From Corynebacterium sp. TAE3-ERU16 (GTDB taxonomy: Bacteria > Actinomycetota > Actinomycetes > Mycobacteriales > Mycobacteriaceae): DNA of 64,000 nucleotides. A model generated the notes under the pieces. It made no database searches. It had not been told where the DNA came from and was given only the letters and a program-made list of their open reading frames with translations. Positions 1 through 64,000 of the stretch are shown here, piece after piece. The translations under genes and the position numbers were made by a program. The DNA lies in contig NZ_JAHUTN010000004.1 in the NCBI RefSeq assembly GCF_019209935.1, positions 186,001-250,000 on the forward strand, given 5' to 3'. Each line of letters begins with the position of its first letter. The stretch's first letter is position 1.

Positions 1-43
1 CCGGGCGGAAGCTCGCGGAGAGGGGTCTGACATACTGTTCCCC

Positions 44-610
44 GTGGCCGAAAAAAAACCCCGTATCTTCCAGGACAGCAGGGACATGGTGATGTCTCTG
101 CTGGTCATCGTCGTCATCATGGCGCTCGTCGTCACCTTCACCGGGATGTGCTCCCTCCGCAAGGATCCCGTGGAGAACGGGCCCGTCCGCGAGGTCGACG
201 CGCAGAGCTTCCTCGACCTCCAGGCACGGGCGGTGACATTCCCGGTCAGGCTGCCCGAAAGCCCCGGGGGGTGGGTGGCGAACTCCGCCCGCAGGCACCC
301 GGTCAACAACACACCCGCCCCGCTCATCGGTTGGGTCACCGCGGACCGGGGGTATCTCCAGCTCCTGCAGACTGATCAACCTGCGGAGGATGCCGTGGAA
401 CAGATCGACGTGCACCCCCGCGAAGTCAACGGAACCCGTGAGGTGGACGGTCGGGAGTTCACGGTCTGGACGCCTTTCGAGGACACCGCCGACACCGTCT
501 GGACGGCCACCTTGAGCGATGTCACCCTCGTGTTCGCGGGAACCGCCGACGAGGGGGAATTCCGTCAGCTCATCCACAACACCCTGGTCGCCGAGCCGAT
601 CCGGAACTGA
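44..610 (+). CDS. DUF4245 family membrane-anchored protein
   Basis: 188 residues. A short basic N-terminus is followed by one strongly hydrophobic segment at about residues 15-36, then a soluble, probably extracytoplasmic domain. The layout and the sequence around PVRLPESPGGW match the actinobacterial DUF4245 family, whose biochemical role is not known. It converges on xseB with a gap of only 25 bases. The ATG follows a stretch reading gttccccgtgg with no strong ribosome-binding site, so the start is not certain. Function inferred: none beyond membrane anchoring. Confidence 0.8.
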   Translation: MAEKKPRIFQDSRDMVMSLLVIVVIMALVVTFTGMCSLRKDPVENGPVREVDAQSFLDLQARAVTFPVRLPESPGGWVANSARRHPVNNTPAPLIGWVTADRGYLQLLQTDQPAEDAVEQIDVHPREVNGTREVDGREFTVWTPFEDTADTVWTATLSDVTLVFAGTADEGEFRQLIHNTLVAEPIRN

Positions 611-635
611 GTCGGAGCGAACCCGGCACCCGGTG

Positions 636-902
636 TCACTCGGAGTCCGGTGCGTCCACTTCGTCGGACCGCAGGATGGCCTCGACCCGGCGCCTGGCTC
701 CGTCGAGATGCTCCTCGCAGCGTTTTGCCAGTGCCTCGCCGCGCTCCCAGAACCTCAGGGACTCGTCCAGCGGCATCTGGCCGTGTTCGAGGATTTTGAC
801 GATCTCCACCAGTTCATCCCGCGCGGCCTCGTAGTTGAGTTCCGCGACCGGGGGAAAGGCGTTCTCCTTCGGCTGTCCCGTACCTACAGCGTCACTGTTC
901 AC
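636..902 (-). CDS. xseB: Exodeoxyribonuclease VII small subunit
   Basis: 88 residues, the usual size for XseB. The mostly helical core with [18 protein letters not shown] and [16 protein letters not shown] is typical. XseB packs on XseA to form exonuclease VII, which degrades single-stranded DNA in both directions to oligonucleotides in the cytoplasm. It lies 35 bases downstream of xseA on the same strand, the usual two-gene operon. Confidence 0.93.
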
Positions 903-937
903 GTCGTCTCTCCTGCATCGATCTCGGGTGGGTCCGG

Positions 938-2176
938 TCAGTCAGCCGGGCGGATCGCCATCGTTGCGGCGGTGATCGCACCATCGGCGACGCGGATGCG
1001 CAACTGGCTCCCGGGTGGGGTCTGGTCGATCGAGGTGACCACCTCGGGTTCGGACCCGGCTGGCCCCACCTGCACGACAGCGTAGCCGCGGGCGAGCGTG
1101 GCGGCCGGACCCAGGGTGGACACCCGCGACCGGAGCGCCTGGATACGGGTCTCCTGCCTGTCCAGATCGTGGGTCACCTGGACGCGGAGATGCCGGACGA
1201 ACTGCGCGAGTTCGTCCGAGCGCCGGGTGATCGGGAGCATCGGGTCCGCCAGGACGGGACGGCTGCGCAGATCCCGCAGGCCCTGCGACTGGCGCTCAAC
1301 CCAGCCGCGCAGCGCCTGGGCGCTCCGTGCCCGCAGCTCCTGGATGAGGGCCCGTTGCTCGGCGACGTCGGGGACGACCCGCTTCGCGGCGTCCGTGGGG
1401 GTGGCTGCACGCAGATCCGCCACGTTGTCCAGCACGGGGGTGTCCGGCTCATGTCCGATCGCGCTGACCACCGGCGTCGATGCGGCGGCGACGGCCCGCT
1501 GCAGGGACTCCTCCGAGAACGGCAGGAGGTCCTCCACCGATCCACCGCCGCGGGCGATGATGATCACGTCGACCTCCGGGTCGGCGTCGAGCGTTCCCAG
1601 GGCCCGGATGATCTCGGGTGCGGCCGTCGCACCCTGGACGGGCGTGTTGATGACCCGGAAACGGACCTCCGGCCACCGGTCCCTCGCGACGGAGAGCACA
1701 TCCCGCTCGGCGGCGGAACCCCGGCCGGTGATCAACCCGACGCAGTTCGGCAGGTAGGGCAGCCGTTTCTTCCGTTCCGGGTCGAACAGTCCCTCGGCGG
1801 CCAGGGTCCGGCGCAGCATCTCGATGCGGGCGAGCAACTCACCGATGCCCACCGGGCGGATCTCGGTCACCCAGAGTGAGAAACTGCCCCGCCCGGGATA
1901 GAAAGCGGGTTTGCCGTGCACGAGCACCCGTTCCCCGTCACGGAGCGGTGTGGTCGAGTTGCGGAGCAGCGACGTGTAACAGGTCAGCTGCACGCTGGCA
2001 TCGGCCTCCGTGTCGCGGAGGGTGAGGTAGGACAGCTTCCAGGTCGGTTTCGCGTTGATCTGCGTGAGCTGTCCCTCCACCCATATGTGTCCCAGCCGCT
2101 CGATCCAGGCCTTGACCTTGGCGTTCACCTCCCGGACGGGCCACGGATTGTCGGGGGAGGGAGCTGCTGGACTCAC
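938..2176 (-). CDS. xseA: Exodeoxyribonuclease VII large subunit
   Basis: 412 residues with the chosen GTG start at 2176. The frame stays open to an ATG at 2275, but the GTG is preceded at good spacing by TAAGGAGAAG and gives the family-like N-terminus before [15 protein letters not shown]. An N-terminal OB-fold (about residues 10-110) is followed by the catalytic domain with [24 protein letters not shown] and AIGHEPDTP. It is the catalytic and DNA-binding subunit of exonuclease VII. It is divergent from ispH across 116 bases. Confidence 0.93.
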
Positions 2177-2292
2177 AGGCGCGCTTCTCCTTACGGGAAC
2201 TCGGGATCGTGGGCTTCGGGAACCGTGCTCTCGGCCGGCTACGAAAACCTGATTGTAGGCGTTCAACCGGACCATTGGTTACGCTGTAGCCC

Positions 2293-3264
2293 ATGACGTC
2301 ACCCGTAGCCACCGAAAAAAAGGTCCTGCTCGCCGCCCCGCGCGGTTACTGTGCCGGGGTCGACCGCGCGGTCGAGACCGTCGAGCGGGCCCTGGAGAAG
2401 TACGGCGCCCCGGTGTACGTGCGTAAGGAAATCGTGCACAACCGATATGTGGTGGACACCCTCGCCGAACGCGGGGCGATCTTCGTCGATGAGACCTTCC
2501 AGGTGCCGGAGGGTGCCCACCTCGTCTTCTCCGCGCACGGTGTCAGCCCCGCCGTGCACGCGGAGGCCAGGACTCTCGACCTCAAGACCCTGGACGCCAC
2601 CTGCCCGCTCGTCACCAAGGTCCACAACGAGGTGAAGCGGTTCGCGAGGCAGGGGTACCAGATCCTCCTCATCGGCCACGAGGGACACGAGGAGGTCGAG
2701 GGAACCGCCGGTGAGGCTCCGGAGGTCGTCCACCTCGTCGACGGCGTCGAGGGCGTCGACAAGCTCGACTTCGACGGTAGCGAGAAACTCATCTGGCTGT
2801 CCCAGACCACGCTCTCCGTCGACGAGACCATGACAATCGTCAACCTGCTGAAGCAGAAGTACCCGCAACTCCAGGATCCGCCCTCCGACGACATCTGCTA
2901 CGCGACCCAGAACCGTCAGGTGGCGGTCAAGGCCATCGCCGAGCAGTGCCAGCTGATGATCGTCGTCGGCTCCCAGAACTCCTCGAATTCCAAGCGCCTC
3001 GTCGAGGTCGCCCTCCAGGCCGGGACCGACGCGAGCTATCTCGTCGACTACGCCTCGCAGGTGGACACCTCGTGGTTCGAGGGGGTCAGCTGTGTCGGGG
3101 TGACCTCCGGCGCCTCAGTGCCTGAGATCCTCGTCCGCGACGTCCTCGAGCTCCTCGCCGAACACGGTTACTCGAAGGTCGAGGAGGTCACCACCGCCGC
3201 GGAGAAACTGGTCTTCGCCCTTCCCCGTGACCTGCGGCCGAAGGACTCGGTCGGGCGTCGCTGA
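2293..3264 (+). CDS. ispH: 4-hydroxy-3-methylbut-2-enyl diphosphate reductase
   Basis: 323 residues. The three cysteines that ligate the iron-sulfur cluster are seen in [11 protein letters not shown] near the N-terminus, [11 protein letters not shown] at about residue 100 and [11 protein letters not shown] at about residue 200. Conserved VFSAHGVSP and [11 protein letters not shown] are also present. IspH makes IPP and DMAPP from HMBPP in the last step of the MEP pathway. Length is normal for the family. Confidence 0.96.
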
Positions 3265-3691
3265 CCGGTCACGGAGCCGTCCGGGTGGTGACCGACGCGA
3301 TGGGCGACGGCGGGGTGATCATCAGACGTTGGGCCCATCCCCTTCAGCCTGTCGCAGATCCCGCGACTCGATGACGAAGGGAAAACCCGGAACGCCTCGG
3401 CAGGGTCCCGTTCTGGTTCGGTCTTTCGGCGAGAGGATTCCCGGCGGGATCGTCGAATCGGGCCGACGTACCGGACTCCGGGAGTGGCGGCACCGGCGGA
3501 TCGAGGTCGGTCGGGCGGGCGCTGTGCGTTCCGCGTACCACGGCTCCATGTGACGGTCCGCCGCCACGGGACCATCCCCCGTTGTTCGGGTGGGGGAGGA
3601 GATCACGCGGAACACACCGTACCGGACGACAGTGGCCGAACGGTGGCGGAACCGTGGTGGGGACCGGGAGACCGCCGATCACTGGCGGTGG
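3265..3691. other. Intergenic region between convergent ispH and DUF6542 gene
   Basis: 427 bases with no convincing gene. Several ORFs run through it on both strands but have arginine/proline-rich compositions typical of shadow frames. A weak 7-bp inverted repeat (CGGTCAC ... GTGACCG) lies just after ispH and could fold in the 3' end of its transcript, but there is no T-run. Confidence 0.5.
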
Positions 3692-4879
3692 TCAGCTGTA
3701 GAGATCGTCGTCCAGCCACCGTCGACGTCGCTTCGGTGGTGTCTGGGGCGTCTCCTCCGGCAGGTGGGGGCGACGCGCCGCCTGATCCGGGCGGCTGTGC
3801 CGGGGCGCGGGCCCCTCAGACTCACGGCCTTCTCCGATGAGGTGTTGCTCTCTGCGGGGGCGCTGCGGTCGCGCGACAGGCCGCCGGCGGGGACCGCGCG
3901 GGTAGTCGGAGGAATCCTCCCGCTGCCGCAGTTCCCGTGGATCCTGAATCCGACGACGGGCGGGCTCACCGACGGAATAGCGCTCGCGCCGGACACCTGG
4001 ACTCGGACGGCGGTCCTCCTGATCAAGGCTCCGGCGTGGTACCGGCCGGCCCCGTCCGGGTTGGTCGATCTGTCGATCAGGCCACACCACCCGCCGCTTG
4101 CGTGGTGTACCGCCCGGTTCGTCCGGGGTCCGTCGCGGATGGACCTGTTGCTCGGAGTTCGGCCTACCCGGGGCGTCCGCGGGCCGCCGGCCGGGGCGCT
4201 GTCCACCGCTCTGACGGTTGTCCCCGGAATCCGGCCGCAGCCGCCGGCGCCGCTGTGCGGCATCCTCCGCGCTCTTCCGGCGGAGTTCCGCGACCGTCGG
4301 TCGGGTGTCCCCCTCGGTCTTCTCCCGACGTGCCCGGGCGCTGACGCTGCGCGCTCTGGCCGCCGTGGCGATGTTGCGCTGCTCGGCGTCGGTTATCTGT
4401 TTTCGGGCCTGACGGTGGGTGCGCTCGGCGACGGCCTGCAGCTGGCGTACCCGGGTGAGGCGCAGAACGGCGATGAGGATGCAACCGACGGTGGTCGCCG
4501 CGAGAATCGGGAAATGCTGGGCCAGCGGATAAATCGCCGTGGCGATACCCGTCGCTGAGAATGCGTCGCTTCCCTCCGCGGCGCCGGAGCGGGCGATCGT
4601 CCACGCGGCCACCGGGGTGGCCACACCGAACATGAGCGGTACGCCGGCGGTGGTCAACCACAGTCCCCGGGGTACCACGAACAGGGTGCAGCCGAGGGCT
4701 GCCGCGGAGAAGAGTGCGAGATATATGCCGCTGATCTGCTGCTGGTCGATGCTGACGAACGTCCCGACCGCCAGCGCGAGGATCATGATGACGGGACAGC
4801 ACCATGTCGGAATTCCGGCGCGCCGGGCTGAGGGGCCGGGGCGCCGGGTACTAGACCGATTCGGAGGCTGCTGGGGCAC
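3692..4879 (-). CDS. DUF6542 membrane protein with long charged tail
   Basis: 395 residues starting at GTG. Residues about 20-150 contain four hydrophobic segments that match the actinobacterial DUF6542 membrane domain. The rest is a low-complexity Arg/Pro/Glu-rich cytoplasmic tail (many RRP, RRR and PRR runs), probably disordered. A -10-like TAACAT (minus strand, 4888-4893) ends about 8 bases before the GTG, suggesting a leaderless transcript. Its place near ispH, rmuC and ychF is typical of corynebacteria. Function unknown. Confidence 0.75.
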   Translation of the reverse strand: MPQQPPNRSSTRRPGPSARRAGIPTWCCPVIMILALAVGTFVSIDQQQISGIYLALFSAAALGCTLFVVPRGLWLTTAGVPLMFGVATPVAAWTIARSGAAEGSDAFSATGIATAIYPLAQHFPILAATTVGCILIAVLRLTRVRQLQAVAERTHRQARKQITDAEQRNIATAARARSVSARARREKTEGDTRPTVAELRRKSAEDAAQRRRRLRPDSGDNRQSGGQRPGRRPADAPGRPNSEQQVHPRRTPDEPGGTPRKRRVVWPDRQIDQPGRGRPVPRRSLDQEDRRPSPGVRRERYSVGEPARRRIQDPRELRQREDSSDYPRGPRRRPVARPQRPRREQHLIGEGRESEGPAPRHSRPDQAARRPHLPEETPQTPPKRRRRWLDDDLYS

Positions 4880-4951
4880 GAGACGCTATGTTACCGACTT
4901 CCGCGCTGAAATTCGGTACCGTCACCCCGTGGTGCGGCTGGACCCCGTCGT

Positions 4952-6121
4952 TCAGGCATCCTCGGTTCCGGACTCCGGGGCGCCGGAACCCTCCACCGGT
5001 GCGATCCTCCGGCCCCTCCCCGTCGCCTGGCGCAGCACAGTGGGGCGGGTGGATCCCCCGGGGCCGGCCTCCATGTCGTTGAGGGTGCGTGCGGTGACCA
5101 TCACCCGGGACTCCAGTGAACCCAACGTCGAGTTGTAGGCGTCCACGGCGCGGTCGAGCGCCACGCCCACCTTGTTGTAGTGCTCGGCCATGGTGTTCAG
5201 CCGGGAGTACAGCTGCCGCCCGAGCCGGTGGATCGCCGCCGCCTGGTCATTGACCGCCTCCTGCTGCCAGCCGAGCCCCACCGTGCGCAGGAGCGCCACC
5301 AGCGTCGTCGGGGTCGCGAGAATGATGTTCCGGGAGAACGCGTGCTCGAGGAGATCCGGGTCCGTGGTCAGGGCGGCATCGAGGAAGGGATCGGCCGGTA
5401 CGAAGAGCACGGTGAACTCGGGGGTCCGCTCGAACGCGGCGGAGTAGTTCTTCGAGGACAGCTGATTGACGTGGCTGCGTAGCTGGTGCGCGTGGCGGCG
5501 CAGGTGGGCTGCGTGCTCCTCGGGGTCCTCGGTGTCCAGGGCGTCCAGATACGCGGAGAAGGGAACCTTGGAGTCCACGATGATCGTCCGCCCCCCGGAC
5601 AGACGTACCACGAGATCGGGACGCAGCGGACCCTCCGGTCCGCGTGCGGAGACCTGCGTGTCGAAGTCGCAGTAGCGCACCATGCCGGCCATCTCCACGA
5701 CCCGTTCCAGCTGCATCTCGCCCCACCGGCCGCGGACCTGGGGCGCGCGCAGCGCCGTGACGAGTTTGCCCGTCCGGTCCGACAGCATCGTCGACGTTCT
5801 CGTCATCGACTGCACCTGACTGCTCAACGCGGCGTAGGCCTCGACCCGCTCCTGCTCCAGCGCCCGGACCTGCTGGCTCAGCTGAACCACGGCCTGCTGC
5901 AGCGGTGCGAGGGAGGTACTGACCCGTCCGGTGAGCTGTTCGGCGGCGGCGGAGGTGCGTTCTGCGGTGTCCGCCCGGAGTTGCGCGGAGGCGAGTTCCG
6001 CGAGCCGTTCGACGTCGGTGGCGGTCGCCCTGGAATTCTGTCCGCGGGCGAGCCAGCCGAGTGCCGCACCGATCGCGATGCCGATAACCAGGGTTAGGAG
6101 GAATGTGACAGACGGACTCAT
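4952..6121 (-). CDS. rmuC: DNA recombination protein RmuC
   Basis: 389 residues from the ATG at 6121, which starts just before an N-terminal membrane anchor (VTFLLTLVIGIAIGAALGWL). The open frame continues upstream into non-family sequence, so the internal start is preferred. A coiled-coil region (about 30-140) is followed by the RmuC nuclease-like domain with RGRWGEMQLERVVE, IIVDSKVPFSAYLDA and FVPADPFLDAAL. RmuC is linked to limiting inversions at short repeats. It follows the AI-2E family gene after 40 bases on the same strand. Confidence 0.9.
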   Translation of the reverse strand: MSPSVTFLLTLVIGIAIGAALGWLARGQNSRATATDVERLAELASAQLRADTAERTSAAAEQLTGRVSTSLAPLQQAVVQLSQQVRALEQERVEAYAALSSQVQSMTRTSTMLSDRTGKLVTALRAPQVRGRWGEMQLERVVEMAGMVRYCDFDTQVSARGPEGPLRPDLVVRLSGGRTIIVDSKVPFSAYLDALDTEDPEEHAAHLRRHAHQLRSHVNQLSSKNYSAAFERTPEFTVLFVPADPFLDAALTTDPDLLEHAFSRNIILATPTTLVALLRTVGLGWQQEAVNDQAAAIHRLGRQLYSRLNTMAEHYNKVGVALDRAVDAYNSTLGSLESRVMVTARTLNDMEAGPGGSTRPTVLRQATGRGRRIAPVEGSGAPESGTEDA

Positions 6122-6161
6122 GGGAACCACTGTGCCATCCGCGCCGGACACGGGGACGGCG

Positions 6162-7655
6162 CTAGTGCGGCGTGTCGAAAAGGTGTACGAATTTCGAGGT
6201 GAGGTCCTGGAAACGGGTCCGGTATGCCGCGGATGAGTGCGGCCCCGGGGCGGCGCCCATGTCCCTGTCATCGTCGGGGGCACACAGATCGCCGGTCCCG
6301 CCACCGACGGAACGCCGGGCCGCCCGCATCCTGCGCCCCGCCTCCTCGCCGTGGCGGGCGGTCAGTGATCCGGCGACGGTGGCGAAGACGATCTGGTCCG
6401 CGGTCTTCTCTCCGGCGCGTAGCGCGACCATGTCCGAGAGGTACCGGAAGAGCACCGCGACCATCGCCGCCGTGGGCACCGCGAGAAATGCCCCCACGAT
6501 GCCGAACAGGCCACCACCGACGGTGACGGAGACCAGCACGATCACCGGGTGCAGGTTCATCGCCTTGGACTGGAGCCAGGGGGAGAGGACGTAGCCCTCG
6601 AACTGCTGGACCGCGATCACGAGTATCAGCACCAGGACCGCCTCGGTCATCCCCAGGGAGACGAACGCGATGAGCACCGCCAGTGCTCCCGCCACGACGG
6701 CGCCGACGATGGGGATGAATCCGGCGATGAAGGTGAGCACCGCGAGGACCAGCGCCATCGGTACCCCGATAAGCACGAGGCCGAGACCGATGAACAGTGC
6801 GTCCATCAACGCCACGACCGCCTGCGCGCGGATGAACCCAGACAGGGTGTTCCAGGAACGGGTCAGGAGTTCGGTCAGGTGCCAACCGATCCTCGGCCCC
6901 GTCACCACCCGCAGCCAGGGCAGGAACCTGTCGCCGTCCTTGAGGAAGAAGAACGTCAGAACCAGGACGATGCCGAGCATGATGAGGATGGTCGAGGCGA
7001 CACCGAGTCCGGCGAAGATCTCCCCGGCGATCGTCGAGGCCTGCTTCTGCAGCCACGTCGCCCCCTCGGCGAGCCAGTCACCCAGATCATTGCCCTGGAA
7101 CTGGACGGGAGGATCCTGAAGCCACAGCTGGACCCTCTGGACGCCCTCGAACGCCTGGTAGTAGAGAGCCTGCGACTGCCGGGCGACGCTGGGGGCCATC
7201 AGCGCGATCATCCCGCTGAATAGGGCGAGGGTCCCGACGATCGTGACGATCGCGGCCAGTGCACCGGGCACGCCGTGTCGTCGGAGCCAGTACGCGGGCT
7301 GGTAGAGCACGGAGGAGACGATCAGGGCGAGGACGACCGGCAGGACCCCCTGCCACACCTTCAGTAGAACGAACCCGACCATGTAGGTCGCGGCGGAGAC
7401 GATGAGCAGGCGGAGACACCAGGCCGCGAACTCACGCAGCCCTTCGGCGATGATCTCCGAGCGGTCGATGGGGGCGTCGGGCTGGAACTCCTCGAACGTT
7501 CGGGAGGCCTCGTTGGCGAGGGTTTCGGGCCCGCGCAGCGACTGATCGCCCGTCGGATGCGGCGACGCCGTCGGGTCGAAGGACCCGGACAGCGTCGAGC
7601 TGTCCCCGGGGCTGGTGCCGGAGACGCGGTCGGATGAATCGCGGGGGTCGTTCAC
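6162..7655 (-). CDS. AI-2E family transporter
   Basis: 497 residues with GTG start. After about 85 hydrophilic residues there are around eight membrane segments, including paired N-terminal helices, a long central loop with VQLWLQDPP, and the conserved glycine-rich C-terminal half around FIAGFIPIVGAVVAG and SPWLQSKAMNLHPVIVL. This is the PerM/YdiK/AI-2E exporter superfamily. The substrate cannot be read from sequence; AI-2 export is shown for few members. A charged C-terminal tail of about 90 residues follows the core. Confidence 0.88.
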   Translation of the reverse strand: MNDPRDSSDRVSGTSPGDSSTLSGSFDPTASPHPTGDQSLRGPETLANEASRTFEEFQPDAPIDRSEIIAEGLREFAAWCLRLLIVSAATYMVGFVLLKVWQGVLPVVLALIVSSVLYQPAYWLRRHGVPGALAAIVTIVGTLALFSGMIALMAPSVARQSQALYYQAFEGVQRVQLWLQDPPVQFQGNDLGDWLAEGATWLQKQASTIAGEIFAGLGVASTILIMLGIVLVLTFFFLKDGDRFLPWLRVVTGPRIGWHLTELLTRSWNTLSGFIRAQAVVALMDALFIGLGLVLIGVPMALVLAVLTFIAGFIPIVGAVVAGALAVLIAFVSLGMTEAVLVLILVIAVQQFEGYVLSPWLQSKAMNLHPVIVLVSVTVGGGLFGIVGAFLAVPTAAMVAVLFRYLSDMVALRAGEKTADQIVFATVAGSLTARHGEEAGRRMRAARRSVGGGTGDLCAPDDDRDMGAAPGPHSSAAYRTRFQDLTSKFVHLFDTPH

Positions 7656-7754
7656 AGTCCCTATATTGCCCTAAAACAGTGTGCGCCTGAACACGGTGCC
7701 CCGATGGTGGACTGAAGGGATGGTGGGCAGAGCCCCGGTCCCTGTCCCCGGAAC

Positions 7755-7800
7755 CGGAAACCCGCCCGCGACCGTGGTTGACGGTCGGGGGCGGGTTCGG
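7755..7800 (-). terminator. Terminator after metP-metS
   Basis: A 17-bp stem with one mismatch (arms 7759-7775 and 7781-7797, loop ggttg), followed on the minus strand by TTT. It sits 23 bases downstream of the metS stop codon. Confidence 0.75.
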
Positions 7801-7822
7801 GCCCGTTGGGATCACGGGCGGA

Positions 7823-8014
7823 TCAGTCGTTGTTGCGGGCCGGGGGACCGGCCTTCTCCTGCTCGATGAGGACGTCGTCCGTCGCCAGGTGCGAGTCGCC
7901 GAGGATTCCGGAGGAATCATCGGGGTGCTTGCGCAGGGCGAAGATGCTGACCAGGAGGCCGCCCCAGATGACCACCATGAACAGGATCATCATCATGATT
8001 GCGATACCACTCAT
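7823..8014 (-). CDS. metS: Methionine/alanine importer small subunit MetS
   Basis: 63 residues. One membrane helix (about residues 3-27, rich in Met, Ile and Val) is followed by ALRKHPDDSSGILGDSHL, typical of the small subunits that accompany NSS transporters in corynebacteria. In C. glutamicum MetS is required with MetP for high-affinity methionine and alanine uptake. The start codon overlaps the metP stop (ATGA at 8011-8014), so the two are translationally coupled. Confidence 0.88.
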   Translation of the reverse strand: MSGIAIMMMILFMVVIWGGLLVSIFALRKHPDDSSGILGDSHLATDDVLIEQEKAGPPARNND

Positions 8015-9639
8015 TTGCGGGCTCCTAACTGTTCGACCGCGAAGCCGGCGTGACGCGGGCGTTCCGGATCGTATTTCTGCGGGGTGGTGATCTCGAGCTG
8101 CAGGTCGGGGTCGACGCCGAAGTCGGAGCCGGGAGGACCGACCAGGGCGATGTTGCCGCGCCACGGGACGAGACTCATGACGACCGCCGCGACGACGATC
8201 AGCCCGACGACGCCCCAGCCCCAGATGTTGATCTGGAGGTCGGTGTAGCCGCCGTAGTTCTCCCGGACGAGGCTGATGAGCTCCTGGAGGAGGGTGTAGC
8301 CGAGAACGATGGTGGTGATGTTCACGACGCAGATCCGCCACAGGTTGCCGACCCGGAAGCTGGACACCGCGTTGAGGTGCAGTGCCATCTCGTCCGCACG
8401 ACGGAGAATCCAGTCGAGGATGATGATGGCGACCAGTGCGATGCCGACGATGCCGATGTTGTTGACGAACTTGTCCATGATGTCGAGAGTCGCGAGACCG
8501 GAGGTCGTGGCGAACAGCGTCAGGGAGATCAGTGTCATGACGACACCGACACCGAGGGCCGTGGCCTTGCGCGGCAGGTTGAGCTTGTCCTTGACCGCGG
8601 AGACGACGACCTCGAGGAGGGAGAACAGTGACGTGAAGCCGGCGACCGTCAGGCAGCCGAAGAACATGACGCCGAAGACCGGTCCAAGCGGCATCTGGTT
8701 GATGATCGTCGGGAAGGCGATGAACGCCAGACCGATTCCGGATGTGGCGACCTCGTCGACGGCGACGTTCTGCTGCACGGCCATGTAGCCGAGAGCGGAG
8801 AAGACGCCGATGCCGGCGAGAACCTCGAAGGAGGAGTTCGCGAACGCGGTCACCAGGCCGGTGCCCGTCAGGTTGGTGCGCGGCTTCAGGTAGGAGGAGT
8901 ACGTCAGCATGATGCCGAAACAGATCGACAGGGAGAAGAAGATCTGGCCGTACGCGGCGACCCACACGCCCGGATCGCTCAGCGCGGCCCAGTTCGGGGT
9001 GAAGAAGGCGTCGAGGCCCTCGGCCGCGCCCTCCAGGGTGACGGAGTAGCCGACGACGAGGATGAAGAGCACCGTCAGGATCGGCATGAACACCTTGGAG
9101 ATGCGTCCGATGCCCTCGTCCACGCCCATCGCGAGAACGATGATGGCCAGAATCCACACGAACGCCAGCGCGAGTGCGATCTGCGGGACGATGTCCATCG
9201 AGATCATCTGGGTGCTGTCGAACCTGAGGAAGTCCTCGAAGAAGTAGGTGTTGGGGTCGCTGCCCCACGCCGTGTTGAAGGACTTCAGGGTGTAGAGCGC
9301 CGCCCAGCCGATGATTGCCGCGTAGTAGATCGTGATGATGAAGCAGACGCCGACCTGCACCCAGCCGACCGGCTCGGCCCAGGTCCGCAGACGGCGGTAG
9401 GCGAGGGGAGCGGAGCCACGGAACCGGTGGCCCATGGCGTAGTCAAGGAAGAGGAGGGGGATACCCGCGGTGATCAGAGCCACCATGTAGGGGATCAGGA
9501 ATGCTCCGCCGCCATTTTCATAGGCGACGTAGGGGAAGCGCCAAATATTACCCAGGCCCACGGCGGAACCGATCGCCGCCAGCAGGAACGCTATGCGGGT
9601 GGAGAATACTTCGCGACCTTGAGAAGTGTCAGCAGCCAT
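8011..9639 (-). CDS. metP: Sodium-dependent methionine/alanine transporter MetP (NSS family)
   Basis: 542 residues, about 11-12 membrane segments. The neurotransmitter:sodium symporter signature GNIWRFPYVAYENGGG is at about residues 30-46 and the unwound TM6-like segment FFSLSICFGIMLTYSSYL follows at about 235. It imports methionine and alanine with Na+ across the plasma membrane. It is coupled to metS downstream. Substrate assignment rests on the MetPS gene pair and is an inference. Confidence 0.88.
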   Translation of the reverse strand: MAADTSQGREVFSTRIAFLLAAIGSAVGLGNIWRFPYVAYENGGGAFLIPYMVALITAGIPLLFLDYAMGHRFRGSAPLAYRRLRTWAEPVGWVQVGVCFIITIYYAAIIGWAALYTLKSFNTAWGSDPNTYFFEDFLRFDSTQMISMDIVPQIALALAFVWILAIIVLAMGVDEGIGRISKVFMPILTVLFILVVGYSVTLEGAAEGLDAFFTPNWAALSDPGVWVAAYGQIFFSLSICFGIMLTYSSYLKPRTNLTGTGLVTAFANSSFEVLAGIGVFSALGYMAVQQNVAVDEVATSGIGLAFIAFPTIINQMPLGPVFGVMFFGCLTVAGFTSLFSLLEVVVSAVKDKLNLPRKATALGVGVVMTLISLTLFATTSGLATLDIMDKFVNNIGIVGIALVAIIILDWILRRADEMALHLNAVSSFRVGNLWRICVVNITTIVLGYTLLQELISLVRENYGGYTDLQINIWGWGVVGLIVVAAVVMSLVPWRGNIALVGPPGSDFGVDPDLQLEITTPQKYDPERPRHAGFAVEQLGARK

Positions 9640-9970
9640 TGCCGGCCTTTCGGATCAAGTCGGATGAGGAGATGCCGCGGCGATCGGTGGGCGTCGGGGT
9701 GGTGACTGGGATCACGGCCGCGGTCAGGTGTCCGGCTCAGGTGTCGGTGGCAGGGGTGGTGCCACGCCGATTACCTTCAGCGCGTTCTACGGTTTTTCTT
9801 AACCTGGAATGACTCTAGCAGCTCATTTCACTGCATGGAACAGGGCTTCCGTCGGATGGGAACGCGGGTGGGCTCCGGGGAGTGGAGGAGGGCGGCCCGC
9901 GACCGGCGTACGTCGAGGTGGCTCCGGCGGTGTCCGGCCCGGAGGACGGAGATTGATAGGATGTGCGACT
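9640..9970. promoter_or_regulatory. Divergent intergenic region metP / ychF
   Basis: 331 bases without a supported gene. On the plus strand a -10-like TAGGAT at 9957-9962 lies 8 bases before the ychF GTG, consistent with a leaderless ychF message. The part next to metP contains its promoter by position, but no clear box or operator was found. Confidence 0.5.
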
Positions 9971-11068
9971 GTGAGCCTTACTCTTGGAATCGTCGGACTG
10001 CCCAACGTCGGCAAGTCAACCCTGTTCAACGCGCTGACCCGCAACGATGTGCTGGCGGCGAACTACCCGTTCGCCACCATCGAGCCCAACGTCGGGCTGG
10101 TCGAACTGCCGGACGCGCGCCTGAAGCGTCTCGCGGAGATCTTCGGGTCCGAGCGCATCCTGCCCGCGACCGTGTCCTTCGTCGACATCGCGGGCATCGT
10201 CAAGGGTGCCTCCCAGGGTGAGGGCATGGGCAACAAGTTCCTCGCCAACATCCGCGAATCCGACGCCATATGCCAGGTCGTCCGGGTCTTCAACGATGAC
10301 GACGTCATCCACGTCGACGGACGCGTCGACCCCGTCAGCGACATGGCCGTCATCGAGTCCGAACTCATCCTCGCGGACCTCGAGACCATCGAGAAGGCAA
10401 TCCCGCGCCTGGAGAAGGAGGCACGCAAGGACAAGGCCAAGGCCGCCGAGGTCGAGGCCGTCAAGAAGGCGCAGACGATCCTCGAGGACGACCGCACCCT
10501 GTTCAAGGCCAAGGACGAGATCGACCTCGGAACGCTGCGCGAACTCCACCTGCTCACCGCGAAGCCGTTCCTCTACGTATTCAACGCCGACGAGACGGTC
10601 CTCACCGACGAGGACCGCAAGCGGGAACTCCGCGCCCTGGTCGCACCCGCCGACTGCGTGTTCCTCGACGCCAAGACCGAGACCGAGCTCCTCGAACTCG
10701 ACGAGGAGGAGGCCGCCGAGCTCCTCGAATCCGTCGGTCAGCACGAGCCGGGCCTGCACTCCCTCGCCCGCGCCGGTTTCGACACCCTCGGCCTGCAGAC
10801 CTACCTCACCGCAGGCCCCAAGGAATCCCGGGCCTGGACGATCCACAAGGGCGACACCGCCCCCCAGGCCGCCGGCGTGATCCACTCCGACTTCGAACGC
10901 GGCTTCATCAAGGCCGAGATCGTCGCCTTCACCGACCTCGACGAAGCCGGCTCCATGGCGGAGGCCAAGGCCAGAGGCAAGGTCCGCCAGGAGGGCAAGG
11001 ACTACGTCATGGCCGACGGCGACGTGGTGGAGTTCCGTACAGGGATTCCGTCTGGGAGCAAGAAGTGA
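9971..11068 (+). CDS. ychF: Ribosome-binding ATPase YchF
   Basis: 365 residues from the GTG at 9971; upstream in-frame codons are not family-like. P-loop GLPNVGKST is at about residue 8. The G4-equivalent YVFNADE replaces NKxD, the hallmark of YchF/Ola1 proteins that prefer ATP over GTP. A coiled-coil insert (about 130-165) and C-terminal TGS domain (about 280-365, ending in VEFRTGIPSG) are present. It binds the ribosome and affects stress responses. It is the last core gene before the restriction locus. Confidence 0.95.
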   Translation: MSLTLGIVGLPNVGKSTLFNALTRNDVLAANYPFATIEPNVGLVELPDARLKRLAEIFGSERILPATVSFVDIAGIVKGASQGEGMGNKFLANIRESDAICQVVRVFNDDDVIHVDGRVDPVSDMAVIESELILADLETIEKAIPRLEKEARKDKAKAAEVEAVKKAQTILEDDRTLFKAKDEIDLGTLRELHLLTAKPFLYVFNADETVLTDEDRKRELRALVAPADCVFLDAKTETELLELDEEEAAELLESVGQHEPGLHSLARAGFDTLGLQTYLTAGPKESRAWTIHKGDTAPQAAGVIHSDFERGFIKAEIVAFTDLDEAGSMAEAKARGKVRQEGKDYVMADGDVVEFRTGIPSGSKK

Positions 11069-11165
11069 GACCGACTCACACAGAGCCGAGGAAGTGGTCT
11101 GAATGGCGAGAGATTATACTCGGTGATCGTAGCAGTAGATGCCAAGTGAGAGTAGGGGTTAAACA
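11069..11165. other. Junction between core chromosome and restriction locus
   Basis: 97 bases after ychF in which base composition changes from GC-rich to AT-richer DNA. No hairpin terminator or clear repeat is seen. A purine-rich GAGAGTAGGGG precedes the mod start codon. Confidence 0.4.
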
Positions 11166-13097
11166 ATGACGTTCCTGCAAGAACTAGAAACCGTGCTCAA
11201 GAGTGATGAGCGTTTCATTTCTCAAGATGGTCAGTTGCTTAAACCGCGTGTGCGGGACGCTGTTAACCAGTTCGATACCAATCTTATTCGCAGCCTCGTG
11301 GCCTCCCCCATTCTCAAGAGACATTTTTTCAAAGATGTCGATGGCATCACCATCTTCGATCAAGAGAAATTCATGTGGGTCGTCAGCTCTAAAGAATTTC
11401 TACCCGACAGCTACACGAGCTACCGCAACAAGATCGGCCTCTCAGCCAACGACCGCGACCTCATTACCTCGTCAAACGAAGTAACCCTGGTATGGCCATA
11501 CAAAGACTGTGTGCTCGAAGGTGGTCAAGCCAAAGAAGACGAAAAACGCCAAGAGATTTTCTATAACGAAACCCTTGCGCCCGACGAAGTAGGTAGACTC
11601 CTAGCGCCCAAAGCCTTCTGCAACGCCACCCGATACACGGCAGAAGGGAGAGAACAGGTAACGGAATTCGATGAGCACGAAAACCTTCTCATCAAAGGAA
11701 ATAACCTTCTTGCTCTTAGTTCGCTTCTGGAACGGTACGAAGGGCAAGTGAAATGCATTTACATCGACCCTCCGTACAACACCGGTTCCGATGGTTTCGC
11801 TTATAACGATCGATTTAATCACTCAACTTGGTTGACGTTCATGCGTAGCAGGCTCGCACTCGCAAAGCGACTATTGAGCGTTGATGGGGTGATCTTTGTT
11901 CAGTGTGATGATAATGAGATGCCGTATCTAAAAGTCCTTATGGACGAATTGTTTGGTGCTGGTAACTTCATACAGATCGTGGAAATACGTATGAATGAGG
12001 GGGCCGCTAACGAGGCGCAGAACCCGTTTATGCCAAAGAACTGCGAGTACGGCATCTTCTTTGCCCGTAACCGTAAACTACGCAAATACAGACCTCTCTT
12101 TTTGCCTTCTGCTGAGTATGACACAGCGTACAACCAAATCATTCTGAACTTTGATGCGGAGTCAGTTCCTTCGAGCTGGGAAGTGATGTCCCTGAAGGCG
12201 CACATGAAGGAGCGCGGTATTGCTCCCGAAGAACGGATTAAATTCGTTGTCGAAAACGCTTATAGAATATTTCAGACAATCTCTCCGAAAGGAGCGGGGA
12301 GGGGCCTGCGGGAAGCGATGGCGCGTTCTGCAGAAAGCAATTCTTGGGATGTATACCGCCGCGAAACTCTTGATGACATTCTCACGTACCGCGGTCGAAT
12401 GGTTCGTTTTTACGAAAAAAACATAAAACTCTTGAATGGTAAACGCGTCATAGTCAAAGAAATTGGTTCGCTATGGACGGATATCAAGACTACGGGAATT
12501 TCTTCAGAGGGGGGCGTGAAGCTTAAGAACGGCAAGAAGCCAGAGCGTCTGATTGAAAGAGTGCTCGAAATGAGTTCTGACCCCGGCGATCTGGTCCTAG
12601 ATTTTCATCTTGGATCTGGCACGACTGCTGCGGTAGCACATAAAATAGGCCGCCGATACATAGGCGTCGAGCAGATGGAGTATATAGAGAGCCTCGCTCT
12701 ATCCAGATTGAAGAACGTAATTGACGGTGATGCTAGTGGTATTTCTAGGGCCGTTCAGTGGCGGGGCGGCGGCTCGTTTGTATATGTAGAACTCGCTGAA
12801 CAAGGTGAAGCGTTATTGGGCGCTCTTCAGAGGGCGTCAACCACTAGCGAAGTCCAGGGCGTGCTACACCTTGCGACCCAGCGCGGACTCCTACGCCCTT
12901 CGGTTCTTCCCGGGGAGCTGACGGAGATGGATAATGAGTTCGTGAATCTGACTTTGGATGAACAGAAGAGGGTTGTCGCCGAGCTAGTCGACAAGAACCG
13001 TCTTTATGTCAATGCGTCTGATGTGGACGATGAAGATCTTGGTCTCTCAGAATATGACATAGCCTTCACCAAGTCCTTCTACGAGAAGGGCGAATGA
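11166..13097 (+). CDS. mod: Type III restriction-modification methyltransferase (Mod)
   Basis: 643 residues. The adenine-methyltransferase catalytic motif IV DPPYNT is at about residue 201, followed by VQCDDNE; the SAM-binding motif I (DFHLGSGTTAAVAHKIG) lies near the C-terminus at about residue 479, the order of the beta class used by type III Mod proteins. The long region between them (about 270-440) is the likely target-recognition part. It modifies adenine on one strand of an asymmetric site and guides the Res subunit. It overlaps res by 4 bases (ATGA). Codon use is AT-richer than in flanking core genes, a sign of transfer. Confidence 0.92.
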   Translation: MTFLQELETVLKSDERFISQDGQLLKPRVRDAVNQFDTNLIRSLVASPILKRHFFKDVDGITIFDQEKFMWVVSSKEFLPDSYTSYRNKIGLSANDRDLITSSNEVTLVWPYKDCVLEGGQAKEDEKRQEIFYNETLAPDEVGRLLAPKAFCNATRYTAEGREQVTEFDEHENLLIKGNNLLALSSLLERYEGQVKCIYIDPPYNTGSDGFAYNDRFNHSTWLTFMRSRLALAKRLLSVDGVIFVQCDDNEMPYLKVLMDELFGAGNFIQIVEIRMNEGAANEAQNPFMPKNCEYGIFFARNRKLRKYRPLFLPSAEYDTAYNQIILNFDAESVPSSWEVMSLKAHMKERGIAPEERIKFVVENAYRIFQTISPKGAGRGLREAMARSAESNSWDVYRRETLDDILTYRGRMVRFYEKNIKLLNGKRVIVKEIGSLWTDIKTTGISSEGGVKLKNGKKPERLIERVLEMSSDPGDLVLDFHLGSGTTAAVAHKIGRRYIGVEQMEYIESLALSRLKNVIDGDASGISRAVQWRGGGSFVYVELAEQGEALLGALQRASTTSEVQGVLHLATQRGLLRPSVLPGELTEMDNEFVNLTLDEQKRVVAELVDKNRLYVNASDVDDEDLGLSEYDIAFTKSFYEKGE

Positions 13098-15733
13098 TGA
13101 GCACTTCATCTAGCCAGGATTTGTTTCTGTTTCAGCAGCTTGATCAGTTTTACAACTTCGGGTCAAAGCGTGAGCTCCCACCTCACATCGCAAGGAATTT
13201 CGCTCCACACATTGAACTGCGTGAGTACCAGGAGCATGCGTTTTCAAACACCCTCGAGTACTTGAGTAACGACAAGTTGTCGAAGAACCGGCAGACGCAT
13301 CTTCTGTATCATATGGCAACAGGTTCGGGTAAGACTGTGATGATGGCTGGCCTTATCCTGCACTATTATTCGCTTGGCTACCGTAACTTCCTCTTTTTTG
13401 TGAACCAGACGAACATCATCGAGAAGACCAAAGCCAACTTCTTGGACTCGACGTCAGCGAAGTATCTTTTCGCGGAGTCAATCGAGATCGATGGTATGCG
13501 GGTTCCCATCAACGAGGTGAGCAACTTTGCTGCTGCCGATCCGAATGCGATCAACCTCTGCTTCTCGACGACGCAAAAGCTACACATAGATTTCCTCGAG
13601 CCGAAGGAAAACGCGCTCACCAGCGACGACTTCGAGGATGCACCCGTGGTGATGATTTCTGACGAGTCACACCACGTGAACACGCGAACCAAGAGGGCAA
13701 CGAAAGCTGAGGACGAGGAAGACCGCTCGTGGGAGTACACGGTCAGCTCAGCCTTTTTGGGCAACCGGGACAATGTGCTGCTGGAGTTCACGGCGACTGT
13801 CGATCTGCGCGATCGCAACATCCTTCGGAAGTACAAGGACAAGATCGTCTTTGACTACCCACTGGCGCGTTTCCGCGAGTCGGGGTTCACGAAGGACTTC
13901 CAGAACTTCCAGTCCGTCCTCGACCCGTGGGGTCGAACGCTGCAAGCACTGATCGTGTCTGAATACCGCCGTGCGTTGTTCGCTGACGGCGGTGTCTACT
14001 CGAAGCCCGTTGTGCTGTTGAAGTCGCAGCGGATCGATGATTCAAAAGCGGTCTACGATGAGTTCTTCCAGCGACTCCAACGGCTTACTGAGAACGAAAT
14101 CCTGGACATGGCCACCGACGGTCTCATGAAACAAGCGATTGGCTACTTCCAGGAGAAGGATCCTAGCCTGCGCTCCCTGCGCTCAAGCATCCAGCAGGGG
14201 TTCGCGGAAGAGAACGCCATCATCATGAACGGTTCGACCGACAACTCTACTGAGAAGCAGCTGGCGGTGAACTCGCTCGAAGATCACTCCAACCCGTATC
14301 GGATTATCTTCACGGTGGACATGCTCAACGAGGGCTGGGACGTGCTCAACCTGTACGACATCGTCCGCCTGTACGAGACACGTCAGGGAGGCAAAGCTGG
14401 CAAGCCCGGTGCGTACACGATCAAGGAGGCGCAGCTGATTGGGCGCGGAGCCCGCTACTTCCCGTTCTTGCTCGACAACGAGTCCGTGGACCGCGATCAA
14501 GAAGACATGTTCGTCCGCAAGTACGATCACGACCTTGACAGCCCGAGCCGGCTCCTTGAAACCCTGCTCTACCATTCCAAGCAGGACTCGAAGTACATCA
14601 CCGAGCTGCGCCTCGCACTGCGCGAAACGGGTTTGCTGCCCGATGAAGTCACCGAAGTCACCTACGAACTCAAACCGTCGTTCAGGCAGACGGACTTCTA
14701 CCACAAAGCGATGGTGTTCAGTAACCGCCGCGAGGAAGTCTCCCGCCACGAGGTCACTCAGCTGGATAACCGGGTGAAGTCGGCGATCTACCAGCTTGAT
14801 GTCCGCCACGCGCCCTCACGGCTCGTGAGCCTCTTTGAAACAGACACTGGGCAAACAGAAGCGCCCAAGAGCCCGAAGGTTCATACGATCCGCCGAAAGA
14901 TCAACGAGATGCCGTTGAATGTGGTCTTGGGATCGTTGGCGTGTTACGACGCACTGCGCTTCGAGGCGCTCAAGCACTATTTCCCTCATCTGGAATCGAC
15001 CCGCAAGTTCGTTACATCTAGCGATTATCTTGGTGAAACTGAGATCACCTTCCAAAGCGACACCGAAGACCTCACTGCGGCCGATCTGCGGGCAGGCTTA
15101 GACAAGGTGTTCCGAGCCGTCGCCAGCTACCTGGCAGGTATCAAGGCCACCTACAGAGGTGCGCACCAGTTCGAAGCCACACGGTTGAATGAGGTGCTCC
15201 GAAACAAGCGCCTACAGATCGCGAACCCGGTCGAAGGCGGGATCGGCACCAGCCAAACCAACGATCCCGAGTCCAGCCGCCGCATCGACCTCGAAAACGC
15301 AGACTGGTACGTCTACAACGACAACTACGGCACCAGCGAAGAAAAGTCCTTCGTCAAGTACTTCTCGACCGTCGTCGACGACCTCAAGAAGCAGTATGAC
15401 GAGGTCTTCCTGGTGCGCAACGAACGGCTGGCGCCGTTGGCCATCTACTCGTTCGCAACCGGAGAGAGATTCGAGCCGGACTACCTACTATTCCTGCGAA
15501 AAGGGGGGCAGCCCTATAAGCAGGAACAGATCTACGTGGAACCGAAGGGAACGCACCTACTCGAAACCGACAAGTGGAAGGAAGAGTTCCTCCTCGCGCT
15601 CAGGGAGAACGCGGTCCCTCACACAAATTATGTGGACAATACGGAGTATCGGATAACTGGGCTTCCGTTCTATAACTCGGACATTCGTATGGGTGACTTT
15701 CGACTGGCTTTGCAAGCGGCAGTCGAGGACTAG
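13094..15733 (+). CDS. res: Type III restriction endonuclease subunit (Res)
   Basis: 879 residues. The SF2 helicase part has Walker A MATGSGKTVMM at about residue 75, a DEAH-like DESHH at about 191, FTATVD at about 233, and a C-terminal helicase lobe with DMLNEGWDV and LIGRGAR. The nuclease is C-terminal with the PD-(D/E)xK pattern FEPDY ... YVEPKG at about 793-816. It acts with Mod in ATP-dependent cleavage between two inversely oriented sites. It appears intact. Base composition rises through this gene. Confidence 0.92.
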   Translation: MMSTSSSQDLFLFQQLDQFYNFGSKRELPPHIARNFAPHIELREYQEHAFSNTLEYLSNDKLSKNRQTHLLYHMATGSGKTVMMAGLILHYYSLGYRNFLFFVNQTNIIEKTKANFLDSTSAKYLFAESIEIDGMRVPINEVSNFAAADPNAINLCFSTTQKLHIDFLEPKENALTSDDFEDAPVVMISDESHHVNTRTKRATKAEDEEDRSWEYTVSSAFLGNRDNVLLEFTATVDLRDRNILRKYKDKIVFDYPLARFRESGFTKDFQNFQSVLDPWGRTLQALIVSEYRRALFADGGVYSKPVVLLKSQRIDDSKAVYDEFFQRLQRLTENEILDMATDGLMKQAIGYFQEKDPSLRSLRSSIQQGFAEENAIIMNGSTDNSTEKQLAVNSLEDHSNPYRIIFTVDMLNEGWDVLNLYDIVRLYETRQGGKAGKPGAYTIKEAQLIGRGARYFPFLLDNESVDRDQEDMFVRKYDHDLDSPSRLLETLLYHSKQDSKYITELRLALRETGLLPDEVTEVTYELKPSFRQTDFYHKAMVFSNRREEVSRHEVTQLDNRVKSAIYQLDVRHAPSRLVSLFETDTGQTEAPKSPKVHTIRRKINEMPLNVVLGSLACYDALRFEALKHYFPHLESTRKFVTSSDYLGETEITFQSDTEDLTAADLRAGLDKVFRAVASYLAGIKATYRGAHQFEATRLNEVLRNKRLQIANPVEGGIGTSQTNDPESSRRIDLENADWYVYNDNYGTSEEKSFVKYFSTVVDDLKKQYDEVFLVRNERLAPLAIYSFATGERFEPDYLLFLRKGGQPYKQEQIYVEPKGTHLLETDKWKEEFLLALRENAVPHTNYVDNTEYRITGLPFYNSDIRMGDFRLALQAAVED

Positions 15734-15760
15734 CCTTAATGTAGCAATGCGCGGAGTTGA

Positions 15761-16006
15761 GGGAGGGCCACGAGCCCAGACTTCATGTATCTGCTTAAGC
15801 GCGACGATGGCGGCTCCCGCGTAACCACCTCATCGAAACCAAGGACGTCAAGAAGCGCTCCGGCGTGCGAGAGAGCGAGAAACTCAGGACGACGGTGCTT
15901 CAGGTCGATGAGGTCGGAGGGTATTGAAGTGACGTTCCGTGAGCAGGTTCAGCAGGTTCAGCGGGATGACATCGCGGCGTTGATCAAGCGGGTCTTGGCC
16001 GGCTGA
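15761..16006 (+). pseudogene. Decayed C-terminal fragment of a second type III Res protein
   Basis: Three pieces of one protein are spread over two frames. TSPDFMYLLKRDDGGSRV is read from 15770. LIETKDVKKRSGVRESEKLR is read in the next frame from 15829. RSEGIEVTFREQV and DDIAALIKRVLAG are read back in the first frame and end at a proper stop at 16006. PDFMY ... ETKD is the nuclease motif of EcoP15I-like Res subunits and differs from the intact res upstream, so this is not its duplicated end. Two frameshifts and the missing N-terminal part mark it as dead. Confidence 0.7.
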
Positions 16007-16078
16007 TCGGTCGGCCTGGGAATGTTCGCGCGTAAAGCGAAGGTTGTCTCACGTGGCGTATCAAGCCGTGGACCCTGT

Positions 16079-16504
16079 CTAGATAGTTGGGGCACTCGTG
16101 GCTTGGTCGGGGGTCCAGCTCGAGTTCGAGTTTTCTGCCGCGATCCCTTTCGCTCGGCGGTAGAGGGCGCCCGCGTATGTGTCGACCGTTGCCGTCCATG
16201 CACGCTGGATGATGTCGCTGACATCCGCAGTCTCGCCGCCCTCCGGCATCGTATACGTCAAGACGCGCTTGAAGTCATGGCCGGCGTTGATGTTCGTATC
16301 GATGTTAGGCAGCCGACCATCGAGTTGAAGAGTGTTGAGTAGTTTCATGAATTCGGGATCAATCCACATCTCGCACAGTGACGCTGACTCTGTGAACCGG
16401 GCACGGCCGGTCTCGGAAAATTCCTGAACGAGCGTCTTAAGCTCGGGGTGGACTCGGTTTGCGTGCTCGGCAAGGTCGGGGAAGCTGAGGGTCAGCTGCG
16501 GCAT
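16079..16504 (-). CDS. Hypothetical protein next to the integrase
   Basis: 141 residues from the ATG at 16504, which has CAGGAG 6 bases upstream; a longer start at 16588 is possible. The protein is soluble, begins MPQLTLSFPDLAEHANRVHP, has no signal peptide or membrane segment, and I do not recognise it. It is divergent from the integrase across 118 bases, the usual place for recombination-directionality or regulatory genes, but no DNA-binding motif is evident. Confidence 0.6.
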   Translation of the reverse strand: MPQLTLSFPDLAEHANRVHPELKTLVQEFSETGRARFTESASLCEMWIDPEFMKLLNTLQLDGRLPNIDTNINAGHDFKRVLTYTMPEGGETADVSDIIQRAWTATVDTYAGALYRRAKGIAAENSNSSWTPDQATSAPTI

Positions 16505-16622
16505 GGCCGTCTCCTGGGGTGCCTTGTGCGTTTGGTTAGATGGCTCAACTCTATCACTATGCACACTGATGGTGATATTATCAGTCATGGACGGCGCTTA
16601 CGTCAGAGGCTAGTCTGGGTAC
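16505..16622. promoter_or_regulatory. Divergent promoter region upstream of integrase, candidate attachment site
   Basis: Contains an inverted repeat ACTGAT-N9-ATCAGT (16565-16585) and a -10-like TAGTCT at 16611-16616 that ends six bases before the integrase ATG, which suggests leaderless transcription. Attachment sites of large serine recombinases usually lie next to the gene, so attL may be here; the exact core cannot be read. Confidence 0.4.
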
Positions 16623-18182
16623 ATGAACGAGCGCTCCACTTCACACCGCAAAGCAGCGATCTACCTTCGCATCAGTCAGGACCGCGAGATGGACGGGCTC
16701 GCCATCGACCGTCAGCGCGAGGACTGCGAGAACCTCGCCCGGTTCCGGCGCTGGGACGTCATCGAGACCTACGTGGACCAGTCCAAGAGCGCCACCGACC
16801 GGACCGCGATCCGCCCGGACTACGACCGCATGGTCGCCGACTACCAGTACGGTCGGTTCGACGCGATCATCTGCTACGACCTTGACAGGCTCACCAGGCA
16901 GCCCCGGCAGTTGGAGGACTGGATCGATGCTGCTGAGTTGCGAGGCCTTGCCCTCGTCACGGCCAACGGAGACGCGGACCTCTCCACCGACGGCGGCCGA
17001 ATGTACGCCCGCATCAAGGCCGCCGTCGCACGAGCTGAGATGGAGCGCAAGAGCGCCCGTCAGTCCGCAGCCCAGCGTCAGCGCGCCATGCAGGGGCGTG
17101 CTCCGAAGGGCATGCGCCCACTCGGCTACGCCGTAGACGGCGAAGTGATCCCCCACGAGGCTGAGGCCGTGAGGGCGATCTACGACCTGTTCACGAGGAT
17201 CGAGCACCCCGAGTCGCTGCGATCGCTCGCCCGGGCTCTCAGTGGCACCGAGCAGATCGATGGGATCACACCACTTCCCAAGCACACGCACACCGTGAGC
17301 GTCGAGCGCGCCACCGCCCGCGCGCAGCAGGGCCTCGAACCTAGGCCGATCGTCGAGGACGGTCCGTGGTCTCCCTCGACCGTGCTGGGCATCCTGCGGA
17401 ATCCGCGCTACGCCGCGCTGAGCACGTACACACCGAAGTTCGCTCAGGCGGACGGGAAGCGCCGCCGGATGTGGAAGGCACAGATCCTTCGTGACGACGC
17501 CGGAGAGCCTATCCGGGGGCAGTGGGAACCAATCGTCGACGATGAGACATGGTGGAAGGCGCAGCAGGTCCTCGACGACACCGAGCGCGTCACGAACACG
17601 TCTGGCTCCACGAAGCGAAAGCACCTCGGCAGCGGACTGTATCGCTGTGGTTATGTCCTCGACGAAAAGACCGGCGAGACCTGCGGAAAGAAGGTGACCG
17701 GGGCACCGCGCGGGTACAAGTGCGCGGGGCACATCGTGCGCTCGGGCGCCGCCATCGATGACTTCGTCACGAAGGTCATGGCCAAGCGTCTCGCGCGCAA
17801 GGACGCGACCGCAATGGTTGAGGCGCCGGATGGTGGAGCGCACGCCGCAGGCCTCGACGCCGCCATCAGTGACCAGCGGGCGCGGATCCTCCGCGCCGAG
17901 GCCGACTACGACGCCGAGATCATCGAAGCGCGCGACCTCAAGCGCGTCCGCGACGGAGCCGAGGCGCGCATCCAGGAGCTGGAAGCCGAGAAGCTCATGC
18001 GTGGCCGTTCTGGCGCCCTGGCCCCGATCCTGGGCGCGGAAGACCCTGCCTCAGCATTCCGGGAAGCGTCACTTGACCTCCGCCGTCAGACCATCGACAC
18101 CCTCGCCACGATCACGCTTCTCCCGCAGCCGCGCGGGCGCAAGGGGTTCAGGACCGAGTCCGTCGTCGTCGACTGGAGGTAG
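16623..18182 (+). CDS. Large serine recombinase / integrase
   Basis: 519 residues. The N-terminal resolvase domain has YLRISQD with catalytic Ser18 and Arg16, and YDLDRLTR at about residue 86. The recombinase domain follows (RAPKGMRPLGY at about 158). A zinc-ribbon-like part with spaced cysteines (YRCGYVLDE, GETCGKK, GYKCAGH) spans about 340-375, then a coiled coil from about 415. This is the architecture of large serine integrases, which insert DNA between short att sites without host factors. Length is in the usual range. Confidence 0.92.
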   Translation: MNERSTSHRKAAIYLRISQDREMDGLAIDRQREDCENLARFRRWDVIETYVDQSKSATDRTAIRPDYDRMVADYQYGRFDAIICYDLDRLTRQPRQLEDWIDAAELRGLALVTANGDADLSTDGGRMYARIKAAVARAEMERKSARQSAAQRQRAMQGRAPKGMRPLGYAVDGEVIPHEAEAVRAIYDLFTRIEHPESLRSLARALSGTEQIDGITPLPKHTHTVSVERATARAQQGLEPRPIVEDGPWSPSTVLGILRNPRYAALSTYTPKFAQADGKRRRMWKAQILRDDAGEPIRGQWEPIVDDETWWKAQQVLDDTERVTNTSGSTKRKHLGSGLYRCGYVLDEKTGETCGKKVTGAPRGYKCAGHIVRSGAAIDDFVTKVMAKRLARKDATAMVEAPDGGAHAAGLDAAISDQRARILRAEADYDAEIIEARDLKRVRDGAEARIQELEAEKLMRGRSGALAPILGAEDPASAFREASLDLRRQTIDTLATITLLPQPRGRKGFRTESVVVDWR

Positions 18183-18319
18183 ACCCCCTCGTTGGGTAGC
18201 CACGCGGAGCGTGGCCGGGAGACCTCTTGAGAGCGGCGACGTGGCGTAAGCGCGTCGATTCACCGAGCACGACTGCCTGTCGCGCCCGCCGCTCTCCTCA
18301 ACCACGGAGGAGACCCGCC

Positions 18320-18874
18320 ATGACCACCCGAACGAACACCGACACCACGCCCCGAGCCTGGATCGGCTGCCTCGCCTGCTACAACAACGCTCGTCTCGTA
18401 GGCGAATGGTTCGACGCCGAGACCGCCGACGAAGTCACCCTTGGTGACGTCCACGGCGGCGCTCATCGCGTGCGCCCTGGATGCGAAGAACTGTGGGTCA
18501 TGGACCACGAGAACATCCCCACCTCGGGCGAGATGAGCCCGTCGGAAGCCGCAGAGTGGGCTCGCGTCCTCCTCGCCGCCCCCGAACACCAGCGCGAGGC
18601 CCTGTGCGCTTGGGTGACCTCCGGTAGCTACGTCGCAGAAGGCACCGGAGACCTGCCGTCGGTTCCCGACTTCGAAGAGCGGTTCTGCGGCACGTGGGGC
18701 AGCTTCCGAGACTACGCCGAGACTCTCGCCGAGGAGATTGGCCTCATCCCGAAGGACGCGCCGGAGGAACTTGCGCGCTACTTCAACTGGGATGCCTGGA
18801 CCCGCGACCTCGAACACGACTACACGGTCGTCCGCGCCGACGCGATCTCCGTGTACGTCTTCAGGGACCTGTGA
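18320..18874 (+). CDS. ArdA-like antirestriction protein
   Basis: 184 residues from the ATG at 18320, which follows GGAGGAGA at good spacing. WIGCLACYNNARLVGEW near the N-terminus, FCGTWGSFRDYAETLAEE in the middle and YFNWDAWTRDL near the end match the ArdA family. The protein is very acidic, as expected of DNA mimics that block type I restriction (and some modification) enzymes when an element enters a new host. The next gene starts 11 bases downstream. Confidence 0.88.
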   Translation: MTTRTNTDTTPRAWIGCLACYNNARLVGEWFDAETADEVTLGDVHGGAHRVRPGCEELWVMDHENIPTSGEMSPSEAAEWARVLLAAPEHQREALCAWVTSGSYVAEGTGDLPSVPDFEERFCGTWGSFRDYAETLAEEIGLIPKDAPEELARYFNWDAWTRDLEHDYTVVRADAISVYVFRDL

Positions 18875-18885
18875 AGGGAACGATC

Positions 18886-19092
18886 ATGAGTGCTGAGTCC
18901 AACGCCTACAGCCACGCCGAATCGTTTCGCTGGTGGGTCGGCAACCCCGAGATGAGCGATGAGGAGGCTCACCTCCATGACCTGCTCGCCCTGCACAAGG
19001 CAACCGTCGAGCTGATTCGCCAGCAGCGCGACCTTCTCGGGTATTACGACACCGATGCCGAACTGTTCGGCGATGACCCCGACGTCGACTGA
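18886..19092 (+). CDS. Small acidic hypothetical protein
   Basis: 68 residues, starts MSAESNAYSHAESFRWWVG, with helical EEAHLHDLLALHKATVELI and a very acidic C-terminus. It lies 11 bases after ardA with GAAGGGA upstream of the ATG and just before a strong terminator, so it belongs to the ardA transcript. I do not recognise a family. Confidence 0.65.
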   Translation: MSAESNAYSHAESFRWWVGNPEMSDEEAHLHDLLALHKATVELIRQQRDLLGYYDTDAELFGDDPDVD

Positions 19093-19098
19093 GTTCAG

Positions 19099-19137
19099 AG
19101 TGCCCGTAGCTTCGGCTACGGGCACTCACTTTTCTTC
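19099..19137. terminator. Bidirectional terminator between ardA operon and mob operon
   Basis: Perfect 12-bp stem (19099-19110 with 19115-19126) closed by a TTCG tetraloop and followed by CACTTTTCTT. It lies between two convergent transcripts and can end both. Confidence 0.85.
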
Positions 19138-19140
19138 CGA

Positions 19141-20085
19141 CTACCAGCCCCGATAGCTCTCGTACAGCTTCTTTCCGAGCCACCAGAGCAGCCAGCCGAA
19201 CAGAGCGCACCCGCCTAGGGCGGCGAGGGCAATGAGTGCCTTCGCCCACCAAGCACTCGCGTCGGCGAACGAGTCCCAGGCCCATCCGAGCAGCGGTCCG
19301 AGGCCGAGCATCTGCGTGATCCCACCAACCATCCCCGTGAGCATGATGAACGCGACGGTGAACGGGAGGAGGGCAAGGCACATACGACCGACCGTCGCCC
19401 AGGTGACCTTCGCCGAGAGCCGCTCGACTCGCCGCTCGGCCCGTCCGACAGTGCTGACCACTTCGCGGGCCCGGTCGGTCACCTCGGCGAGCTTCTCGGT
19501 GCCGAGCCTGACCACCCGCTCTTCGAGCCCCTCGACGGTCTTTTCGACCCTCTGGACGGGAACCTCGACGGCCTTTGCAAGTCGGTCATCGAGTACCTTC
19601 ACAGCGTGCTCGGTGAGCCTGTCCGTGTCGATACGGACGTGGCCGCGCTTGCGCACGGCCTCGGCGAGGTCAGCCGAGGCCGAAGCCGTCATCTTCAGCT
19701 CCTCGCTGATCTTCGTCGTCATCGAGTACGCGGCCAGGTCCGCCCGGGTCACCGAGGACCCGCCGGGCAGCTTCACGACCTCGCTGCTGCTCAGCTGCTG
19801 CGCGACGGCGCTCAGCGTCTTCTCGATTTCGGTCAGCCGCCTCTTCGTCTCGGCGTCGAGCGGCAGCGTGGAGGGCAACTCGAGCCGCGGCGAGGTCGAC
19901 AGGCGATCCAGCCGTATCGTCTGCTCCTCGTCCATCACCTTCACGTACCCGGTCAGGTCGGCGACGGCCTTCGTCAGCCGCTCGATCTGCTGCCTGTCGG
20001 CGTCGCGCTGTGAGATCAAGGCCTCCAGGAGCTCGGTAGTCTTCTGCTGCTCGTCGGCCTGCTTGATCCTGTCCAGTGCTCCCAT
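19141..20085 (-). CDS. Coiled-coil membrane protein of the mobilization operon
   Basis: 314 residues from the ATG at 20085 (AAGGGACAG upstream). A long coiled-coil region (about 1-225, rich in Glu, Lys, Leu and Arg with DRLTKAV-like heptads) is followed by two membrane segments at about 235-262 and 280-305, ending KKLYESYRGW. Such proteins follow relaxase genes in actinobacterial mobilizable elements and may link the relaxosome to the membrane; that role is inferred. It overlaps the relaxase frame by 416 bases in another frame. Confidence 0.7.
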   Translation of the reverse strand: MGALDRIKQADEQQKTTELLEALISQRDADRQQIERLTKAVADLTGYVKVMDEEQTIRLDRLSTSPRLELPSTLPLDAETKRRLTEIEKTLSAVAQQLSSSEVVKLPGGSSVTRADLAAYSMTTKISEELKMTASASADLAEAVRKRGHVRIDTDRLTEHAVKVLDDRLAKAVEVPVQRVEKTVEGLEERVVRLGTEKLAEVTDRAREVVSTVGRAERRVERLSAKVTWATVGRMCLALLPFTVAFIMLTGMVGGITQMLGLGPLLGWAWDSFADASAWWAKALIALAALGGCALFGWLLWWLGKKLYESYRGW

Positions 20086-20908
20086 GAGCCTGTCCCTTCT
20101 GTGAGTGGTAGTCAAAGATCTCTTGAGCACCTTCGGCGGTGAACTCGGGTGTCAGCGCCGAGGCCTTCTTCCGGCCGAGCTTCCCGTTGTCATCCCGGCG
20201 CATCTTGTAACTCCAGCCGTCGCGGTTCGTCACCGCGAGCGTGACCCCGCGCTCGGCGAGGACGTGCTCGAACGCCCCGCGATTCGTTGAGCGCGAGTCG
20301 GTCAGTGCGTCATAGACCTTGTCCCCGAGGGCCTGCTCGAATCCGCCCGGCGCGAAGTCCTCGCGCCGCAGCTCCCAGTCGGGCTTCGGTTCCGCGGGAT
20401 CGGGGAGCATACGCAGACCCTCGTCTGCCATCAGCTCGTCGTTCAGCTGGCGCAATCCGTGCTTCCACGATGTGTACCGCTGGAGGCTCTTACCGGTGAG
20501 GTTGTCGTGGTTGATGACCAGGATGTGTGCATGCCCGTGACCTCCGGCGGAATCAGAGTGCACCGCGACCATGTAGTCAGCGCTGTGCATGCGTTCCGCG
20601 AGTTCGACGGCCACGTCCCGGATGCGCTCAAGGTCGGCCTGCGAGGTCACGTCGAACTCGTCAGGGTGGAACGCCAGAACGTAGCTCTGAAGTTGGTTCG
20701 TCCGGCCATGAGCAGCGGCGTGCGCCTCAGCACACGCGATGAACTCCGCCGGAGTCGACCCGCCGTCGACCATGGACATCGCATACGCGGCGGCACGCGT
20801 CGATCCGACCCTGAGCAGCTCCCTGCGCACCTCAGGGTCACGCCCGTAGAGGATGTACCCCACGGCTCCTGCAGCGTTGGTCGAGGGGCGGACGTTCACG
20901 GTGCTCAT
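19670..20908 (-). CDS. Relaxase / mobilization nuclease
   Basis: 412 residues as an open frame. The relaxase three-histidine motif is seen as GGHGHAHILV at about residue 124, and the N-terminal VNVRPSTNAAGAVGYILYG fits actinobacterial MobA/VirD2-like relaxases. Residues to about 270 look like normal protein. After QEIFDYHSQKGQ the frame is Arg/Ala/Asp-rich and lies over the downstream coiled-coil gene, so the true C-terminus may be less conserved or chance-open. The start overlaps mobC by 4 bases. It nicks oriT and pilots the strand during transfer. Confidence 0.85.
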   Translation of the reverse strand: MSTVNVRPSTNAAGAVGYILYGRDPEVRRELLRVGSTRAAAYAMSMVDGGSTPAEFIACAEAHAAAHGRTNQLQSYVLAFHPDEFDVTSQADLERIRDVAVELAERMHSADYMVAVHSDSAGGHGHAHILVINHDNLTGKSLQRYTSWKHGLRQLNDELMADEGLRMLPDPAEPKPDWELRREDFAPGGFEQALGDKVYDALTDSRSTNRGAFEHVLAERGVTLAVTNRDGWSYKMRRDDNGKLGRKKASALTPEFTAEGAQEIFDYHSQKGQAHGSTGQDQAGRRAAEDYRAPGGLDLTARRRQAADRAADEGRRRPDRVREGDGRGADDTAGSPVDLAAARVALHAAARRRDEEAADRNREDAERRRAAAEQQRGREAARRVLGDPGGPGRVLDDDEDQRGAEDDGFGLG

Positions 20909-21585
20909 GTCCGCGTCCGATCGCCGAGCGAGGCACGCACCTCGTCCACCGCAACCATCACCTCGTGAAGGAGGCCGTCATCGACGGCAGCACTCTTGCG
21001 GAGCGCCTGGTTCAGGTTCACACCAACTCGACGCAGCTGCTCTACTGCAGGAACAAGAGACGTAGGCGTCGCCTCCTTCACTCCCGCGTTGTTCTCCAGC
21101 TGATCGACCTTCGAGGATCTCGAGTCCAGCGCGTCGAGCATGACGGCACGAGCCCATGCGCTCGGCTTGACTCCGAGCACGTGGGCACGGCGGCGGATCG
21201 CATCGCGATCAGCCACCGTCAGCCGCACGTCGAGAGAGACCTCCCGACGACGGCTGTTCCGAGGCTCCACCGGAGCCTCGGCCGACTCTGCCCTCTGCGC
21301 AGCACCACGACCGGTGTTCACCTGGGAATCGTGGTGCAGCTCCGCTGCCAGGGCCGGGTCTTCCGCACACCCCTCCGTACGAGCACGACCAGCGCTGCTT
21401 GGGGAGTCGGGCTCGCTCTCCGGGGCGTACGGAAGACGGCCAGCAGGGTTCTTGTCGGACATTTCGCTGGCGCTCATGTCCTCCAAGAACCGCTGGCCCT
21501 CGTCCTCGGTCGCTGCGCTCCCTGCGGGCGAGGGGGTCCCGGGACGCTGGCGCAGGTCCCGGATCGAAGTCGTCAGCCGTTCCAC
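20905..21585 (-). CDS. mobC: Mobilization accessory protein MobC
   Basis: 226 residues. The first 110 are low-complexity and hydrophilic. The C-terminal half has a ribbon-helix-helix-like start (VSLDVRLTVADRDAIRRRA) and the MobC signature AVEQLRRVGVNLNQALRK at about residue 180. MobC helps the relaxase open DNA at oriT. It overlaps the relaxase by an ATGA junction and the upstream gene by 13 bases. Confidence 0.85.
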   Translation of the reverse strand: MERLTTSIRDLRQRPGTPSPAGSAATEDEGQRFLEDMSASEMSDKNPAGRLPYAPESEPDSPSSAGRARTEGCAEDPALAAELHHDSQVNTGRGAAQRAESAEAPVEPRNSRRREVSLDVRLTVADRDAIRRRAHVLGVKPSAWARAVMLDALDSRSSKVDQLENNAGVKEATPTSLVPAVEQLRRVGVNLNQALRKSAAVDDGLLHEVMVAVDEVRASLGDRTRT

Positions 21586-21896
21586 GGTGCCGCCTCCTCA
21601 TGCTCGGGATCGACGGTCTGCGAGGCAGTCCCGTCGTTCACCGATCCCGAAGACGATGCCGCCTTCTTCGCACGCCTTGACCTCTTCGCCTTCTCTGCCT
21701 CCAGGGCATCGGCCGCCTCCTGAGAGAGCCGGTCGTAGAGGCCGGGGCTCTGGGCGCGCAGCAGATCGATGACCTTCCCGTCGATACGGCGCTGCTCGGC
21801 AGCGGCGGCACGCTTGAGCTTTGCGATGCGCTCGGACGCACGGCGGCGCTCCTGCTCGATCAGCTCGTCGAGGTTGGTCGTGGTCTTGTTGCTCAT
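21573..21896 (-). CDS. Small helical protein in the mobilization operon
   Basis: 107 residues, starting MSNKTTTNLDELIEQERRRA, highly charged and predicted mostly helical, with a basic AKRSRRAKKAA patch before an acidic tail. It overlaps mobC by 13 bases. The family is not recognised. Its position suggests a DNA-binding or relaxosome accessory role, but this is inference. Confidence 0.65.
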   Translation of the reverse strand: MSNKTTTNLDELIEQERRRASERIAKLKRAAAAEQRRIDGKVIDLLRAQSPGLYDRLSQEAADALEAEKAKRSRRAKKAASSSGSVNDGTASQTVDPEHEEAAPWNG

Positions 21897-21898
21897 GG

Positions 21899-22231
21899 TC
21901 AGTTCTCCTCTTCGTTCAGGGTGTCGCCCTCTCCGAGGGCCATTGATACGATCTCGGCCGGAAGATCGAGGGCAGCGATGATCGCGTCTTCGGGCACACC
22001 TTCGTCTCGTGCTTCCTGCACGTCCTCACGGAGCCGGTCGAGCACCGCGCCAAGCACGAGTGCCTCAGAGCGCAGGGACCCCTCGATCGTGGTGCGCCTG
22101 GGGTCGCGGGCCTGCCAGGCGTCGCCGGGAGCGCGTCCACTGATGAGCCAGTCCGTTAACGCGACGCGCACCGTGTTCCAGTCCTGCATGTCCTGGATCA
22201 GGTCGTCGAGCATCTGGTCGTCGTTCTTCAT
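21899..22231 (-). CDS. Small acidic hypothetical protein in the element operon
   Basis: 110 residues, starts MKNDDQMLDDLIQDMQDWNT, acidic, probably helical, no membrane segment. It lies 2 bases before the next gene and 28 bases after the polymerase, so it is co-transcribed. I do not recognise it. Confidence 0.6.
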   Translation of the reverse strand: MKNDDQMLDDLIQDMQDWNTVRVALTDWLISGRAPGDAWQARDPRRTTIEGSLRSEALVLGAVLDRLREDVQEARDEGVPEDAIIAALDLPAEIVSMALGEGDTLNEEEN

Positions 22232-22259
22232 GGGCGTTCCTTACGGGTCGTTGAGCTGG

Positions 22260-25253
22260 TCAGTACGGGAGCCGGTCGGCGTCCGTGGGGTGTTCGCCGG
22301 GAGACATGGACTTCATCCGGCCGAGGTATGGGTCGAGCGTGTCGATGGGGAGCATCTGGGACGCCCGCTCGGGCCGGCGGGCGTTGTCCCAGTCGCCGCG
22401 CGATACGGTGCCGAGCCCCCACTCGCCGAGCCAGTCGAGTCGCTCGGTGATGCTCAGCGAGCGGTCAGCGAGCGTCGGGATCGAGACCACACCCTGGCGA
22501 TGCGCCATTACGATGGACATCAGGACAGCGCGCTGCGGGGTCCTGATGCGGCGGCCCTTACCGTGCGCGAACTTCAGGTTCCAGTTGCGCCACTGAGCGA
22601 CGGTGCGCAAGCATCCCGTCTCGGCCATGTCGCGGGCGATCTGGCGAGCGCGCAGGCAGTCCTCGACTCGCTCCCACGGGTGCGTGGTGAAGGTCGCAAT
22701 CTCGTGGGTGGTGCCGTCGGGCAGGGGCACCATTTCGGGCGTCATGGAGGGCATGACGGGCCTGCGCTTGAGGTCGTAGTCCATCGAGACCGAGCGTTCG
22801 ACCCGGGACGGCAGGAAGTCCTTCCGGCCCTCCGTACGAGACAGCTCCTGGAACGACGGAAACCTGGTGTATCCGTTCGGGACCCGTCCTTCGCGGGTCA
22901 CGACGGAGGCCAGCAGCAGCTCACGGTCCTTGGCGCTGTCAGGGACAACGCCCTTTGGGGCCTTGAGGCCGTTGTGAGCGCACACGCCGCCGAGGTCGAG
23001 GGAGACGTTCCCACGCGTCGTGAAGTTCACCAGGCCGGACTGCGCATGCTTGGCTTCCCAGATAGACGGATCCCCGGTCAGAGCGGTCCTGGCGTCGCTG
23101 AGCACCTCCTTCAGCCCGTAGAGGTCCAGGGCGGCGACCTCGGTCACGGTGGCGTTCGTGATGAAGCCGTCGGTGGTCACTGAGTAGACGTCCCTACCGT
23201 TCTCGTTCAGCTGGTTCATCGTCGCCAGCAGCTGTGCACGCACCAGAGACGTGGTGGTGGCCGCGTGGTAGGGGCTGGACACGGCGGAACCGCCGACGTT
23301 GCCCATCTCTTGCGCACGTGCATCCCAGGACCGCTGCTCAGCAACGTCCTGCGCCGTCTTGCCGTAAATGCTGTTCACGGCGGTCTTGAGAGTCTGCTCC
23401 TCCAGCGAGCCCTTGCCGAACAGCGCCTTGGCCGCGTTGCGGTCGTCGATGAGCTGCTTGACGCCATGCCGGAGGGAGAGACTCGGGCCACCGTTCTGCC
23501 GCAGCTCACGACCCAGGTACCCGATCTGGCAGTGCACCTCAGCACCGAGTCTGAGCGCGAGCCACAGCTCAGGACCGCACACCCACGTCCCGGCGACGCC
23601 CTCGGACGTGCGCGGATAGATGAGCGTCCCATCGGCGACGATGGGCAGGCACGGGTACAACACGTCAGCCGGGAATGCGAAGGAGACGAACCCGACGAAG
23701 GGCGTCGTCGCCGTCGGAACGTCATCGATGGTGATGACGCGTTCGTGCGCGACATCCTCGATAGCACCGGCCTCCCAGTCGAGGTCACGCACCAGCGCCA
23801 TCGCCGTCGGGTACGCGTTCCGTGCGTCGATGTCCACGGTCGGGAAGGCGTAATAGCCCGGCATTGGGCACGAGTTCAAGCCACCGTGGTAAGCGCGAGC
23901 GAATGCCGTGGACAGCTGAGCTGCTGCGCCGTCGAGCGGGTTGCGCCCCCGCTTCGCGTAGAAGCTCAGCCGGTCGCCTTCCTCGACGGCCTCGACACCC
24001 TCGTCCTCGTCCACCAGCCCAGCGAACAGCCGACGGAACTCAGCAGGAGAGGACGCTTCGAGGTAGGCACTGCCCGCGTTGACGAGCGCGGCAGCGGCAC
24101 CACCGCTGAGCGTGATCGGCGGGACGGTGCCGTCGCCCCACAACCGGGCGAGGTACTCCACGACGATGACGGCGTCGTTGACGCCGTACTCCAGGAACTC
24201 CGCCAAGTGTTCGCGCCGGTAGTCGGTCATCCTGGAGATCCAGCCATCCGGCACGTCGAGCTTCGCGACGCCGCACGCCTCGCCGAGCGCTGTCAGCGTC
24301 TTTTTCCCAGCAGGAGCCTGCGACATGGTGTCGCGCACGGTCACCGACAGGCTCTGCCACCAATGCCCGTTCTCGTTGCCGCGCTGCGAGCGAAACGGCA
24401 GGAGACTAACAAGGCCACCAGCAGCTGAGGTCAGGCGGACGAGGACGTCCAGCTCCCGAGCCTTCCCGCCCGAGCGGAACGTCGTGAGGTCTGCTGCCCC
24501 GTAGTGGCAGGCAAGGACGAGGGGAACCCTCAGCCTCGCCAATGCCTCGCGGCGCTCCTCCCAGTCCTCAGACCAGAACATGCCACGGGGCACGCCTCGC
24601 GAACCCACCGCATCAGGCACCAGAGGCGAGCGCCACAGCTCAGCAGCAGCGACTACGGTCCACAGTGCCGTGTGCAGCGAGATACGCGCGCCGGAGCCCA
24701 ACGGAGGCAGGATGACGACCTCGACCATCACCGACGGATCGAGTGGATCCGGCACGGCGAACTGGTAAGAGTCGACGACCCGAGCGCCGCCCACGATCGT
24801 GAACTCCGTGTCTAGGCCGACGACGATCCCGGCGCGGCCCGTGCCCATCGCCTTTACCGACGAGAGATCGCCGAACGCCGTCGCGGTTACGGACTTGCTC
24901 GCGACGACAGCGCTCGGCGCGAGCGGCGCCGAGCCGGTCTCAGAACCACGGTCACACGGTCGAGACTCGGGGCTCCCCATAGCGGCTTGTGACCGTGCCC
25001 GAATATCTTCCCCACGACCAGGGGAAACACCCGTCTCGGAGGGGCCTAGTAAGTGTGACAGTTCGGAACTGTCACATCCGGCGGCCGGATTCTCGGATTC
25101 TGACTCCCCACTGGTTGAGACATCCTTGGGCACGGTTGCACCACCGCTGACCGCTTCTCGGGCGCGACGTCGCACGAGCACCTCGAAGACGATGCCGCGC
25201 CGTGCGCCATCAGTGATCTCGTGACGCGCCCAGCCGAAGGCCGCGGCGCTCAT
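22260..25253 (-). CDS. Family B DNA polymerase, pipolin-like
   Basis: 997 residues. Residues 1-135 are low-complexity. A 3'-5' exonuclease domain has Exo I GLDTEF (Asp148/Glu150), an Exo II region at about 248-256 and Exo III YGVND (Tyr356, Asp360). The polymerase domain has motif A DARNAYP (Asp476-Pro482), motif B KTAVNSIYG (Lys623-Gly631) and motif C SVTTDGF (Asp695). This set fits protein-primed or primer-independent (piPolB) family B enzymes; the TTDG form of motif C, recalled as typical of piPolB, favours the latter. It probably copies the excised element. It overlaps the HTH gene by 4 bases (ATGA). Confidence 0.85.
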   Translation of the reverse strand: MSAAAFGWARHEITDGARRGIVFEVLVRRRAREAVSGGATVPKDVSTSGESESENPAAGCDSSELSHLLGPSETGVSPGRGEDIRARSQAAMGSPESRPCDRGSETGSAPLAPSAVVASKSVTATAFGDLSSVKAMGTGRAGIVVGLDTEFTIVGGARVVDSYQFAVPDPLDPSVMVEVVILPPLGSGARISLHTALWTVVAAAELWRSPLVPDAVGSRGVPRGMFWSEDWEERREALARLRVPLVLACHYGAADLTTFRSGGKARELDVLVRLTSAAGGLVSLLPFRSQRGNENGHWWQSLSVTVRDTMSQAPAGKKTLTALGEACGVAKLDVPDGWISRMTDYRREHLAEFLEYGVNDAVIVVEYLARLWGDGTVPPITLSGGAAAALVNAGSAYLEASSPAEFRRLFAGLVDEDEGVEAVEEGDRLSFYAKRGRNPLDGAAAQLSTAFARAYHGGLNSCPMPGYYAFPTVDIDARNAYPTAMALVRDLDWEAGAIEDVAHERVITIDDVPTATTPFVGFVSFAFPADVLYPCLPIVADGTLIYPRTSEGVAGTWVCGPELWLALRLGAEVHCQIGYLGRELRQNGGPSLSLRHGVKQLIDDRNAAKALFGKGSLEEQTLKTAVNSIYGKTAQDVAEQRSWDARAQEMGNVGGSAVSSPYHAATTTSLVRAQLLATMNQLNENGRDVYSVTTDGFITNATVTEVAALDLYGLKEVLSDARTALTGDPSIWEAKHAQSGLVNFTTRGNVSLDLGGVCAHNGLKAPKGVVPDSAKDRELLLASVVTREGRVPNGYTRFPSFQELSRTEGRKDFLPSRVERSVSMDYDLKRRPVMPSMTPEMVPLPDGTTHEIATFTTHPWERVEDCLRARQIARDMAETGCLRTVAQWRNWNLKFAHGKGRRIRTPQRAVLMSIVMAHRQGVVSIPTLADRSLSITERLDWLGEWGLGTVSRGDWDNARRPERASQMLPIDTLDPYLGRMKSMSPGEHPTDADRLPY

Positions 25254-25546
25254 GACGCACTGCCGAAGATCGTGCTGAGGCGACGAACCTGGACGTCGCT
25301 CAGCGGGGGAGCGGAGGCGGCGAGCCGTTCTGCGGCGGCTTCGATCTCGTCGAAGGTCGCACGCTTGACGGTCACCGCGAGAGCGTCGAGGTCGGTGCGC
25401 AGAACTTTGACGCGCGAACCGACCTTGACGGCGGGCAGCCGGCCGTCAGCGATGTACTTCCGAAGTGTGGAGTAAGCGGAATAACCCTCGGCGGCTGCCT
25501 GCTGGAGGGTAAGAAAAGTGGACTGGACGTGGCGTGTCGAGGACAC
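25250..25546 (-). CDS. Excisionase-like HTH protein
   Basis: 98 residues from GTG. An HTH of the excisionase/MerR-like type is seen at about residues 12-55, with LTLQQAAAEGYSAYSTL, recognition-helix region KYIADGRLPAVKVGSRVKV and then LRTDLDAL. It is the first gene of the operon and probably binds element DNA, acting as directionality factor or repressor. Its Shine-Dalgarno GGGAG lies in a small hairpin (25550-25564) immediately before the start. Confidence 0.8.
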   Translation of the reverse strand: MSSTRHVQSTFLTLQQAAAEGYSAYSTLRKYIADGRLPAVKVGSRVKVLRTDLDALAVTVKRATFDEIEAAAERLAASAPPLSDVQVRRLSTIFGSAS

Positions 25547-25549
25547 AGG

Positions 25550-25564
25550 GACTCCCTAGGAGTC
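25550..25564 (-). promoter_or_regulatory. Hairpin sequestering the ribosome-binding site of the HTH gene
   Basis: GACTCC and GGAGTC arms with a 3-nt loop. On the minus strand the GGGAG that serves the GTG at 25546 is formed by the loop edge and 3' arm, so folding would hide it. Confidence 0.55.
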
Positions 25565-25596
25565 AATACCCGTGTACTCGTGGCCGCCTCTACGAT

Positions 25597-25777
25597 CCCT
25601 CACCTACCGATGAGGGCGGCTGCGCTCTGGCCTCTGTCCTCGTCGCTGGAGCGCCAGGCCCGACGAGTGTGGTTCGCAATCGGCCGGTCTACCCGAGCGC
25701 GTCCATCTCGCTCGGAACCCGTGACTCTGGCCTTTGACCTCGCGCCGGGAGTCACGCCGGTACCGCGAGTGTGGGTC
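25597..25777 (-). ncRNA. Two tandem double-hairpin units in the operon leader (structured RNA candidate)
   Basis: Unit A: short hairpin CCCTCA/TGAGGG (25597-25616), then GCGCTC/GAGCGC (25622-25627 with 25649-25654) around a 21-nt loop. Unit B: short hairpin CCGAGCG/CGCTCGG (25693-25715), then GTGACTC/GAGTCAC (25721-25727 with 25749-25755), also around a 21-nt loop. The loops align exactly 100 bases apart and share TGGCCTyTGwCCTCG (plus strand). After each long hairpin comes CGAGTGTGGkTC (25664 and 25766). Stem letters differ but pairing is kept, which argues for a selected fold. If transcribed from the candidate promoter at 25962-25967 it would be leader RNA of the HTH-polymerase-mob operon. 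No known riboswitch was recognised. Confidence 0.55.
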
Positions 25778-25843
25778 ACCAGTGGCAGTCGGAGGAGCCC
25801 ATCCCTTGTGCCCGACACGCGACCCTGCCCTGTTATCCGAAGG

Positions 25844-25860
25844 TGGCGGGTCGCCCGCCA
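25844..25860. repeat. Inverted repeat in the operon leader
   Basis: TGGCGGG-TCG-CCCGCCA, 7-bp perfect arms with a 3-base loop. It lies between the candidate promoter and the tandem hairpin units, and could be a further structural part of the leader. Confidence 0.5.
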
Positions 25861-25935
25861 GTCCCTCTTACCCCGGTGTGCTCGTGCTGGGGTCTTCATC
25901 TTTTCCGCCGGATGAGCACTGCTCCGGTCGGGGTA

Positions 25936-25990
25936 GTAGTCGACGTTCGACTACGCCATCAATTATAGCAAGGTGGGACGCGGTTTGGCA
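25936..25990 (-). promoter_or_regulatory. Candidate promoter and operator of the HTH-polymerase-mob operon
   Basis: On the minus strand a perfect TATAAT lies at 25967-25962, with a weak -35 (TGCCAA) about 17 bases upstream. A perfect palindrome GTAGTCGA-CGT-TCGACTAC (25936-25954) covers the expected transcription start, a good place for autoregulation by the HTH protein. The palindrome may instead be part of the right attachment site. Confidence 0.5.
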
Positions 25991-26214
25991 GTTGAGAGCG
26001 TAAGACATGGAGATCAACACATAAGTAATGTTCGGAACGTGGTGGACTTCAAGTTCAACGTTTAGCCAACTGTCCATCACTGCTTCTGTGATCTCCGTCC
26101 CGCGCCGCACCCGTGCTGGGCACCGGGCAAGATGTGGAACCGGGGCCCTCCCGGATCATGGACCTGGACTTTAACGCCTGGCGTCAATGACGGATTCCGT
26201 TATACACTGCTGAT
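25955..26214. other. Right flank of the element, region before higB
   Basis: No complete gene. A plus-strand frame of 42 codons without a start (25940-26065) ends NVVDFKFNV and stop with coding-like third positions, and may be the tail of a gene cut by integration. An 8-bp inverted repeat GGAGATCA ... TGATCTCC (26009-26016 and 26089-26096) brackets this tail. The right end of the element is probably somewhere in 25.93-26.10 kb. Confidence 0.35.
26172..26206 (+). promoter_or_regulatory. higBA promoter and candidate HigA operator
   Basis: A -10-like TATACA at 26201-26206 lies 8 bases before the higB GTG. Just upstream is the palindrome CGTCA-A-TGACG (26182-26192) nested within TAACG ... CGTTA, placed where the antitoxin could repress its own operon. 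Confidence 0.5.
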
Positions 26215-26496
26215 GTGATCAGATCGTTCGGCAACAGGGACACCGAGCATATCTGGCAGGAGAAGTACGTCAGGAGCATCGATCGGACGGTTCAGCGGAA
26301 GGCCCTCAGGAAACTCGAGCTCATCCACGCTGCCAAGGATGTTTCGGATCTGCGAATACCTCCGGGTAACCGGCTGGAGCGCCTGATCGGTGACCGACGA
26401 GGACAATACAGTATTCGTGTCAACGCCCAGTGGCGTATCTGTTTCATCTGGAGGAAGGGAGGTGCGGACAATGTCGAACTCGTCGACTATCACTGA
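26215..26496 (+). CDS. higB: HigB/RelE-family toxin
   Basis: 93 residues from GTG. IRSFGNRDTEHIW at the start, LRKLELIHAAKDVSDLRIPP in the middle and YSIRVNAQWRICFIW near the end match the HigB toxin fold, with the Arg and Trp of RINxQWRxCF. HigB is a ribosome-dependent mRNA endonuclease. It overlaps higA by 26 bases, with toxin before antitoxin as usual for higBA. Confidence 0.92.
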   Translation: MIRSFGNRDTEHIWQEKYVRSIDRTVQRKALRKLELIHAAKDVSDLRIPPGNRLERLIGDRRGQYSIRVNAQWRICFIWRKGGADNVELVDYH

Positions 26497-26791
26497 AACC
26501 GATCTGATCAGTCCGATTCACCCCGGGGAGATTCTCATGGAGGACTTCATCGAGGGCTTCGGCATCACCCAGAACAAGCTCGCCGTGGAGATCGGTGTTC
26601 CGCCCCGGAGAATCAATGAGATAGTCCACGGTAAGCGGGGTATCACCGCCGATACCGCGATCCGGCTGGCTCGATACTTCGGTACCTCCGAGGAGTTTTG
26701 GATGAACCTGCAGGCGAACTACGAGCTACGTATGCGGCGGAGGGCCCTGGGTGGATCGATCGCCGGTATCAAGCCTCTGCAGGTCGCGTGA
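26471..26791 (+). CDS. higA: HigA antitoxin, XRE family
   Basis: 106 residues from the ATG at 26471, preceded by GGGAGG. HPGEILMEDFIEGFGITQNK and EIGVPPRRINEIVHGKRGI form the HTH characteristic of HigA; ADTAIRLARYFGTSEEFWMN follows. It neutralises HigB and represses the operon. A longer in-frame start at 26390 lacks a ribosome-binding site. Confidence 0.92.
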   Translation: MSNSSTITETDLISPIHPGEILMEDFIEGFGITQNKLAVEIGVPPRRINEIVHGKRGITADTAIRLARYFGTSEEFWMNLQANYELRMRRRALGGSIAGIKPLQVA

Positions 26792-27019
26792 CACCAGGCG
26801 GCTACGGTGTCCGCTGGATGAGGGGATGGGGGCTCCGACGGTGGCGCCTGTTCTGGAGAATTGACCTCGGGGGTGTCCCGGAAAGCATGGCCGGATTTTC
26901 CCTTCCCTCACGCAAGATGGCCCACATTTTCCTGCGGAGAGACCGCGGGCTCCGGTAGGTCGTGTCGAACCATCTTCGTCAGGAGTGGGTGGGCCCACAA
27001 ACACCCCTACACTTCTTTC

Positions 27020-27850
27020 ATGATCAGTTCTGTTCCGGTTGACTCGACCGCACCTAGGTACGTCCACGGCCATGACTCCGCGACTCTCGCGTCACACTCC
27101 GTGCGAACCGCCGCGAACTCCTGCGGCTATCTCCTGTCGTACCTGAAACCGGGAATGAGTGTTCTCGACATCGGGTGCGGCCCCGGAAGCATCACCCTCG
27201 ACCTGGCGGAGATCGTCGGCCCGGAGGGGCGTGTGACCGGACTCGAGAACACCGCCGAACCACTGTGGGCCGCCCGGCGGCTGGCTGCGGGTCGAGGCGA
27301 TTCGGGGACCCGCTTCGTGGTGGGGGATGTTCTTCAGCTTCCGTTCCCGGACGGATCGTTCGAGGTGGTGCACGCGCATCAGGTGCTCCAGCATGTCGTT
27401 GACCCCGTCAGGGCGCTGACGGAGATGCACAGGGTCTGCGCTCCGGGCGGGGTTGTCACGGTGCGGGACGCCGACTACGCGGCGATGTCCTGGTACCCGT
27501 ACTACCCGGGTATGGAACGGTGGCGACACACCTACCGGGAGCTCGCGAAGCGCAGCGGCGGGGAACCGGATGCGGGGCGTCATCTTCGCGCGTGGGCACA
27601 CGCCGCGGGGTTCGTCGATCCCGTCATCACGACCAGCGCATGGACGTACGCGGACACCGACAGTTGCCGGTGGTGGGGCAATGGTCAGGCCGACCGCATC
27701 TCGGGGGCGATCTTCCGTGGTCGGGTGACCGACATCCCGGGGGTCACCGACGCGGACGTGGACGAGATGGTGAGGGACTGGCGGAGCTGGGCGAACCATC
27801 CGGATTCGTGTTTCACGATGACCCACGGTGAGATGATCGTGTTCCGCTGA
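27020..27850 (+). CDS. Class I SAM-dependent methyltransferase
   Basis: 276 residues from the ATG at 27020; the upstream frame is not protein-like. SAM-binding motif I VLDIGCGPGSITLDLA is at about residue 47, acidic motif II region VTGLENT, GDVLQLPFPDGSFEVV at about 100 and the post-motif CAPGGVVTVRDADYAAM at about 140. The fold is the UbiE/Methyltransf_11 type. The substrate cannot be told. It is monocistronic, between higA and mntH. Confidence 0.85.
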   Translation: MISSVPVDSTAPRYVHGHDSATLASHSVRTAANSCGYLLSYLKPGMSVLDIGCGPGSITLDLAEIVGPEGRVTGLENTAEPLWAARRLAAGRGDSGTRFVVGDVLQLPFPDGSFEVVHAHQVLQHVVDPVRALTEMHRVCAPGGVVTVRDADYAAMSWYPYYPGMERWRHTYRELAKRSGGEPDAGRHLRAWAHAAGFVDPVITTSAWTYADTDSCRWWGNGQADRISGAIFRGRVTDIPGVTDADVDEMVRDWRSWANHPDSCFTMTHGEMIVFR

Positions 27851-28055
27851 ATGAACGGGATCTCTCCGTGTGGGGCGACGGGATGATGATGTGATCGGAT
27901 TCTCCTCGGGAGTTGAACCGGAGCCTGACACAGGAGCATTTCATGCAACTACCGCGAAAGTCCGATACCGGTCAGCGCTCCGTGCCTGCGTGCTGCCGGG
28001 GGCACCTGATGGGACAGGTACAGGACGGTCGTCGCCGACATCCGGGCCATCGGTA

Positions 28056-28084
28056 GGCGGAGCCTCTCCGACCGTGGCTCCGCC
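28056..28084. terminator. Hairpin between methyltransferase and Nramp gene
   Basis: GGCGGAGCC and GGCTCCGCC, a perfect 9-bp stem with an 11-base loop, without a T-run. It may terminate the methyltransferase transcript or lie in the mntH leader. Confidence 0.4.
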
Positions 28085-28141
28085 AGTTACCTAAGGCAAT
28101 GCGGCGTTGCGGTCAGAGGGCCGGAGGAGCATGATTCAGGT

Positions 28142-29389
28142 ATGTCGTCCAACAAAACTGCAGAATTCGGTGCGCCGAGAGACGGCGGAGTGAAGCGTCC
28201 GCTCATAACGCTTCTGGGACCGGCATTCATCGCCGCGGTCGCCTACGTTGACCCGGGTAACGTGGCCGCGAACATCTCCGCCGGGGCGACGTACGCCTAT
28301 CTGCTCGTCTGGGTGCTCGTGTTGTCCAATGCGATGGCGGTGCTGATCCAGTACCAGAGCGCCAAGCTCGGTCTGGTCACGGGGAAATCCCTCCCTGAGC
28401 TGCTGGGGGACCGGCTCGGAAAGCCGCAGCGGCTGGCGTTCTGGGGACAGGCGGAGCTCGTCGCCGCGGCGACCGATCTCGCGGAGGTCGTCGGTGGGGC
28501 GATCGCGCTGAATCTCATGTTCGATCTGCCACTCGTCGTCGGCGGGGCCATCGTCGGCGCCATCTCCATGGGGCTGCTGCTGTTCCAGAACCCTGAACAC
28601 CAGCGGCACTTCGAGTTCATCATCATCGGTCTGCTGCTCATCATCACGGTCGGATTCCTGAGTGGTCTGGTCATCAGTCCGCCGTCCGCCACCGGGGTTC
28701 TCGGTGGTCTGGTGCCTCGTTTCGCGGACACCAACTCGGTGCTGCTGGCCGCTTCGATGCTGGGTGCGACCGTCATGCCGCACGCCATCTACCTGCATTC
28801 CAGCCTGGTCAACCACCGGTTCCCGAAACTCGGACGGGATCTGCCGAGACTGCTGAAGGCGACGAAGCATGATGTGGTGTGGGCACTGGTCCTCGCCGGA
28901 ACCATCAACATCGCGCTGCTGCTGCTCGCGGCGTCGGCACTCGGTGGGGTCCCCGGAACCGACAGCATCGAGGGCGCGCACCACGCCATCGAACAGGCGC
29001 TGGGCCCGGTGATCGGTGTCATCTTCGCCATCGGGTTGCTCGCCTCCGGTCTGGCGTCCACCTCCGTCGGCGCGTACGCCGGCTCGGAGATCATGGCCGG
29101 TCTCCTGCACATCCGGGTTCCGCTGGTCCTCCGTCGGGCGATCACCCTGATTCCCGCCCTGATGATCCTCTGGCTCTATCCGGACCCGAGCTGGGCGCTG
29201 GTTCTCTCCCAGGTCGCGCTGTCCTTCGGTATCCCGTTCGCCATCATTCCGCTGGCGCGGATGACCTCGAGGCGGGAGCTGATGGGGCAGTGGCGGGACA
29301 ACGCGTGGGTACGGTCCGTGATGGTCGCGATCTCGGTGGCGATCGTGGCCCTCAACTTCCTGCTCATCTACCTGACGTTCGTCCAGTAG
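28142..29389 (+). CDS. mntH: Nramp family divalent metal transporter
   Basis: 415 residues with about 11 membrane segments. TM1 has YVDPGNVAANI (the DPGN metal-binding motif) at about residue 37 and TM6 has MLGATVMPHAIYLHSS (the MPH motif) at about 205. This is the proton-coupled Mn2+/Fe2+ importer family. Manganese is the likely substrate, but iron cannot be excluded. GGAGGAG lies 12 bases before the ATG, a rather long spacing. No DtxR or MntR box could be placed with confidence. Confidence 0.9.
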   Translation: MSSNKTAEFGAPRDGGVKRPLITLLGPAFIAAVAYVDPGNVAANISAGATYAYLLVWVLVLSNAMAVLIQYQSAKLGLVTGKSLPELLGDRLGKPQRLAFWGQAELVAAATDLAEVVGGAIALNLMFDLPLVVGGAIVGAISMGLLLFQNPEHQRHFEFIIIGLLLIITVGFLSGLVISPPSATGVLGGLVPRFADTNSVLLAASMLGATVMPHAIYLHSSLVNHRFPKLGRDLPRLLKATKHDVVWALVLAGTINIALLLLAASALGGVPGTDSIEGAHHAIEQALGPVIGVIFAIGLLASGLASTSVGAYAGSEIMAGLLHIRVPLVLRRAITLIPALMILWLYPDPSWALVLSQVALSFGIPFAIIPLARMTSRRELMGQWRDNAWVRSVMVAISVAIVALNFLLIYLTFVQ

Positions 29390-29524
29390 CAGGGCAGCCG
29401 CGTTCCGGTGACGGAGTCACCCGCGGGCATGCCGTATCATCGGGGATCCGCGGTCGGAGGTCAACCGGCCGTCACGTTGACCGGCCCTCAGTGGCCGACT
29501 GAAAACACACGGGAGAAAGTCACC

Positions 29525-29767
29525 ATGTTCGGCGCCACCGTCACCTTCACCGTCCTCGCCATCTTCACGGCCGCATCCGGTTTCTTCACCTGGGAGCGCA
29601 ACAAGGGGGTGTCCCTCCTGCTCGGCGTAGCGACCGTCATTCTGTCCTCGATCGCCCTGATCCTCGCTTTCGTGGGTGCGGTCGTCGGATTCTTCAAGTT
29701 CCTGCCGATCCTGCTGCTCCTCGCAGGCTGCTACATCCTCTACCGCCGACTCAGCTCAGCCGGCTAG
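29525..29767 (+). CDS. Small two-helix membrane protein
   Basis: 80 residues from the ATG at 29525 with GGGAGAAAG upstream. Hydrophobic segments at about residues 4-22 and 29-73 give two or three helices, ending in CYILYRRLSSAG. No family recognised. It is followed by a terminator. Confidence 0.7.
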   Translation: MFGATVTFTVLAIFTAASGFFTWERNKGVSLLLGVATVILSSIALILAFVGAVVGFFKFLPILLLLAGCYILYRRLSSAG

Positions 29768-29798
29768 ATTTCCCGGGCGGTGATCCCGCGCGGCAGTG

Positions 29799-29846
29799 GA
29801 GGCTCCGGTCCCGAGTAGCGGGCTCCGGAGTCTTTCTCATTTTCTC
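29799..29846 (+). terminator. Terminator after the small membrane protein
   Basis: Imperfect stem of CTCCGG/CCGGAG plus CCCG/CGGG with one-base mismatch, loop agtag, followed by the T-rich TCTTTCTCATTTTCTC. Confidence 0.65.
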
Positions 29847-29857
29847 ATGCCGGTGGA

Positions 29858-30793
29858 TCAGTGTTTCTTCCCACGGAACGGTAGATTGTGGATGATCCCG
29901 AACACGGTCGCGCCCCAGGCCAGGCCGAGAACCATGGAGAAGAACGTGTTGACGATCCATGCCGCGGCGCCGCCGATACCCGACCAGCCGCGCACGACCT
30001 CCTCCATGTGGTGCACGAACCCGTAGGGTGCGTGGAGCCCGAACTCGTCGATTCCGACGAGGATGATGTGCCCGCCGACCCACAGCATCGCGAAGGTACC
30101 GATCACGGCGATGAGGTCCAGGACCTTCGGCATGGCGGAGACCAGCGCCCGGCCGAACTTCCTCGACCGGCGGTTGGGTCGTTTCGCCAGCTTCAGCCCG
30201 ACGTCATCCATCTTGACCAGGACGGCCACTGCCCCGTAGACGAGGGCGGTGATGAAGAGGGCGACGATGACGAGTACGACGGTGCGGGTCCAGAAGGGCT
30301 CGGTCGCGACCTCGTTGAGGGAGATCACCATGATCTCCGCGCTGAGAATGAGATCCGTGGTGATCGCGCCCTTCACCAGCCGGTCCTCCGCGTCCGGCCC
30401 TGATTCGCGGACCGGGGTGTCGTGGCTCCCCCCGGAACCGAAGAACTTCTCCCGCACCTTCTCCGCGCCCTCGTAGCAGAGGTAGGTGCCGCCGAGCATC
30501 AGGATGGGGGTGAGGATCCAGGGGGCCACCGCGCTGAGCAGCAGCGCGAGCGGCAGGATGATGACGAGTTTGTTGAACAGGGATCCCTTGGTGATCCGCC
30601 AGATGATGGGCAGTTCCCTGGCCGGTCGCACCCCCTGGACGAAGCGTGGGGTCACCGCGGCATCGTCGACGACGACCCCGGCGGCTTTCGCGCTGGTGCG
30701 GCCGGCGGCGGCCGCGACATCGTCGACGCTGGCCGCGGCCGTCCGGGCGATGAGGGCCACATCGTCGAGGAGGGCCGCCAGTCCGCCGGCCAT
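29858..30793 (-). CDS. DUF808 (YedI-like) membrane protein
   Basis: 311 residues. N-terminal GLAALLDDVALIARTAAASV and RTSAKAAGVVVDDAAVTPRF, then LGGTYLCYEGAEKV and several membrane helices, are typical of DUF808/YedI proteins. The family is widespread and uncharacterised. It points toward the small membrane gene and shares the terminator region. C-terminus ends FGIIHNLPFRGKKH. Confidence 0.87.
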   Translation of the reverse strand: MAGGLAALLDDVALIARTAAASVDDVAAAAGRTSAKAAGVVVDDAAVTPRFVQGVRPARELPIIWRITKGSLFNKLVIILPLALLLSAVAPWILTPILMLGGTYLCYEGAEKVREKFFGSGGSHDTPVRESGPDAEDRLVKGAITTDLILSAEIMVISLNEVATEPFWTRTVVLVIVALFITALVYGAVAVLVKMDDVGLKLAKRPNRRSRKFGRALVSAMPKVLDLIAVIGTFAMLWVGGHIILVGIDEFGLHAPYGFVHHMEEVVRGWSGIGGAAAWIVNTFFSMVLGLAWGATVFGIIHNLPFRGKKH

Positions 30794-30872
30794 CAGAGGG
30801 CCCGCGGTCGGTCAGTCAGCTGTGCATGCATGGGCACAGTATTACTGATGTACGCCGTCACCGGCGAATGAG

Positions 30873-31888
30873 TCAGGTCCACAGCAGTGCCTTGATCTTC
30901 CGCCGCTGATCCATGGCGGCGTATGTGTCGGACACCCCGTCCAGCGGGTAGTGGTCGGTGAACACCGCGCCGGGGTCGATCTCCCGGTTCCACACGAGGG
31001 GCAGGAGCTCGTCGAGGTAGGCCCGCATTGGCGTGACCCCGCCCCGGATCCCCTTGTTCCTCCAGAAGAGCCGCTCGGCCTCGAGCCCTCCATGTGGCAG
31101 CTCGACCAGACCGATCATTCCACCGGGCCGTACGGCGTCGACCGCCCGGCGGCGCGCCCCTCGGAACCGACGCACTCCAGTGCACGGTCGGCGTCGATGC
31201 CGTCGGTGAGGGTCCGGACCGCCGCTGCACCATCGTCGCCGCGCTCGGCGATGATGTCGGTGGCCCCGAACCGTCGGGCGAGATCCTGCCGGTCGGCCTG
31301 CCGGGACATCGCGATGATGCGCTCCGCCCCGAGCTGTCTCGCGGCGATGACGCCGCACAGTCCCACGGCGCCGTCGCCGACGACCACCACCGAATCCCCG
31401 GCACCGACACCCGCGGATATCGCGGCGTGCCACCCGGTGCACATCACCTCGGACAGCGTCAGCAGCGAGGGGATGAGTTCCCGGTCCGGAGCCCCCGGTG
31501 TCGTCACGAGGGTGTCGCCCGCCAGGGGTACCCGGATCAGTTCGGCCCGGCAGCCGTCGTATCCGCCGCCCCCGGTGGGGCGGTTGGTGTGCATGCCGGC
31601 GCGACAGGTCGGGCAGTCGTTGCAGGAGTGGAGGAACCCACCCACGACGAAGTCGCCGGGGGAGGCCGTGAACACGGCCGAGCCGACCTCCTCGACGACC
31701 CCGACGTACTCGTGGCCGATGGGGTTCGGTTCCGGGATGTCGTTGTCGCCCCGGTACGGCCGGAGGTCGGATCCGCGGACACAGGTGGCGACCGTGCGGA
31801 CGATGGCGTCGGTCGGCCCCCCGATGACCGGGTCGGGGCGGGTCTCCAGGCGGATGTCGCCGGGAGCGTGGATCATGGTTGCCTGCAC
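30873..31888 (-). pseudogene. Zinc-dependent alcohol dehydrogenase, frameshifted
   Basis: The N-terminal part (from GTG at 31888 or ATG at 31876) has the catalytic zinc site CVRGSDLRPYRG and GHEYVG, and a Rossmann motif GDGAVGLCGVIAA at about residue 175. After LECVGSEG, near 31160, the reading must shift by one base; the C-terminal part (VDAVRPGGMIGLVELPHGG to RRKIKALLWT) continues in another frame to 30873. One G missing in a GGGG run explains this. The fourth structural-zinc cysteine is Arg (MHTNRPTGG). Either a decaying gene or, for the shift alone, a sequencing error. Confidence 0.75.
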
Positions 31889-31911
31889 ATGGTACGTGGC
31901 GGATTCCGGGG

Positions 31912-32337
31912 CTACCGCAGCGTGGCCTCGGTTCCGAGCACGATTCCCGCCATGATGAGCGCCAGTCCCCCCACGGCGAGAAACGTGACGACGAAGAAGA
32001 AGGGATCGACCGTCGGCGGCCTGCGGACGTCGCCGGTCCCGTGCTCCGTGACGAACAGATCGACTCGCTGGCCGACCTGTTCCCGGGCGAAGGACGTGTG
32101 GTGCGGGTCGGTCCACTGGTGGAGACCGCCGTCGGGACCCGTGAAGGTGATCACCGCACACCGGAACGGATCGCCGGCGGACGCGCCGGGCCGTGGCACC
32201 GCATCGATGATGGTGCCCTCGGTACGGTACCAGCTCCGTCGCCGCCGGATGCGGCGGAAGACGAGACCTGCGGCGACGGCGATTCCGAGCAACCCGATAC
32301 CGAGGAGTACCGCTGCGTCGAGAAGTCCACTGGCCAT
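31912..32337 (-). CDS. DUF3592 family membrane protein
   Basis: 141 residues from the ATG at 32337. Two membrane segments (about 5-28 and 112-135) flank a small extracytoplasmic domain with WYRTEGTIID and GQRVDLFVTEHG, the DUF3592 layout. Function unknown. It sits 23 bases upstream of the broken dehydrogenase on the same strand and diverges from the dehydrogenase-family gene at 32466. Confidence 0.75.
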   Translation of the reverse strand: MASGLLDAAVLLGIGLLGIAVAAGLVFRRIRRRRSWYRTEGTIIDAVPRPGASAGDPFRCAVITFTGPDGGLHQWTDPHHTSFAREQVGQRVDLFVTEHGTGDVRRPPTVDPFFFVVTFLAVGGLALIMAGIVLGTEATLR

Positions 32338-32465
32338 GTCTGAAGAACCTACCCTCGTGGAAGGTTTGGCGGTACCGTCGGAGGTGCACAAATGGAGATG
32401 CGCTGTGGCGCCACCCTGTCCACCGGATCTCCTTCTGACGACCTGACACCCGAGGGGTTGGATAC

Positions 32466-33437
32466 ATGAACACACACGTGAACAAACTCGTCATCGTCGG
32501 ACTGGGGCACGTCGGCTCCTATGTCCTCGCGGATGCGGTCGCATCCGGACTCTACGGCGAGATCGCGCTGATCGACACCGCCGACGGAGTCGCTATCGGA
32601 GAGGCCCTGGACCAGCATCACGCGACCGCGCTCAATACGAGGGTCAACGTCGATGTCCACGCCGGTGACTACGGCGACTGCGCGGACGCCGACGTCGTCA
32701 TCGTCGCGGCGGGCCCGTCCATCATCCCCTCGGAGGAGAACAGGGTGCCGGATCGCGCCGAGCTCGCGAAGACGAACGCCGCGGTGATCCGCCAGGTGAT
32801 GGGAGACATCGCCGCGGTGACCCACGACCCGGTAGTCATCGTGATCACCAACCCCTGCGACACGATGGCCCACATAGCGGCGACGGAGTTCGGATTTCCC
32901 CGCGGGCGGGTCTTCGGTACCGGAACGATGCTGGATTCGGCACGGATGCGGCGGCTCCTCGCGGATCGCCACGGTATCGACCCGAGTTCCGTGCACGGAC
33001 TGATGCTCGGGGAACACGGCCTGTCCGCTGTTCCGGCGTTGAGCCTGGTCTCTGTGGCTGGTGTGCCGAATTCCGGACTCGGTGACGCGTTCGGCGGTGA
33101 TCCCTATGAGCTGGATGAACTCGCCCATGATGTCGTCAGAGCGGCCTACGACGTCTTCAACGCCAAGGGCTGGACGAATGCGGGGGTGGCGCAGTCAGCG
33201 ATCGTGATGGCTCGGGCTGTGCTGCTCGATGAGCGCGCCGTGTATCCGGCGACATATCCGCTGGACGGCGAGTACGGATTGGACGGCGTCTCTGTCTCGC
33301 TGCCCTGTGTCATCGGCAGAGGAGGGATTCTGCGCCGTGTCGCACCTGAACTCGCCGATGATGAGAAGGCGTTGTTGATGACGTCGGCGGACGCCGTGCG
33401 GCAGGCTATGACCGATGCGGGTGCGCTGGTGATGTGA
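32466..33437 (+). CDS. L-lactate / L-2-hydroxyacid dehydrogenase
   Basis: 323 residues. NAD-binding LVIVGLGHVGSYVLADAV lies at residues 8-25, the substrate loop ENRVPDRAEL around 95, GTGTMLDSARMR (substrate-binding Arg) at about 155 and catalytic His in LGEHG at about 182. The N-terminal Gly-rich motif and ENRxxDR loop resemble L-2-hydroxyisocaproate dehydrogenases as much as classic LDH, so the substrate may be a 2-oxoacid other than pyruvate. It acts in the cytoplasm with NADH. Confidence 0.85.
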   Translation: MNTHVNKLVIVGLGHVGSYVLADAVASGLYGEIALIDTADGVAIGEALDQHHATALNTRVNVDVHAGDYGDCADADVVIVAAGPSIIPSEENRVPDRAELAKTNAAVIRQVMGDIAAVTHDPVVIVITNPCDTMAHIAATEFGFPRGRVFGTGTMLDSARMRRLLADRHGIDPSSVHGLMLGEHGLSAVPALSLVSVAGVPNSGLGDAFGGDPYELDELAHDVVRAAYDVFNAKGWTNAGVAQSAIVMARAVLLDERAVYPATYPLDGEYGLDGVSVSLPCVIGRGGILRRVAPELADDEKALLMTSADAVRQAMTDAGALVM

Positions 33438-34103
33438 TCAGCCCGCACTCACCCCGGTGACCGTGATCGTGCTGATCCGTTCGGAACCGCAGGTCGGTTG
33501 GCTCACCGGGACCGTGAGCCAACCGGTGTCGTTCGGTGGGTAGATCTTCAGCCTCTGGGCGCGTTCGGTGGGCTGGCAGGCTTCGGCGTTGTAGGCGTAC
33601 GGCTGACTGAACCTGGTGGAGAAGACCGCGGATGTACCTGGATTGAGCCGCACGGGGGCACCTTTCGCCCCGATCTCCCTGTCAGCTGGCGCTCCCACCT
33701 GGTTCCCTGCGGCGTCGATGAGGGACACTCCCGGGTACCCGGACACGGTGCAGGGGGCGCCGGTGTTCGTCAGCCGGATCGAGTAGAAGGTGTGGCCGGC
33801 ACCTGCACTGGTGGAGTCGACGGACGCGTCGAGCTGTTCTGCGGGACAGGCGCGGGACGGGTCCGGAGGGCTGCTCGACCACGGCGTGGTTCCGGTCGTG
33901 ACCGTGGAGCTGAATCCCGCACCGGAGGACCCCGCCAGGGTCACCTCCGACGGGTTGCCGGCGGTGCAGCCGCTGATCAGGCTCGAGGCCGCGGCGAGGG
34001 ATACCAGCAGCACCCCGGCCGGCCGACCACCGCGGGCTGGCCGACCGAACAGCAGAACGCCCGTGGGGCCGCTGGTTCTGCTGTGGCTCCTGTTACTCAT
34101 CAT
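33438..34103 (-). CDS. DUF4232 lipoprotein
   Basis: 221 residues from the ATG at 34103 (a second ATG follows at once). The signal peptide (about 28-47) ends in the lipobox ISGC, so the mature protein is probably membrane-anchored outside the cell. The mature part has a Ser/Thr-rich linker and a DUF4232 beta-sandwich with TNTGAPCTVSGYPGVSLID. It converges on the dehydrogenase with no gap. Function unknown. Confidence 0.82.
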   Translation of the reverse strand: MMSNRSHSRTSGPTGVLLFGRPARGGRPAGVLLVSLAAASSLISGCTAGNPSEVTLAGSSGAGFSSTVTTGTTPWSSSPPDPSRACPAEQLDASVDSTSAGAGHTFYSIRLTNTGAPCTVSGYPGVSLIDAAGNQVGAPADREIGAKGAPVRLNPGTSAVFSTRFSQPYAYNAEACQPTERAQRLKIYPPNDTGWLTVPVSQPTCGSERISTITVTGVSAG

Positions 34104-34301
34104 CGTTTCAGGATAGCCGCAAAACCCCGGCCCCGGGAATCCAGTACCGGAAACACCGTCCACCGGTCCGTGCCGGATCAACCACCGGATCCCCGGGTCC
34201 GGGCATCTCCCTTTCGGGGGTGGGTCCGGGGAAAACCGCCGGATCAGAGGTACCGCCGCCGTCTCGCGTCCGGCACGGCCGGTCTGTATCATTGGCCCGG
34301 T

Positions 34302-34418
34302 CCCACGGGTGTCCGAGCGTGAATCGGGCTGAGACATCGGTTGACCGCGAGGTGTTCGACCCCGCGGCGCACCGGTGACCGTAACAACCTGATCCGGGTA
34401 ATGCCGGCGCTAGGGAGA
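34302..34418 (+). ncRNA. TPP riboswitch (THI element)
   Basis: GGGTGTCC near 34307, GGCTGAGA at 34327-34334 and ACCTGATCCGGGTAATGCCG from 34387 with GGCGCTAGGGA match the conserved cores of the thiamine pyrophosphate aptamer. It lies directly before ykoE and its 3' end almost reaches the ribosome-binding site (ATGAGGA), so it probably blocks translation initiation when TPP is bound. Confidence 0.93.
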
Positions 34419-34429
34419 TGAGGAAAACA

Positions 34430-35065
34430 ATGAGCACTTCTGTGCCTGAAACCCGCACACCGATCACGGTCACCGCACCGTCGAGGAAGAGCTGGCGGGT
34501 GATCGACATCATCGCACTCGCAGTCCTGGGGGTCGCCGCAGGACTGGTGTTCTGGGTCTACAACGGCCCCGGTGGCGCCTTCTACGAGTCGATCAGCGCC
34601 GTCACCCCGGGATTCGGCGGCCTCGCCGTCGGCCCCTGGCTGTTCGCCGGTGTCCTCGGCGGCCTGGTGATCCGCAAGCCGGGGGCGGCGCTGCTCTGTG
34701 AGGTCATCGCCGCCTCCGTGTCCGCCGGCCTCGGCAACCAGTGGGGGATCAGCACCCTCTACTCCGGTATCGCGCAGGGCCTCGGTGCGGAGATCATCCT
34801 CGCGATCTTCCTCTACCGCCGCTTCGGTCCGGTCGTCGCCGCGCTCGCCGGCGCCGGAGCGGGTGCCGGCGCATGGATCCTCGAGGGATTCCTCTCCGGC
34901 AACTTCGGTAAGTCGACCGAGTTTCAGGTCACCTACCTCGCCACACTCCTGGTCTCCGGCGCGGTCATCGCCGGAATCTGCTCCTGGCTCCTCGTCCGCG
35001 CGCTGGCCGCGACCGGAGCACTGGACCGCTTCGCCGCCGGGCGTGAACGCCAGCGGCAGGTCTAG
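34430..35065 (+). CDS. ykoE: ECF transporter substrate-binding component YkoE (thiamine precursor)
   Basis: 211 residues from the ATG at 34430 with AGGA before it. Five to six hydrophobic segments; FWVYNGPGGAFYESIS, ANQWGISTLYSGI-like TM residues and EGFLSGNF fit YkoE. This S component is linked to hydroxymethylpyrimidine or thiamine uptake by its TPP riboswitch and partners. The energizing ATPase gene starts 3 bases downstream. Confidence 0.92.
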   Translation: MSTSVPETRTPITVTAPSRKSWRVIDIIALAVLGVAAGLVFWVYNGPGGAFYESISAVTPGFGGLAVGPWLFAGVLGGLVIRKPGAALLCEVIAASVSAGLGNQWGISTLYSGIAQGLGAEIILAIFLYRRFGPVVAALAGAGAGAGAWILEGFLSGNFGKSTEFQVTYLATLLVSGAVIAGICSWLLVRALAATGALDRFAAGRERQRQV

Positions 35066-35068
35066 ACC

Positions 35069-36610
35069 GTGGCACCGGATCCGTTGACCGGTGCCGGTCC
35101 CCGGGGAGCGGCGATCCGTGCGACCGGTTTCGGCTGGCGGCACGCCGGGCGTCTGCACCCCACCATCTCCGATCTCGACCTGGACATCGAACCGGGCCGG
35201 CGCATCCTCCTGCTCGGGGAGTCCGGCTCCGGGAAGTCCACCCTCCTCGCCGCGATCGCCGGGGTGCTCGGCGGCGACGACGAGGGGGACCGGCAGGGCA
35301 CGCTCCTCGTCGACGGACACCCGCCCGAGCAGGCCCGCGGTGTCGTGGGAATGGTCCTGCAGGACCCCGACTCCCAGGTCATCTCCTCCCGGGTGGGAGA
35401 CGACGTCGCCTTCGGATGTGAGAACCTGGGCGTCGAACGCGAGGAGATCTGGCGTCGGGTAGCCCGCGCGCTGGAGCTGGTCGGCCTCGATCTCCCCCTG
35501 GATCACCCCACCGCGGAACTGTCCGGAGGCCAGAAACAACGCCTCGCCCTCGCCGGCGTCATCGCCATGGGGGCGCGCCTGATCCTGCTCGACGAGCCCA
35601 CCGCGAACCTCGACCCGGACGGCGTCGCCGAGGTCCGGGACGCCGTCGACCGTGTCGTGCGGGAGACGGGAGCCACCCTCATCGTCGTCGAGCACCGGGT
35701 GGAGATCTGGTCCGGCGTCGTCGACCACGCACTCGTCCTCGGCACCGCCGACCGCGGTCTGATCGCAGCCGGACCCCTCGACGACGTGATCGCCGCCGAG
35801 GGGGCCCGACTGGCCGACAACGGGGTCTGGGTCCCCGGAATACCGCTGGATCTCCCACCCGCGGAGACGTCGGAAGGCGTTGCCCCCGTCCCCGCGCTCG
35901 ATGCGGTGGACCTCACCGTCGGGTGGGAGGGGGGACGGGCCGTGGGGCCACCCCACAACCTGATCCTCCCGGAAGGTCGATCCACGGTGATCACCGGACC
36001 GAACGGCGCCGGAAAGTCGACCCTGGCGCTCACACTGGCGGGTCTGCTCGACCCCCTCGGCGGGTCCGTCCACGCCGGCGAGCGCGTTGCCTCGGGGTTG
36101 TCGGGTGGGCCGCACTCCTGGTCGTCCCGCGACCTGGCCACCAGGATCGGGTTCGTGTTCCAGGATCCGGAGCACCAGTTCGTCGCCCGGACGGTCCGAT
36201 CGGAACTGCTGATCGGCCCGGCCGTCACCGCAGGCGGGCGCGGTCGCCTCGGCCTGTGGCGACGGCTCACCGGTCACACACCCGCGGACGCGGTCACCGC
36301 CGCCGACAGGGAGCGGGTGGACGAACTCCTCGCCCGTCTGCGCCTCGACCATCTCGCGGAGGCGAATCCCTTCTCCCTCTCCGGGGGACAGAAACGTCGG
36401 TTGAGCGTGGCCACCGCGCTCGTCACCACCCCGTCGGTCCTCATCCTCGACGAACCGACCTTCGGGCAGGACCGTCGGACGTTCACCGAGCTGGTGCTGC
36501 TGCTGCGCGGGCTCGTCGATTCCGGTGTGACGCTGGCGTCGATCACCCACGACGATCTGTTCGCGGGTGCTCTCGGGGACCACAGGATAGAGGTGGGGAA
36601 GCATGCCTGA
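35069..36610 (+). CDS. ykoD: ECF transporter ATP-binding protein YkoD, two ABC domains
   Basis: 513 residues from GTG. ABC domain 1 has Walker A GESGSGKST (about 50-58), signature LSGGQKQR and Walker B LILLDEPTANLDPDG. ABC domain 2 has GPNGAGKST (about 310), signature LSGGQKRR and LILDEPTFGQD. The tandem ABC protein supplies both ATPase sites for the ECF module, driving uptake of the thiamine precursor with YkoE and YkoC. It overlaps ykoC by 8 bases. Confidence 0.93.
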   Translation: MAPDPLTGAGPRGAAIRATGFGWRHAGRLHPTISDLDLDIEPGRRILLLGESGSGKSTLLAAIAGVLGGDDEGDRQGTLLVDGHPPEQARGVVGMVLQDPDSQVISSRVGDDVAFGCENLGVEREEIWRRVARALELVGLDLPLDHPTAELSGGQKQRLALAGVIAMGARLILLDEPTANLDPDGVAEVRDAVDRVVRETGATLIVVEHRVEIWSGVVDHALVLGTADRGLIAAGPLDDVIAAEGARLADNGVWVPGIPLDLPPAETSEGVAPVPALDAVDLTVGWEGGRAVGPPHNLILPEGRSTVITGPNGAGKSTLALTLAGLLDPLGGSVHAGERVASGLSGGPHSWSSRDLATRIGFVFQDPEHQFVARTVRSELLIGPAVTAGGRGRLGLWRRLTGHTPADAVTAADRERVDELLARLRLDHLAEANPFSLSGGQKRRLSVATALVTTPSVLILDEPTFGQDRRTFTELVLLLRGLVDSGVTLASITHDDLFAGALGDHRIEVGKHA

Positions 36611-37361
36611 TCTGCTCGCACGCACCAATCCGGTCGCCCGGATCGCCGGCCTCGCCCTTCTGACCACGCCGTTGCTGCTGTCGATCGACGTCGTGTCCGC
36701 AGCCTGCTGCCTCGGAGCCATCCTCATCGCGCTTCCGTTCACCGGGACGGAGATCCGGCGGCTGCCGATCCGTGCGTGGCCGCTGTTCCTGGCCGCTCCG
36801 CTGTCGGGGATCTCGATGGTCCTGTACGGCCGACCGGAGGGTACCGAGTACATCTCCTACGGCTGGATCCACGTGACGGACAATTCGATTCAGCTCGCGC
36901 TGGCGATCATGGTCCGCATCTTCGCCATCGGCCTGCCCGCCATCGTGATGATCGGGAGGACGGACCCGACGGATCTCGGGGACAGTCTCGCGCAGATCTG
37001 GCACCTGCCGGCGAAGTTCGTCATCGGCACTGTCGCCGGAGTGCGTCTGGCAACCCTGTTCAGACGCGACTGGCAGGCGATGGGGAGAGCCCGGCGGTCC
37101 CGTGGGCTGGCCGACGACGGCCGCATCGTCCGTGGTGTCACCATGCTCTTCGGTCTCCTCGTCCTGGCACTGCGTCGCGGAGCGAAGCTGGCCACCGCCA
37201 TGGAGGCCCGCGCGTTCGGAGCGGAGATCACCCGCACCTGGGCGAGACCCACCCGGCTGCATCCGCGTGACTGGGTTCTGATGGGGGGCTGTCTCGCGGT
37301 CTCCCTGCTGTCGCTCGGCGTCGCGGTCGCCACCGGTGACTTCCGGTTCCTGGGGGTGTGA
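36603..37361 (+). CDS. ykoC: ECF transporter transmembrane component YkoC
   Basis: 252 residues. Several membrane segments, and coupling helices with the Ala-Arg-Gly-type motifs (MGRARRSRGL at about 161 and ATAMEARAFG at about 200) that dock onto the ATPase. This is the T component of the ykoEDC system. The stop codon overlaps the next start. Confidence 0.9.
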   Translation: MPDLLARTNPVARIAGLALLTTPLLLSIDVVSAACCLGAILIALPFTGTEIRRLPIRAWPLFLAAPLSGISMVLYGRPEGTEYISYGWIHVTDNSIQLALAIMVRIFAIGLPAIVMIGRTDPTDLGDSLAQIWHLPAKFVIGTVAGVRLATLFRRDWQAMGRARRSRGLADDGRIVRGVTMLFGLLVLALRRGAKLATAMEARAFGAEITRTWARPTRLHPRDWVLMGGCLAVSLLSLGVAVATGDFRFLGV

Positions 37362-37906
37362 TGGACGGGGTCGTGTCGTTCGATGCCGCGGTGGATCTGC
37401 TCGCAGGCGTCTGCGCCCGGGGTACCCGCACGATACTCATCGGCGGACGGTCGGGCTCCGGTAAGACCACGCTCGCACGGGCGGTGGCGGAGCGGACCGG
37501 ACACAAGGTGGTGCACCTCGACGATTTCTATCCCGGTTGGGGTGGACTGGCCGAGGGGAGCCGCATGGTCGCCCGCGATGTGCTCGCACCGGTGGATCCC
37601 GGCTACACCCGCTGGGACTGGGGGAACGACCGTCCCGGTGGGTGGGTGCCCCTGGATCCCGGGGAGGTGCTCATCGTCGAGGGGGTTGGAACGCTGACCC
37701 CGGAGAATCTCCGGGCCGCGAGACGACGTGGTACCTGTGTCACCGTCCGCGTTGAACTCGATCAGGAGACGCGTCGGGCCCGCGCCCTGGCCCGGGACCC
37801 GGGATTCGGTGACTGGTGGGAGTACTGGGCTCTCTCGGAGGAACGGCATGCCGCGGACGCGGCCAACGTTCTGTCCGACGTCGATCTCGTCGTGGCCGGT
37901 GGATAG
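37361..37906 (+). CDS. P-loop kinase, uridine-kinase-like
   Basis: 181 residues from the ATG at 37361 (a GTG three bases earlier is possible). Walker A GGRSGSGKTTLA is at about residue 28, followed by VVHLDDFYPGW and LIVEGVGTL, the order found in uridine kinase-like P-loop proteins. The phosphate acceptor is unknown. Coupled to ykoC by a TGATG overlap, so it is part of the riboswitch-controlled operon and could act on a precursor brought in by it (inference). Confidence 0.75.
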   Translation: MDGVVSFDAAVDLLAGVCARGTRTILIGGRSGSGKTTLARAVAERTGHKVVHLDDFYPGWGGLAEGSRMVARDVLAPVDPGYTRWDWGNDRPGGWVPLDPGEVLIVEGVGTLTPENLRAARRRGTCVTVRVELDQETRRARALARDPGFGDWWEYWALSEERHAADAANVLSDVDLVVAGG

Positions 37907-37917
37907 GATCATCCACC

Positions 37918-38322
37918 ATGACAGTCATCCGGATCGCAGCCGTCGTTCTCCGCAACTCCGACGGGGAGGTTCTCAGTGTGCGCAAGCGGGGTACAGACGC
38001 GTTCATGATGCCGGGTGGGAAACTCGAACCGGGTGAGACGGGCCGCGGGGCCGCGGTCCGTGAGATCTCGGAGGAACTCGGTCTCGACCTGGAACCCGGG
38101 GCTCTCACGTTTCTCGGTCGCTTCAGCGCACGGGCCGCGAACGAGGCCGGGTGCAGCGTCGACTGCGACGTATTCATTCACCACGACCCCCTGCACCGTG
38201 TCCCGGCCGTCCGGGCGGAGATCGCCGAGGCGCGCTTCTTCCCGGTAGGGTCGACGGCCCCCTCGTTGGCCCCGCTCAGTCGTGAGGTGGTGTTCCCGGT
38301 CCTGGCCGACATTTCCCGTTGA
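37918..38322 (+). CDS. Nudix hydrolase
   Basis: 134 residues from the ATG at 37918. The Nudix box is complete: GGKLEPGETGRGAAVREI continues SEELGL at about residues 40-63. It would hydrolyse a nucleoside-diphosphate-linked substrate with Mg2+. It is 11 bases after the kinase and probably ends the thiamine-transport operon. Specificity unknown. Confidence 0.88.
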   Translation: MTVIRIAAVVLRNSDGEVLSVRKRGTDAFMMPGGKLEPGETGRGAAVREISEELGLDLEPGALTFLGRFSARAANEAGCSVDCDVFIHHDPLHRVPAVRAEIAEARFFPVGSTAPSLAPLSREVVFPVLADISR

Positions 38323-38618
38323 ACCGGGGGATTGGGTGTCCTGTCAGGCTCGACTCATCTGTCATTCATCGTCTGTATGCTAACGATTCAATAACGGACC
38401 CGTGTGCTGAATCGGTTGAGCAGTGATGAAGGTGCAGGTCCGGACCGTCGGCCGTGCGGGTGGGGCCTGTGGTATCGGATCGCCGATGTGACAGGGGTGG
38501 GTGGGCGCTCGATAATTGAGGTGGGTCACAGTTAAGATGACCCACAGTGAAACTGGCAGTTGACAACGAGACAGTGCAACTGTCGGGTTCCCGTTCACCC
38601 ATACTGGAGGTCCCACGC
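38323..38618 (+). promoter_or_regulatory. Peptide-transporter promoter region with operator-like repeats
   Basis: A perfect inverted repeat GTGGGTCA-N9-TGACCCAC (38521-38545) encloses a good -10 box TAAGAT (38533-38538), so a bound protein would cover the promoter. A second inverted repeat CAGTTG ... CAACTG (38557-38582) follows in the leader and includes TTGACA. No regulator is encoded next door. Confidence 0.6.
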
Positions 38619-40205
38619 ATGACTCTGAAGAAGACAATCGCCGCGATGACCGCGGCCGCACTCGCCGTATCCGTGTCCGCCTGCTCATCCGACTCCGAGG
38701 GGGGCAGTGGTTCAGGTGGAGGCAACTATGTCACGGCCTGGGGCTCCGAGCCACAGAACCCGCTGGTCCCGCAGAACACCAACGAGACCGGTGGCGGTCG
38801 CGTCGTCGAGAACCTCTTCGCCGGCCTCGTCTACTACGACGGCGACGGCAAGGCCCACAACGATCTCGCTGAATCCATCACGCCGGAGGATGGAAACAAG
38901 AAGTTCGTCATCAAGATCAAGGAAGGCGAGACCTTCTCCGACGGGTCCCCGGTCAAGGCGAAGAACTTCGTCGACGCATGGAACTACGCCGTTGAGAATG
39001 AGACCCTGTCCAGCCACTTCTTCGAGCCCATCGAGGGCTTCGAGGAGGGTAAGTCACTGACCGGTCTCGAGGTCAACGACGACCACACCTTCACCGTCAC
39101 CCTGACGCAGCCCGAGGCCGACTTCCCGCTGCGCCTCGGGTACTACGCGTTCTGCCCGCTGCCCGACGCCGCGTTCGACGACATGGACGCCTTCGGCCAG
39201 GAGCCCATCGGCAACGGGCCCTACAAGGTCGCCGAGTGGGCGCACAACAAGTCCCTGACGATGGTCCCGAACGAGAACTACGACGGTGGCCGCAAACCGC
39301 AGAATGACGGTATCGAGTTCGTGTTCTACCCGAAACCGGACTCCGCGTATGCCGCGCTTCTGGACGGAAACCTCGACGTCCTCGACACGATCCCGGACTC
39401 GGCCTTCACCAAGTACAAGGACGAACTCGACGGACGCTGGGTCAACGAGCCCGCCGCGATCTTCCAGTCCTTCACCATCCCGGAGAAGCTCGAGCACTTC
39501 AACGGTGAAGAGGGACGGCTGCGCCGTGAGGCGCTCTCCATGTCCATCAACCGTGATGAGATCACCGACAAGATCTTCGACGGCACACGTTCCCCCGCGA
39601 CCGATTTCTCATCCCCCGTCATCGACGGCCACAGTGACTCCCTGAAGGGGGCAGACGTTCTCGAGTACAACCCGGAGAAGGCCAAGGAACTGTGGCGGAA
39701 GGCCGATGAGATCTCCCCGTGGACCGGCCAGTTCACCATCTCCTACAACGCCGATGGCGGACACCAGGCCTGGGTCGACGCAGTGGCGAACTCCATCAAG
39801 AACACCCTCGACATCGATGCGGTGGGCAACCCCTACCCGGACTTCAAGTCCCTGCGTGACGACGTGACCAACCGCACCATCTCCGGTGCCTTCCGTACCG
39901 GCTGGCAGGCCGACTACCCCTCCGTGGGTAACTTCCTCGCCCCGGTCTACGGCACCGGCGCCGGTTCCAACGACGGTGACTACTCGTCGAAGGACTTCGA
40001 CGGCAAGCTGAACCAGGCGGCCGGCGCGTCCAGTGTCGATGACGCCACGAAGCTCTACAACGAGGCGCAGGAGATCCTGCTGCAGGATCTCCCCGTGATC
40101 CCGCTGTGGTACCAGAACGTCACGGCCGGCTGGTCCTCGGCGGTCGAGAACGTCCAGTTCGGCTGGAACTCGCTGCCGATCTACTACGAGATCACCAAGG
40201 AGTGA
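38619..40205 (+). CDS. Peptide ABC transporter substrate-binding lipoprotein
   Basis: 528 residues from the ATG at 38619, which has TGGAGG 8 bases upstream. The signal peptide ends in lipobox VSAC at about residue 23. The mature protein is an SBP_bac_5 (OppA/DppA) protein with VVENLFAGLVYYDGDG, TFSDGSPVKAKNFVDAW and RREALSMSINRDEI. It binds peptides outside the membrane and delivers them to the permease encoded downstream. Length is typical. Confidence 0.92.
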   Translation: MTLKKTIAAMTAAALAVSVSACSSDSEGGSGSGGGNYVTAWGSEPQNPLVPQNTNETGGGRVVENLFAGLVYYDGDGKAHNDLAESITPEDGNKKFVIKIKEGETFSDGSPVKAKNFVDAWNYAVENETLSSHFFEPIEGFEEGKSLTGLEVNDDHTFTVTLTQPEADFPLRLGYYAFCPLPDAAFDDMDAFGQEPIGNGPYKVAEWAHNKSLTMVPNENYDGGRKPQNDGIEFVFYPKPDSAYAALLDGNLDVLDTIPDSAFTKYKDELDGRWVNEPAAIFQSFTIPEKLEHFNGEEGRLRREALSMSINRDEITDKIFDGTRSPATDFSSPVIDGHSDSLKGADVLEYNPEKAKELWRKADEISPWTGQFTISYNADGGHQAWVDAVANSIKNTLDIDAVGNPYPDFKSLRDDVTNRTISGAFRTGWQADYPSVGNFLAPVYGTGAGSNDGDYSSKDFDGKLNQAAGASSVDDATKLYNEAQEILLQDLPVIPLWYQNVTAGWSSAVENVQFGWNSLPIYYEITKE

Positions 40206-40210
40206 TCGAC

Positions 40211-40232
40211 GGTACCGGGATGCCCCGGTACC
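40211..40232 (+). terminator. Intercistronic hairpin 1 after the binding-protein gene
   Basis: GGTACCGGG / CCCGGTACC, a 9-bp stem with loop ATGC, six bases after the stop codon. No T-run. Confidence 0.5.
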
Positions 40233-40328
40233 ACAGACTCCTCACCGACCGTGGATCTCATCCGGTCGGTACGGGCCGCGGTGGCCCGATCGCCGGATGA
40301 GTCCCGTTCCCAGGTGAGCTGGGTTCAC

Positions 40329-40370
40329 GCCAGGCCCCGGGTCCCCGTTTTCGGCGACCCGGGGCCTGGC
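40329..40370 (+). terminator. Intercistronic hairpin 2, strong stem
   Basis: A perfect 15-bp stem (arms 40329-40343 and 40356-40370) with a 12-base loop containing GTTTT. It lies 68 bases before the permease start. It may partly terminate transcription or protect the upstream mRNA so that binding protein is made in excess of permease. Confidence 0.6.
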
Positions 40371-40438
40371 ACGGTAACCCGGTACCTTCCGGGGCCGGGC
40401 ATGTTCCGCCCCCAACTCCCTCGACAGAAGGAACCCCC

Positions 40439-41365
40439 ATGCTGCGTTACGTAGGGCGCCGTCTGCTCCAGATGATTCCGGTCTTCTTCGGTGCGACATT
40501 CCTCATCTATGCGCTCGTATTCCTCATGCCCGGTGACCCGGTCCAGGCGCTCGGCGGTGACCGCGGACTGACCGAGGCCACCGCCGAGCGGATCCGGGCC
40601 GAATACAATCTGGACAAGCCGTTCATCATCCAGTACCTGCTGTACCTGAAGGGGATCCTGTCCCTTGATTTCGGCACCACCTTCTCCGGCCAACCCGTCA
40701 GCTCCGTCATGGCCACCGCTTTCCCGGTGACCATCAAGCTCGCTGTGATGGCGCTGATCTTCGAGGCCGTCATCGGTGTCGGATTCGGTTTCATCGCCGG
40801 TATCCGTCGTGGCGGCATCTTCGACTCGACCGTGCTGGTCGTCTCCCTCATCGTCATCGCCGTCCCCAGCTTCGTCATCGGCTTCGTCTTCCAGTACGTC
40901 GTCGGGGTGAAGTTCAACCTGCTCCCGTCCACCGTCGGGCCGCATGACTCGGTCAAGAACCTGCTCATGCCAGCAGCCGTGCTCGGTGCCGTCTCCCTGG
41001 CGTATGTGCTCCGGTTGACCCGTCAGTCCGTCTCCGAGAATCTCACCGCCGATTACGTGCGCACGGCGCGCGCCAAGGGCCTGAGCAACAATTCCGTCAT
41101 GCTCCGTCACGTGATGCGGAACTCGATGATCCCGGTGACCACGTTCCTCGGTGCCGACCTCGGTGCGCTCATGGGGGGAGCGATCGTCACTGAGGGAATC
41201 TTCGGCATCAACGGTGTCGGTGGCACCATGTTCAACGCCATCCTGAAGGGCGAACCGACCACGGTGGTCAGTTTCACGACCGTCCTGGTCATCGTCTACA
41301 TCGTCGCGAACCTTCTCGTGGACCTGTTCTACGCCGTACTCGATCCGAGGATCCGCTATGCATGA
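40439..41365 (+). CDS. Peptide ABC transporter permease, DppB/OppB type
   Basis: 308 residues, six membrane segments. N-terminal MLRYVGRRLLQMIPVFFGAT and FLMPGDPVQALGG are typical of DppB. The EAA-like loop with DYVRTARAKGLS at about residue 205 couples to the ATPase. Overlaps the second permease by 8 bases. Confidence 0.93.
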   Translation: MLRYVGRRLLQMIPVFFGATFLIYALVFLMPGDPVQALGGDRGLTEATAERIRAEYNLDKPFIIQYLLYLKGILSLDFGTTFSGQPVSSVMATAFPVTIKLAVMALIFEAVIGVGFGFIAGIRRGGIFDSTVLVVSLIVIAVPSFVIGFVFQYVVGVKFNLLPSTVGPHDSVKNLLMPAAVLGAVSLAYVLRLTRQSVSENLTADYVRTARAKGLSNNSVMLRHVMRNSMIPVTTFLGADLGALMGGAIVTEGIFGINGVGGTMFNAILKGEPTTVVSFTTVLVIVYIVANLLVDLFYAVLDPRIRYA

Positions 41366-42365
41366 CAACATCGACAAGCCACTGCCCAGCCCGGGCGTCG
41401 AGGATGCCGCGGGGACGTTCTTCCCCTCGAACCGGCGTGGTCAGGACCACTTCATCGCGGAGACCGACGAAACCGGCCTCGGCGCCGTCGACGCGGTGGC
41501 CGACGAATCCGCACCCACGAGCGTGTGGGGGGAATCCTGGCGGTATCTGCGTCGGCGCCCTCTGTTCTGGGTGTCCGCCACACTGATTCTCATCGCGGTG
41601 CTCCTGGCGGCCTTCCCGGGACTGTTCACCTCCACCGATCCCACCCTGTGCGAGTTGTCGAACTCCCTGGAGGGGCCACGGGGAGGGCATCCCTTCGGAT
41701 TCGACCGGCAGGGTTGCGACATCTTCGCCCGGACGATATACGGTGCCCGGGCGTCCGTGACCGTCGGTATCCTGACCACGGCACTCGTCGTGCTCATCGG
41801 CACTCTGATCGGTTCCGTCGCCGGATACGTCGGTGGCTGGATCGACGCCGTGCTCTCCCGGCTTACCGACACGTTCTTCGCCGTTCCGCTCGTCCTCGCC
41901 GCGATCGTCGTCATGCAGATGTTCAAGGAACAGCGGACCATCACCACCGTCGTACTCGTCCTGGGACTGTTCGGTTGGACCTCCATCGCCCGGATCACCC
42001 GGGGCGCGGTGATGAGCGTCAAGAACGAGGAGTACGTCACCGCCGCCCGTGCCGTCGGGGCGTCACCCACGAAGATCCTGACCAGCCACGTGCTGCCGAA
42101 CGCGGCAGCCCCGATCATCGTCTACGCCACAGTCGCCCTGGGCATGTTCATCGTCGCCGAGGCGACGCTGTCCTTCCTCGGTATCGGCCTCCCGACGACG
42201 ATCGTCAGCTGGGGTGGTGACATCTCGAAGGCCCAGAGTTCGTTGCGCACCCAGCCGATGGTGCTCTTCTACCCGGCCATGGCTCTTGCGCTGACCGTGC
42301 TGAGCTTCATCATGATGGGCGACGCCGTACGTGACGCCCTCGACCCGAAGGCGAGGAAGCGATGA
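41358..42365 (+). CDS. Peptide ABC transporter permease, DppC/OppC type
   Basis: 335 residues. An N-terminal extension of about 55 hydrophilic residues precedes the OppC core. After TM1 comes HPFGFDRQGCDIFARTIYGA, the DppC hallmark, and the EAA loop EEYVTAARAVGASP at about residue 222. Pairs with the DppB-type permease. Overlaps the ATPase gene by 4 bases (ATGA). Confidence 0.93.
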   Translation: MHDNIDKPLPSPGVEDAAGTFFPSNRRGQDHFIAETDETGLGAVDAVADESAPTSVWGESWRYLRRRPLFWVSATLILIAVLLAAFPGLFTSTDPTLCELSNSLEGPRGGHPFGFDRQGCDIFARTIYGARASVTVGILTTALVVLIGTLIGSVAGYVGGWIDAVLSRLTDTFFAVPLVLAAIVVMQMFKEQRTITTVVLVLGLFGWTSIARITRGAVMSVKNEEYVTAARAVGASPTKILTSHVLPNAAAPIIVYATVALGMFIVAEATLSFLGIGLPTTIVSWGGDISKAQSSLRTQPMVLFYPAMALALTVLSFIMMGDAVRDALDPKARKR

Positions 42366-44098
42366 ACGACCCAGTGAATCCCACCACCCCGGACGCCGAC
42401 GGCACCCGCCCCATGGGGCACCGTCACGGCGATGAACCGCTGCTCGAGCTCGAGGATCTCTGTGTCTCATTCACCACGTCGACCGGCACCGTCGAGGCGG
42501 TCCGAGACGTCAATCTGACGATCTACCCCGGTCAGTCGGTGGCCATCGTGGGTGAATCGGGTTCCGGGAAGTCCACCACCGCCATGGCGGTGATCGGCCT
42601 GCTCCCCGGGACGGGCAGGATCACCGGCGGACGGATCCTGTACAAGGGTGAGGACATCTCCACGCTCTCCTCCGGACAGATGGAGGCCTACCGTGGGTCC
42701 GAGATCGGGCTCGTCCCGCAGGACCCGATGAGCAACCTCAATCCGGTCTGGCGGATCGGTACCCAGATCAAGGAGTCGCTGAAGGCCAACAACATCGCCA
42801 CCGGAGCAGAGGCCGACAGGCGTGTCGCCGAGCTACTGGAGGAGGCCGGGCTGCCGGACGCGGAGCGTCGTGCGAAGCAGTACCCGCACGAGTTCTCGGG
42901 GGGTATGCGTCAGCGTGCCCTTATCGGAATGGGACTCGCAGCCCGACCGAATCTTCTCATCGCCGATGAGCCGACCTCCGCCCTCGACGTGACGGTGCAG
43001 AAGCAGATTCTCGATCATCTCGGCAAACTCGTCGATGAGCTCGGCAACGCCGTCCTGTTCATCACCCACGACCTCGGGCTCGCGGCCGAACGCGCGGAAC
43101 ATCTGGTGGTCATGCACCGCGGACGGGTCGTCGAGTCGGGCCCTTCACTCGACATCCTCCGCGATCCGAAGCACCCCTACACCCGGCGCCTGGTCAAGGC
43201 GGCGCCGTCACTGGCCAGCGCGCGGATCAGGTCCGCACAGGAACAGGGCATGGAGACCTCGGAGCTGCTGAATCACTCAACGGACGGGACCGTCGGTGAA
43301 GAGGTCATCCGGGTGGAGAACCTGACCAAGGTCTTCGACATCCGTGGCGCGAGGGGCGCGAAGAAGAAATTCAAGGCCGTCGACGACGTGACCTTCGGTC
43401 TCCGGAAGGGCACGACGCTCGCACTCGTCGGTGAGTCCGGATCGGGTAAGTCGACCGTCGCGAACATGGTGCTCAACCTTCTGGACCCCACCTCCGGGAA
43501 GGTCTACTACAAGGGAACGGACCTGTCGACTCTGAATCGTCGGGAACTGTTCGAGATGCGGCGCAAGCTGCAGGTCGTGTTCCAGAACCCGTACGGGTCG
43601 CTGGACCCCATGTATTCCATCTACCGGTGCATCGAGGAACCGCTGAAGGTGCACAAGGTCGGCAACCGGAAGGAACGCGAGAACCGGGTGGCCGAGCTGC
43701 TCGACATGGTCGCCATGCCACGGTCCACGATGCGCCGGTACACCAACGAACTCTCCGGTGGTCAGCGGCAGCGTATCGCCGTCGCCCGCGCACTCGCGCT
43801 CAACCCCGAGGTGATCGTCCTCGACGAGGCCGTGTCCGCGTTGGACGTGCTGGTGCAGAACCAGATCCTTCAACTTTTGGCGGATCTCCAGGCCGAACTG
43901 GATCTGAGCTATCTCTTCATCACCCACGACCTCGCGGTCGTCCGGCAGACCGCCGACGACATCGTGGTGATGAAGGAGGGGCAGGTCGTCGAGTCCGGCA
44001 CCGCCGACGAAATCTTCGCCGGCGCGAAGGAGGCCTACACCCGGGATCTCATCGACTCGGTGCCCGGTCTCGGGATCGAACTCGGGGCGACCATCTAG
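42362..44098 (+). CDS. Peptide ABC transporter ATP-binding protein, DppD-DppF fusion
   Basis: 578 residues with two complete oligopeptide-type ABC domains. Domain 1 has Walker A GESGSGKSTTA at about residue 65, signature FSGGMRQRA and Walker B LLIADEPTSALD. Domain 2 has GESGSGKSTVA at about 360, signature LSGGQRQRI and VIVLDEAVSALD (Ala for the usual Pro-Thr pair in part). It energises peptide import. Its last 155 bases and terminator are repeated 2580 bases downstream. Confidence 0.93.
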   Translation: MNDPVNPTTPDADGTRPMGHRHGDEPLLELEDLCVSFTTSTGTVEAVRDVNLTIYPGQSVAIVGESGSGKSTTAMAVIGLLPGTGRITGGRILYKGEDISTLSSGQMEAYRGSEIGLVPQDPMSNLNPVWRIGTQIKESLKANNIATGAEADRRVAELLEEAGLPDAERRAKQYPHEFSGGMRQRALIGMGLAARPNLLIADEPTSALDVTVQKQILDHLGKLVDELGNAVLFITHDLGLAAERAEHLVVMHRGRVVESGPSLDILRDPKHPYTRRLVKAAPSLASARIRSAQEQGMETSELLNHSTDGTVGEEVIRVENLTKVFDIRGARGAKKKFKAVDDVTFGLRKGTTLALVGESGSGKSTVANMVLNLLDPTSGKVYYKGTDLSTLNRRELFEMRRKLQVVFQNPYGSLDPMYSIYRCIEEPLKVHKVGNRKERENRVAELLDMVAMPRSTMRRYTNELSGGQRQRIAVARALALNPEVIVLDEAVSALDVLVQNQILQLLADLQAELDLSYLFITHDLAVVRQTADDIVVMKEGQVVESGTADEIFAGAKEAYTRDLIDSVPGLGIELGATI

Positions 44099-44160
44099 AC
44101 GAGTTCGTTCCGCACGAAAGGCCCGGCCCCACGATGAGAATCGGGGGTCGGGCCTTTTCC
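43942..44160 (+). repeat. Direct repeat, copy 1 (end of peptide ATPase gene plus terminator)
   Basis: This stretch matches 46522-46740 at a constant offset of 2580 bases, without visible insertions or deletions but with many substitutions. It covers the last about 50 codons of the ATPase gene, its stop codon and the terminator. Confidence 0.85.
44117..44158 (+). terminator. Terminator of the peptide transporter operon
   Basis: AAAGGCCCGGCCCC and GGGGGTCGGGCCTTTT pair around a 12-base loop, ending in TTTT. It lies 18 bases after the stop codon of the ATPase gene. Confidence 0.88.
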
Positions 44161-44185
44161 GGTCGGTGAATCGGTTCCGGGTATC

Positions 44186-44370
44186 GGGAGGATCCGACCG
44201 GCTGTATACCGTGAATAACTCGGAGTAGGTGAGCAGGATGATGGCGAGAGCGAGGGATCCGGGCATGTCGCCGCCGGATGCTTCGCTCACGGTATTCGAC
44301 GAGCAGCTCCCTCCGACTTCGAGGGTCTGCGTTGTCGTTGCCCCAGCCTGCGCCGGCGGAACATCCTCGC
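44186..44370 (-). pseudogene. Fused remnants of protease 3' end and formate/nitrite transporter
   Basis: On the minus strand, PVGSS near 44190 matches the last residues of the protease at 46776. Immediately next to it, DMPGSLALAII and LLTYSELFT (44206-44280) match SEMLGSLAFAIGLVIILLAHSELFT-type sequence of the FNT gene at 47745, and similarity at DNA level continues to about 44370. So this is a deletion derivative in which most of the protease and FNT genes is gone. Frames are broken. Confidence 0.65.
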
Positions 44371-45161
44371 TCGAGACGACTCGGAGTGCGTGGGAGAACC
44401 CCGGAAAAACCGTTCTCGGGCTGGTTCTGACGGGCAAAGCGGCTGGTGTGATGGAAGGGGAGAGGTAGCCGTATCGGCGCAGATGTAGCCGGAGTTCTGG
44501 ACCGCACGACTGATGCGGAACCGGGGGCTGTAGTGGCAGATGTTGGGCTCGAACGCCGATACAGTTGTGGTCGTGGACGAGGCAGGCGTGGTATTCCCCG
44601 GAGATGGTGCGCACCTTGAAGACCGCCCAGGCCACAGGCTCGGTTACCATCGTGATGAACCACGCCCTCCACGACTGGAGGCGTGGTACCTCCGAGGATA
44701 AGAAATCCCTGGTGGCCTCGAACCGGAGCTCTGAATCGTGCGGTGCAGAAGGTGGTGGACGAGCGCGTCGAGATGACCGGGCGTTTGTAGGGGATGCGCC
44801 TCGGACCTGCCGTGATGAGCGGTCGCTGACTACGGGTGTGGGCGATGTGGTGCGCAACGGGCAGCGTCGGGTAGTCGAGCGGATCACCCCGGACGGAACG
44901 AAGCAGCCGTCGACCGTACGGGACACATTCCACTGCGACGTTGAGTGCATGATCACGGTGTGAACTGGAATAATTCTCCACCGGGCGCTCCGCCCAGGGG
45001 CCGGTCATGGATGTGGCCCGCGTGTCTGATCGGGTCGACAAGGCCGGGAAGTATGCGCCGATGGTGTGCGGGCGGCAGGGTAACCGCCGATAAAAGTCCT
45101 TTCGGTATCTATCGACTTTTCTATGGAGTATGTGTTGAGCTCAAATTGTGTCTGTTGGAGA
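44371..45161. other. Degenerate region, no supported gene
   Basis: Open frames exist on both strands (for example 44565-44963 plus, 44277-44956 minus) but none shows a domain or a ribosome-binding site. Short stretches look protein-like, e.g. DVARVSDRVDKAGKYAPMV on the plus strand at 45009-45065, ending at a stop at 45091. These may be remains of mobile DNA; I cannot assign them. Confidence 0.4.
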
Positions 45162-45674
45162 TCACTTGGGGGAATCGGACTTTACGGTTGCCTGTGCAAT
45201 TAGTCCAAATACCGCGGATACAAGGAACGCTCCCATGAAGCTGAAGATAACACCGACTCCCTCTTGGGCACCAACTCCAAAAGAAACCCCGAATGACATT
45301 ACCGTGGATAGGCCCGATGCTAGTAGGAGAGAGAAAAGGATTGCTTCGCCTTTTCTTGATGCCCTATATTTGGAAAGTGATGCTGAACAGATTGCAAGCG
45401 TTATCCCACAAGCTATAACTTGCCAAATAGACACTTCGGCCGGAGGCCGTGTTTGGAATGTGTCGCTGATGGAGTGATAATCATTCCATGAAAGCCATAG
45501 TGCGGCAGTGATAATTCCAAGGAGGTAGGAGGTGAATGCTGGGCCTATAATGCTTCGTAATTCACTTCTTTTCTCCCGTTTTTTCATCTCCCTGGCAATG
45601 ATTGCTATTCCGATCACTGTTGGAAGTATCACAAACCATGTTGTGCCTAAAAGAAACTGGATAGGTTGAAACAA
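45162..45674 (-). CDS. Hypothetical multi-pass membrane protein
   Basis: 170 residues if it starts at the TTG at 45674, which has CAGGAG six bases upstream; a GTG at 45713 would add 13 residues but lacks such a site. About five membrane segments, with a basic loop REMKKREKRSELR after the first and RASRKGE before the fourth. The AT-rich codon use is unlike the core genes, a sign of transfer. No family recognised. Confidence 0.6.
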   Translation of the reverse strand: MFQPIQFLLGTTWFVILPTVIGIAIIAREMKKREKRSELRSIIGPAFTSYLLGIITAALWLSWNDYHSISDTFQTRPPAEVSIWQVIACGITLAICSASLSKYRASRKGEAILFSLLLASGLSTVMSFGVSFGVGAQEGVGVIFSFMGAFLVSAVFGLIAQATVKSDSPK

Positions 45675-46099
45675 ACTCAACTCCTGGAGATTATCGAGAT
45701 GGGCGCCAGTCACGGCCAGCCAGTAGACGTCGCGGAAGTATCGGAAATTGTAGTGTATTGGGTCTGCTGCTGTGTGGACGTTGCCGCATACTTTTCCATG
45801 TGTTGGAAGAGGTGATTATCGCAGTCCCAGTAACCTTAGTGGTTTCGGTTAGCTCTGTCCATGCACATGTCATGTCGTGCGCATACACCAATGTGCATGG
45901 GCCGGTTGACCATGTCATACTATGGTTGTGAAAATTGCCGAGCTTCTTTGTTCGACAGCAGGACCTACGGTTGCTCTGTGGTCTCTCAGAATCGCACTAG
46001 ACAATCTACGGCCGATCAACGATGTAACTTGCTGCCAATGGAAAAGGCGGTTCTTATCAAATCAAGACCGTTCCGAGACGAGGAAAATGTACTCCGTAA
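45675..46099. other. AT-richer intergenic stretch
   Basis: 425 bases. A plus-strand ORF of 63 codons (45922-46113, starting MVVKIAELLCSTAG) overlaps the next gene by 14 bases but has no ribosome-binding site and no recognisable features; it is possible but unproven. Otherwise nothing identified. Confidence 0.35.
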
Positions 46100-46321
46100 A
46101 TGAAATCACTTAAATTCCTCCTGGTCGTGTTGATGATTTGGCTGGCAACCCAAATCATTGTTTGGAGCTTCGCCGAAATGGTATTAGGCGATAGCGGGCT
46201 GGCTCGTGTCCTGGGCCTCGAAGAAACAGAGCCCTACCTCAAAATTCTTGTCTACACTCTTTTCCCATTACCCTTGGCTGTTGCGCTTGCACGTCGAGTG
46301 ATTGGGAGGCATGACGCCTGA
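46100..46321 (+). CDS. Small membrane protein, orphan
   Basis: 73 residues with two hydrophobic segments (about 5-28 and 48-65), starting MKSLKFLLVVLMIWLATQII and ending RRVIGRHDA. Codon use is AT-rich like the membrane gene at 45162. There is no good ribosome-binding site. No family recognised. Confidence 0.45.
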   Translation: MKSLKFLLVVLMIWLATQIIVWSFAEMVLGDSGLARVLGLEETEPYLKILVYTLFPLPLAVALARRVIGRHDA

Positions 46322-46520
46322 TGTAAACGGCTCTGGCCCGGATTGTCATGGGTTGATGATTCTGAGGTGTCACTACAGTATTCGGCCTGTTATCCTACGA
46401 GATACGGTGGCGGCTCGAATTAGCCTTCAGGTCCGGCGCTTTTCCACATGCTCTGCTCGTGTTGTCTTTCGGGGTCGGGGTGATGGGGTGAAGCTCTCAT
46501 CATCCGTGAATCCGCTGGCC

Positions 46521-46740
46521 CGCGGCAGACGGCAGGCGACATCGTCGTGATGAAACAGGGGCGGGTCGCCGAGGCAGATACCGCCGACGAAATCTTCGCC
46601 CGCGCGAAGCAGGCCTACACCCGGGATCTCGTCGATTCGGTGCCCGGTCTCGGGATCGAACTCGGGGCGACCATCGAGACGAGTTCGTCCCGCACGAAAG
46701 GCCCGTCCCCACGAGGAGAATCGGGGGCCGGGCCTTCGTC
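46521..46740 (+). repeat. Direct repeat, copy 2 (decayed end of peptide ATPase gene plus terminator)
   Basis: Matches 43942-44160 at an offset of 2580. It encodes DEIFARAKQAYTRDLVDSVP and LGIELGATI like the true C-terminus, but the stop codon TAG at 44096 is GAG here (46676) and the 5' part of the gene is absent. The terminator copy (46697-46737) has mismatches and ends TTCG instead of TTTT. Region 46322-46520 before it holds nothing recognisable. Confidence 0.85.
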
Positions 46741-46775
46741 TGGCCGGGGTGGTAACGGACGGTCGCGGTGTCGTT

Positions 46776-47657
46776 CTAGGAGGAACCGACCGGGGGCAGC
46801 CCCTGCAGGAGATGCTGCCCGGTCAGGAAGGACAGCTCGGGCGGAAGCTGCAGCATGCTGCTCCCGAGCGGCAGGGGAGCGGGACGGACCGGCGCGATGG
46901 TCGGGTACGCGGTGGCGTCGACGAGCGGGGCAGGGGCCCCGGAGACCGCGGGGCGGGGTGCGCCGGAATACCGGCTGATCCAGTCGAGGTTCTCCGCGAC
47001 CGGGACATACCAGGCGACCGTGCCGTCGACCGTGTGCTCGGCCCCGGCGTTCGACATGGCGATCACGCCGGTGACCGCCCCGTCCATGAACACGGGGCCA
47101 CCCGAGTCGCCCCTCTGGATGCGTCCGCCGTCAACCCAGGTCTCGACCATCGTCGCGGAGCGGTCGGGGCTGGGTACGTTGGTAACCCGCCGCTGGACCG
47201 TCACCGAGGATTCCTGGACCGGGGGTGCGATGCTGCTGTGGATGCCGCCCCAGCCGACGGCCTGTCCGATGTCACCGGGCTGCATGTGGTGCCCGGAGAG
47301 TGGCGCGACCGGAGCCGCCGACGGTCGGTCCAGTTTGACGAGGGTGAGGTCGACCGTCGGGTGGATGATGACCTCGCGGGCGAAGTGGTGTTCGGCGCGG
47401 TAGGTCGGGCCGACGGAGATCTCCGAGGTGTCGCCCTGGCCGACGCAGTGTTTCGCGGTGAGGACCCACTCCGGGGCGATCAGCGTGCCGGTGCAGCTCA
47501 TGTCCCCGAGAGCGAGCCGGACGGCCGACGCTGCGCGCGCGGGGTGCGCGTTGTGTGCTCCGATGATCGCACCGGCAGGGGCCGCCACTGCCAGTGGAGA
47601 CAGCAGCGCGACGCCTGCAGCGGTCGTTGCGAGTGCGCGGCGGATGCGGTGGGCCAT
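46776..47657 (-). CDS. Secreted trypsin-like serine protease
   Basis: 293 residues. A Sec-type signal peptide (about 1-30, ending VAAPAGA) is followed by a chymotrypsin-fold domain with the triad: His in LTAKHC (about 70), Asp in TVDLTLVKL (about 102) and Ser in RGDSGGP (about 185). A Pro/Ala-rich tail of about 60 residues ends PPVGSS. It is exported and probably acts in the cell envelope or outside; target unknown. Its last codons recur near 44190. Confidence 0.9.
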   Translation of the reverse strand: MAHRIRRALATTAAGVALLSPLAVAAPAGAIIGAHNAHPARAASAVRLALGDMSCTGTLIAPEWVLTAKHCVGQGDTSEISVGPTYRAEHHFAREVIIHPTVDLTLVKLDRPSAAPVAPLSGHHMQPGDIGQAVGWGGIHSSIAPPVQESSVTVQRRVTNVPSPDRSATMVETWVDGGRIQRGDSGGPVFMDGAVTGVIAMSNAGAEHTVDGTVAWYVPVAENLDWISRYSGAPRPAVSGAPAPLVDATAYPTIAPVRPAPLPLGSSMLQLPPELSFLTGQHLLQGLPPVGSS

Positions 47658-47744
47658 GATCTGTGGATTCCTCTGCGGTGGGGACGTGAACGGGTGTTGC
47701 TGGAGTGGGCCGTGTTTTCCGGACCCTTCCGAGACATCCTACCG

Positions 47745-48599
47745 TTATGCGGGTTCCGGGGTGCGTCTCCGGGCGGCGGAGGACCCGTTCTTCTGCTCCC
47801 GCACGACACTGCCCGCCTGGACGAAGCGCAGGGCCGAGACGAGCCCCAGTCCGCCGATCAGGTTGGTCAGGGCGACCCACCAGACGAAGGAGAGCCAGTC
47901 GGTGAACACCAGTCCCGAGTCCCCGGTGAACAGTCCACCGAAGATGAACAGGGTGTCGAGGATCGAGTGGACGATGCCCGTGGCCGACAGCAGGAATCCG
48001 CCGATGGTGCTGGCGATGATCATCGGGACGACCTCGTCGGTGAATTGGTGCATCCGGGTGACCAGGGTCAGGAACATTCCGCCGAGTGCGGCGAGGATGA
48101 CGTGCTGCGGGTCGATGGGCATGAGGGCGTAGTGCCGGGCCTCCTCGATGAGGTGCGGATGCATGTCGGGGTAGGCGACGACGAGGAGCGCCATGATGAC
48201 CGCCGCACCGATGATGTTCCCGGCGAAGGTGATCGCCCAGAACCTGATCAGGCGGTGGAGCGGCATCTTTCCGGCCACGACGGAGGAGACGGGGACGAGG
48301 AACCCCTCGGTGAACAGCTCGGAGTGTGCGAGGAGGATGATGACGAGACCGATCGCGAACGCGAGGGACCCGAGCATCTCGCTGCCGGTGGAGGCGGTCA
48401 CGATGTATTCGGACAGCAGCCCGACACCGACCTCCAGCGAACCCATGATTCCGGTGACGAGCAGCGCCGCCGGCGGACGGGCCAGCCGCTCGGTCCCTTC
48501 GTTGATCTGCTTGATCATCGCCTCCGACAGGCCGTCGGTGTCGTCGTCTTCCCGGCAGTCGATGGGGGCGTTCCGGGTCGGATCGTGTTCGTCGGACAT
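47745..48599 (-). CDS. Formate/nitrite transporter (FNT) family channel
   Basis: 284 residues from the ATG at 48599, which has AAGGAG seven bases upstream; a start at 48638 is less likely. Six membrane segments with the FNT pattern: AIGLVIILLAHSELFTEGFL (TM2 loop), FAGNIIGAAVIMALL, and a later GGFLLSATGIVHSI. Members carry formate, nitrite or hydrosulfide; the substrate is not evident. The hydrophilic N-terminus of about 35 residues is acidic. A partial copy lies at 44206-44370. Confidence 0.87.
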   Translation of the reverse strand: MSDEHDPTRNAPIDCREDDDTDGLSEAMIKQINEGTERLARPPAALLVTGIMGSLEVGVGLLSEYIVTASTGSEMLGSLAFAIGLVIILLAHSELFTEGFLVPVSSVVAGKMPLHRLIRFWAITFAGNIIGAAVIMALLVVAYPDMHPHLIEEARHYALMPIDPQHVILAALGGMFLTLVTRMHQFTDEVVPMIIASTIGGFLLSATGIVHSILDTLFIFGGLFTGDSGLVFTDWLSFVWWVALTNLIGGLGLVSALRFVQAGSVVREQKNGSSAARRRTPEPA

Positions 48600-48774
48600 T
48601 GCGGACTCCTTGGCCGTGTCAGCGAGCGCCGATGTCACACAGTCCCGATCGGGTACTGGGAGGGGCGCGGATGGTGCCGGTCCGGGGGCCGGCCGGTGGG
48701 GCGGGAGGTCAGTGTAGCCAGCGGGTTCTGCGGCGGGAAATCCGCGGGGGCCCGGGAAGTTCTACCTCCGGGGT

Positions 48775-49317
48775 CTACTCAGGGGGTGTGAGGATGACCG
48801 TCGCGGGATCCGCCCAATCGAGCTCGATGCCCCTCTTCCGGAGCCAGGCCATGAGGTCGTCATTGTTCCTGGTGATCCCCTCGACCGCGAGAAGCGTGGT
48901 GTCGATCGCGGTTTCGGCGTCCTCCGCGGAGATCAGGCCGGCGGAGGTGGCGGCGGCGAGCTCATCGATGTCCATGACCTCGACCGGTTCGCCGGTGACG
49001 GAGACCAGGTCGACGTAGAGATCGCGGGTGCGCCATATCCCGTCCGCGCCGACCGTGATCTCCGCGACGTCGACGTAGAAGTCCTGGTGGACGTCGACGC
49101 CGTCGCGGAAGTGGAAGATGTTGACCCGCAGGCCCAGGCCCGGTAGGAGCCAGGTCTCCAGGTAGCCGAACCGTGGATGATTGGCGCCCCGGGCCATGTA
49201 GAGGCCGAAGTCCGTCGAGCGGTAGGTGTCGACCTCACGGATGAATCCCTTGGGGTCGGTGTTCGTGCCGCCGTCGATGTCGAAGCTCTCGTGCTTCACG
49301 GGGTGCAGATCGGTCAT
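48775..49317 (-). CDS. DUF402 domain protein
   Basis: 180 residues. VNIFHFRDGVDVHQDFYVDV and WRTRDLYVDLVSVTGEPVEV at about 65-115 are the DUF402 beta-barrel core, with conserved acidic residues that bind metal in the nucleoside-diphosphate phosphatases of this fold. The C-terminal region (DIDELAAATSAGLIS) also fits. Role in this organism is not known. Confidence 0.85.
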   Translation of the reverse strand: MTDLHPVKHESFDIDGGTNTDPKGFIREVDTYRSTDFGLYMARGANHPRFGYLETWLLPGLGLRVNIFHFRDGVDVHQDFYVDVAEITVGADGIWRTRDLYVDLVSVTGEPVEVMDIDELAAATSAGLISAEDAETAIDTTLLAVEGITRNNDDLMAWLRKRGIELDWADPATVILTPPE

Positions 49318-49323
49318 GTCTGG

Positions 49324-50064
49324 TTACCTCACGTCGAAGATGCCGGTGGTCGGGAGGAATCGGCAGGTGGAGTCGCCGTCGTCCGCGGTGGTGGTCACGC
49401 CACCGTCGAGGAGCGCGACGATCGTCCCCGTTCCGGTGTCGGCGGTTCCCGCGATCGTGGCGGGCCCGTCCGGGTTGATGCCGGTGTAGGTGAGGGGGGT
49501 CACCCCGGTGCGCAGATTGCTGATGTTGATCCAGCGGACCTGCATGGATGTCTGCTGGTTCTCCGCGACGCGCCCGGTACCGAGTGCGGTGAAGACGAAG
49601 GTCGCGTGGCCCGCGGGAACCCCGGGCAGTGGCAGATCGGCGGGGCCGGGAACCGCTATGGCCGTTCCGGTCGCCCTGTTCTCGCCTCCGATGCAGTTCT
49701 CGGCGACGGTGGGCCAGCCGAACTGGGCGAATACCGGCCCATTCTCGGGTAGCGGGGCACCCGGTTCACCGCCACCCTCGAAGAACCCGACCGCCGCGAG
49801 CAGTATGCCGCGGATCTCCTCCGGGAGGAATTCCTGCGCCGCGAGGTCACGGAGCTGCCGGAGGATGTGCGGGGCGGGGCGACCGAGATGGTCGACCGGC
49901 GACGGCGGAAGCTGGGGGAGTCCGGGGACACCGGAGCCGACGGGTGTCGAACCGGTGGGGTCCGCGGTCGCGGGTGAGGCACCGAGAAGCGCCGTGGACA
50001 GGAGGAGTGTCGCCGTGGCGGCGGCGATGCTGCGGGAAGTGGCTGGCACGGGGGCGGACTCCAT
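49324..50064 (-). CDS. Rv1157c-like secreted protein
   Basis: 246 residues from the ATG at 50064; an ATG at 50118 would add 18 residues. The signal peptide ends about TALLGASPATA. The mature protein has LPQLPPSPVDHLGRPAPHIL, FAQFGWPTVAENCIGG and NISNLRTGVTPLTY, matching the mycobacterial/corynebacterial Rv1157c family. In mycobacteria this gene also lies near typA. Function unknown; probably exported. Confidence 0.82.
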   Translation of the reverse strand: MESAPVPATSRSIAAATATLLLSTALLGASPATADPTGSTPVGSGVPGLPQLPPSPVDHLGRPAPHILRQLRDLAAQEFLPEEIRGILLAAVGFFEGGGEPGAPLPENGPVFAQFGWPTVAENCIGGENRATGTAIAVPGPADLPLPGVPAGHATFVFTALGTGRVAENQQTSMQVRWINISNLRTGVTPLTYTGINPDGPATIAGTADTGTGTIVALLDGGVTTTADDGDSTCRFLPTTGIFDVR

Positions 50065-50501
50065 CTGTCTGTGTGTGGTCGCGGGGAAAGGGGCGGGACG
50101 GGTCTGAGGGGAGAGCATCTACGGTGCCGGAGACACGTATCCACACTCGCTCACACCATTCACTAAAGCAACATGCGTAACTTTAGCCCCATTCATTTAG
50201 TTTTGCACCGGTCGGTTAGTTTTGCACCGGTCGGTCCGGAGCCGATCGGGGTGGATGGGCGGTGTTCCCGGCCCGCGGGGGTCGTGGGAACCGTCGCCCG
50301 GGTCACCCCATGTGTCGCGGAAAGATAACGATTCGTTACACAACCGGGTCGGGCCACCGCACGGTACGGTGCACCGACCACACGCCGAAAAACCTGAAAC
50401 GTGCGGTTCCGGCACCGATGCGGGTACGCTGAACCACCGATTAACACAACGGAGGGCGCTTCAGTCCCTCCGTTCGCATTCCGCCAGGAGAGAAAACACC
50501 A
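50065..50501. promoter_or_regulatory. Divergent region upstream of typA with tandem repeat
   Basis: A 19-bp unit (TTAGTTTTGCACCGGTCGG) is repeated head to tail at 50197-50215 and 50216-50234. Other features: inverted repeat CTAAAG-N12-CTTTAG (50163-50186), palindrome AACGA-T-TCGTT (50327-50337), and a -10-like TACGCT at 50425-50430 that probably serves typA, leaving a leader of about 65 bases. Confidence 0.55.
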
Positions 50502-52415
50502 GTGAGCACCACAGAGTTCCGTAACGTCGCGATCGTCGCGCACGTCGATCACGGAAAGACCACCCTCGTCGACGCCATGCTGCGTCAGTCCGGCGCCTTC
50601 GAGGAACGCGCCGAACCCGTCGACCGCGTGATGGACTCCGGGGACCTGGAAAAGGAAAAGGGCATCACCATCCTGGCCAAGAACACGGCCATCCGACGCA
50701 AGGGGGTCGGCAAGGACGGCGCCGATCTGGTCATCAACGTCATCGACACCCCGGGCCACGCCGACTTCGGTGGCGAGGTCGAGCGCGCGCTGTCCATGGT
50801 CGACGGTGTCGTCCTGCTCGTCGACGCCTCCGAGGGGCCGCTGCCCCAGACCCGTTTCGTGCTGGGTAAGGCTCTCGCCGCGAAGATGCCGGTCATCATC
50901 GTCGTGAACAAGACCGACCGTCCCGACGCCCGCATCGATGAGGTCGTCGACGAGAGCCAGGACCTGCTCCTGGAGCTCGCCTCCACCCTCGAGGACCCGG
51001 AGGCCGCCGAGGCCGCCGAGAGTCTGCTCGATCTCCCGGTGCTCTACGCGTCCGGCCGTGAAGGCAAGGCGTCGACGGAGAACCCCGGCAACGGCAACGC
51101 CCCCGCCACCGATAACCTGCAGGACCTCTTCGATGTTCTCTACGACGTTCTCCCGGAGCCCAGCGCGGACCTGAACGGTCCGCTGCAGGCCCACGTCACC
51201 AACCTCGACTCCAGCTCGTTCCTCGGCCGGATCGGTCTCGTGCGTGTCCACGCGGGCAGCCTGAAGAAGGGCCAGCAGGTCGCCTGGATCCACTATGACG
51301 CCGAGGGCAACCAGCACACGAAGACGGCGAAGATCGCCGAACTGCTCCGCACCGTCGGTGTCAACCGGGTCCCCACGGATGAGGTCATCGCCGGTGACAT
51401 CGCGGCTATCTCCGGTATCGAGGAGATCATGATCGGCGACACCCTCGCCGATCCGGAGAACCCGGTCGCTCTGCCGCGGATCACCGTGGACGAGCCCGCC
51501 ATCGCGATGACCATCGGCGTCAACACCTCCCCGATGGCCGGTCGTGGCGGCGGCGACAAGCTCACCGCCCGCGTTGTCAAGGCCCGCCTGGACCAGGAGC
51601 TCATCGGCAACGTCTCCATCAAGGTGCTCCCGACCGAGCGTCCCGACGCCTGGGAGGTCCAGGGTCGTGGCGAGATGGCGCTGTCCATCCTCGTCGAGAC
51701 CATGCGCCGCGAGGGCTTCGAGCTCACCGTCGGTAAGCCCCAGGTGGTCACACGGACCATCGACGGCAAGCTGCACGAGCCCTTCGAGCACATCGTCATC
51801 GATGTCCCCGCCGAGTTCCAGGGTGCCATCACGCAGCTGCTGGCCGCCCGCAAGGGGCAGATGCTGTCCATGGACAACACCGGCACCGACTGGGTCCGCA
51901 TGGAGTTCTCCGTCCCGGCCCGTGGCCTGATCGGTTTCCGTACCACGTTCATGACCGAGACCCGCGGCACCGGTATAGCGAACCACTACTCCGAGGGCTA
52001 CAAGCCCTGGGCCGGCGAGATCAAGGGCCGCGCCTCCGGTTCCCTGGTCGCCGACCGTACGGGTCAGATCACCGCCTACGCCCTCCAGCAGCTGGCCGAC
52101 CGCGGCTCCTTCTTCGTGGAACCCGGAACCCAGGCGTACGAGGGCATGGTCGTCGGTGCGAACAACCGCGACGAGGACATGGACATCAACATCACCCGCG
52201 AGAAGAAGCTGACCAACATGCGCTCGGCCAACGCCGATGCCACGGTCACGCTCGCGAAGGCCCGGAACCTCACGCTCGACGAGGCCATGGAGTTCTGCGG
52301 CCAGGACGAGTGCGTCGAGGTCACCCCGGAGGTCATCCGGGTGCGTAAGGCGATCCTCAACGCCACCGAACGCGGTCGCGCCCGCTCCCGCGACAAGCAG
52401 CGCAACAAGGGCTGA
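50502..52415 (+). CDS. typA: Translational GTPase TypA/BipA
   Basis: 637 residues from GTG. GTPase motifs G1 HVDHGKTTLVDAM (about 11), G3 DTPGHADFGGE (about 82) and G4 NKTDRPDAR (about 136) are followed by EF-G-like domains and the BipA-specific C-terminal domain (RTTFMTETRGTGIANHY, EECVEVTP-like region). It binds the ribosome and helps large-subunit assembly and stress growth. Confidence 0.96.
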   Translation: MSTTEFRNVAIVAHVDHGKTTLVDAMLRQSGAFEERAEPVDRVMDSGDLEKEKGITILAKNTAIRRKGVGKDGADLVINVIDTPGHADFGGEVERALSMVDGVVLLVDASEGPLPQTRFVLGKALAAKMPVIIVVNKTDRPDARIDEVVDESQDLLLELASTLEDPEAAEAAESLLDLPVLYASGREGKASTENPGNGNAPATDNLQDLFDVLYDVLPEPSADLNGPLQAHVTNLDSSSFLGRIGLVRVHAGSLKKGQQVAWIHYDAEGNQHTKTAKIAELLRTVGVNRVPTDEVIAGDIAAISGIEEIMIGDTLADPENPVALPRITVDEPAIAMTIGVNTSPMAGRGGGDKLTARVVKARLDQELIGNVSIKVLPTERPDAWEVQGRGEMALSILVETMRREGFELTVGKPQVVTRTIDGKLHEPFEHIVIDVPAEFQGAITQLLAARKGQMLSMDNTGTDWVRMEFSVPARGLIGFRTTFMTETRGTGIANHYSEGYKPWAGEIKGRASGSLVADRTGQITAYALQQLADRGSFFVEPGTQAYEGMVVGANNRDEDMDINITREKKLTNMRSANADATVTLAKARNLTLDEAMEFCGQDECVEVTPEVIRVRKAILNATERGRARSRDKQRNKG

Positions 52416-52450
52416 TCCCCGAATTCCCGGACGCGAACCTCCGGACGATC

Positions 52451-52500
52451 GACACCCCGCTGACCCGGCGACACCACAGATGCCAGGGCAGCGGGGTGTC
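52451..52500 (+). terminator. Hairpin after typA
   Basis: GACACCCCGCTG and CAGCGGGGTGTC, a perfect 12-bp stem with a 26-base loop. It lies 35 bases after the stop and 48 bases before the next start; no T-run, so termination may be partial. Confidence 0.6.
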
Positions 52501-52548
52501 CGCGTGAGCGCGGCCCCTCCTGGAACCCGCACGGACTAGGATGGGTGT

Positions 52549-54444
52549 GTGTCTGTTCTCTCGAGTTGGATCCCGGTGAAGGGTGTTCCCCGTACCCCGA
52601 CCGGTGCTTCCGCGCCCCGGCGACCCCGCCCCTTACGCTGGACGGCGGTCGCACTCACCTCGACGCTCGTCATGACGGTGGCCGGCTGCTCCTCCGACGA
52701 ACCCACGCCCCTTCCGGTCACGCCCGCCGCCGGGAGCCCGTCGGTGATACCTCAACAGGCCCCGGACCACACCGGCACCGACTCGGACGGGTCCGTGCTG
52801 GCACATGAGATCACCATCGGGATCGATCCGCTCGACGGCGGGTTCAACCCGCACCTCATCTCCCAGGATTCGGCCTTCGTCCAGGCTCTCGCCGACCTGG
52901 TCCTCCCGGGGGTGTACGCCAACGGGGAACTCAACACCGATCTCGTGGAGTCGGTCGACTTCATCGACCCGCCCACTCCGGGGGTCGCACAGACCGTGCG
53001 TTACGAGCTGAACCCGGCGGCGCAGTGGTCCGACGGTACCCCGATCACGGGCGCCGACTTCAGCTACCTCCGGGATTCGATGGTCTCCACCCCGGGCGTC
53101 ATCGGTGCCGCCGGATACGAGCAGATCAGTGCGATCCGGACATCCGGCGGCGGCCGAACCGTGGACGTGGACTTCCGGCACCGTGTCGCCGATGTCAGCG
53201 GTTTGTTCGACCATCTCCTGCCCAGTCATCTCCTCCGCGACGCCACCGACGGATTCACGGGAGGACTGAACGAGTCCATCCCGGCCGCGGGTGGGCGGTA
53301 CACGGTGGATCAGGTGGACCGGCAACGGGGGGTCGTGACCCTGGTCCGCAACGACCGCTTCTGGGGATCGGACCCGGCGAGAACCGAGAAACTGGTGTTC
53401 CGTGAGATCCGCTCCGTCCAGCAGGGGGTGCAGATGCTCCGCTCCGGGCAGGTCAGCTACTTCGACCTCACCCCTGCGGAGACGACATTCGACGCCTTCA
53501 GTCTCCTGCCGGACACCCGGGTATCCGTGCGGCAGCGGGAGGCGGCCCTCGAGCTGACCATGTCGGTCACCTCACCGATCCTCTCCACCGCGGCCCTCCG
53601 CCGGGAGTTCGCCGCGCTCATCGACAGGGGGGTGGTCGCCCGCCTCGCCACCGGGCGTTCCACCGATCTCGACATTCCGGGCGGTGTGCTGGGGGAGGAG
53701 GACCCGACGGCCTTCGCGTCCGCCCTCGCACAGGGCTCGTCGAAGGACGGGGACGCTGACGCCCCCGGGCCTGCCGGTGGGTCGCCTTCCGCCACACCCG
53801 CGGGGCCGACAGGCCCCACCCTCGAGGCCGCGATCCGCAACCGCCCTCTCCGCATCGCCGCGGACCCGTCCGACCGGACGGCGACCGCGGCGGCGAACAC
53901 CATCGTCGATCTCCTCGCGCGGAAGGAGGTCGCCGCCGAGGTCGTGCTCGCCCCATTCACCGAGATCGCCGGAGATCTCCTGCCTTCCGGGGACGTCGAC
54001 GCCGTCGTCGGCAGACGCCGGAGCACGCTCGATCCCGTCGCGGTGGCGGACCGGTTCCAGTGCCCCGGCGCGGTCGACCCGTCGGACGTGACCGCCTCCA
54101 CCGCGAGCCGCGCGAGCGACGTATCCTCGATGTCCTCGCGTTCCCGGAAACACCCGGTGATCAGGACCGGGAATCTCTCGGGCATCTGCTCCAGGACCCT
54201 GGACAGTACGCTGATGTCGGTGCTGGCCGGTGAGGAGACCCTCGACGCGGTACTGCCCGAGCTGCGCCGTGTCGAGGAGCGGGAGATGCTCACCGTCCCG
54301 CTCCTCGCGGAGACCCGCATCATCGTCCGGGGACCGGGTATCGTGGTGCCGGACACCGATATCGAAGAATGGTCCGGGCATCCGGAGCGGACGACCAGCC
54401 TCCTGTCGACCGCCGCCGGATGGACCGCCGTGGAGGAGCAGTAG
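52549..54444 (+). CDS. ABC-type solute-binding lipoprotein (SBP_bac_5 family)
   Basis: 631 residues from GTG. The signal peptide has lipobox VAGC at about residue 47. The SBP_bac_5 fold is seen from TIGIDPLDGGFNPHLIS through QWSDGTPITGADFSYLRD and RRGVVTLVRN-like segments. A Gly/Pro/Ala-rich insert (about 400-420) splits the domain, which continues with weaker similarity. No permease or ATPase genes are next to it, so it may serve another transporter or have another envelope role. mshB begins directly after its stop codon. Confidence 0.82.
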   Translation: MSVLSSWIPVKGVPRTPTGASAPRRPRPLRWTAVALTSTLVMTVAGCSSDEPTPLPVTPAAGSPSVIPQQAPDHTGTDSDGSVLAHEITIGIDPLDGGFNPHLISQDSAFVQALADLVLPGVYANGELNTDLVESVDFIDPPTPGVAQTVRYELNPAAQWSDGTPITGADFSYLRDSMVSTPGVIGAAGYEQISAIRTSGGGRTVDVDFRHRVADVSGLFDHLLPSHLLRDATDGFTGGLNESIPAAGGRYTVDQVDRQRGVVTLVRNDRFWGSDPARTEKLVFREIRSVQQGVQMLRSGQVSYFDLTPAETTFDAFSLLPDTRVSVRQREAALELTMSVTSPILSTAALRREFAALIDRGVVARLATGRSTDLDIPGGVLGEEDPTAFASALAQGSSKDGDADAPGPAGGSPSATPAGPTGPTLEAAIRNRPLRIAADPSDRTATAAANTIVDLLARKEVAAEVVLAPFTEIAGDLLPSGDVDAVVGRRRSTLDPVAVADRFQCPGAVDPSDVTASTASRASDVSSMSSRSRKHPVIRTGNLSGICSRTLDSTLMSVLAGEETLDAVLPELRRVEEREMLTVPLLAETRIIVRGPGIVVPDTDIEEWSGHPERTTSLLSTAAGWTAVEEQ

Positions 54445-55365
54445 ATGAGTGGACACGACCTCACGGGTCTGGCGGTGTGCGCGGTGCACGCGCACCCGGA
54501 TGATGAGGCGATCTGGACGGGCGGGCTGCTCGCCCACCTCGCCCGCCGCGGTGCCGACGTCACCGTCGTCACCTGCACGCTCGGCGAACAGGGGGAGGTC
54601 ATCGGAGATCCCTACCAGGGTCTGGTCGCGGACGCCGCGGACCAGCTCGGTGGCTTCCGGATCGCGGAACTCACGGACTCGCTCGTGCATCTCGGTGCGT
54701 CGGGCATTCATCTCGGGGGCGCCGGATGCTGGCGCGACTCGGGTATGGCCGGCGATCCCGCGAACCGGCACCCCCGGGCATTCATCAACTCGGGTGAGCG
54801 ATCGGTCGAACAGCTCGTCACCGTGTTCCGCGACATCCGCCCGCAGCTGGTGGTCACCTACGGGCCCGACGGCGGCTACGGACACCCCGACCACATCCGG
54901 GCACACGAGATCACGCACGCCGCGGTCGCGGAACTGGTGGCGCGGGAGCCCGCGGACCGGGCTCCGCAGCGCATCCTCTGGGCGGTGACCGGGCGCGCTG
55001 ATCAGCAGGCGGGCCTCGACGCCATCACCCGGATCCCCGACGGGTGGCGCCGGGCGGAGCCGGGCGAGCTCGCCTCCGTCGAGGGTCACGACCTCACCAT
55101 CACCCTGGACGACGGTTCCCTGGCGGCGAAGAAGGCGGCGATGGCGGCGCACGCCACGCAGATCTGGTTCGCCGACGGCTCGGTCAGCCGCGTCAATCCG
55201 GTGGCGGCCTTCGCCGCCGTCGACGATCCCGGGGCGGCCGCCCACGTGTTCGCGTTGAGCAACCTCATCGCGCAGCCGCTGCTGCGGAACGAGTGCTACC
55301 GGGTCGGGTGGGGCACCCCGTTGGACAGCGGGTCGGATCCGGTGGCTGGACTGGAGTTCCCGTGA
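54445..55365 (+). CDS. mshB: N-acetyl-GlcN-inositol deacetylase MshB (mycothiol biosynthesis)
   Basis: 306 residues. The zinc site AVHAHPDDEAIWTGG is at about residue 10-24 and the third ligand in GGYGHPDHIRAHE at about residue 148. These, and TCTLGEQGEVIGDPYQ, identify MshB rather than the paralogous Mca. It deacetylates GlcNAc-Ins to GlcN-Ins in mycothiol synthesis in the cytoplasm. The next gene overlaps by 4 bases (GTGA). Confidence 0.93.
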   Translation: MSGHDLTGLAVCAVHAHPDDEAIWTGGLLAHLARRGADVTVVTCTLGEQGEVIGDPYQGLVADAADQLGGFRIAELTDSLVHLGASGIHLGGAGCWRDSGMAGDPANRHPRAFINSGERSVEQLVTVFRDIRPQLVVTYGPDGGYGHPDHIRAHEITHAAVAELVAREPADRAPQRILWAVTGRADQQAGLDAITRIPDGWRRAEPGELASVEGHDLTITLDDGSLAAKKAAMAAHATQIWFADGSVSRVNPVAAFAAVDDPGAAAHVFALSNLIAQPLLRNECYRVGWGTPLDSGSDPVAGLEFP

Positions 55366-55769
55366 CCATCGATGCTCCATCAGATCGCTACATCTACCGC
55401 GAGCACACGACGGGGGAGAGGATCGTGGGACTGGCCTGGCTCTCCGTCGGTGCCCTGCTGTCCGTGCTTCTCGAGGTGGTGTACGTCGGTGCCCGGATCA
55501 CGGTGCCGACGGGACAGACCGTCGCTTTTCCATTCACCATCCTGATCGCCTTCGGGTTCACTCTCGTCCTCTCCCGGACAGCCCTGCTGTGGACGGAGAA
55601 CCGTCTCGTCGCGGGGATTCCACTGGGTGTCTGGCTGGTCGGATACCTCGCCCTGCTCATCTGGCCGGAGGTGACAGGGGACATCATTGTCGCCCAGACA
55701 TTGCGCGGGGCGCTGCTTCTCGTGGCCGGTACAGCCGGTGGCGGTTGGCCGTTGATACGGGGGAAGTGA
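55362..55769 (+). CDS. Small membrane protein downstream of mshB
   Basis: 135 residues from a GTG that overlaps the mshB stop. Four membrane segments (about 20-40, 50-70, 83-103, 108-128), with ALLWTENRLVAGIPLGVWLV between the second and third. It matches the small uncharacterised membrane protein usually found after mshB in corynebacteria. Function unknown. Confidence 0.78.
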   Translation: MTIDAPSDRYIYREHTTGERIVGLAWLSVGALLSVLLEVVYVGARITVPTGQTVAFPFTILIAFGFTLVLSRTALLWTENRLVAGIPLGVWLVGYLALLIWPEVTGDIIVAQTLRGALLLVAGTAGGGWPLIRGK

Positions 55770-55847
55770 CACAATGGGGTCCGGCGACGGACCAGCCCCT
55801 GTCGTCCGACCACCCGAACCGTTTCCACCTGGAGCAACCGAACCACG

Positions 55848-56165
55848 ATGACCTACGTAATTGCGCAGCCCTGCGTCGACGTCATGGACAAGGCATGTGT
55901 CGAAGAATGCCCTGTCGACTGCATCTACGAGGGAAAGCGCTCGCTGTACATCCACCCCGACGAGTGCGTCGACTGTGGTGCCTGCGAGCCCGTGTGCCCG
56001 ACCGAGGCGATCTTCTACGAGGATGACGTCCCGGACGAGTGGATCGACTACACCGACGCGAACGCCGCCTTCTTCGACGATCTCGGTTCGCCCGGTGGCG
56101 CCGCCCGCCTCGGACAGCAGGACTTCGATCCGCCACTGGTGGACAAGCTGCCCCCGCAGGCCTGA
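55848..56165 (+). CDS. fdxA: 7Fe ferredoxin
   Basis: 105 residues. Cysteines in [19 protein letters not shown] and [12 protein letters not shown] provide the ligands for one 3Fe-4S and one 4Fe-4S cluster, as in mycobacterial FdxA/FdxC. It is a cytoplasmic electron carrier. Position before dapC is conserved in corynebacteria. A hairpin follows. Confidence 0.95.
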
Positions 56166-56179
56166 CCACGGAGCGGGCC

Positions 56180-56212
56180 GGCCCGGCGGGATCCACGGTG
56201 ACCCGCCGGGCC
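56180..56212 (+). terminator. Terminator-like hairpin after fdxA
   Basis: GGCCCGGCGGG and CCCGCCGGGCC, perfect 11-bp stem, 11-base loop, 14 bases after the stop; followed by GTCGTCTGTC rather than a T-run. Confidence 0.65.
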
Positions 56213-56232
56213 GTCGTCTGTCCGCGCACGGG

Positions 56233-56238
56233 TATAAA
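56233..56238 (+). promoter_or_regulatory. -10 box of a probably leaderless dapC transcript
   Basis: TATAAA ends 7 bases before the dapC ATG, so transcription should start at or next to the A of the start codon. There is no ribosome-binding site. Confidence 0.55.
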
Positions 56239-56245
56239 CAGTGGT

Positions 56246-57361
56246 ATGGCATCTCTCACCCGCACCCCTCCCGGTAACGCCCTGCCCGACTTCCCGTGGG
56301 ACACCATCGCCGACGTGAAGAGGAAGGCGGCCCGGCACGAGGACGGTATCGTCAACCTCTCGGTCGGAACCCCGGTCGATGACGTCGCGGAGCCGATCCG
56401 TGCCGCCCTCGCGGCTGCGGCCGCCGAGCCGGGATACCCGCAGACGACCGGCACCCCGGAGCTGAATCGGGCGCTGGTGGAGGGACTGGCCCGTCGCTAC
56501 GGTATGACGGGCCTGAGCCCGGCGGCGGTTCTGCCGGTCATCGGCACCAAGGAGGCCATCGCGCTGCTGCCGATGCTGCTAGGAGTCGGTGCCGGGCACA
56601 CGGTCATCATTCCGGAGGTCGCGTACCCCACCTACGAGGTGGCCGCGCTCATGTCCGGTGCCCGTGCCCAGCGTGCGGACTCCCTGACCCAGATCGGCCC
56701 GGCGACGCCGACGATGATGTTCATCAACTCGCCGTCGAATCCGACCGGCAAGGTACTCGGTATCGAGCACCTGCGGAAGGTCGTCGGATGGGCGCGGGAT
56801 CGCGGCGTGATCCTGTGCAGCGACGAGTGCTACATCGGTCTGGGCTGGGATGACGGGAACCCGCCCCTGTCGATCCTCGACGAACGGGTCTGCGGGGGTG
56901 ACCACACCGGTCTCATCGCGATCCACTCACTGTCCAAGTCCTCGAACATGGCCAGCTATCGCGCCGGGGTGCTCGCCGGCGATGAGGACCTGATCGGTCA
57001 GCTGCTCGAGGTGCGCAAGCACTGCGGTCTCATGATGCCGGGACCGATTCAGGCCGCCATGGTCGCCGCACTCGATGACGACGCCCAGGAAGCGGAGCAG
57101 AAGGAACGGTACCGGACCCGCCGGGACAAGCTTCTCGCCGCCCTGACGGGCGCCGGCTTCACCGTCGACAACTCGGAGGCCGGGCTCTACCTCTGGGCCA
57201 CCCGCGGGGAGAACTGCCGGAGCACCCTCGACTGGTTCGCCGAACGCGGCATCCTCGTGGCCCCGGGAGACTTCTACGGACCCAGGGGAGCGAACCACGT
57301 CCGGATGGCCCTGACGGGTACGGACGAACGGATCGACGCCGCGGTGGCGCGGCTGGCGTGA
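56246..57361 (+). CDS. dapC: N-succinyldiaminopimelate aminotransferase DapC
   Basis: 371 residues from the ATG at 56246. Class I aminotransferase fold with NSPSNPTG at about residue 160, SDECYIGLGW at about 192 and the PLP lysine in HSLSKSSNMASYR at about 230. It makes N-succinyl-LL-2,6-diaminopimelate in the succinylase branch of lysine and cell-wall DAP synthesis; dapD for the step before it lies at 62.1 kb. The stop overlaps the next GTG. Confidence 0.92.
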   Translation: MASLTRTPPGNALPDFPWDTIADVKRKAARHEDGIVNLSVGTPVDDVAEPIRAALAAAAAEPGYPQTTGTPELNRALVEGLARRYGMTGLSPAAVLPVIGTKEAIALLPMLLGVGAGHTVIIPEVAYPTYEVAALMSGARAQRADSLTQIGPATPTMMFINSPSNPTGKVLGIEHLRKVVGWARDRGVILCSDECYIGLGWDDGNPPLSILDERVCGGDHTGLIAIHSLSKSSNMASYRAGVLAGDEDLIGQLLEVRKHCGLMMPGPIQAAMVAALDDDAQEAEQKERYRTRRDKLLAALTGAGFTVDNSEAGLYLWATRGENCRSTLDWFAERGILVAPGDFYGPRGANHVRMALTGTDERIDAAVARLA

Positions 57362-58191
57362 GTCGGAGGCCCCTTCCGGTAGTCGACGGCATCTCGCCGC
57401 GCCGGGTCGTCCTGCGCGGTGTCGTGCCGGACGGCCGTACCTATGTGGCCGGTGACGCGGGTGATTCACCGTTCCGGTTCGGTGAGGAGATTCCCGCGGG
57501 CACGGTCCTCGAAGGCCCGACACCCGCGTGGTTCGTCCCGGTGGTACCACCCGAGCCGCCGATCCCCTTCACCCATGATCTGCTCGAGGTCTCGGAGCGG
57601 TACGTGGTCGTGGACAAGCCTCATTTCCTGCCCGCCACGACGAACGGACGGATCATCCGGGAGACCGTCCAGACACGGCTGCGGGTGGAACTGGACAACC
57701 CCGACATCGTTCCCCTGCACCGCCTGGACCGGCTGACTGCGGGCGTCCTGTTCTGCTCGGCGGACCCGGGAACCCGGGCCGCCTACCAGAGTCTCTTCCG
57801 ACGCCATCAGGTGACCAAGACCTACCGGGCCCGGGTGACGGCGGAACCTCCGGTGGGGGACACCTGGATCACGGTCGATCTGCCGATGCGGAAGATCGCC
57901 GGTGAGCGGGCGGTGCGGGTCACGGGCGGCGGTACCCCGACCCGCACCCGGGTCCGCCGGACCGGCGACCGGACAGTCGAGTTGCAGCCCGTCACGGGGC
58001 ACACCCACCAGCTGCGGGTGCTGCTCGCCCATCTGGGGTGCCCGATCGTCGGCGACGACACCTATCCCGTCGACGCGGGGCTGGATCTCCGGAACTTCAC
58101 CGCGCCGCTGGGTCTGGTCGCCATCCGACTGGAGTTGACCGATCCGGTCGACGGACTACCCCGCCGGTGGTGGAGTGGGCGACGCCCGTGA
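57358..58191 (+). CDS. RluA-type pseudouridine synthase
   Basis: 277 residues from the GTG overlapping the dapC stop. Catalytic motif HRLDRLTAGVL (Asp) is at about residue 122, KTYRARV at about 158 and HTHQLRVLLAHLGCPIVGD at about 215. It isomerises uridine in RNA; the target (rRNA or tRNA) cannot be told. No S4 domain is seen at the N-terminus. Confidence 0.88.
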   Translation: MSRRPLPVVDGISPRRVVLRGVVPDGRTYVAGDAGDSPFRFGEEIPAGTVLEGPTPAWFVPVVPPEPPIPFTHDLLEVSERYVVVDKPHFLPATTNGRIIRETVQTRLRVELDNPDIVPLHRLDRLTAGVLFCSADPGTRAAYQSLFRRHQVTKTYRARVTAEPPVGDTWITVDLPMRKIAGERAVRVTGGGTPTRTRVRRTGDRTVELQPVTGHTHQLRVLLAHLGCPIVGDDTYPVDAGLDLRNFTAPLGLVAIRLELTDPVDGLPRRWWSGRRP

Positions 58192-58200
58192 ACCGTACCG

Positions 58201-58281
58201 GTGGTGATGATCACCACTCGGGTGTGGGTATCGGCCGCCTGAATGCGGAACAGGCGGGTCCGCCGAAGTAGAATGTTCTAT
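58201..58281 (+). promoter_or_regulatory. gtrA upstream region with palindromes
   Basis: A perfect palindrome GTGGTGAT-G-ATCACCAC (58201-58217) lies shortly after the pseudouridine synthase stop. A -10-like TAGAAT (58270-58275) is itself part of TAGAA-TG-TTCTA (58270-58281). Either could be an operator, or the first a weak terminator. Confidence 0.45.
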
Positions 58282-58382
58282 CTGGTGGGCACCCCACGAT
58301 CTGAGGCGCCCCGGGCCGTGCCGATGGACGGACAGCGTGCCCCTCCCGTTGCACTGGATCGATAAGGACACCCGAGCACACC

Positions 58383-58943
58383 ATGATGTCAACCACCGGC
58401 CGCTACGCCAACAGTCTCCGACAGTTCATCAAGTTCGGGATCGTCGGTGGTTCGGGTGTCGTCGTCAATCTCATAGCCGTCGCCGCGAGCAAGAAGATCG
58501 CCTGGTGGTCGAGCGGGATCACGGAACACGATCCCTTCCTGAATCTGCTCGGATCCGACTACCACATCCGCTGGTACCACGTGTTCCTGACGATCGCCTT
58601 CCTCGTCGCCAACGTGTGGAACTTCCAGCTCAACAGGTCCTGGACGTTCCGCTCTTCCACGCATCTGAGCTGGTTCCGGGAGTTCGTTCCGTTCCTGCTG
58701 ACGGGACTGGCCGCACTCGTGGTGAGTCTCGTGGTGGTGACGGCCCTGATGAATCCGGAATCACCGTTCGCCCTGCCCGCCCACATCTTCGATGACTCGT
58801 CCGGGATCCGGACCCGTTTCTACTGGGCGACGCTGATCTCGATCATGGTCGCGATGCCGGTGAACTTCGTCATCAACAAGTTCTGGACTTTCCGATCCAG
58901 CCGGGTCGTCGTCGTCCGTGACCCCGTCGTCCCGGAGTCCTGA
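58383..58943 (+). CDS. GtrA family membrane protein
   Basis: 186 residues. FIKFGIVGGSGVVVNLIAV at about 14-33 and two copies of an N-x-x-WTFRSS pattern (FQLNRSWTFRSS at about 80, VINKFWTFRSS at about 165) are the GtrA signature. Four membrane segments. GtrA-like proteins flip polyprenyl-linked sugars or assist cell-wall polysaccharide (e.g. arabinogalactan) building; exact role not determinable. Confidence 0.88.
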   Translation: MMSTTGRYANSLRQFIKFGIVGGSGVVVNLIAVAASKKIAWWSSGITEHDPFLNLLGSDYHIRWYHVFLTIAFLVANVWNFQLNRSWTFRSSTHLSWFREFVPFLLTGLAALVVSLVVVTALMNPESPFALPAHIFDDSSGIRTRFYWATLISIMVAMPVNFVINKFWTFRSSRVVVVRDPVVPES

Positions 58944-59432
58944 TCAGTCGGATCCCAGTCGCGCATCGATTCGCCGGATGTCCCGCAGACGGGCGCGGCG
59001 GATCAACCCGGGTCCCGTGACGAACATCGCGATGAGTCCGCCGCATGCGCCGACTATCAGTCCGTGGTGCCAGTCGGGGCCCCAGGCCGGGCCGTTCCGC
59101 CAGATCCCGGCCATCCAGAGCGTGGTGAGGACACCCGTCAGTGCCATCGCCCACACCGGTATCCGTGGCGGTGCGGGGCGGGGTACCCGACCGGTCAACC
59201 ATGCGCTGGCGATCAGCTCGGAGCCGACGAACGGGAGTACGGCGAGAAAGGACAGCAGAGCGTATCCGGGTGGGAGGATCCAGGCGAGAACACCGGCCGT
59301 GAGTACGGACAGCTGACCGCAGAGTATCCGTCCCAGTGTCTGCGAGCGGTGGAACGTCCGGATCTGGAATTCGTCCTCGAACTGGTTCTCCGACCATCGG
59401 ATCACCTCGTCCAGGCGTCGGGTGACTGTCAT
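58944..59432 (-). CDS. Membrane protein paired with XRE regulator
   Basis: 162 residues from the ATG at 59432 with AAAGGAA upstream. Hydrophilic N-terminus, then four membrane segments (about 32-75 and 90-135), with charged tail RRARLRDIRRIDARLGSD. The start overlaps the stop of the regulator gene (ATGA), a common membrane-protein/HTH pairing. Function unknown. It abuts the gtrA stop codon. Confidence 0.7.
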   Translation of the reverse strand: MTVTRRLDEVIRWSENQFEDEFQIRTFHRSQTLGRILCGQLSVLTAGVLAWILPPGYALLSFLAVLPFVGSELIASAWLTGRVPRPAPPRIPVWAMALTGVLTTLWMAGIWRNGPAWGPDWHHGLIVGACGGLIAMFVTGPGLIRRARLRDIRRIDARLGSD

Positions 59433-59668
59433 CGTCGGTTCCTTTCGTGGGTGTTGGTGGGGGCGGCCGTGTTCTGCTCGGTGCCGAAGACCTGCTCTAC
59501 GGTGGCTCCCAGTTCGCGGCAGATCGCCAGCGCCAGATGGACGGACGGGGAGTAGTTGCCCTTCTCGATGTTCGCGATGGTCTGCCTGGTGACGCCGACC
59601 CGCTCCGCGAGCTCCGACTGGGACAGCTCCGCCCACCGGCGGAGTTTGCGCACCAGGTTTTCCGTCAT
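59429..59668 (-). CDS. XRE family transcriptional regulator (small HTH)
   Basis: 79 residues from the ATG at 59668; ATGs at 59680 and 59686 are alternatives. The HTH (LVRKLRRWAELSQSELAERV then TRQTIANIEKGNYSPS) is of the YozG/Cro-like type, followed by ELGATVEQVF. It probably controls its own operon by binding the palindrome at 59690-59704 just upstream. Confidence 0.87.
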   Translation of the reverse strand: MTENLVRKLRRWAELSQSELAERVGVTRQTIANIEKGNYSPSVHLALAICRELGATVEQVFGTEQNTAAPTNTHERNRR

Positions 59669-59689
59669 GTCTGGATCCATTTCCATAAT

Positions 59690-59704
59690 GTAAATAATAC
59701 TTAC
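59690..59704 (-). promoter_or_regulatory. Candidate operator of the XRE/membrane-protein pair
   Basis: GTAAATAATACTTAC, an imperfect palindrome (12 of 14 arm bases symmetric), only 22 bases upstream of the regulator start and covering TATTAT-like -10 sequence on the minus strand. Confidence 0.5.
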
Positions 59705-59855
59705 GTTCAGGTCAAGGGAATTGGACTCGCTGGCGAGGAATACACGGCGGTGCAGGTGGGCGAAGCGGAAAATCCGTCCCCCGTCACCCGTACGGGAGCG
59801 GAAGGACGGACGGCTGCTTCCGACCACCGGGTCGGGGAGAGGGGGATCCGTGGAC

Positions 59856-61271
59856 CTATCGCAGCCCGCGGTTCTCACCGGGCAGGAGCCCCTTCTGCCA
59901 CGGACTGACACCGCGAATGCGCGAATTGACGAGGGCCGCGATGAACAGCAGGAGGAACATACCTGCACCGGACATCAGCTGGATGCGTGCGCCGGCGTCC
60001 GCGAGCATCAGCAGTCCGAGGGCGACGAGCACAGCGAGGGTCGCCCACGTGAACACGGGCCAGGCCCACATCCGGATCGGCAGCTCCGCCACCCGCTCCA
60101 GTCGGCGCCGGAGTTTCAGCTCGGAAACGGTGATGAAACCCCAGACGATGAGCAGGGAACCGCCCGCCGCGTTGAGCATGAACCCGAGCAACCAACCCGT
60201 GTCCGCGAAATTCAGCACCACCATCACGGTGGCGAGGATGATCGACAGGATGATGGCCGGGACCGGGACCTTTCTGGCATTCACCCTGGAGAAGATCGCC
60301 GGAGCGTCACCGCGCTGGGCCAAGGAGAACATCATCCGGGAGGATGCGAACAGCTGGGCGTTGAATGCGGAGAGCAGCGCGAGCACGATCAGCGTCTCCA
60401 TCAGTCCCACGACCCCGGGGATTCCGGCGAGCCCCAGAACGAGGGCGAACGGGCTGTCCGCCGCGGTGTCGGCCGCCCCGAGAGTGGAGTAGGGCAGGAG
60501 GAAGGTGATCACCAGGACACTGCCCAGATAGAACACACTGATCCTCGTGATCGTCGTGCGCACCGCGTTGACCAGTGATCGGCCGGGATCCTCGGACTCG
60601 GCCGCCGCGATGGCGACCACCTCGATGCCGCCGAAGGCGAAGGCCACGGCGAGCATGCCCGCGGCGACTCCGCCCAGACCGTTCGGCATGAACCCGTCCG
60701 CCGTGAATACCGACGACCCGATGTACGGGTGCCCCGGGAGCAGACCGAAGATGAGGAGGAACCCGATGACCAGGAATCCGGCGAGCGCGAGCACCTTGAT
60801 CAGTGCGAACCAGAACTCGAACTCGCCGAAGGCCCGGACACGCAGGAGATTGACCACCCCGAAGAAGACGACGAACACCAGCGCCGGGACCCACTGCGGG
60901 ATCGACAACCAGGAACCGATGATCGCCGCGGCTCCGGTCATCTCGGCGCCGAGGACCGCGACGGTGGCGAGCCAGTAGATCCAGCCCTGCGTGAACCCCG
61001 CCCACCGGCCGATGCCCAGCTCCGCGTACTCGGAGAAGGAGCCCGACGCCGGGACCACGGAGCCCATCTCGCCGAGCATCCGCATCACCATCACGGCGAT
61101 CGCCCCGGCGGCGATGTAGGCCAGCAGCACGGCCGGGCCCGCCGCCCGGATCCCGACGCCGGTACCGAGGAATAGCCCCGCTCCGATGGTCGATCCGAGG
61201 CCCATCATGGTCAGGTGCCGGACCTTGAGCCCGGATCCCAGGTTGGTTGTGGTTGCGGTCACGGCGCTCAT
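59856..61271 (-). CDS. Amino acid permease (APC superfamily, AAT type)
   Basis: 471 residues from the ATG at 61271, just before LGSGLKVRHLTMMGLGSTIG. Twelve membrane segments, with GSTIGAGLFLGTGVGIRAAG (TM1 loop), ASGSFSEYAELGIGRWAGF and FGGIEVVAIAAAESEDP. This is the AroP/GabP-like amino acid transporter family; substrate not determinable. A closely related permease lies at 63158. Confidence 0.88.
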   Translation of the reverse strand: MSAVTATTTNLGSGLKVRHLTMMGLGSTIGAGLFLGTGVGIRAAGPAVLLAYIAAGAIAVMVMRMLGEMGSVVPASGSFSEYAELGIGRWAGFTQGWIYWLATVAVLGAEMTGAAAIIGSWLSIPQWVPALVFVVFFGVVNLLRVRAFGEFEFWFALIKVLALAGFLVIGFLLIFGLLPGHPYIGSSVFTADGFMPNGLGGVAAGMLAVAFAFGGIEVVAIAAAESEDPGRSLVNAVRTTITRISVFYLGSVLVITFLLPYSTLGAADTAADSPFALVLGLAGIPGVVGLMETLIVLALLSAFNAQLFASSRMMFSLAQRGDAPAIFSRVNARKVPVPAIILSIILATVMVVLNFADTGWLLGFMLNAAGGSLLIVWGFITVSELKLRRRLERVAELPIRMWAWPVFTWATLAVLVALGLLMLADAGARIQLMSGAGMFLLLFIAALVNSRIRGVSPWQKGLLPGENRGLR

Positions 61272-61359
61272 GTCTCCTGCTGCGTGTCGGCTGGGAAAAA
61301 CGGTTCCGCAGAACAAGTTACGCGCCTGACGGTGGCGGCGGGACACCGGCCCGGCATTC

Positions 61360-61962
61360 TCAATTCGAGGCGTGGCGTTCGACTCGGTCCCCGAGGGCCG
61401 ACCGGATCGCCGGCCACTCATGCGCCAGCGCCGAGTAGAGGACGGCATCATCGAGGGTCCCGTTGCGGAGCCGCGCGTGCGAGCGGAGGATCCCGTCACG
61501 TCTGAGTCCGAGCCGTTCGATGGCGGCCCGGGAGCCGGTGTTGGAGAACTTCGTCCGGATGCCCACCCGTGCGCAGTGCAGCTCCTCGAACGCGTGGCCC
61601 AGCAGCAGGAGTTTGGCCTCCGGATTGGCGCCGGTGCCCTGTGCCGAGGCACGGAGCCAGGTGTACCCGATCTCGAGCCGGGGGACCGAGGGGTCCAGAT
61701 CGTAGTAGCAGGTCACGCCGAGCGCGTTGTCGTCGGCTGTGGCACGGATGATGAACGGCACCATGGTTCCGTCGGCGGCCCGTGCCAGCTTGCCCCCGAT
61801 GTCCGCCGTCATGTCCTCGGGCGACGGTGTGGAGGTCCACCATTCGCGGTGCAGATCGCCGTCGCGGACGGCCTCCGAGAGTTCCGCGGCATCGTCTGCC
61901 TGCAGCGGGGACAGCTCGACGATCCGGCCGGTGAGCGTGGGTGGGGAGGCGATCCAGGCCAT
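61360..61962 (-). CDS. GNAT family N-acetyltransferase
   Basis: 200 residues from the ATG at 61962 with AAGGAA upstream. RimJ/RimL-type acetyltransferase (Acetyltransf_3): EIGYTWLRASAQGTGANPEA carries the acetyl-CoA binding loop, then FSNTGSRAAIERLGLRRDGI, typical of the family. It may acetylate a protein N-terminus or small amine; target unknown. Confidence 0.87.
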   Translation of the reverse strand: MAWIASPPTLTGRIVELSPLQADDAAELSEAVRDGDLHREWWTSTPSPEDMTADIGGKLARAADGTMVPFIIRATADDNALGVTCYYDLDPSVPRLEIGYTWLRASAQGTGANPEAKLLLLGHAFEELHCARVGIRTKFSNTGSRAAIERLGLRRDGILRSHARLRNGTLDDAVLYSALAHEWPAIRSALGDRVERHASN

Positions 61963-62088
61963 TTTCCGTTCCTTGTCTTCGTGGTGCCCCGGGGGCGGGG
62001 GACAGCGTCCCGGATCAGCGTAGTCGGTCGCCGGTGCACGTCGCGCCCGGCGGAGGACCACCGGGCGCGTTTGAGGATCGGAATTGAG

Positions 62089-63066
62089 CTAGTTCGCGTG
62101 CAGGTCCGCGTTGAGCTCCACCTTGGCGGAGCCCCATGCGGTGGCCTCGACCGCGCCGGTGAGCGAATTCCGGCGGAACAGGATGTTGGAGGCGCCCGAC
62201 AGATCGACGGCCTTGACCGAATCCCCGTCGGAGACGCCGACGGCGGTCGCGACATCGCCCGACACCTTCACCTTCGTGCCGGCGGTGACGTACAGACCGG
62301 CCTCGATCACACAGTCATCGCCGAGCGAGATGCCGCACCCCGCGTTGGCGCCCAGCAGGCAGCGCTCGCCCAGGGAGATGACCTGCTTGCCGCCGCCGGA
62401 CAGCGTCCCCATTATCGAGGCGCCGCCGCCGATGTCGGTGCCGTCGCCGACGACGACTCCCGCGGAGATCCTGCCTTCGACCATTGAGGACCCCAGGGTG
62501 CCGGCGTTGAAGTTGACGAAGCCCTCGTGCATGACGGTGGTCCCCTCCGCGAGATGGGCACCCATGCGGACGCGGTCGGCGTCGCCGATGCGGACCCCGG
62601 TCGGGACGACGTAGTCGATCATCCGGGGGAACTTGTCCACCAGATGGACCGTGACCTTGCCGCGGCGGGAGAGCTTCGCCCGGGTGATCTCGAAATCGGC
62701 GACCGGGCAGGGCCCGAAGTTCGTCCAGACGACATTGGTCAACAGTCCGAATACACCGTCCATGTTGAGACCGTGGGGACGGACCCTGCGGGTCGACAGC
62801 AGATGGAGGCGCAGGTAGACGTCGTAGGCGTCGATGGGGGCGTCATCCAGATCCGCGATGACGGTCCGGACACCCACCCGCTCAACTCCACGGTCCTCGT
62901 CGGTGCCGGCGAGGGGGGCCAGGTGTTCGGGCAGGTCGTCGGCCTCGAGGCGGGTGGTTCCGGCGGCCTGGTCCGTGTCCGTGAGTTCGGGGGCCGGGAA
63001 CCAGCAGTCGAGAACGGTTCCGTCGGGTTGGATGGTCGCGAGTCCGGTTGCTGTTGCTGCAGTCAT
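62089..63066 (-). CDS. dapD: Tetrahydrodipicolinate N-succinyltransferase DapD
   Basis: 325 residues from the ATG at 63066. [19 protein letters not shown] and [20 protein letters not shown] mark the actinobacterial DapD type. The left-handed beta-helix follows (hexad repeats around [20 protein letters not shown] and [20 protein letters not shown]). It transfers succinyl from succinyl-CoA to tetrahydrodipicolinate, the step before DapC in lysine/DAP synthesis. Confidence 0.95.
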
Positions 63067-63157
63067 GGCCTCCAACGTACCGGAAACGGCGAAGGCCGCC
63101 GGATCCACATACCGGTGGACGCGACGGCCGTCGAGAGGCGGGGACTGCCCCCGCTCG

Positions 63158-64000
63158 TCACTTCAGTTCATGGGCCCGGGCGGCTTTGGCCGCCTTCGCG
63201 GTCTTCGCCCCGGGAGCGAGGAAGGAGAGCCCGACGAGCACACCGAACACGATGATCACCGAGAGAACCTGGTACCTGGCCGCGGGATCGGACAGCATCA
63301 GCATGGTGAGGACGATGAGCATTGCGAGGGTGATCCAGCCGAGCCACGGGAAGCCCCACATCCGGACCGAAACCTCGTTGTTGCGTTCCAGCTCCGGGTG
63401 CAGACGGAGGTAGCTGACGATGGTGAAGCCCCAGATGAGGAGCAGTGAACCGCCCACTGCGTTGAACAGGAACTCGAGGAGCCCCGCCGGGTTCCAGTAC
63501 TGCAGGGCGACGGAGACGAACGCGAAGAACATGCTGAGCAGCACGGCGTTCATCGGGACCCCGTCCCGGTTCGTCCGGCCGAGGAGTCTCGGGGCGTTAC
63601 CCCGTGTCGCCAGGGAGTAGGCGAAACGGGAGGTGCCGTAGATCTGGGCATTGAATGCGCTCAAAAGAGCCAGGACGATGACGAGCTCCATGATCCCGAC
63701 GATGCCCGGGACATGCGCCATCTCGAGGACCCGGGTGAACGGGGACTCCGCGGCAGAGTCCGCGCCACTGATCTGGTCGTAGGGCAGGAGGAAGGTGATC
63801 ACGAGCACGGCGCCGAGGTAGAACACCACGATGCGCCAGATGACGGAGCGGACGGCGGTGGCGATGTTCTTCGCCGGGTTGTCGGACTCTGCGGCGGCGA
63901 TGGTGACGATCTCGATGCCGCCGAAGGCGAACGCCACGGCGAGGAGGCCGGCCGCGACACCGGGGACGCCGTTGGGCATGAAGCCGTGATCGCCGATGAA
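63158..64000 (-). CDS. Amino acid permease, cut by window end
   Basis: 280 codons are visible and the reading frame runs off the window edge at its 5' end. [40 protein letters not shown] and [20 protein letters not shown] are APC-family amino acid permease sequence, very similar in order to the permease at 59856. Ends in a basic tail [13 protein letters not shown]. Substrate unknown. Confidence 0.87.

Follow-up and report, generated by a model that had tools for sequence, protein, structure and literature searches.

The closest published analogue of the region described here, among the papers compared, is the REx-C module of Pseudomonas plasmids, which in the passages cited is a structured region of 318 nt before rep, with a promoter and translation signals (PMC5304414). 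According to the same passages, REx-C is exchanged among non-homologous replication modules. It has three stem-loops, often includes a leader peptide and is credited with a putative antisense RNA, and its authors contend that it does not form a pseudoknot with the sequence flanking rep (PMC5304414). The leader that we describe resembles REx-C, as so characterized, in being a structured region that precedes replication genes and appears to be exchanged among modules. It differs in its tandem pair of units, each with a possible pseudoknot, in its closing helix and possible loop-loop contact, and in preceding an excisionase-like gene in elements on actinobacterial chromosomes or contigs.

Two other kinds of leader RNA invite comparison. 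A pseudoknot in the rep leader RNA of IncI-type plasmids affects translation; there it is a single pseudoknot next to the rep start, and it is blocked by an antisense RNA, whereas the possible pseudoknots of the present leader lie within each unit. In large riboswitch and T-box leaders a closing helix encloses the structured 5' leader, and a hairpin over the ribosome-binding site comes next. The present leader appears to share that order of parts, a closing helix and then a hairpin covering the ribosome-binding site, but it has no Rfam match, and in our survey it occurs only beside genes of mobile-element type.

The element that carries the leader also recalls the pipolins. Plasmid pipolins are said to carry relaxases and resolvases (passages of PMC9710591), and for the pipolins of E. 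coli tyrosine recombinases are named (passages of PMC9710591 and PMC7385651). In pipolins, as far as those passages go, and in the present element alike, a family B polymerase resides on a mobile element with recombinase and mobilisation genes. The same pipolin passages mention no structured leader (PMC9710591, PMC7385651), and the present leader occurs also without such a polymerase.

The element, its predicted promoter and its presumed ribosome-binding site

The window, the whole stretch of 64,000 nucleotides that was analysed, contains a mobile element at about 16078-26066, the limits being those of similarity to the related loci L022 and L040. A serine recombinase gene (16623..18182, plus strand) lies at the left end. 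On the minus strand the element encodes a MobA/VirD2-type relaxase (19670..20908), a NikA-like mobilisation accessory protein (20905..21585), a 997-aa family B-like DNA polymerase (22260..25253) and, heading the operon, a 98-aa excisionase-like HTH_17 protein (25250..25546); it also holds ArdA. The leader is flanked by the HTH gene on one side and by the element's right end on the other. The polymerase matches no Pfam or NCBIfam family. It matches a PHROG DNA polymerase family (1.5e-7) and is related to plasmid polymerases, including that of S. epidermidis NC_005006 (25.7% identity, 2e-39). Since S. epidermidis is named among the hosts of plasmid pipolins in the passages cited (PMC9710591), we infer that the element is pipolin-like.

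A minus-strand operon promoter, CTGCCA-18-TATAAT, is predicted at 25962..25991 (10 of 12 matches; one such site was found, against a mean of 0.1 in shuffles). By eye, a -10-like hexamer stands at the same place in all seven loci with sequence there (L018 ends before it), the weakest being TAAAGT in L044. In each of the seven it lies, again by eye, 6-7 nt before a palindrome, GTAGTCGA-N3-TCGACTAC (25936..25954), which is operator-like and is located at the expected transcription start. Over eight loci, 3 of the 8 palindrome pairs are compensatory, and there are 3 GT and 4 AC cells. At the other end of the region, a hairpin on the minus strand, GACTCC-TAG-GGAGTC (25550..25564), covers the presumed ribosome-binding site of the HTH gene: at each of the eight loci, read by eye, TGACTCC and then a GGAG-type site immediately precede the start codon. 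This hairpin has no compensatory pair, and 44 of its 48 cells are standard. The sequence-only reading, an earlier one made from the letters of the window, had placed the structure in an operon leader, and the predicted promoter and its counterpart in relatives agree with that position. Judged by sequence only, this order, first a structured domain and then a hairpin covering the ribosome-binding site, would make the leader riboswitch-like.

Predicted fold of the leader and its covariation

What does the leader look like? The earlier reading described two tandem units, each with a short and a long hairpin, at 25597..25777. All four stems are present as it gave them: in unit 1, CCCTCA/TGAGGG (25597-25602/25611-25616) and GCGCTC/GAGCGC (25622-25627/25649-25654); in unit 2, CCGAGCG/CGCTCGG (25693-25699/25709-25715) and GTGACTC/GAGTCAC (25721-25727/25749-25755). 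The 21-nt loops of the long hairpins (25628-25648 and 25728-25748) are likewise spaced by exactly 100 (repeat D1), and CGAGTGTGG recurs 102 apart (repeat D2). The extent was underestimated, however, as the real span is from about 25550 to 25954, far past 25777. The 21-nt loop is indeed present and conserved, but it is more than a loop: pairing is possible between its 3' half and the sequence that flanks the hairpin on the 3' side, CTCGTCG with CGACGAG in unit 1 and CTCGCG with CGCGAG in unit 2, so that each unit can form a pseudoknot. A unit thus consists of hairpin A, the 5' strand of stem B, a linker of about 11 nt of the TGGCCTnTGnC type, and hairpin C, whose 5' strand is the 3' half of the former loop. 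Hairpin C has a short bulge, mostly of 3 nt, and an apical loop that can pair back to the 5' strand of B; the long stem of the earlier reading is therefore the pseudoknot helix B.

The structured domain, an 85-pair structure over eight loci, would span 25567..25935 of the predicted minus-strand transcript and be closed by helix P1 (TACCC/GGGTA, 25567-25571/25931-25935). In unit 1, hairpin A1 (25597..25616) has 4 of 6 pairs compensatory, and B1, the GCGCTC/GAGCGC stem and pseudoknot partner of C1, has 2 of 6 by hand segmentation and 1 of 6 in the MAFFT alignment. Hairpin C1 (25639..25667) is built of CTCGTCG plus CTG, an apical loop GAGCGC, CAG, a GCC bulge and CGACGAG; its lower 7 pairs are invariant, its upper 3 include 2 compensatory pairs by hand segmentation and 1 by MAFFT, and it is present in the plus-strand MFE of the window. 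In unit 2, hairpin A2 (25693..25715) has 92.5% of cells paired over 5 pairs and no double change; B2, the GTGACTC/GAGTCAC stem that is the pseudoknot partner of C2, has one compensatory pair among 7 (T-A replaced by C-G in two of the eight loci); and C2 (25739..25769), built of CTCGCG plus CCGG, the apical loop GAGTCACG, CCGG, a 3-nt bulge and CGCGAG, has 3 of 10. By hand segmentation 12 pairs are compensatory across the two units. An example is C1 of L044, which reads CTCGTCG-GGG-(ACGCACG)-CCC-ATCT-CGACGAG against CTCGTCG-CTG-(GAGCGC)-CAG-GCC-CGACGAG in the window, the apical loop in parentheses: the 5' strand of B has been altered to match the new apical loop at 5 of 6 pairs.

Downstream of the units on the plus strand, helices G (25784-25787/25826-25829) and H (25788-25792/25812-25816) each have one compensatory pair. 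Helix F (GCGACCC/GGGTCGC, 25819-25825/25848-25854), which crosses G, has 100% of cells paired, with one-sided changes only. Hairpin D (ACCCCGG/CTGGGGT, 25870..25893) has 3 of 7 pairs compensatory and is terminator-like on the plus strand of the window. Hairpin E (25909..25926) has one compensatory pair, and 37 of 48 cells over the 6 pairs tested are Watson-Crick, the innermost not pairing. The loops of D and E may contact each other through GTGCTC/GAGCAC (25878-25883/25914-25919), where 2 of 6 pairs are double-changed and 100% of cells are paired. A further helix, P2 (CGGCCGG/CCGGTCG, 25681-25687/25924-25930), is possible with weak support: none of its 7 pairs is double-changed, its 3' strand overlaps hairpin E, and its predicted probability is about 0.01 on either strand.

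How strong is the case for a selected fold? For the window alone the folding energy is no better than that of shuffles (z -0.02 on the plus and -0.35 on the minus strand), so the case rests on the relatives. The MAFFT alignment used (A2) has eight rows; five of them, counting the window itself, share 94.9% or more identity with the window across 371 columns. In it 97.5% of the cells of the 85-pair fold, counted with P2 and without hairpin E, are standard pairs; nearly all of the pairing is kept in the window and its seven relatives. Double changes occur at 18 pairs, against a mean of 4.3 +/- 1.7 in shuffles (0 of 500 reach 18) and 1-3 in slid versions, although the fold was chosen on the same alignment used to test it, which favours the fold, and related sequences can exceed the shuffled count even without structure. 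The changes are spread over 11 of the 15 helices, the four without any being lower C1 (invariant), P2, A2 and F.

With the window as reference, 17 of the 21 double-changed cells come from L044, 3 from L045 and 1 from L022. In the MAFFT alignment L044 has 19 pairs changed on both sides, 17 of them double-compensated, and 8 of 85 pairs non-standard; permutation leads one to expect 5.4 double-compensated pairs, and 0 of 5000 permutations reach 17. For L045 the 3 double-compensated pairs were reached in 12 of 5000 permutations. In L043 both partners have changed at 2 pairs, neither of which is still standard, and 5 pairs are non-standard. The counts over eight loci, with the L044 permutation, support the claim of a selected fold with compensatory changes. 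We note that the pseudoknot-free RNAalifold consensus, in which both partners have changed at 16 of 122 pairs and the covariation term is only -2.62 kcal/mol, picks the B stems and not the C hairpins. In most of the eight sequences several helices, including the C hairpins, also have a low predicted probability whichever strand is folded.

Relatives of the leader and the genes that move with it

The region is carried by seven other genomes and is 66-96% identical there: L022 and L040 are of the window's genus, L017 is Kocuria varians, L018 is a Janibacter MAG, and L043, L044 and L045/L046 belong to one genus within the order searched. The samples searched overlap. The leader was found in 3 of 242 genomes in the genus search, window included, in 2 of 396 in the order of G360, and in 3 of 38, one of them new, in the genus of G1224; a covariance model search of the family of G1224 matched 3 of 47, none new, and a class search with the L044 leader found 1 of 384, the window itself. 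A phylum sample gave 5 matches among 396, one being the window and four being short (21-40 bases). After reading, the short ones were taken as chance; three lie in the first long hairpin and one in the tail of unit 2. The last (L029:1501-1530, 30 bases, 90% identical, E 2e-4) is from a distant genome and an unrelated-looking place, and against Rfam the L029 stretch has two weak miRNA matches, below gathering. Among six loci found through the polymerase in genome contigs, two (L017, L018) have the leader, L019-L021 have another leader, and L016 ends too early to judge.

A model of the unit finds two units in each of the eight leader loci; 12 of the 16 unit sequences were used to build it, so that those matches arise by construction, and the four left out differ from unit 1 of the window only at the first base or two. 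In eight related loci (L019-L021, L023-L027) it finds no unit except for a weak match, E 0.011, within the L019 polymerase gene; five more matches, with E 0.64 or more, fall elsewhere in the window, L044 and L046. No plasmid or phage homologue of the window leader, and no plasmid homologue of the L043, L045 or L044 leaders, was found by blastn. Four pattern hits on viral contigs were judged unrelated by eye, a stricter pattern giving none, and a search for close relatives of the polymerase found none on viral contigs. Rfam 15 gave no match in the whole window at the gathering threshold and none in 25400-26100 at E <= 1 with permissive filters; the leader matches no family in that library.

Which genes accompany the leader? 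Compared with the window, L022 and L040 have a mobilisation region of 92% and 93% identity, an HTH-leader block of 88% and 90%, and a polymerase of only 38%. As an observation on the same pair of loci, the polymerase and neighbouring sequence (21905-25244) are replaced while both flanks stay about 88-93% identical, which by comparison of the loci is best read as a cassette exchange between elements. By tblastn, the polymerase of L017 is 84% and that of L044 56% identical to the window's. The earlier reading's link to a family B polymerase is not general: the leaders of L043 and L046 are followed by an HTH gene (55% and 42% identical), and no polymerase like that of the window was found there (tblastn, 19 kb fetched). 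Downstream in L046 is a D5-like primase-helicase (DUF5906, Pox_D5, D5_N; PHROG DNA primase 2.7e-78). The large downstream proteins of L043 and L046 are 33% identical over 361 residues and weakly relaxase-like (0.18 and 0.0012, below cut-off). A 450-aa ORF of L043 resembled a plasmid Rep protein by eye, but its match to Pfam Rep_OBD (E 0.16) is far below cut-off, and it has no PDB or plasmid match. The operons that begin with the leader thus encode one of two types of polymerase, a D5-like primase-helicase (L046) or the product of an unassigned gene (L043), and the same control region before non-homologous replication genes would be an exchangeable module of the REx-C kind.

In all six comparisons made, the leader is better conserved than the HTH gene next to it. 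Nucleotide identity with the window, given first for the leader and then for the HTH gene, is 95.4% and 85.9% in L022, 94.9% and 89.1% in L040, 95.7% and 87.8% in L017, 96.0% and 87.8% in L018, 87.2% and 62.4% in L043, and 79.5% and 66.2% in L045-L046; L044 was left out because its HTH gene is truncated. The small ORF after the L044 leader (L044:4622-4873) keeps, by eye, only the apparent C-terminal part of the HTH protein, and L044 retains leader and polymerase though the HTH part of the first gene appears lost. In L021 and L019 (9380-9740 in each) unrelated leaders occupy the same place, with a promoter-like TTGACY-N17-TAGRMT and a hairpin near the start codon (by eye); different leader types seem interchangeable.

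RNA or DNA, strand and function

The earlier reading offered either an RNA or a folded DNA. A selected fold is supported, and neither the G.T and A.C deviations nor the pairing probabilities clearly favour one strand. By hand segmentation the units, read on the plus strand, have 1 G.T and 4 A.C cells; the other helices, with the palindrome and the ribosome-site hairpin left out, add 15 G.T, 7 of them from one P2 pair, and 2 A.C. The totals are 16 and 6, or 9 and 6 without P2, and over the 85 pairs of the MAFFT alignment 16 and 8. The two kinds of deviation are not clearly unequal. Pairing probability is higher on the minus strand for P1, C1, F and D, higher on the plus strand for A2, B1 and G, and near zero on both for P2. 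The predicted promoter and the TGACTCC/GGAG context close to the start codon, on the other hand, favour the minus strand.

We think that there is about an even chance that the region is a 5' leader RNA of some 400 nt that controls expression of the replication-mobilisation operon. The fold is kept across different replicases and diverged HTH proteins, and it lies between the predicted promoter and the ribosome-binding site, so that an exchangeable leader RNA fits best. Transcription would start at the 25936-25954 palindrome. The RNA is predicted to fold into two tandem hairpin-plus-pseudoknot units, with a possible loop-loop contact, within the closing helix, and this fold might decide whether the hairpin over the ribosome-binding site opens. 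The leader would in this way control the excisionase-like first gene, and hence the replication genes behind it.

Could the fold be one of DNA instead? A site that folds when single-stranded, as a single-strand, replication or transfer origin in mobilisation or replication, is an unlikely candidate. G.T and A.C deviations of similar order would be expected of it, and the 25936-25954 palindrome behaves likewise; the elements carry relaxase or weakly relaxase-like genes; and a single-strand origin recognised by the host could serve elements with different replicases, as the leader does. Differing replicases argue, however, against a polymerase-specific origin, and where a locus shows both features, the leader has promoter-like sequence on one side and the ribosome-binding site on the other. 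A transfer origin should be inherited with its own relaxase. L043 and L045/L046 keep the leader at 87% and 80% identity where tblastn (E 1e-3) finds no relaxase like that of the window, and L021 is the converse, sharing 16078-25510 at 90%, relaxase included, and having a different leader; a relaxase-matched transfer origin is therefore disfavoured. Pseudoknots, moreover, are unusual for origins of these kinds.

An RNA from the plus strand, whether a structured RNA in its own right or one antisense to the leader of the same operon that sets copy number, as in counter-transcribed-RNA plasmids, we regard as about equally unlikely. The P2 pair is G.T on the plus strand in 7 of 8 loci (A.C on the minus) and A-T in L044, so that P2, if real, favours plus, and the deviations in helix F are solely G.T on plus. 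Against this the units' excess of A.C over G.T (4 to 1) speaks for minus. A terminator-like hairpin with a T tract is found on the plus strand at 25870-25903 (one, against a shuffle mean of 0.6), but its reading as a terminator is weakened by L044, where the T tract is missing, and by the position of hairpin D inside the closing helix. In antisense control systems loops usually diverge; here the linkers are conserved and the stems vary, which suggests a partner that recognises the RNA, or tertiary contacts within it, in preference to antisense pairing. A consensus scan found no plus-strand promoter. Published exchangeable control modules of similar size do carry a putative antisense RNA in the passages cited (PMC5304414). 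The weakest alternative, a diverged protein-coding region with incidental complementarity, is most improbable: open frames cross the leader in the window (25529-25915, plus, 128 aa; 25600-25899, minus, 99 aa), but the frames are shifted by one-base indels that distinguish the loci (against the window, L043 has three, and L045 and L044 have more), and the double changes preserve pairing.

Returning to the leader RNA, a partner that reads the linkers would be a host factor or small ligand and not the replicase, and the leader would be an exchangeable control module, with different replicases joined to the same leader. A bolder proposal, which we make tentatively and with less assurance, is that the leader belongs to an undescribed class of large structured RNA, in which pseudoknotted units in tandem are locked by a closing helix and a loop-loop contact. 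Such an RNA would act as a plug-in controller for the replication of mobile elements; it would have been joined to two kinds of pipolin-like polymerase, a D5 primase-helicase and another gene, and would read a host signal and not the replicase. A literature search, mostly at the level of titles, which leaves absence unproven, recognised no description of this leader. If a conserved and exchangeable RNA does head these replication operons, it offers a concrete 400-nt object to test. Replication timing in pipolin-like and related actinobacterial integrative elements is not described in the pipolin passages cited (PMC9710591, PMC7385651). The leader would also be a second case, in a different phylum and with a different fold, in which the control of replication has evolved as a module apart from the replication enzymes.

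Some observations concern the element's surroundings and its other segments. The antitoxin of type III toxin-antitoxin systems is a tandem-pseudoknot RNA; this candidate was set aside, as the present units are about 100 nt and no evident toxin gene precedes the HigBA-like genes on that strand. Those genes (26215-26791; HigA by NCBIfam, HigB by position and by eye) lie directly past the right end of the element. The right end itself, 26025-26066, reads in several loci like the C-terminus of a coding sequence (..GTGGTGGAnTTCAAGTTCAACGTnTAG) and may be the attachment site used by the serine recombinase. Near the 5' end of the polymerase gene, and in frame with it, is a segment of about 140 bp (24949-25089) that contains the palindrome TGTGACAGTTCGGAACTGTCACA. 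Its counterparts in L020 and L023, 76-77% identical, are inverted and stand outside the polymerase gene; it looks like a small mobile or regulatory segment. In L020 the TGTGACAGTTCGGAACTGTCACA-palindrome segment is flanked by an exact repeat of 93 bp (9055-9147 and 9322-9414), which by eye reads like the start of an ArdA gene.
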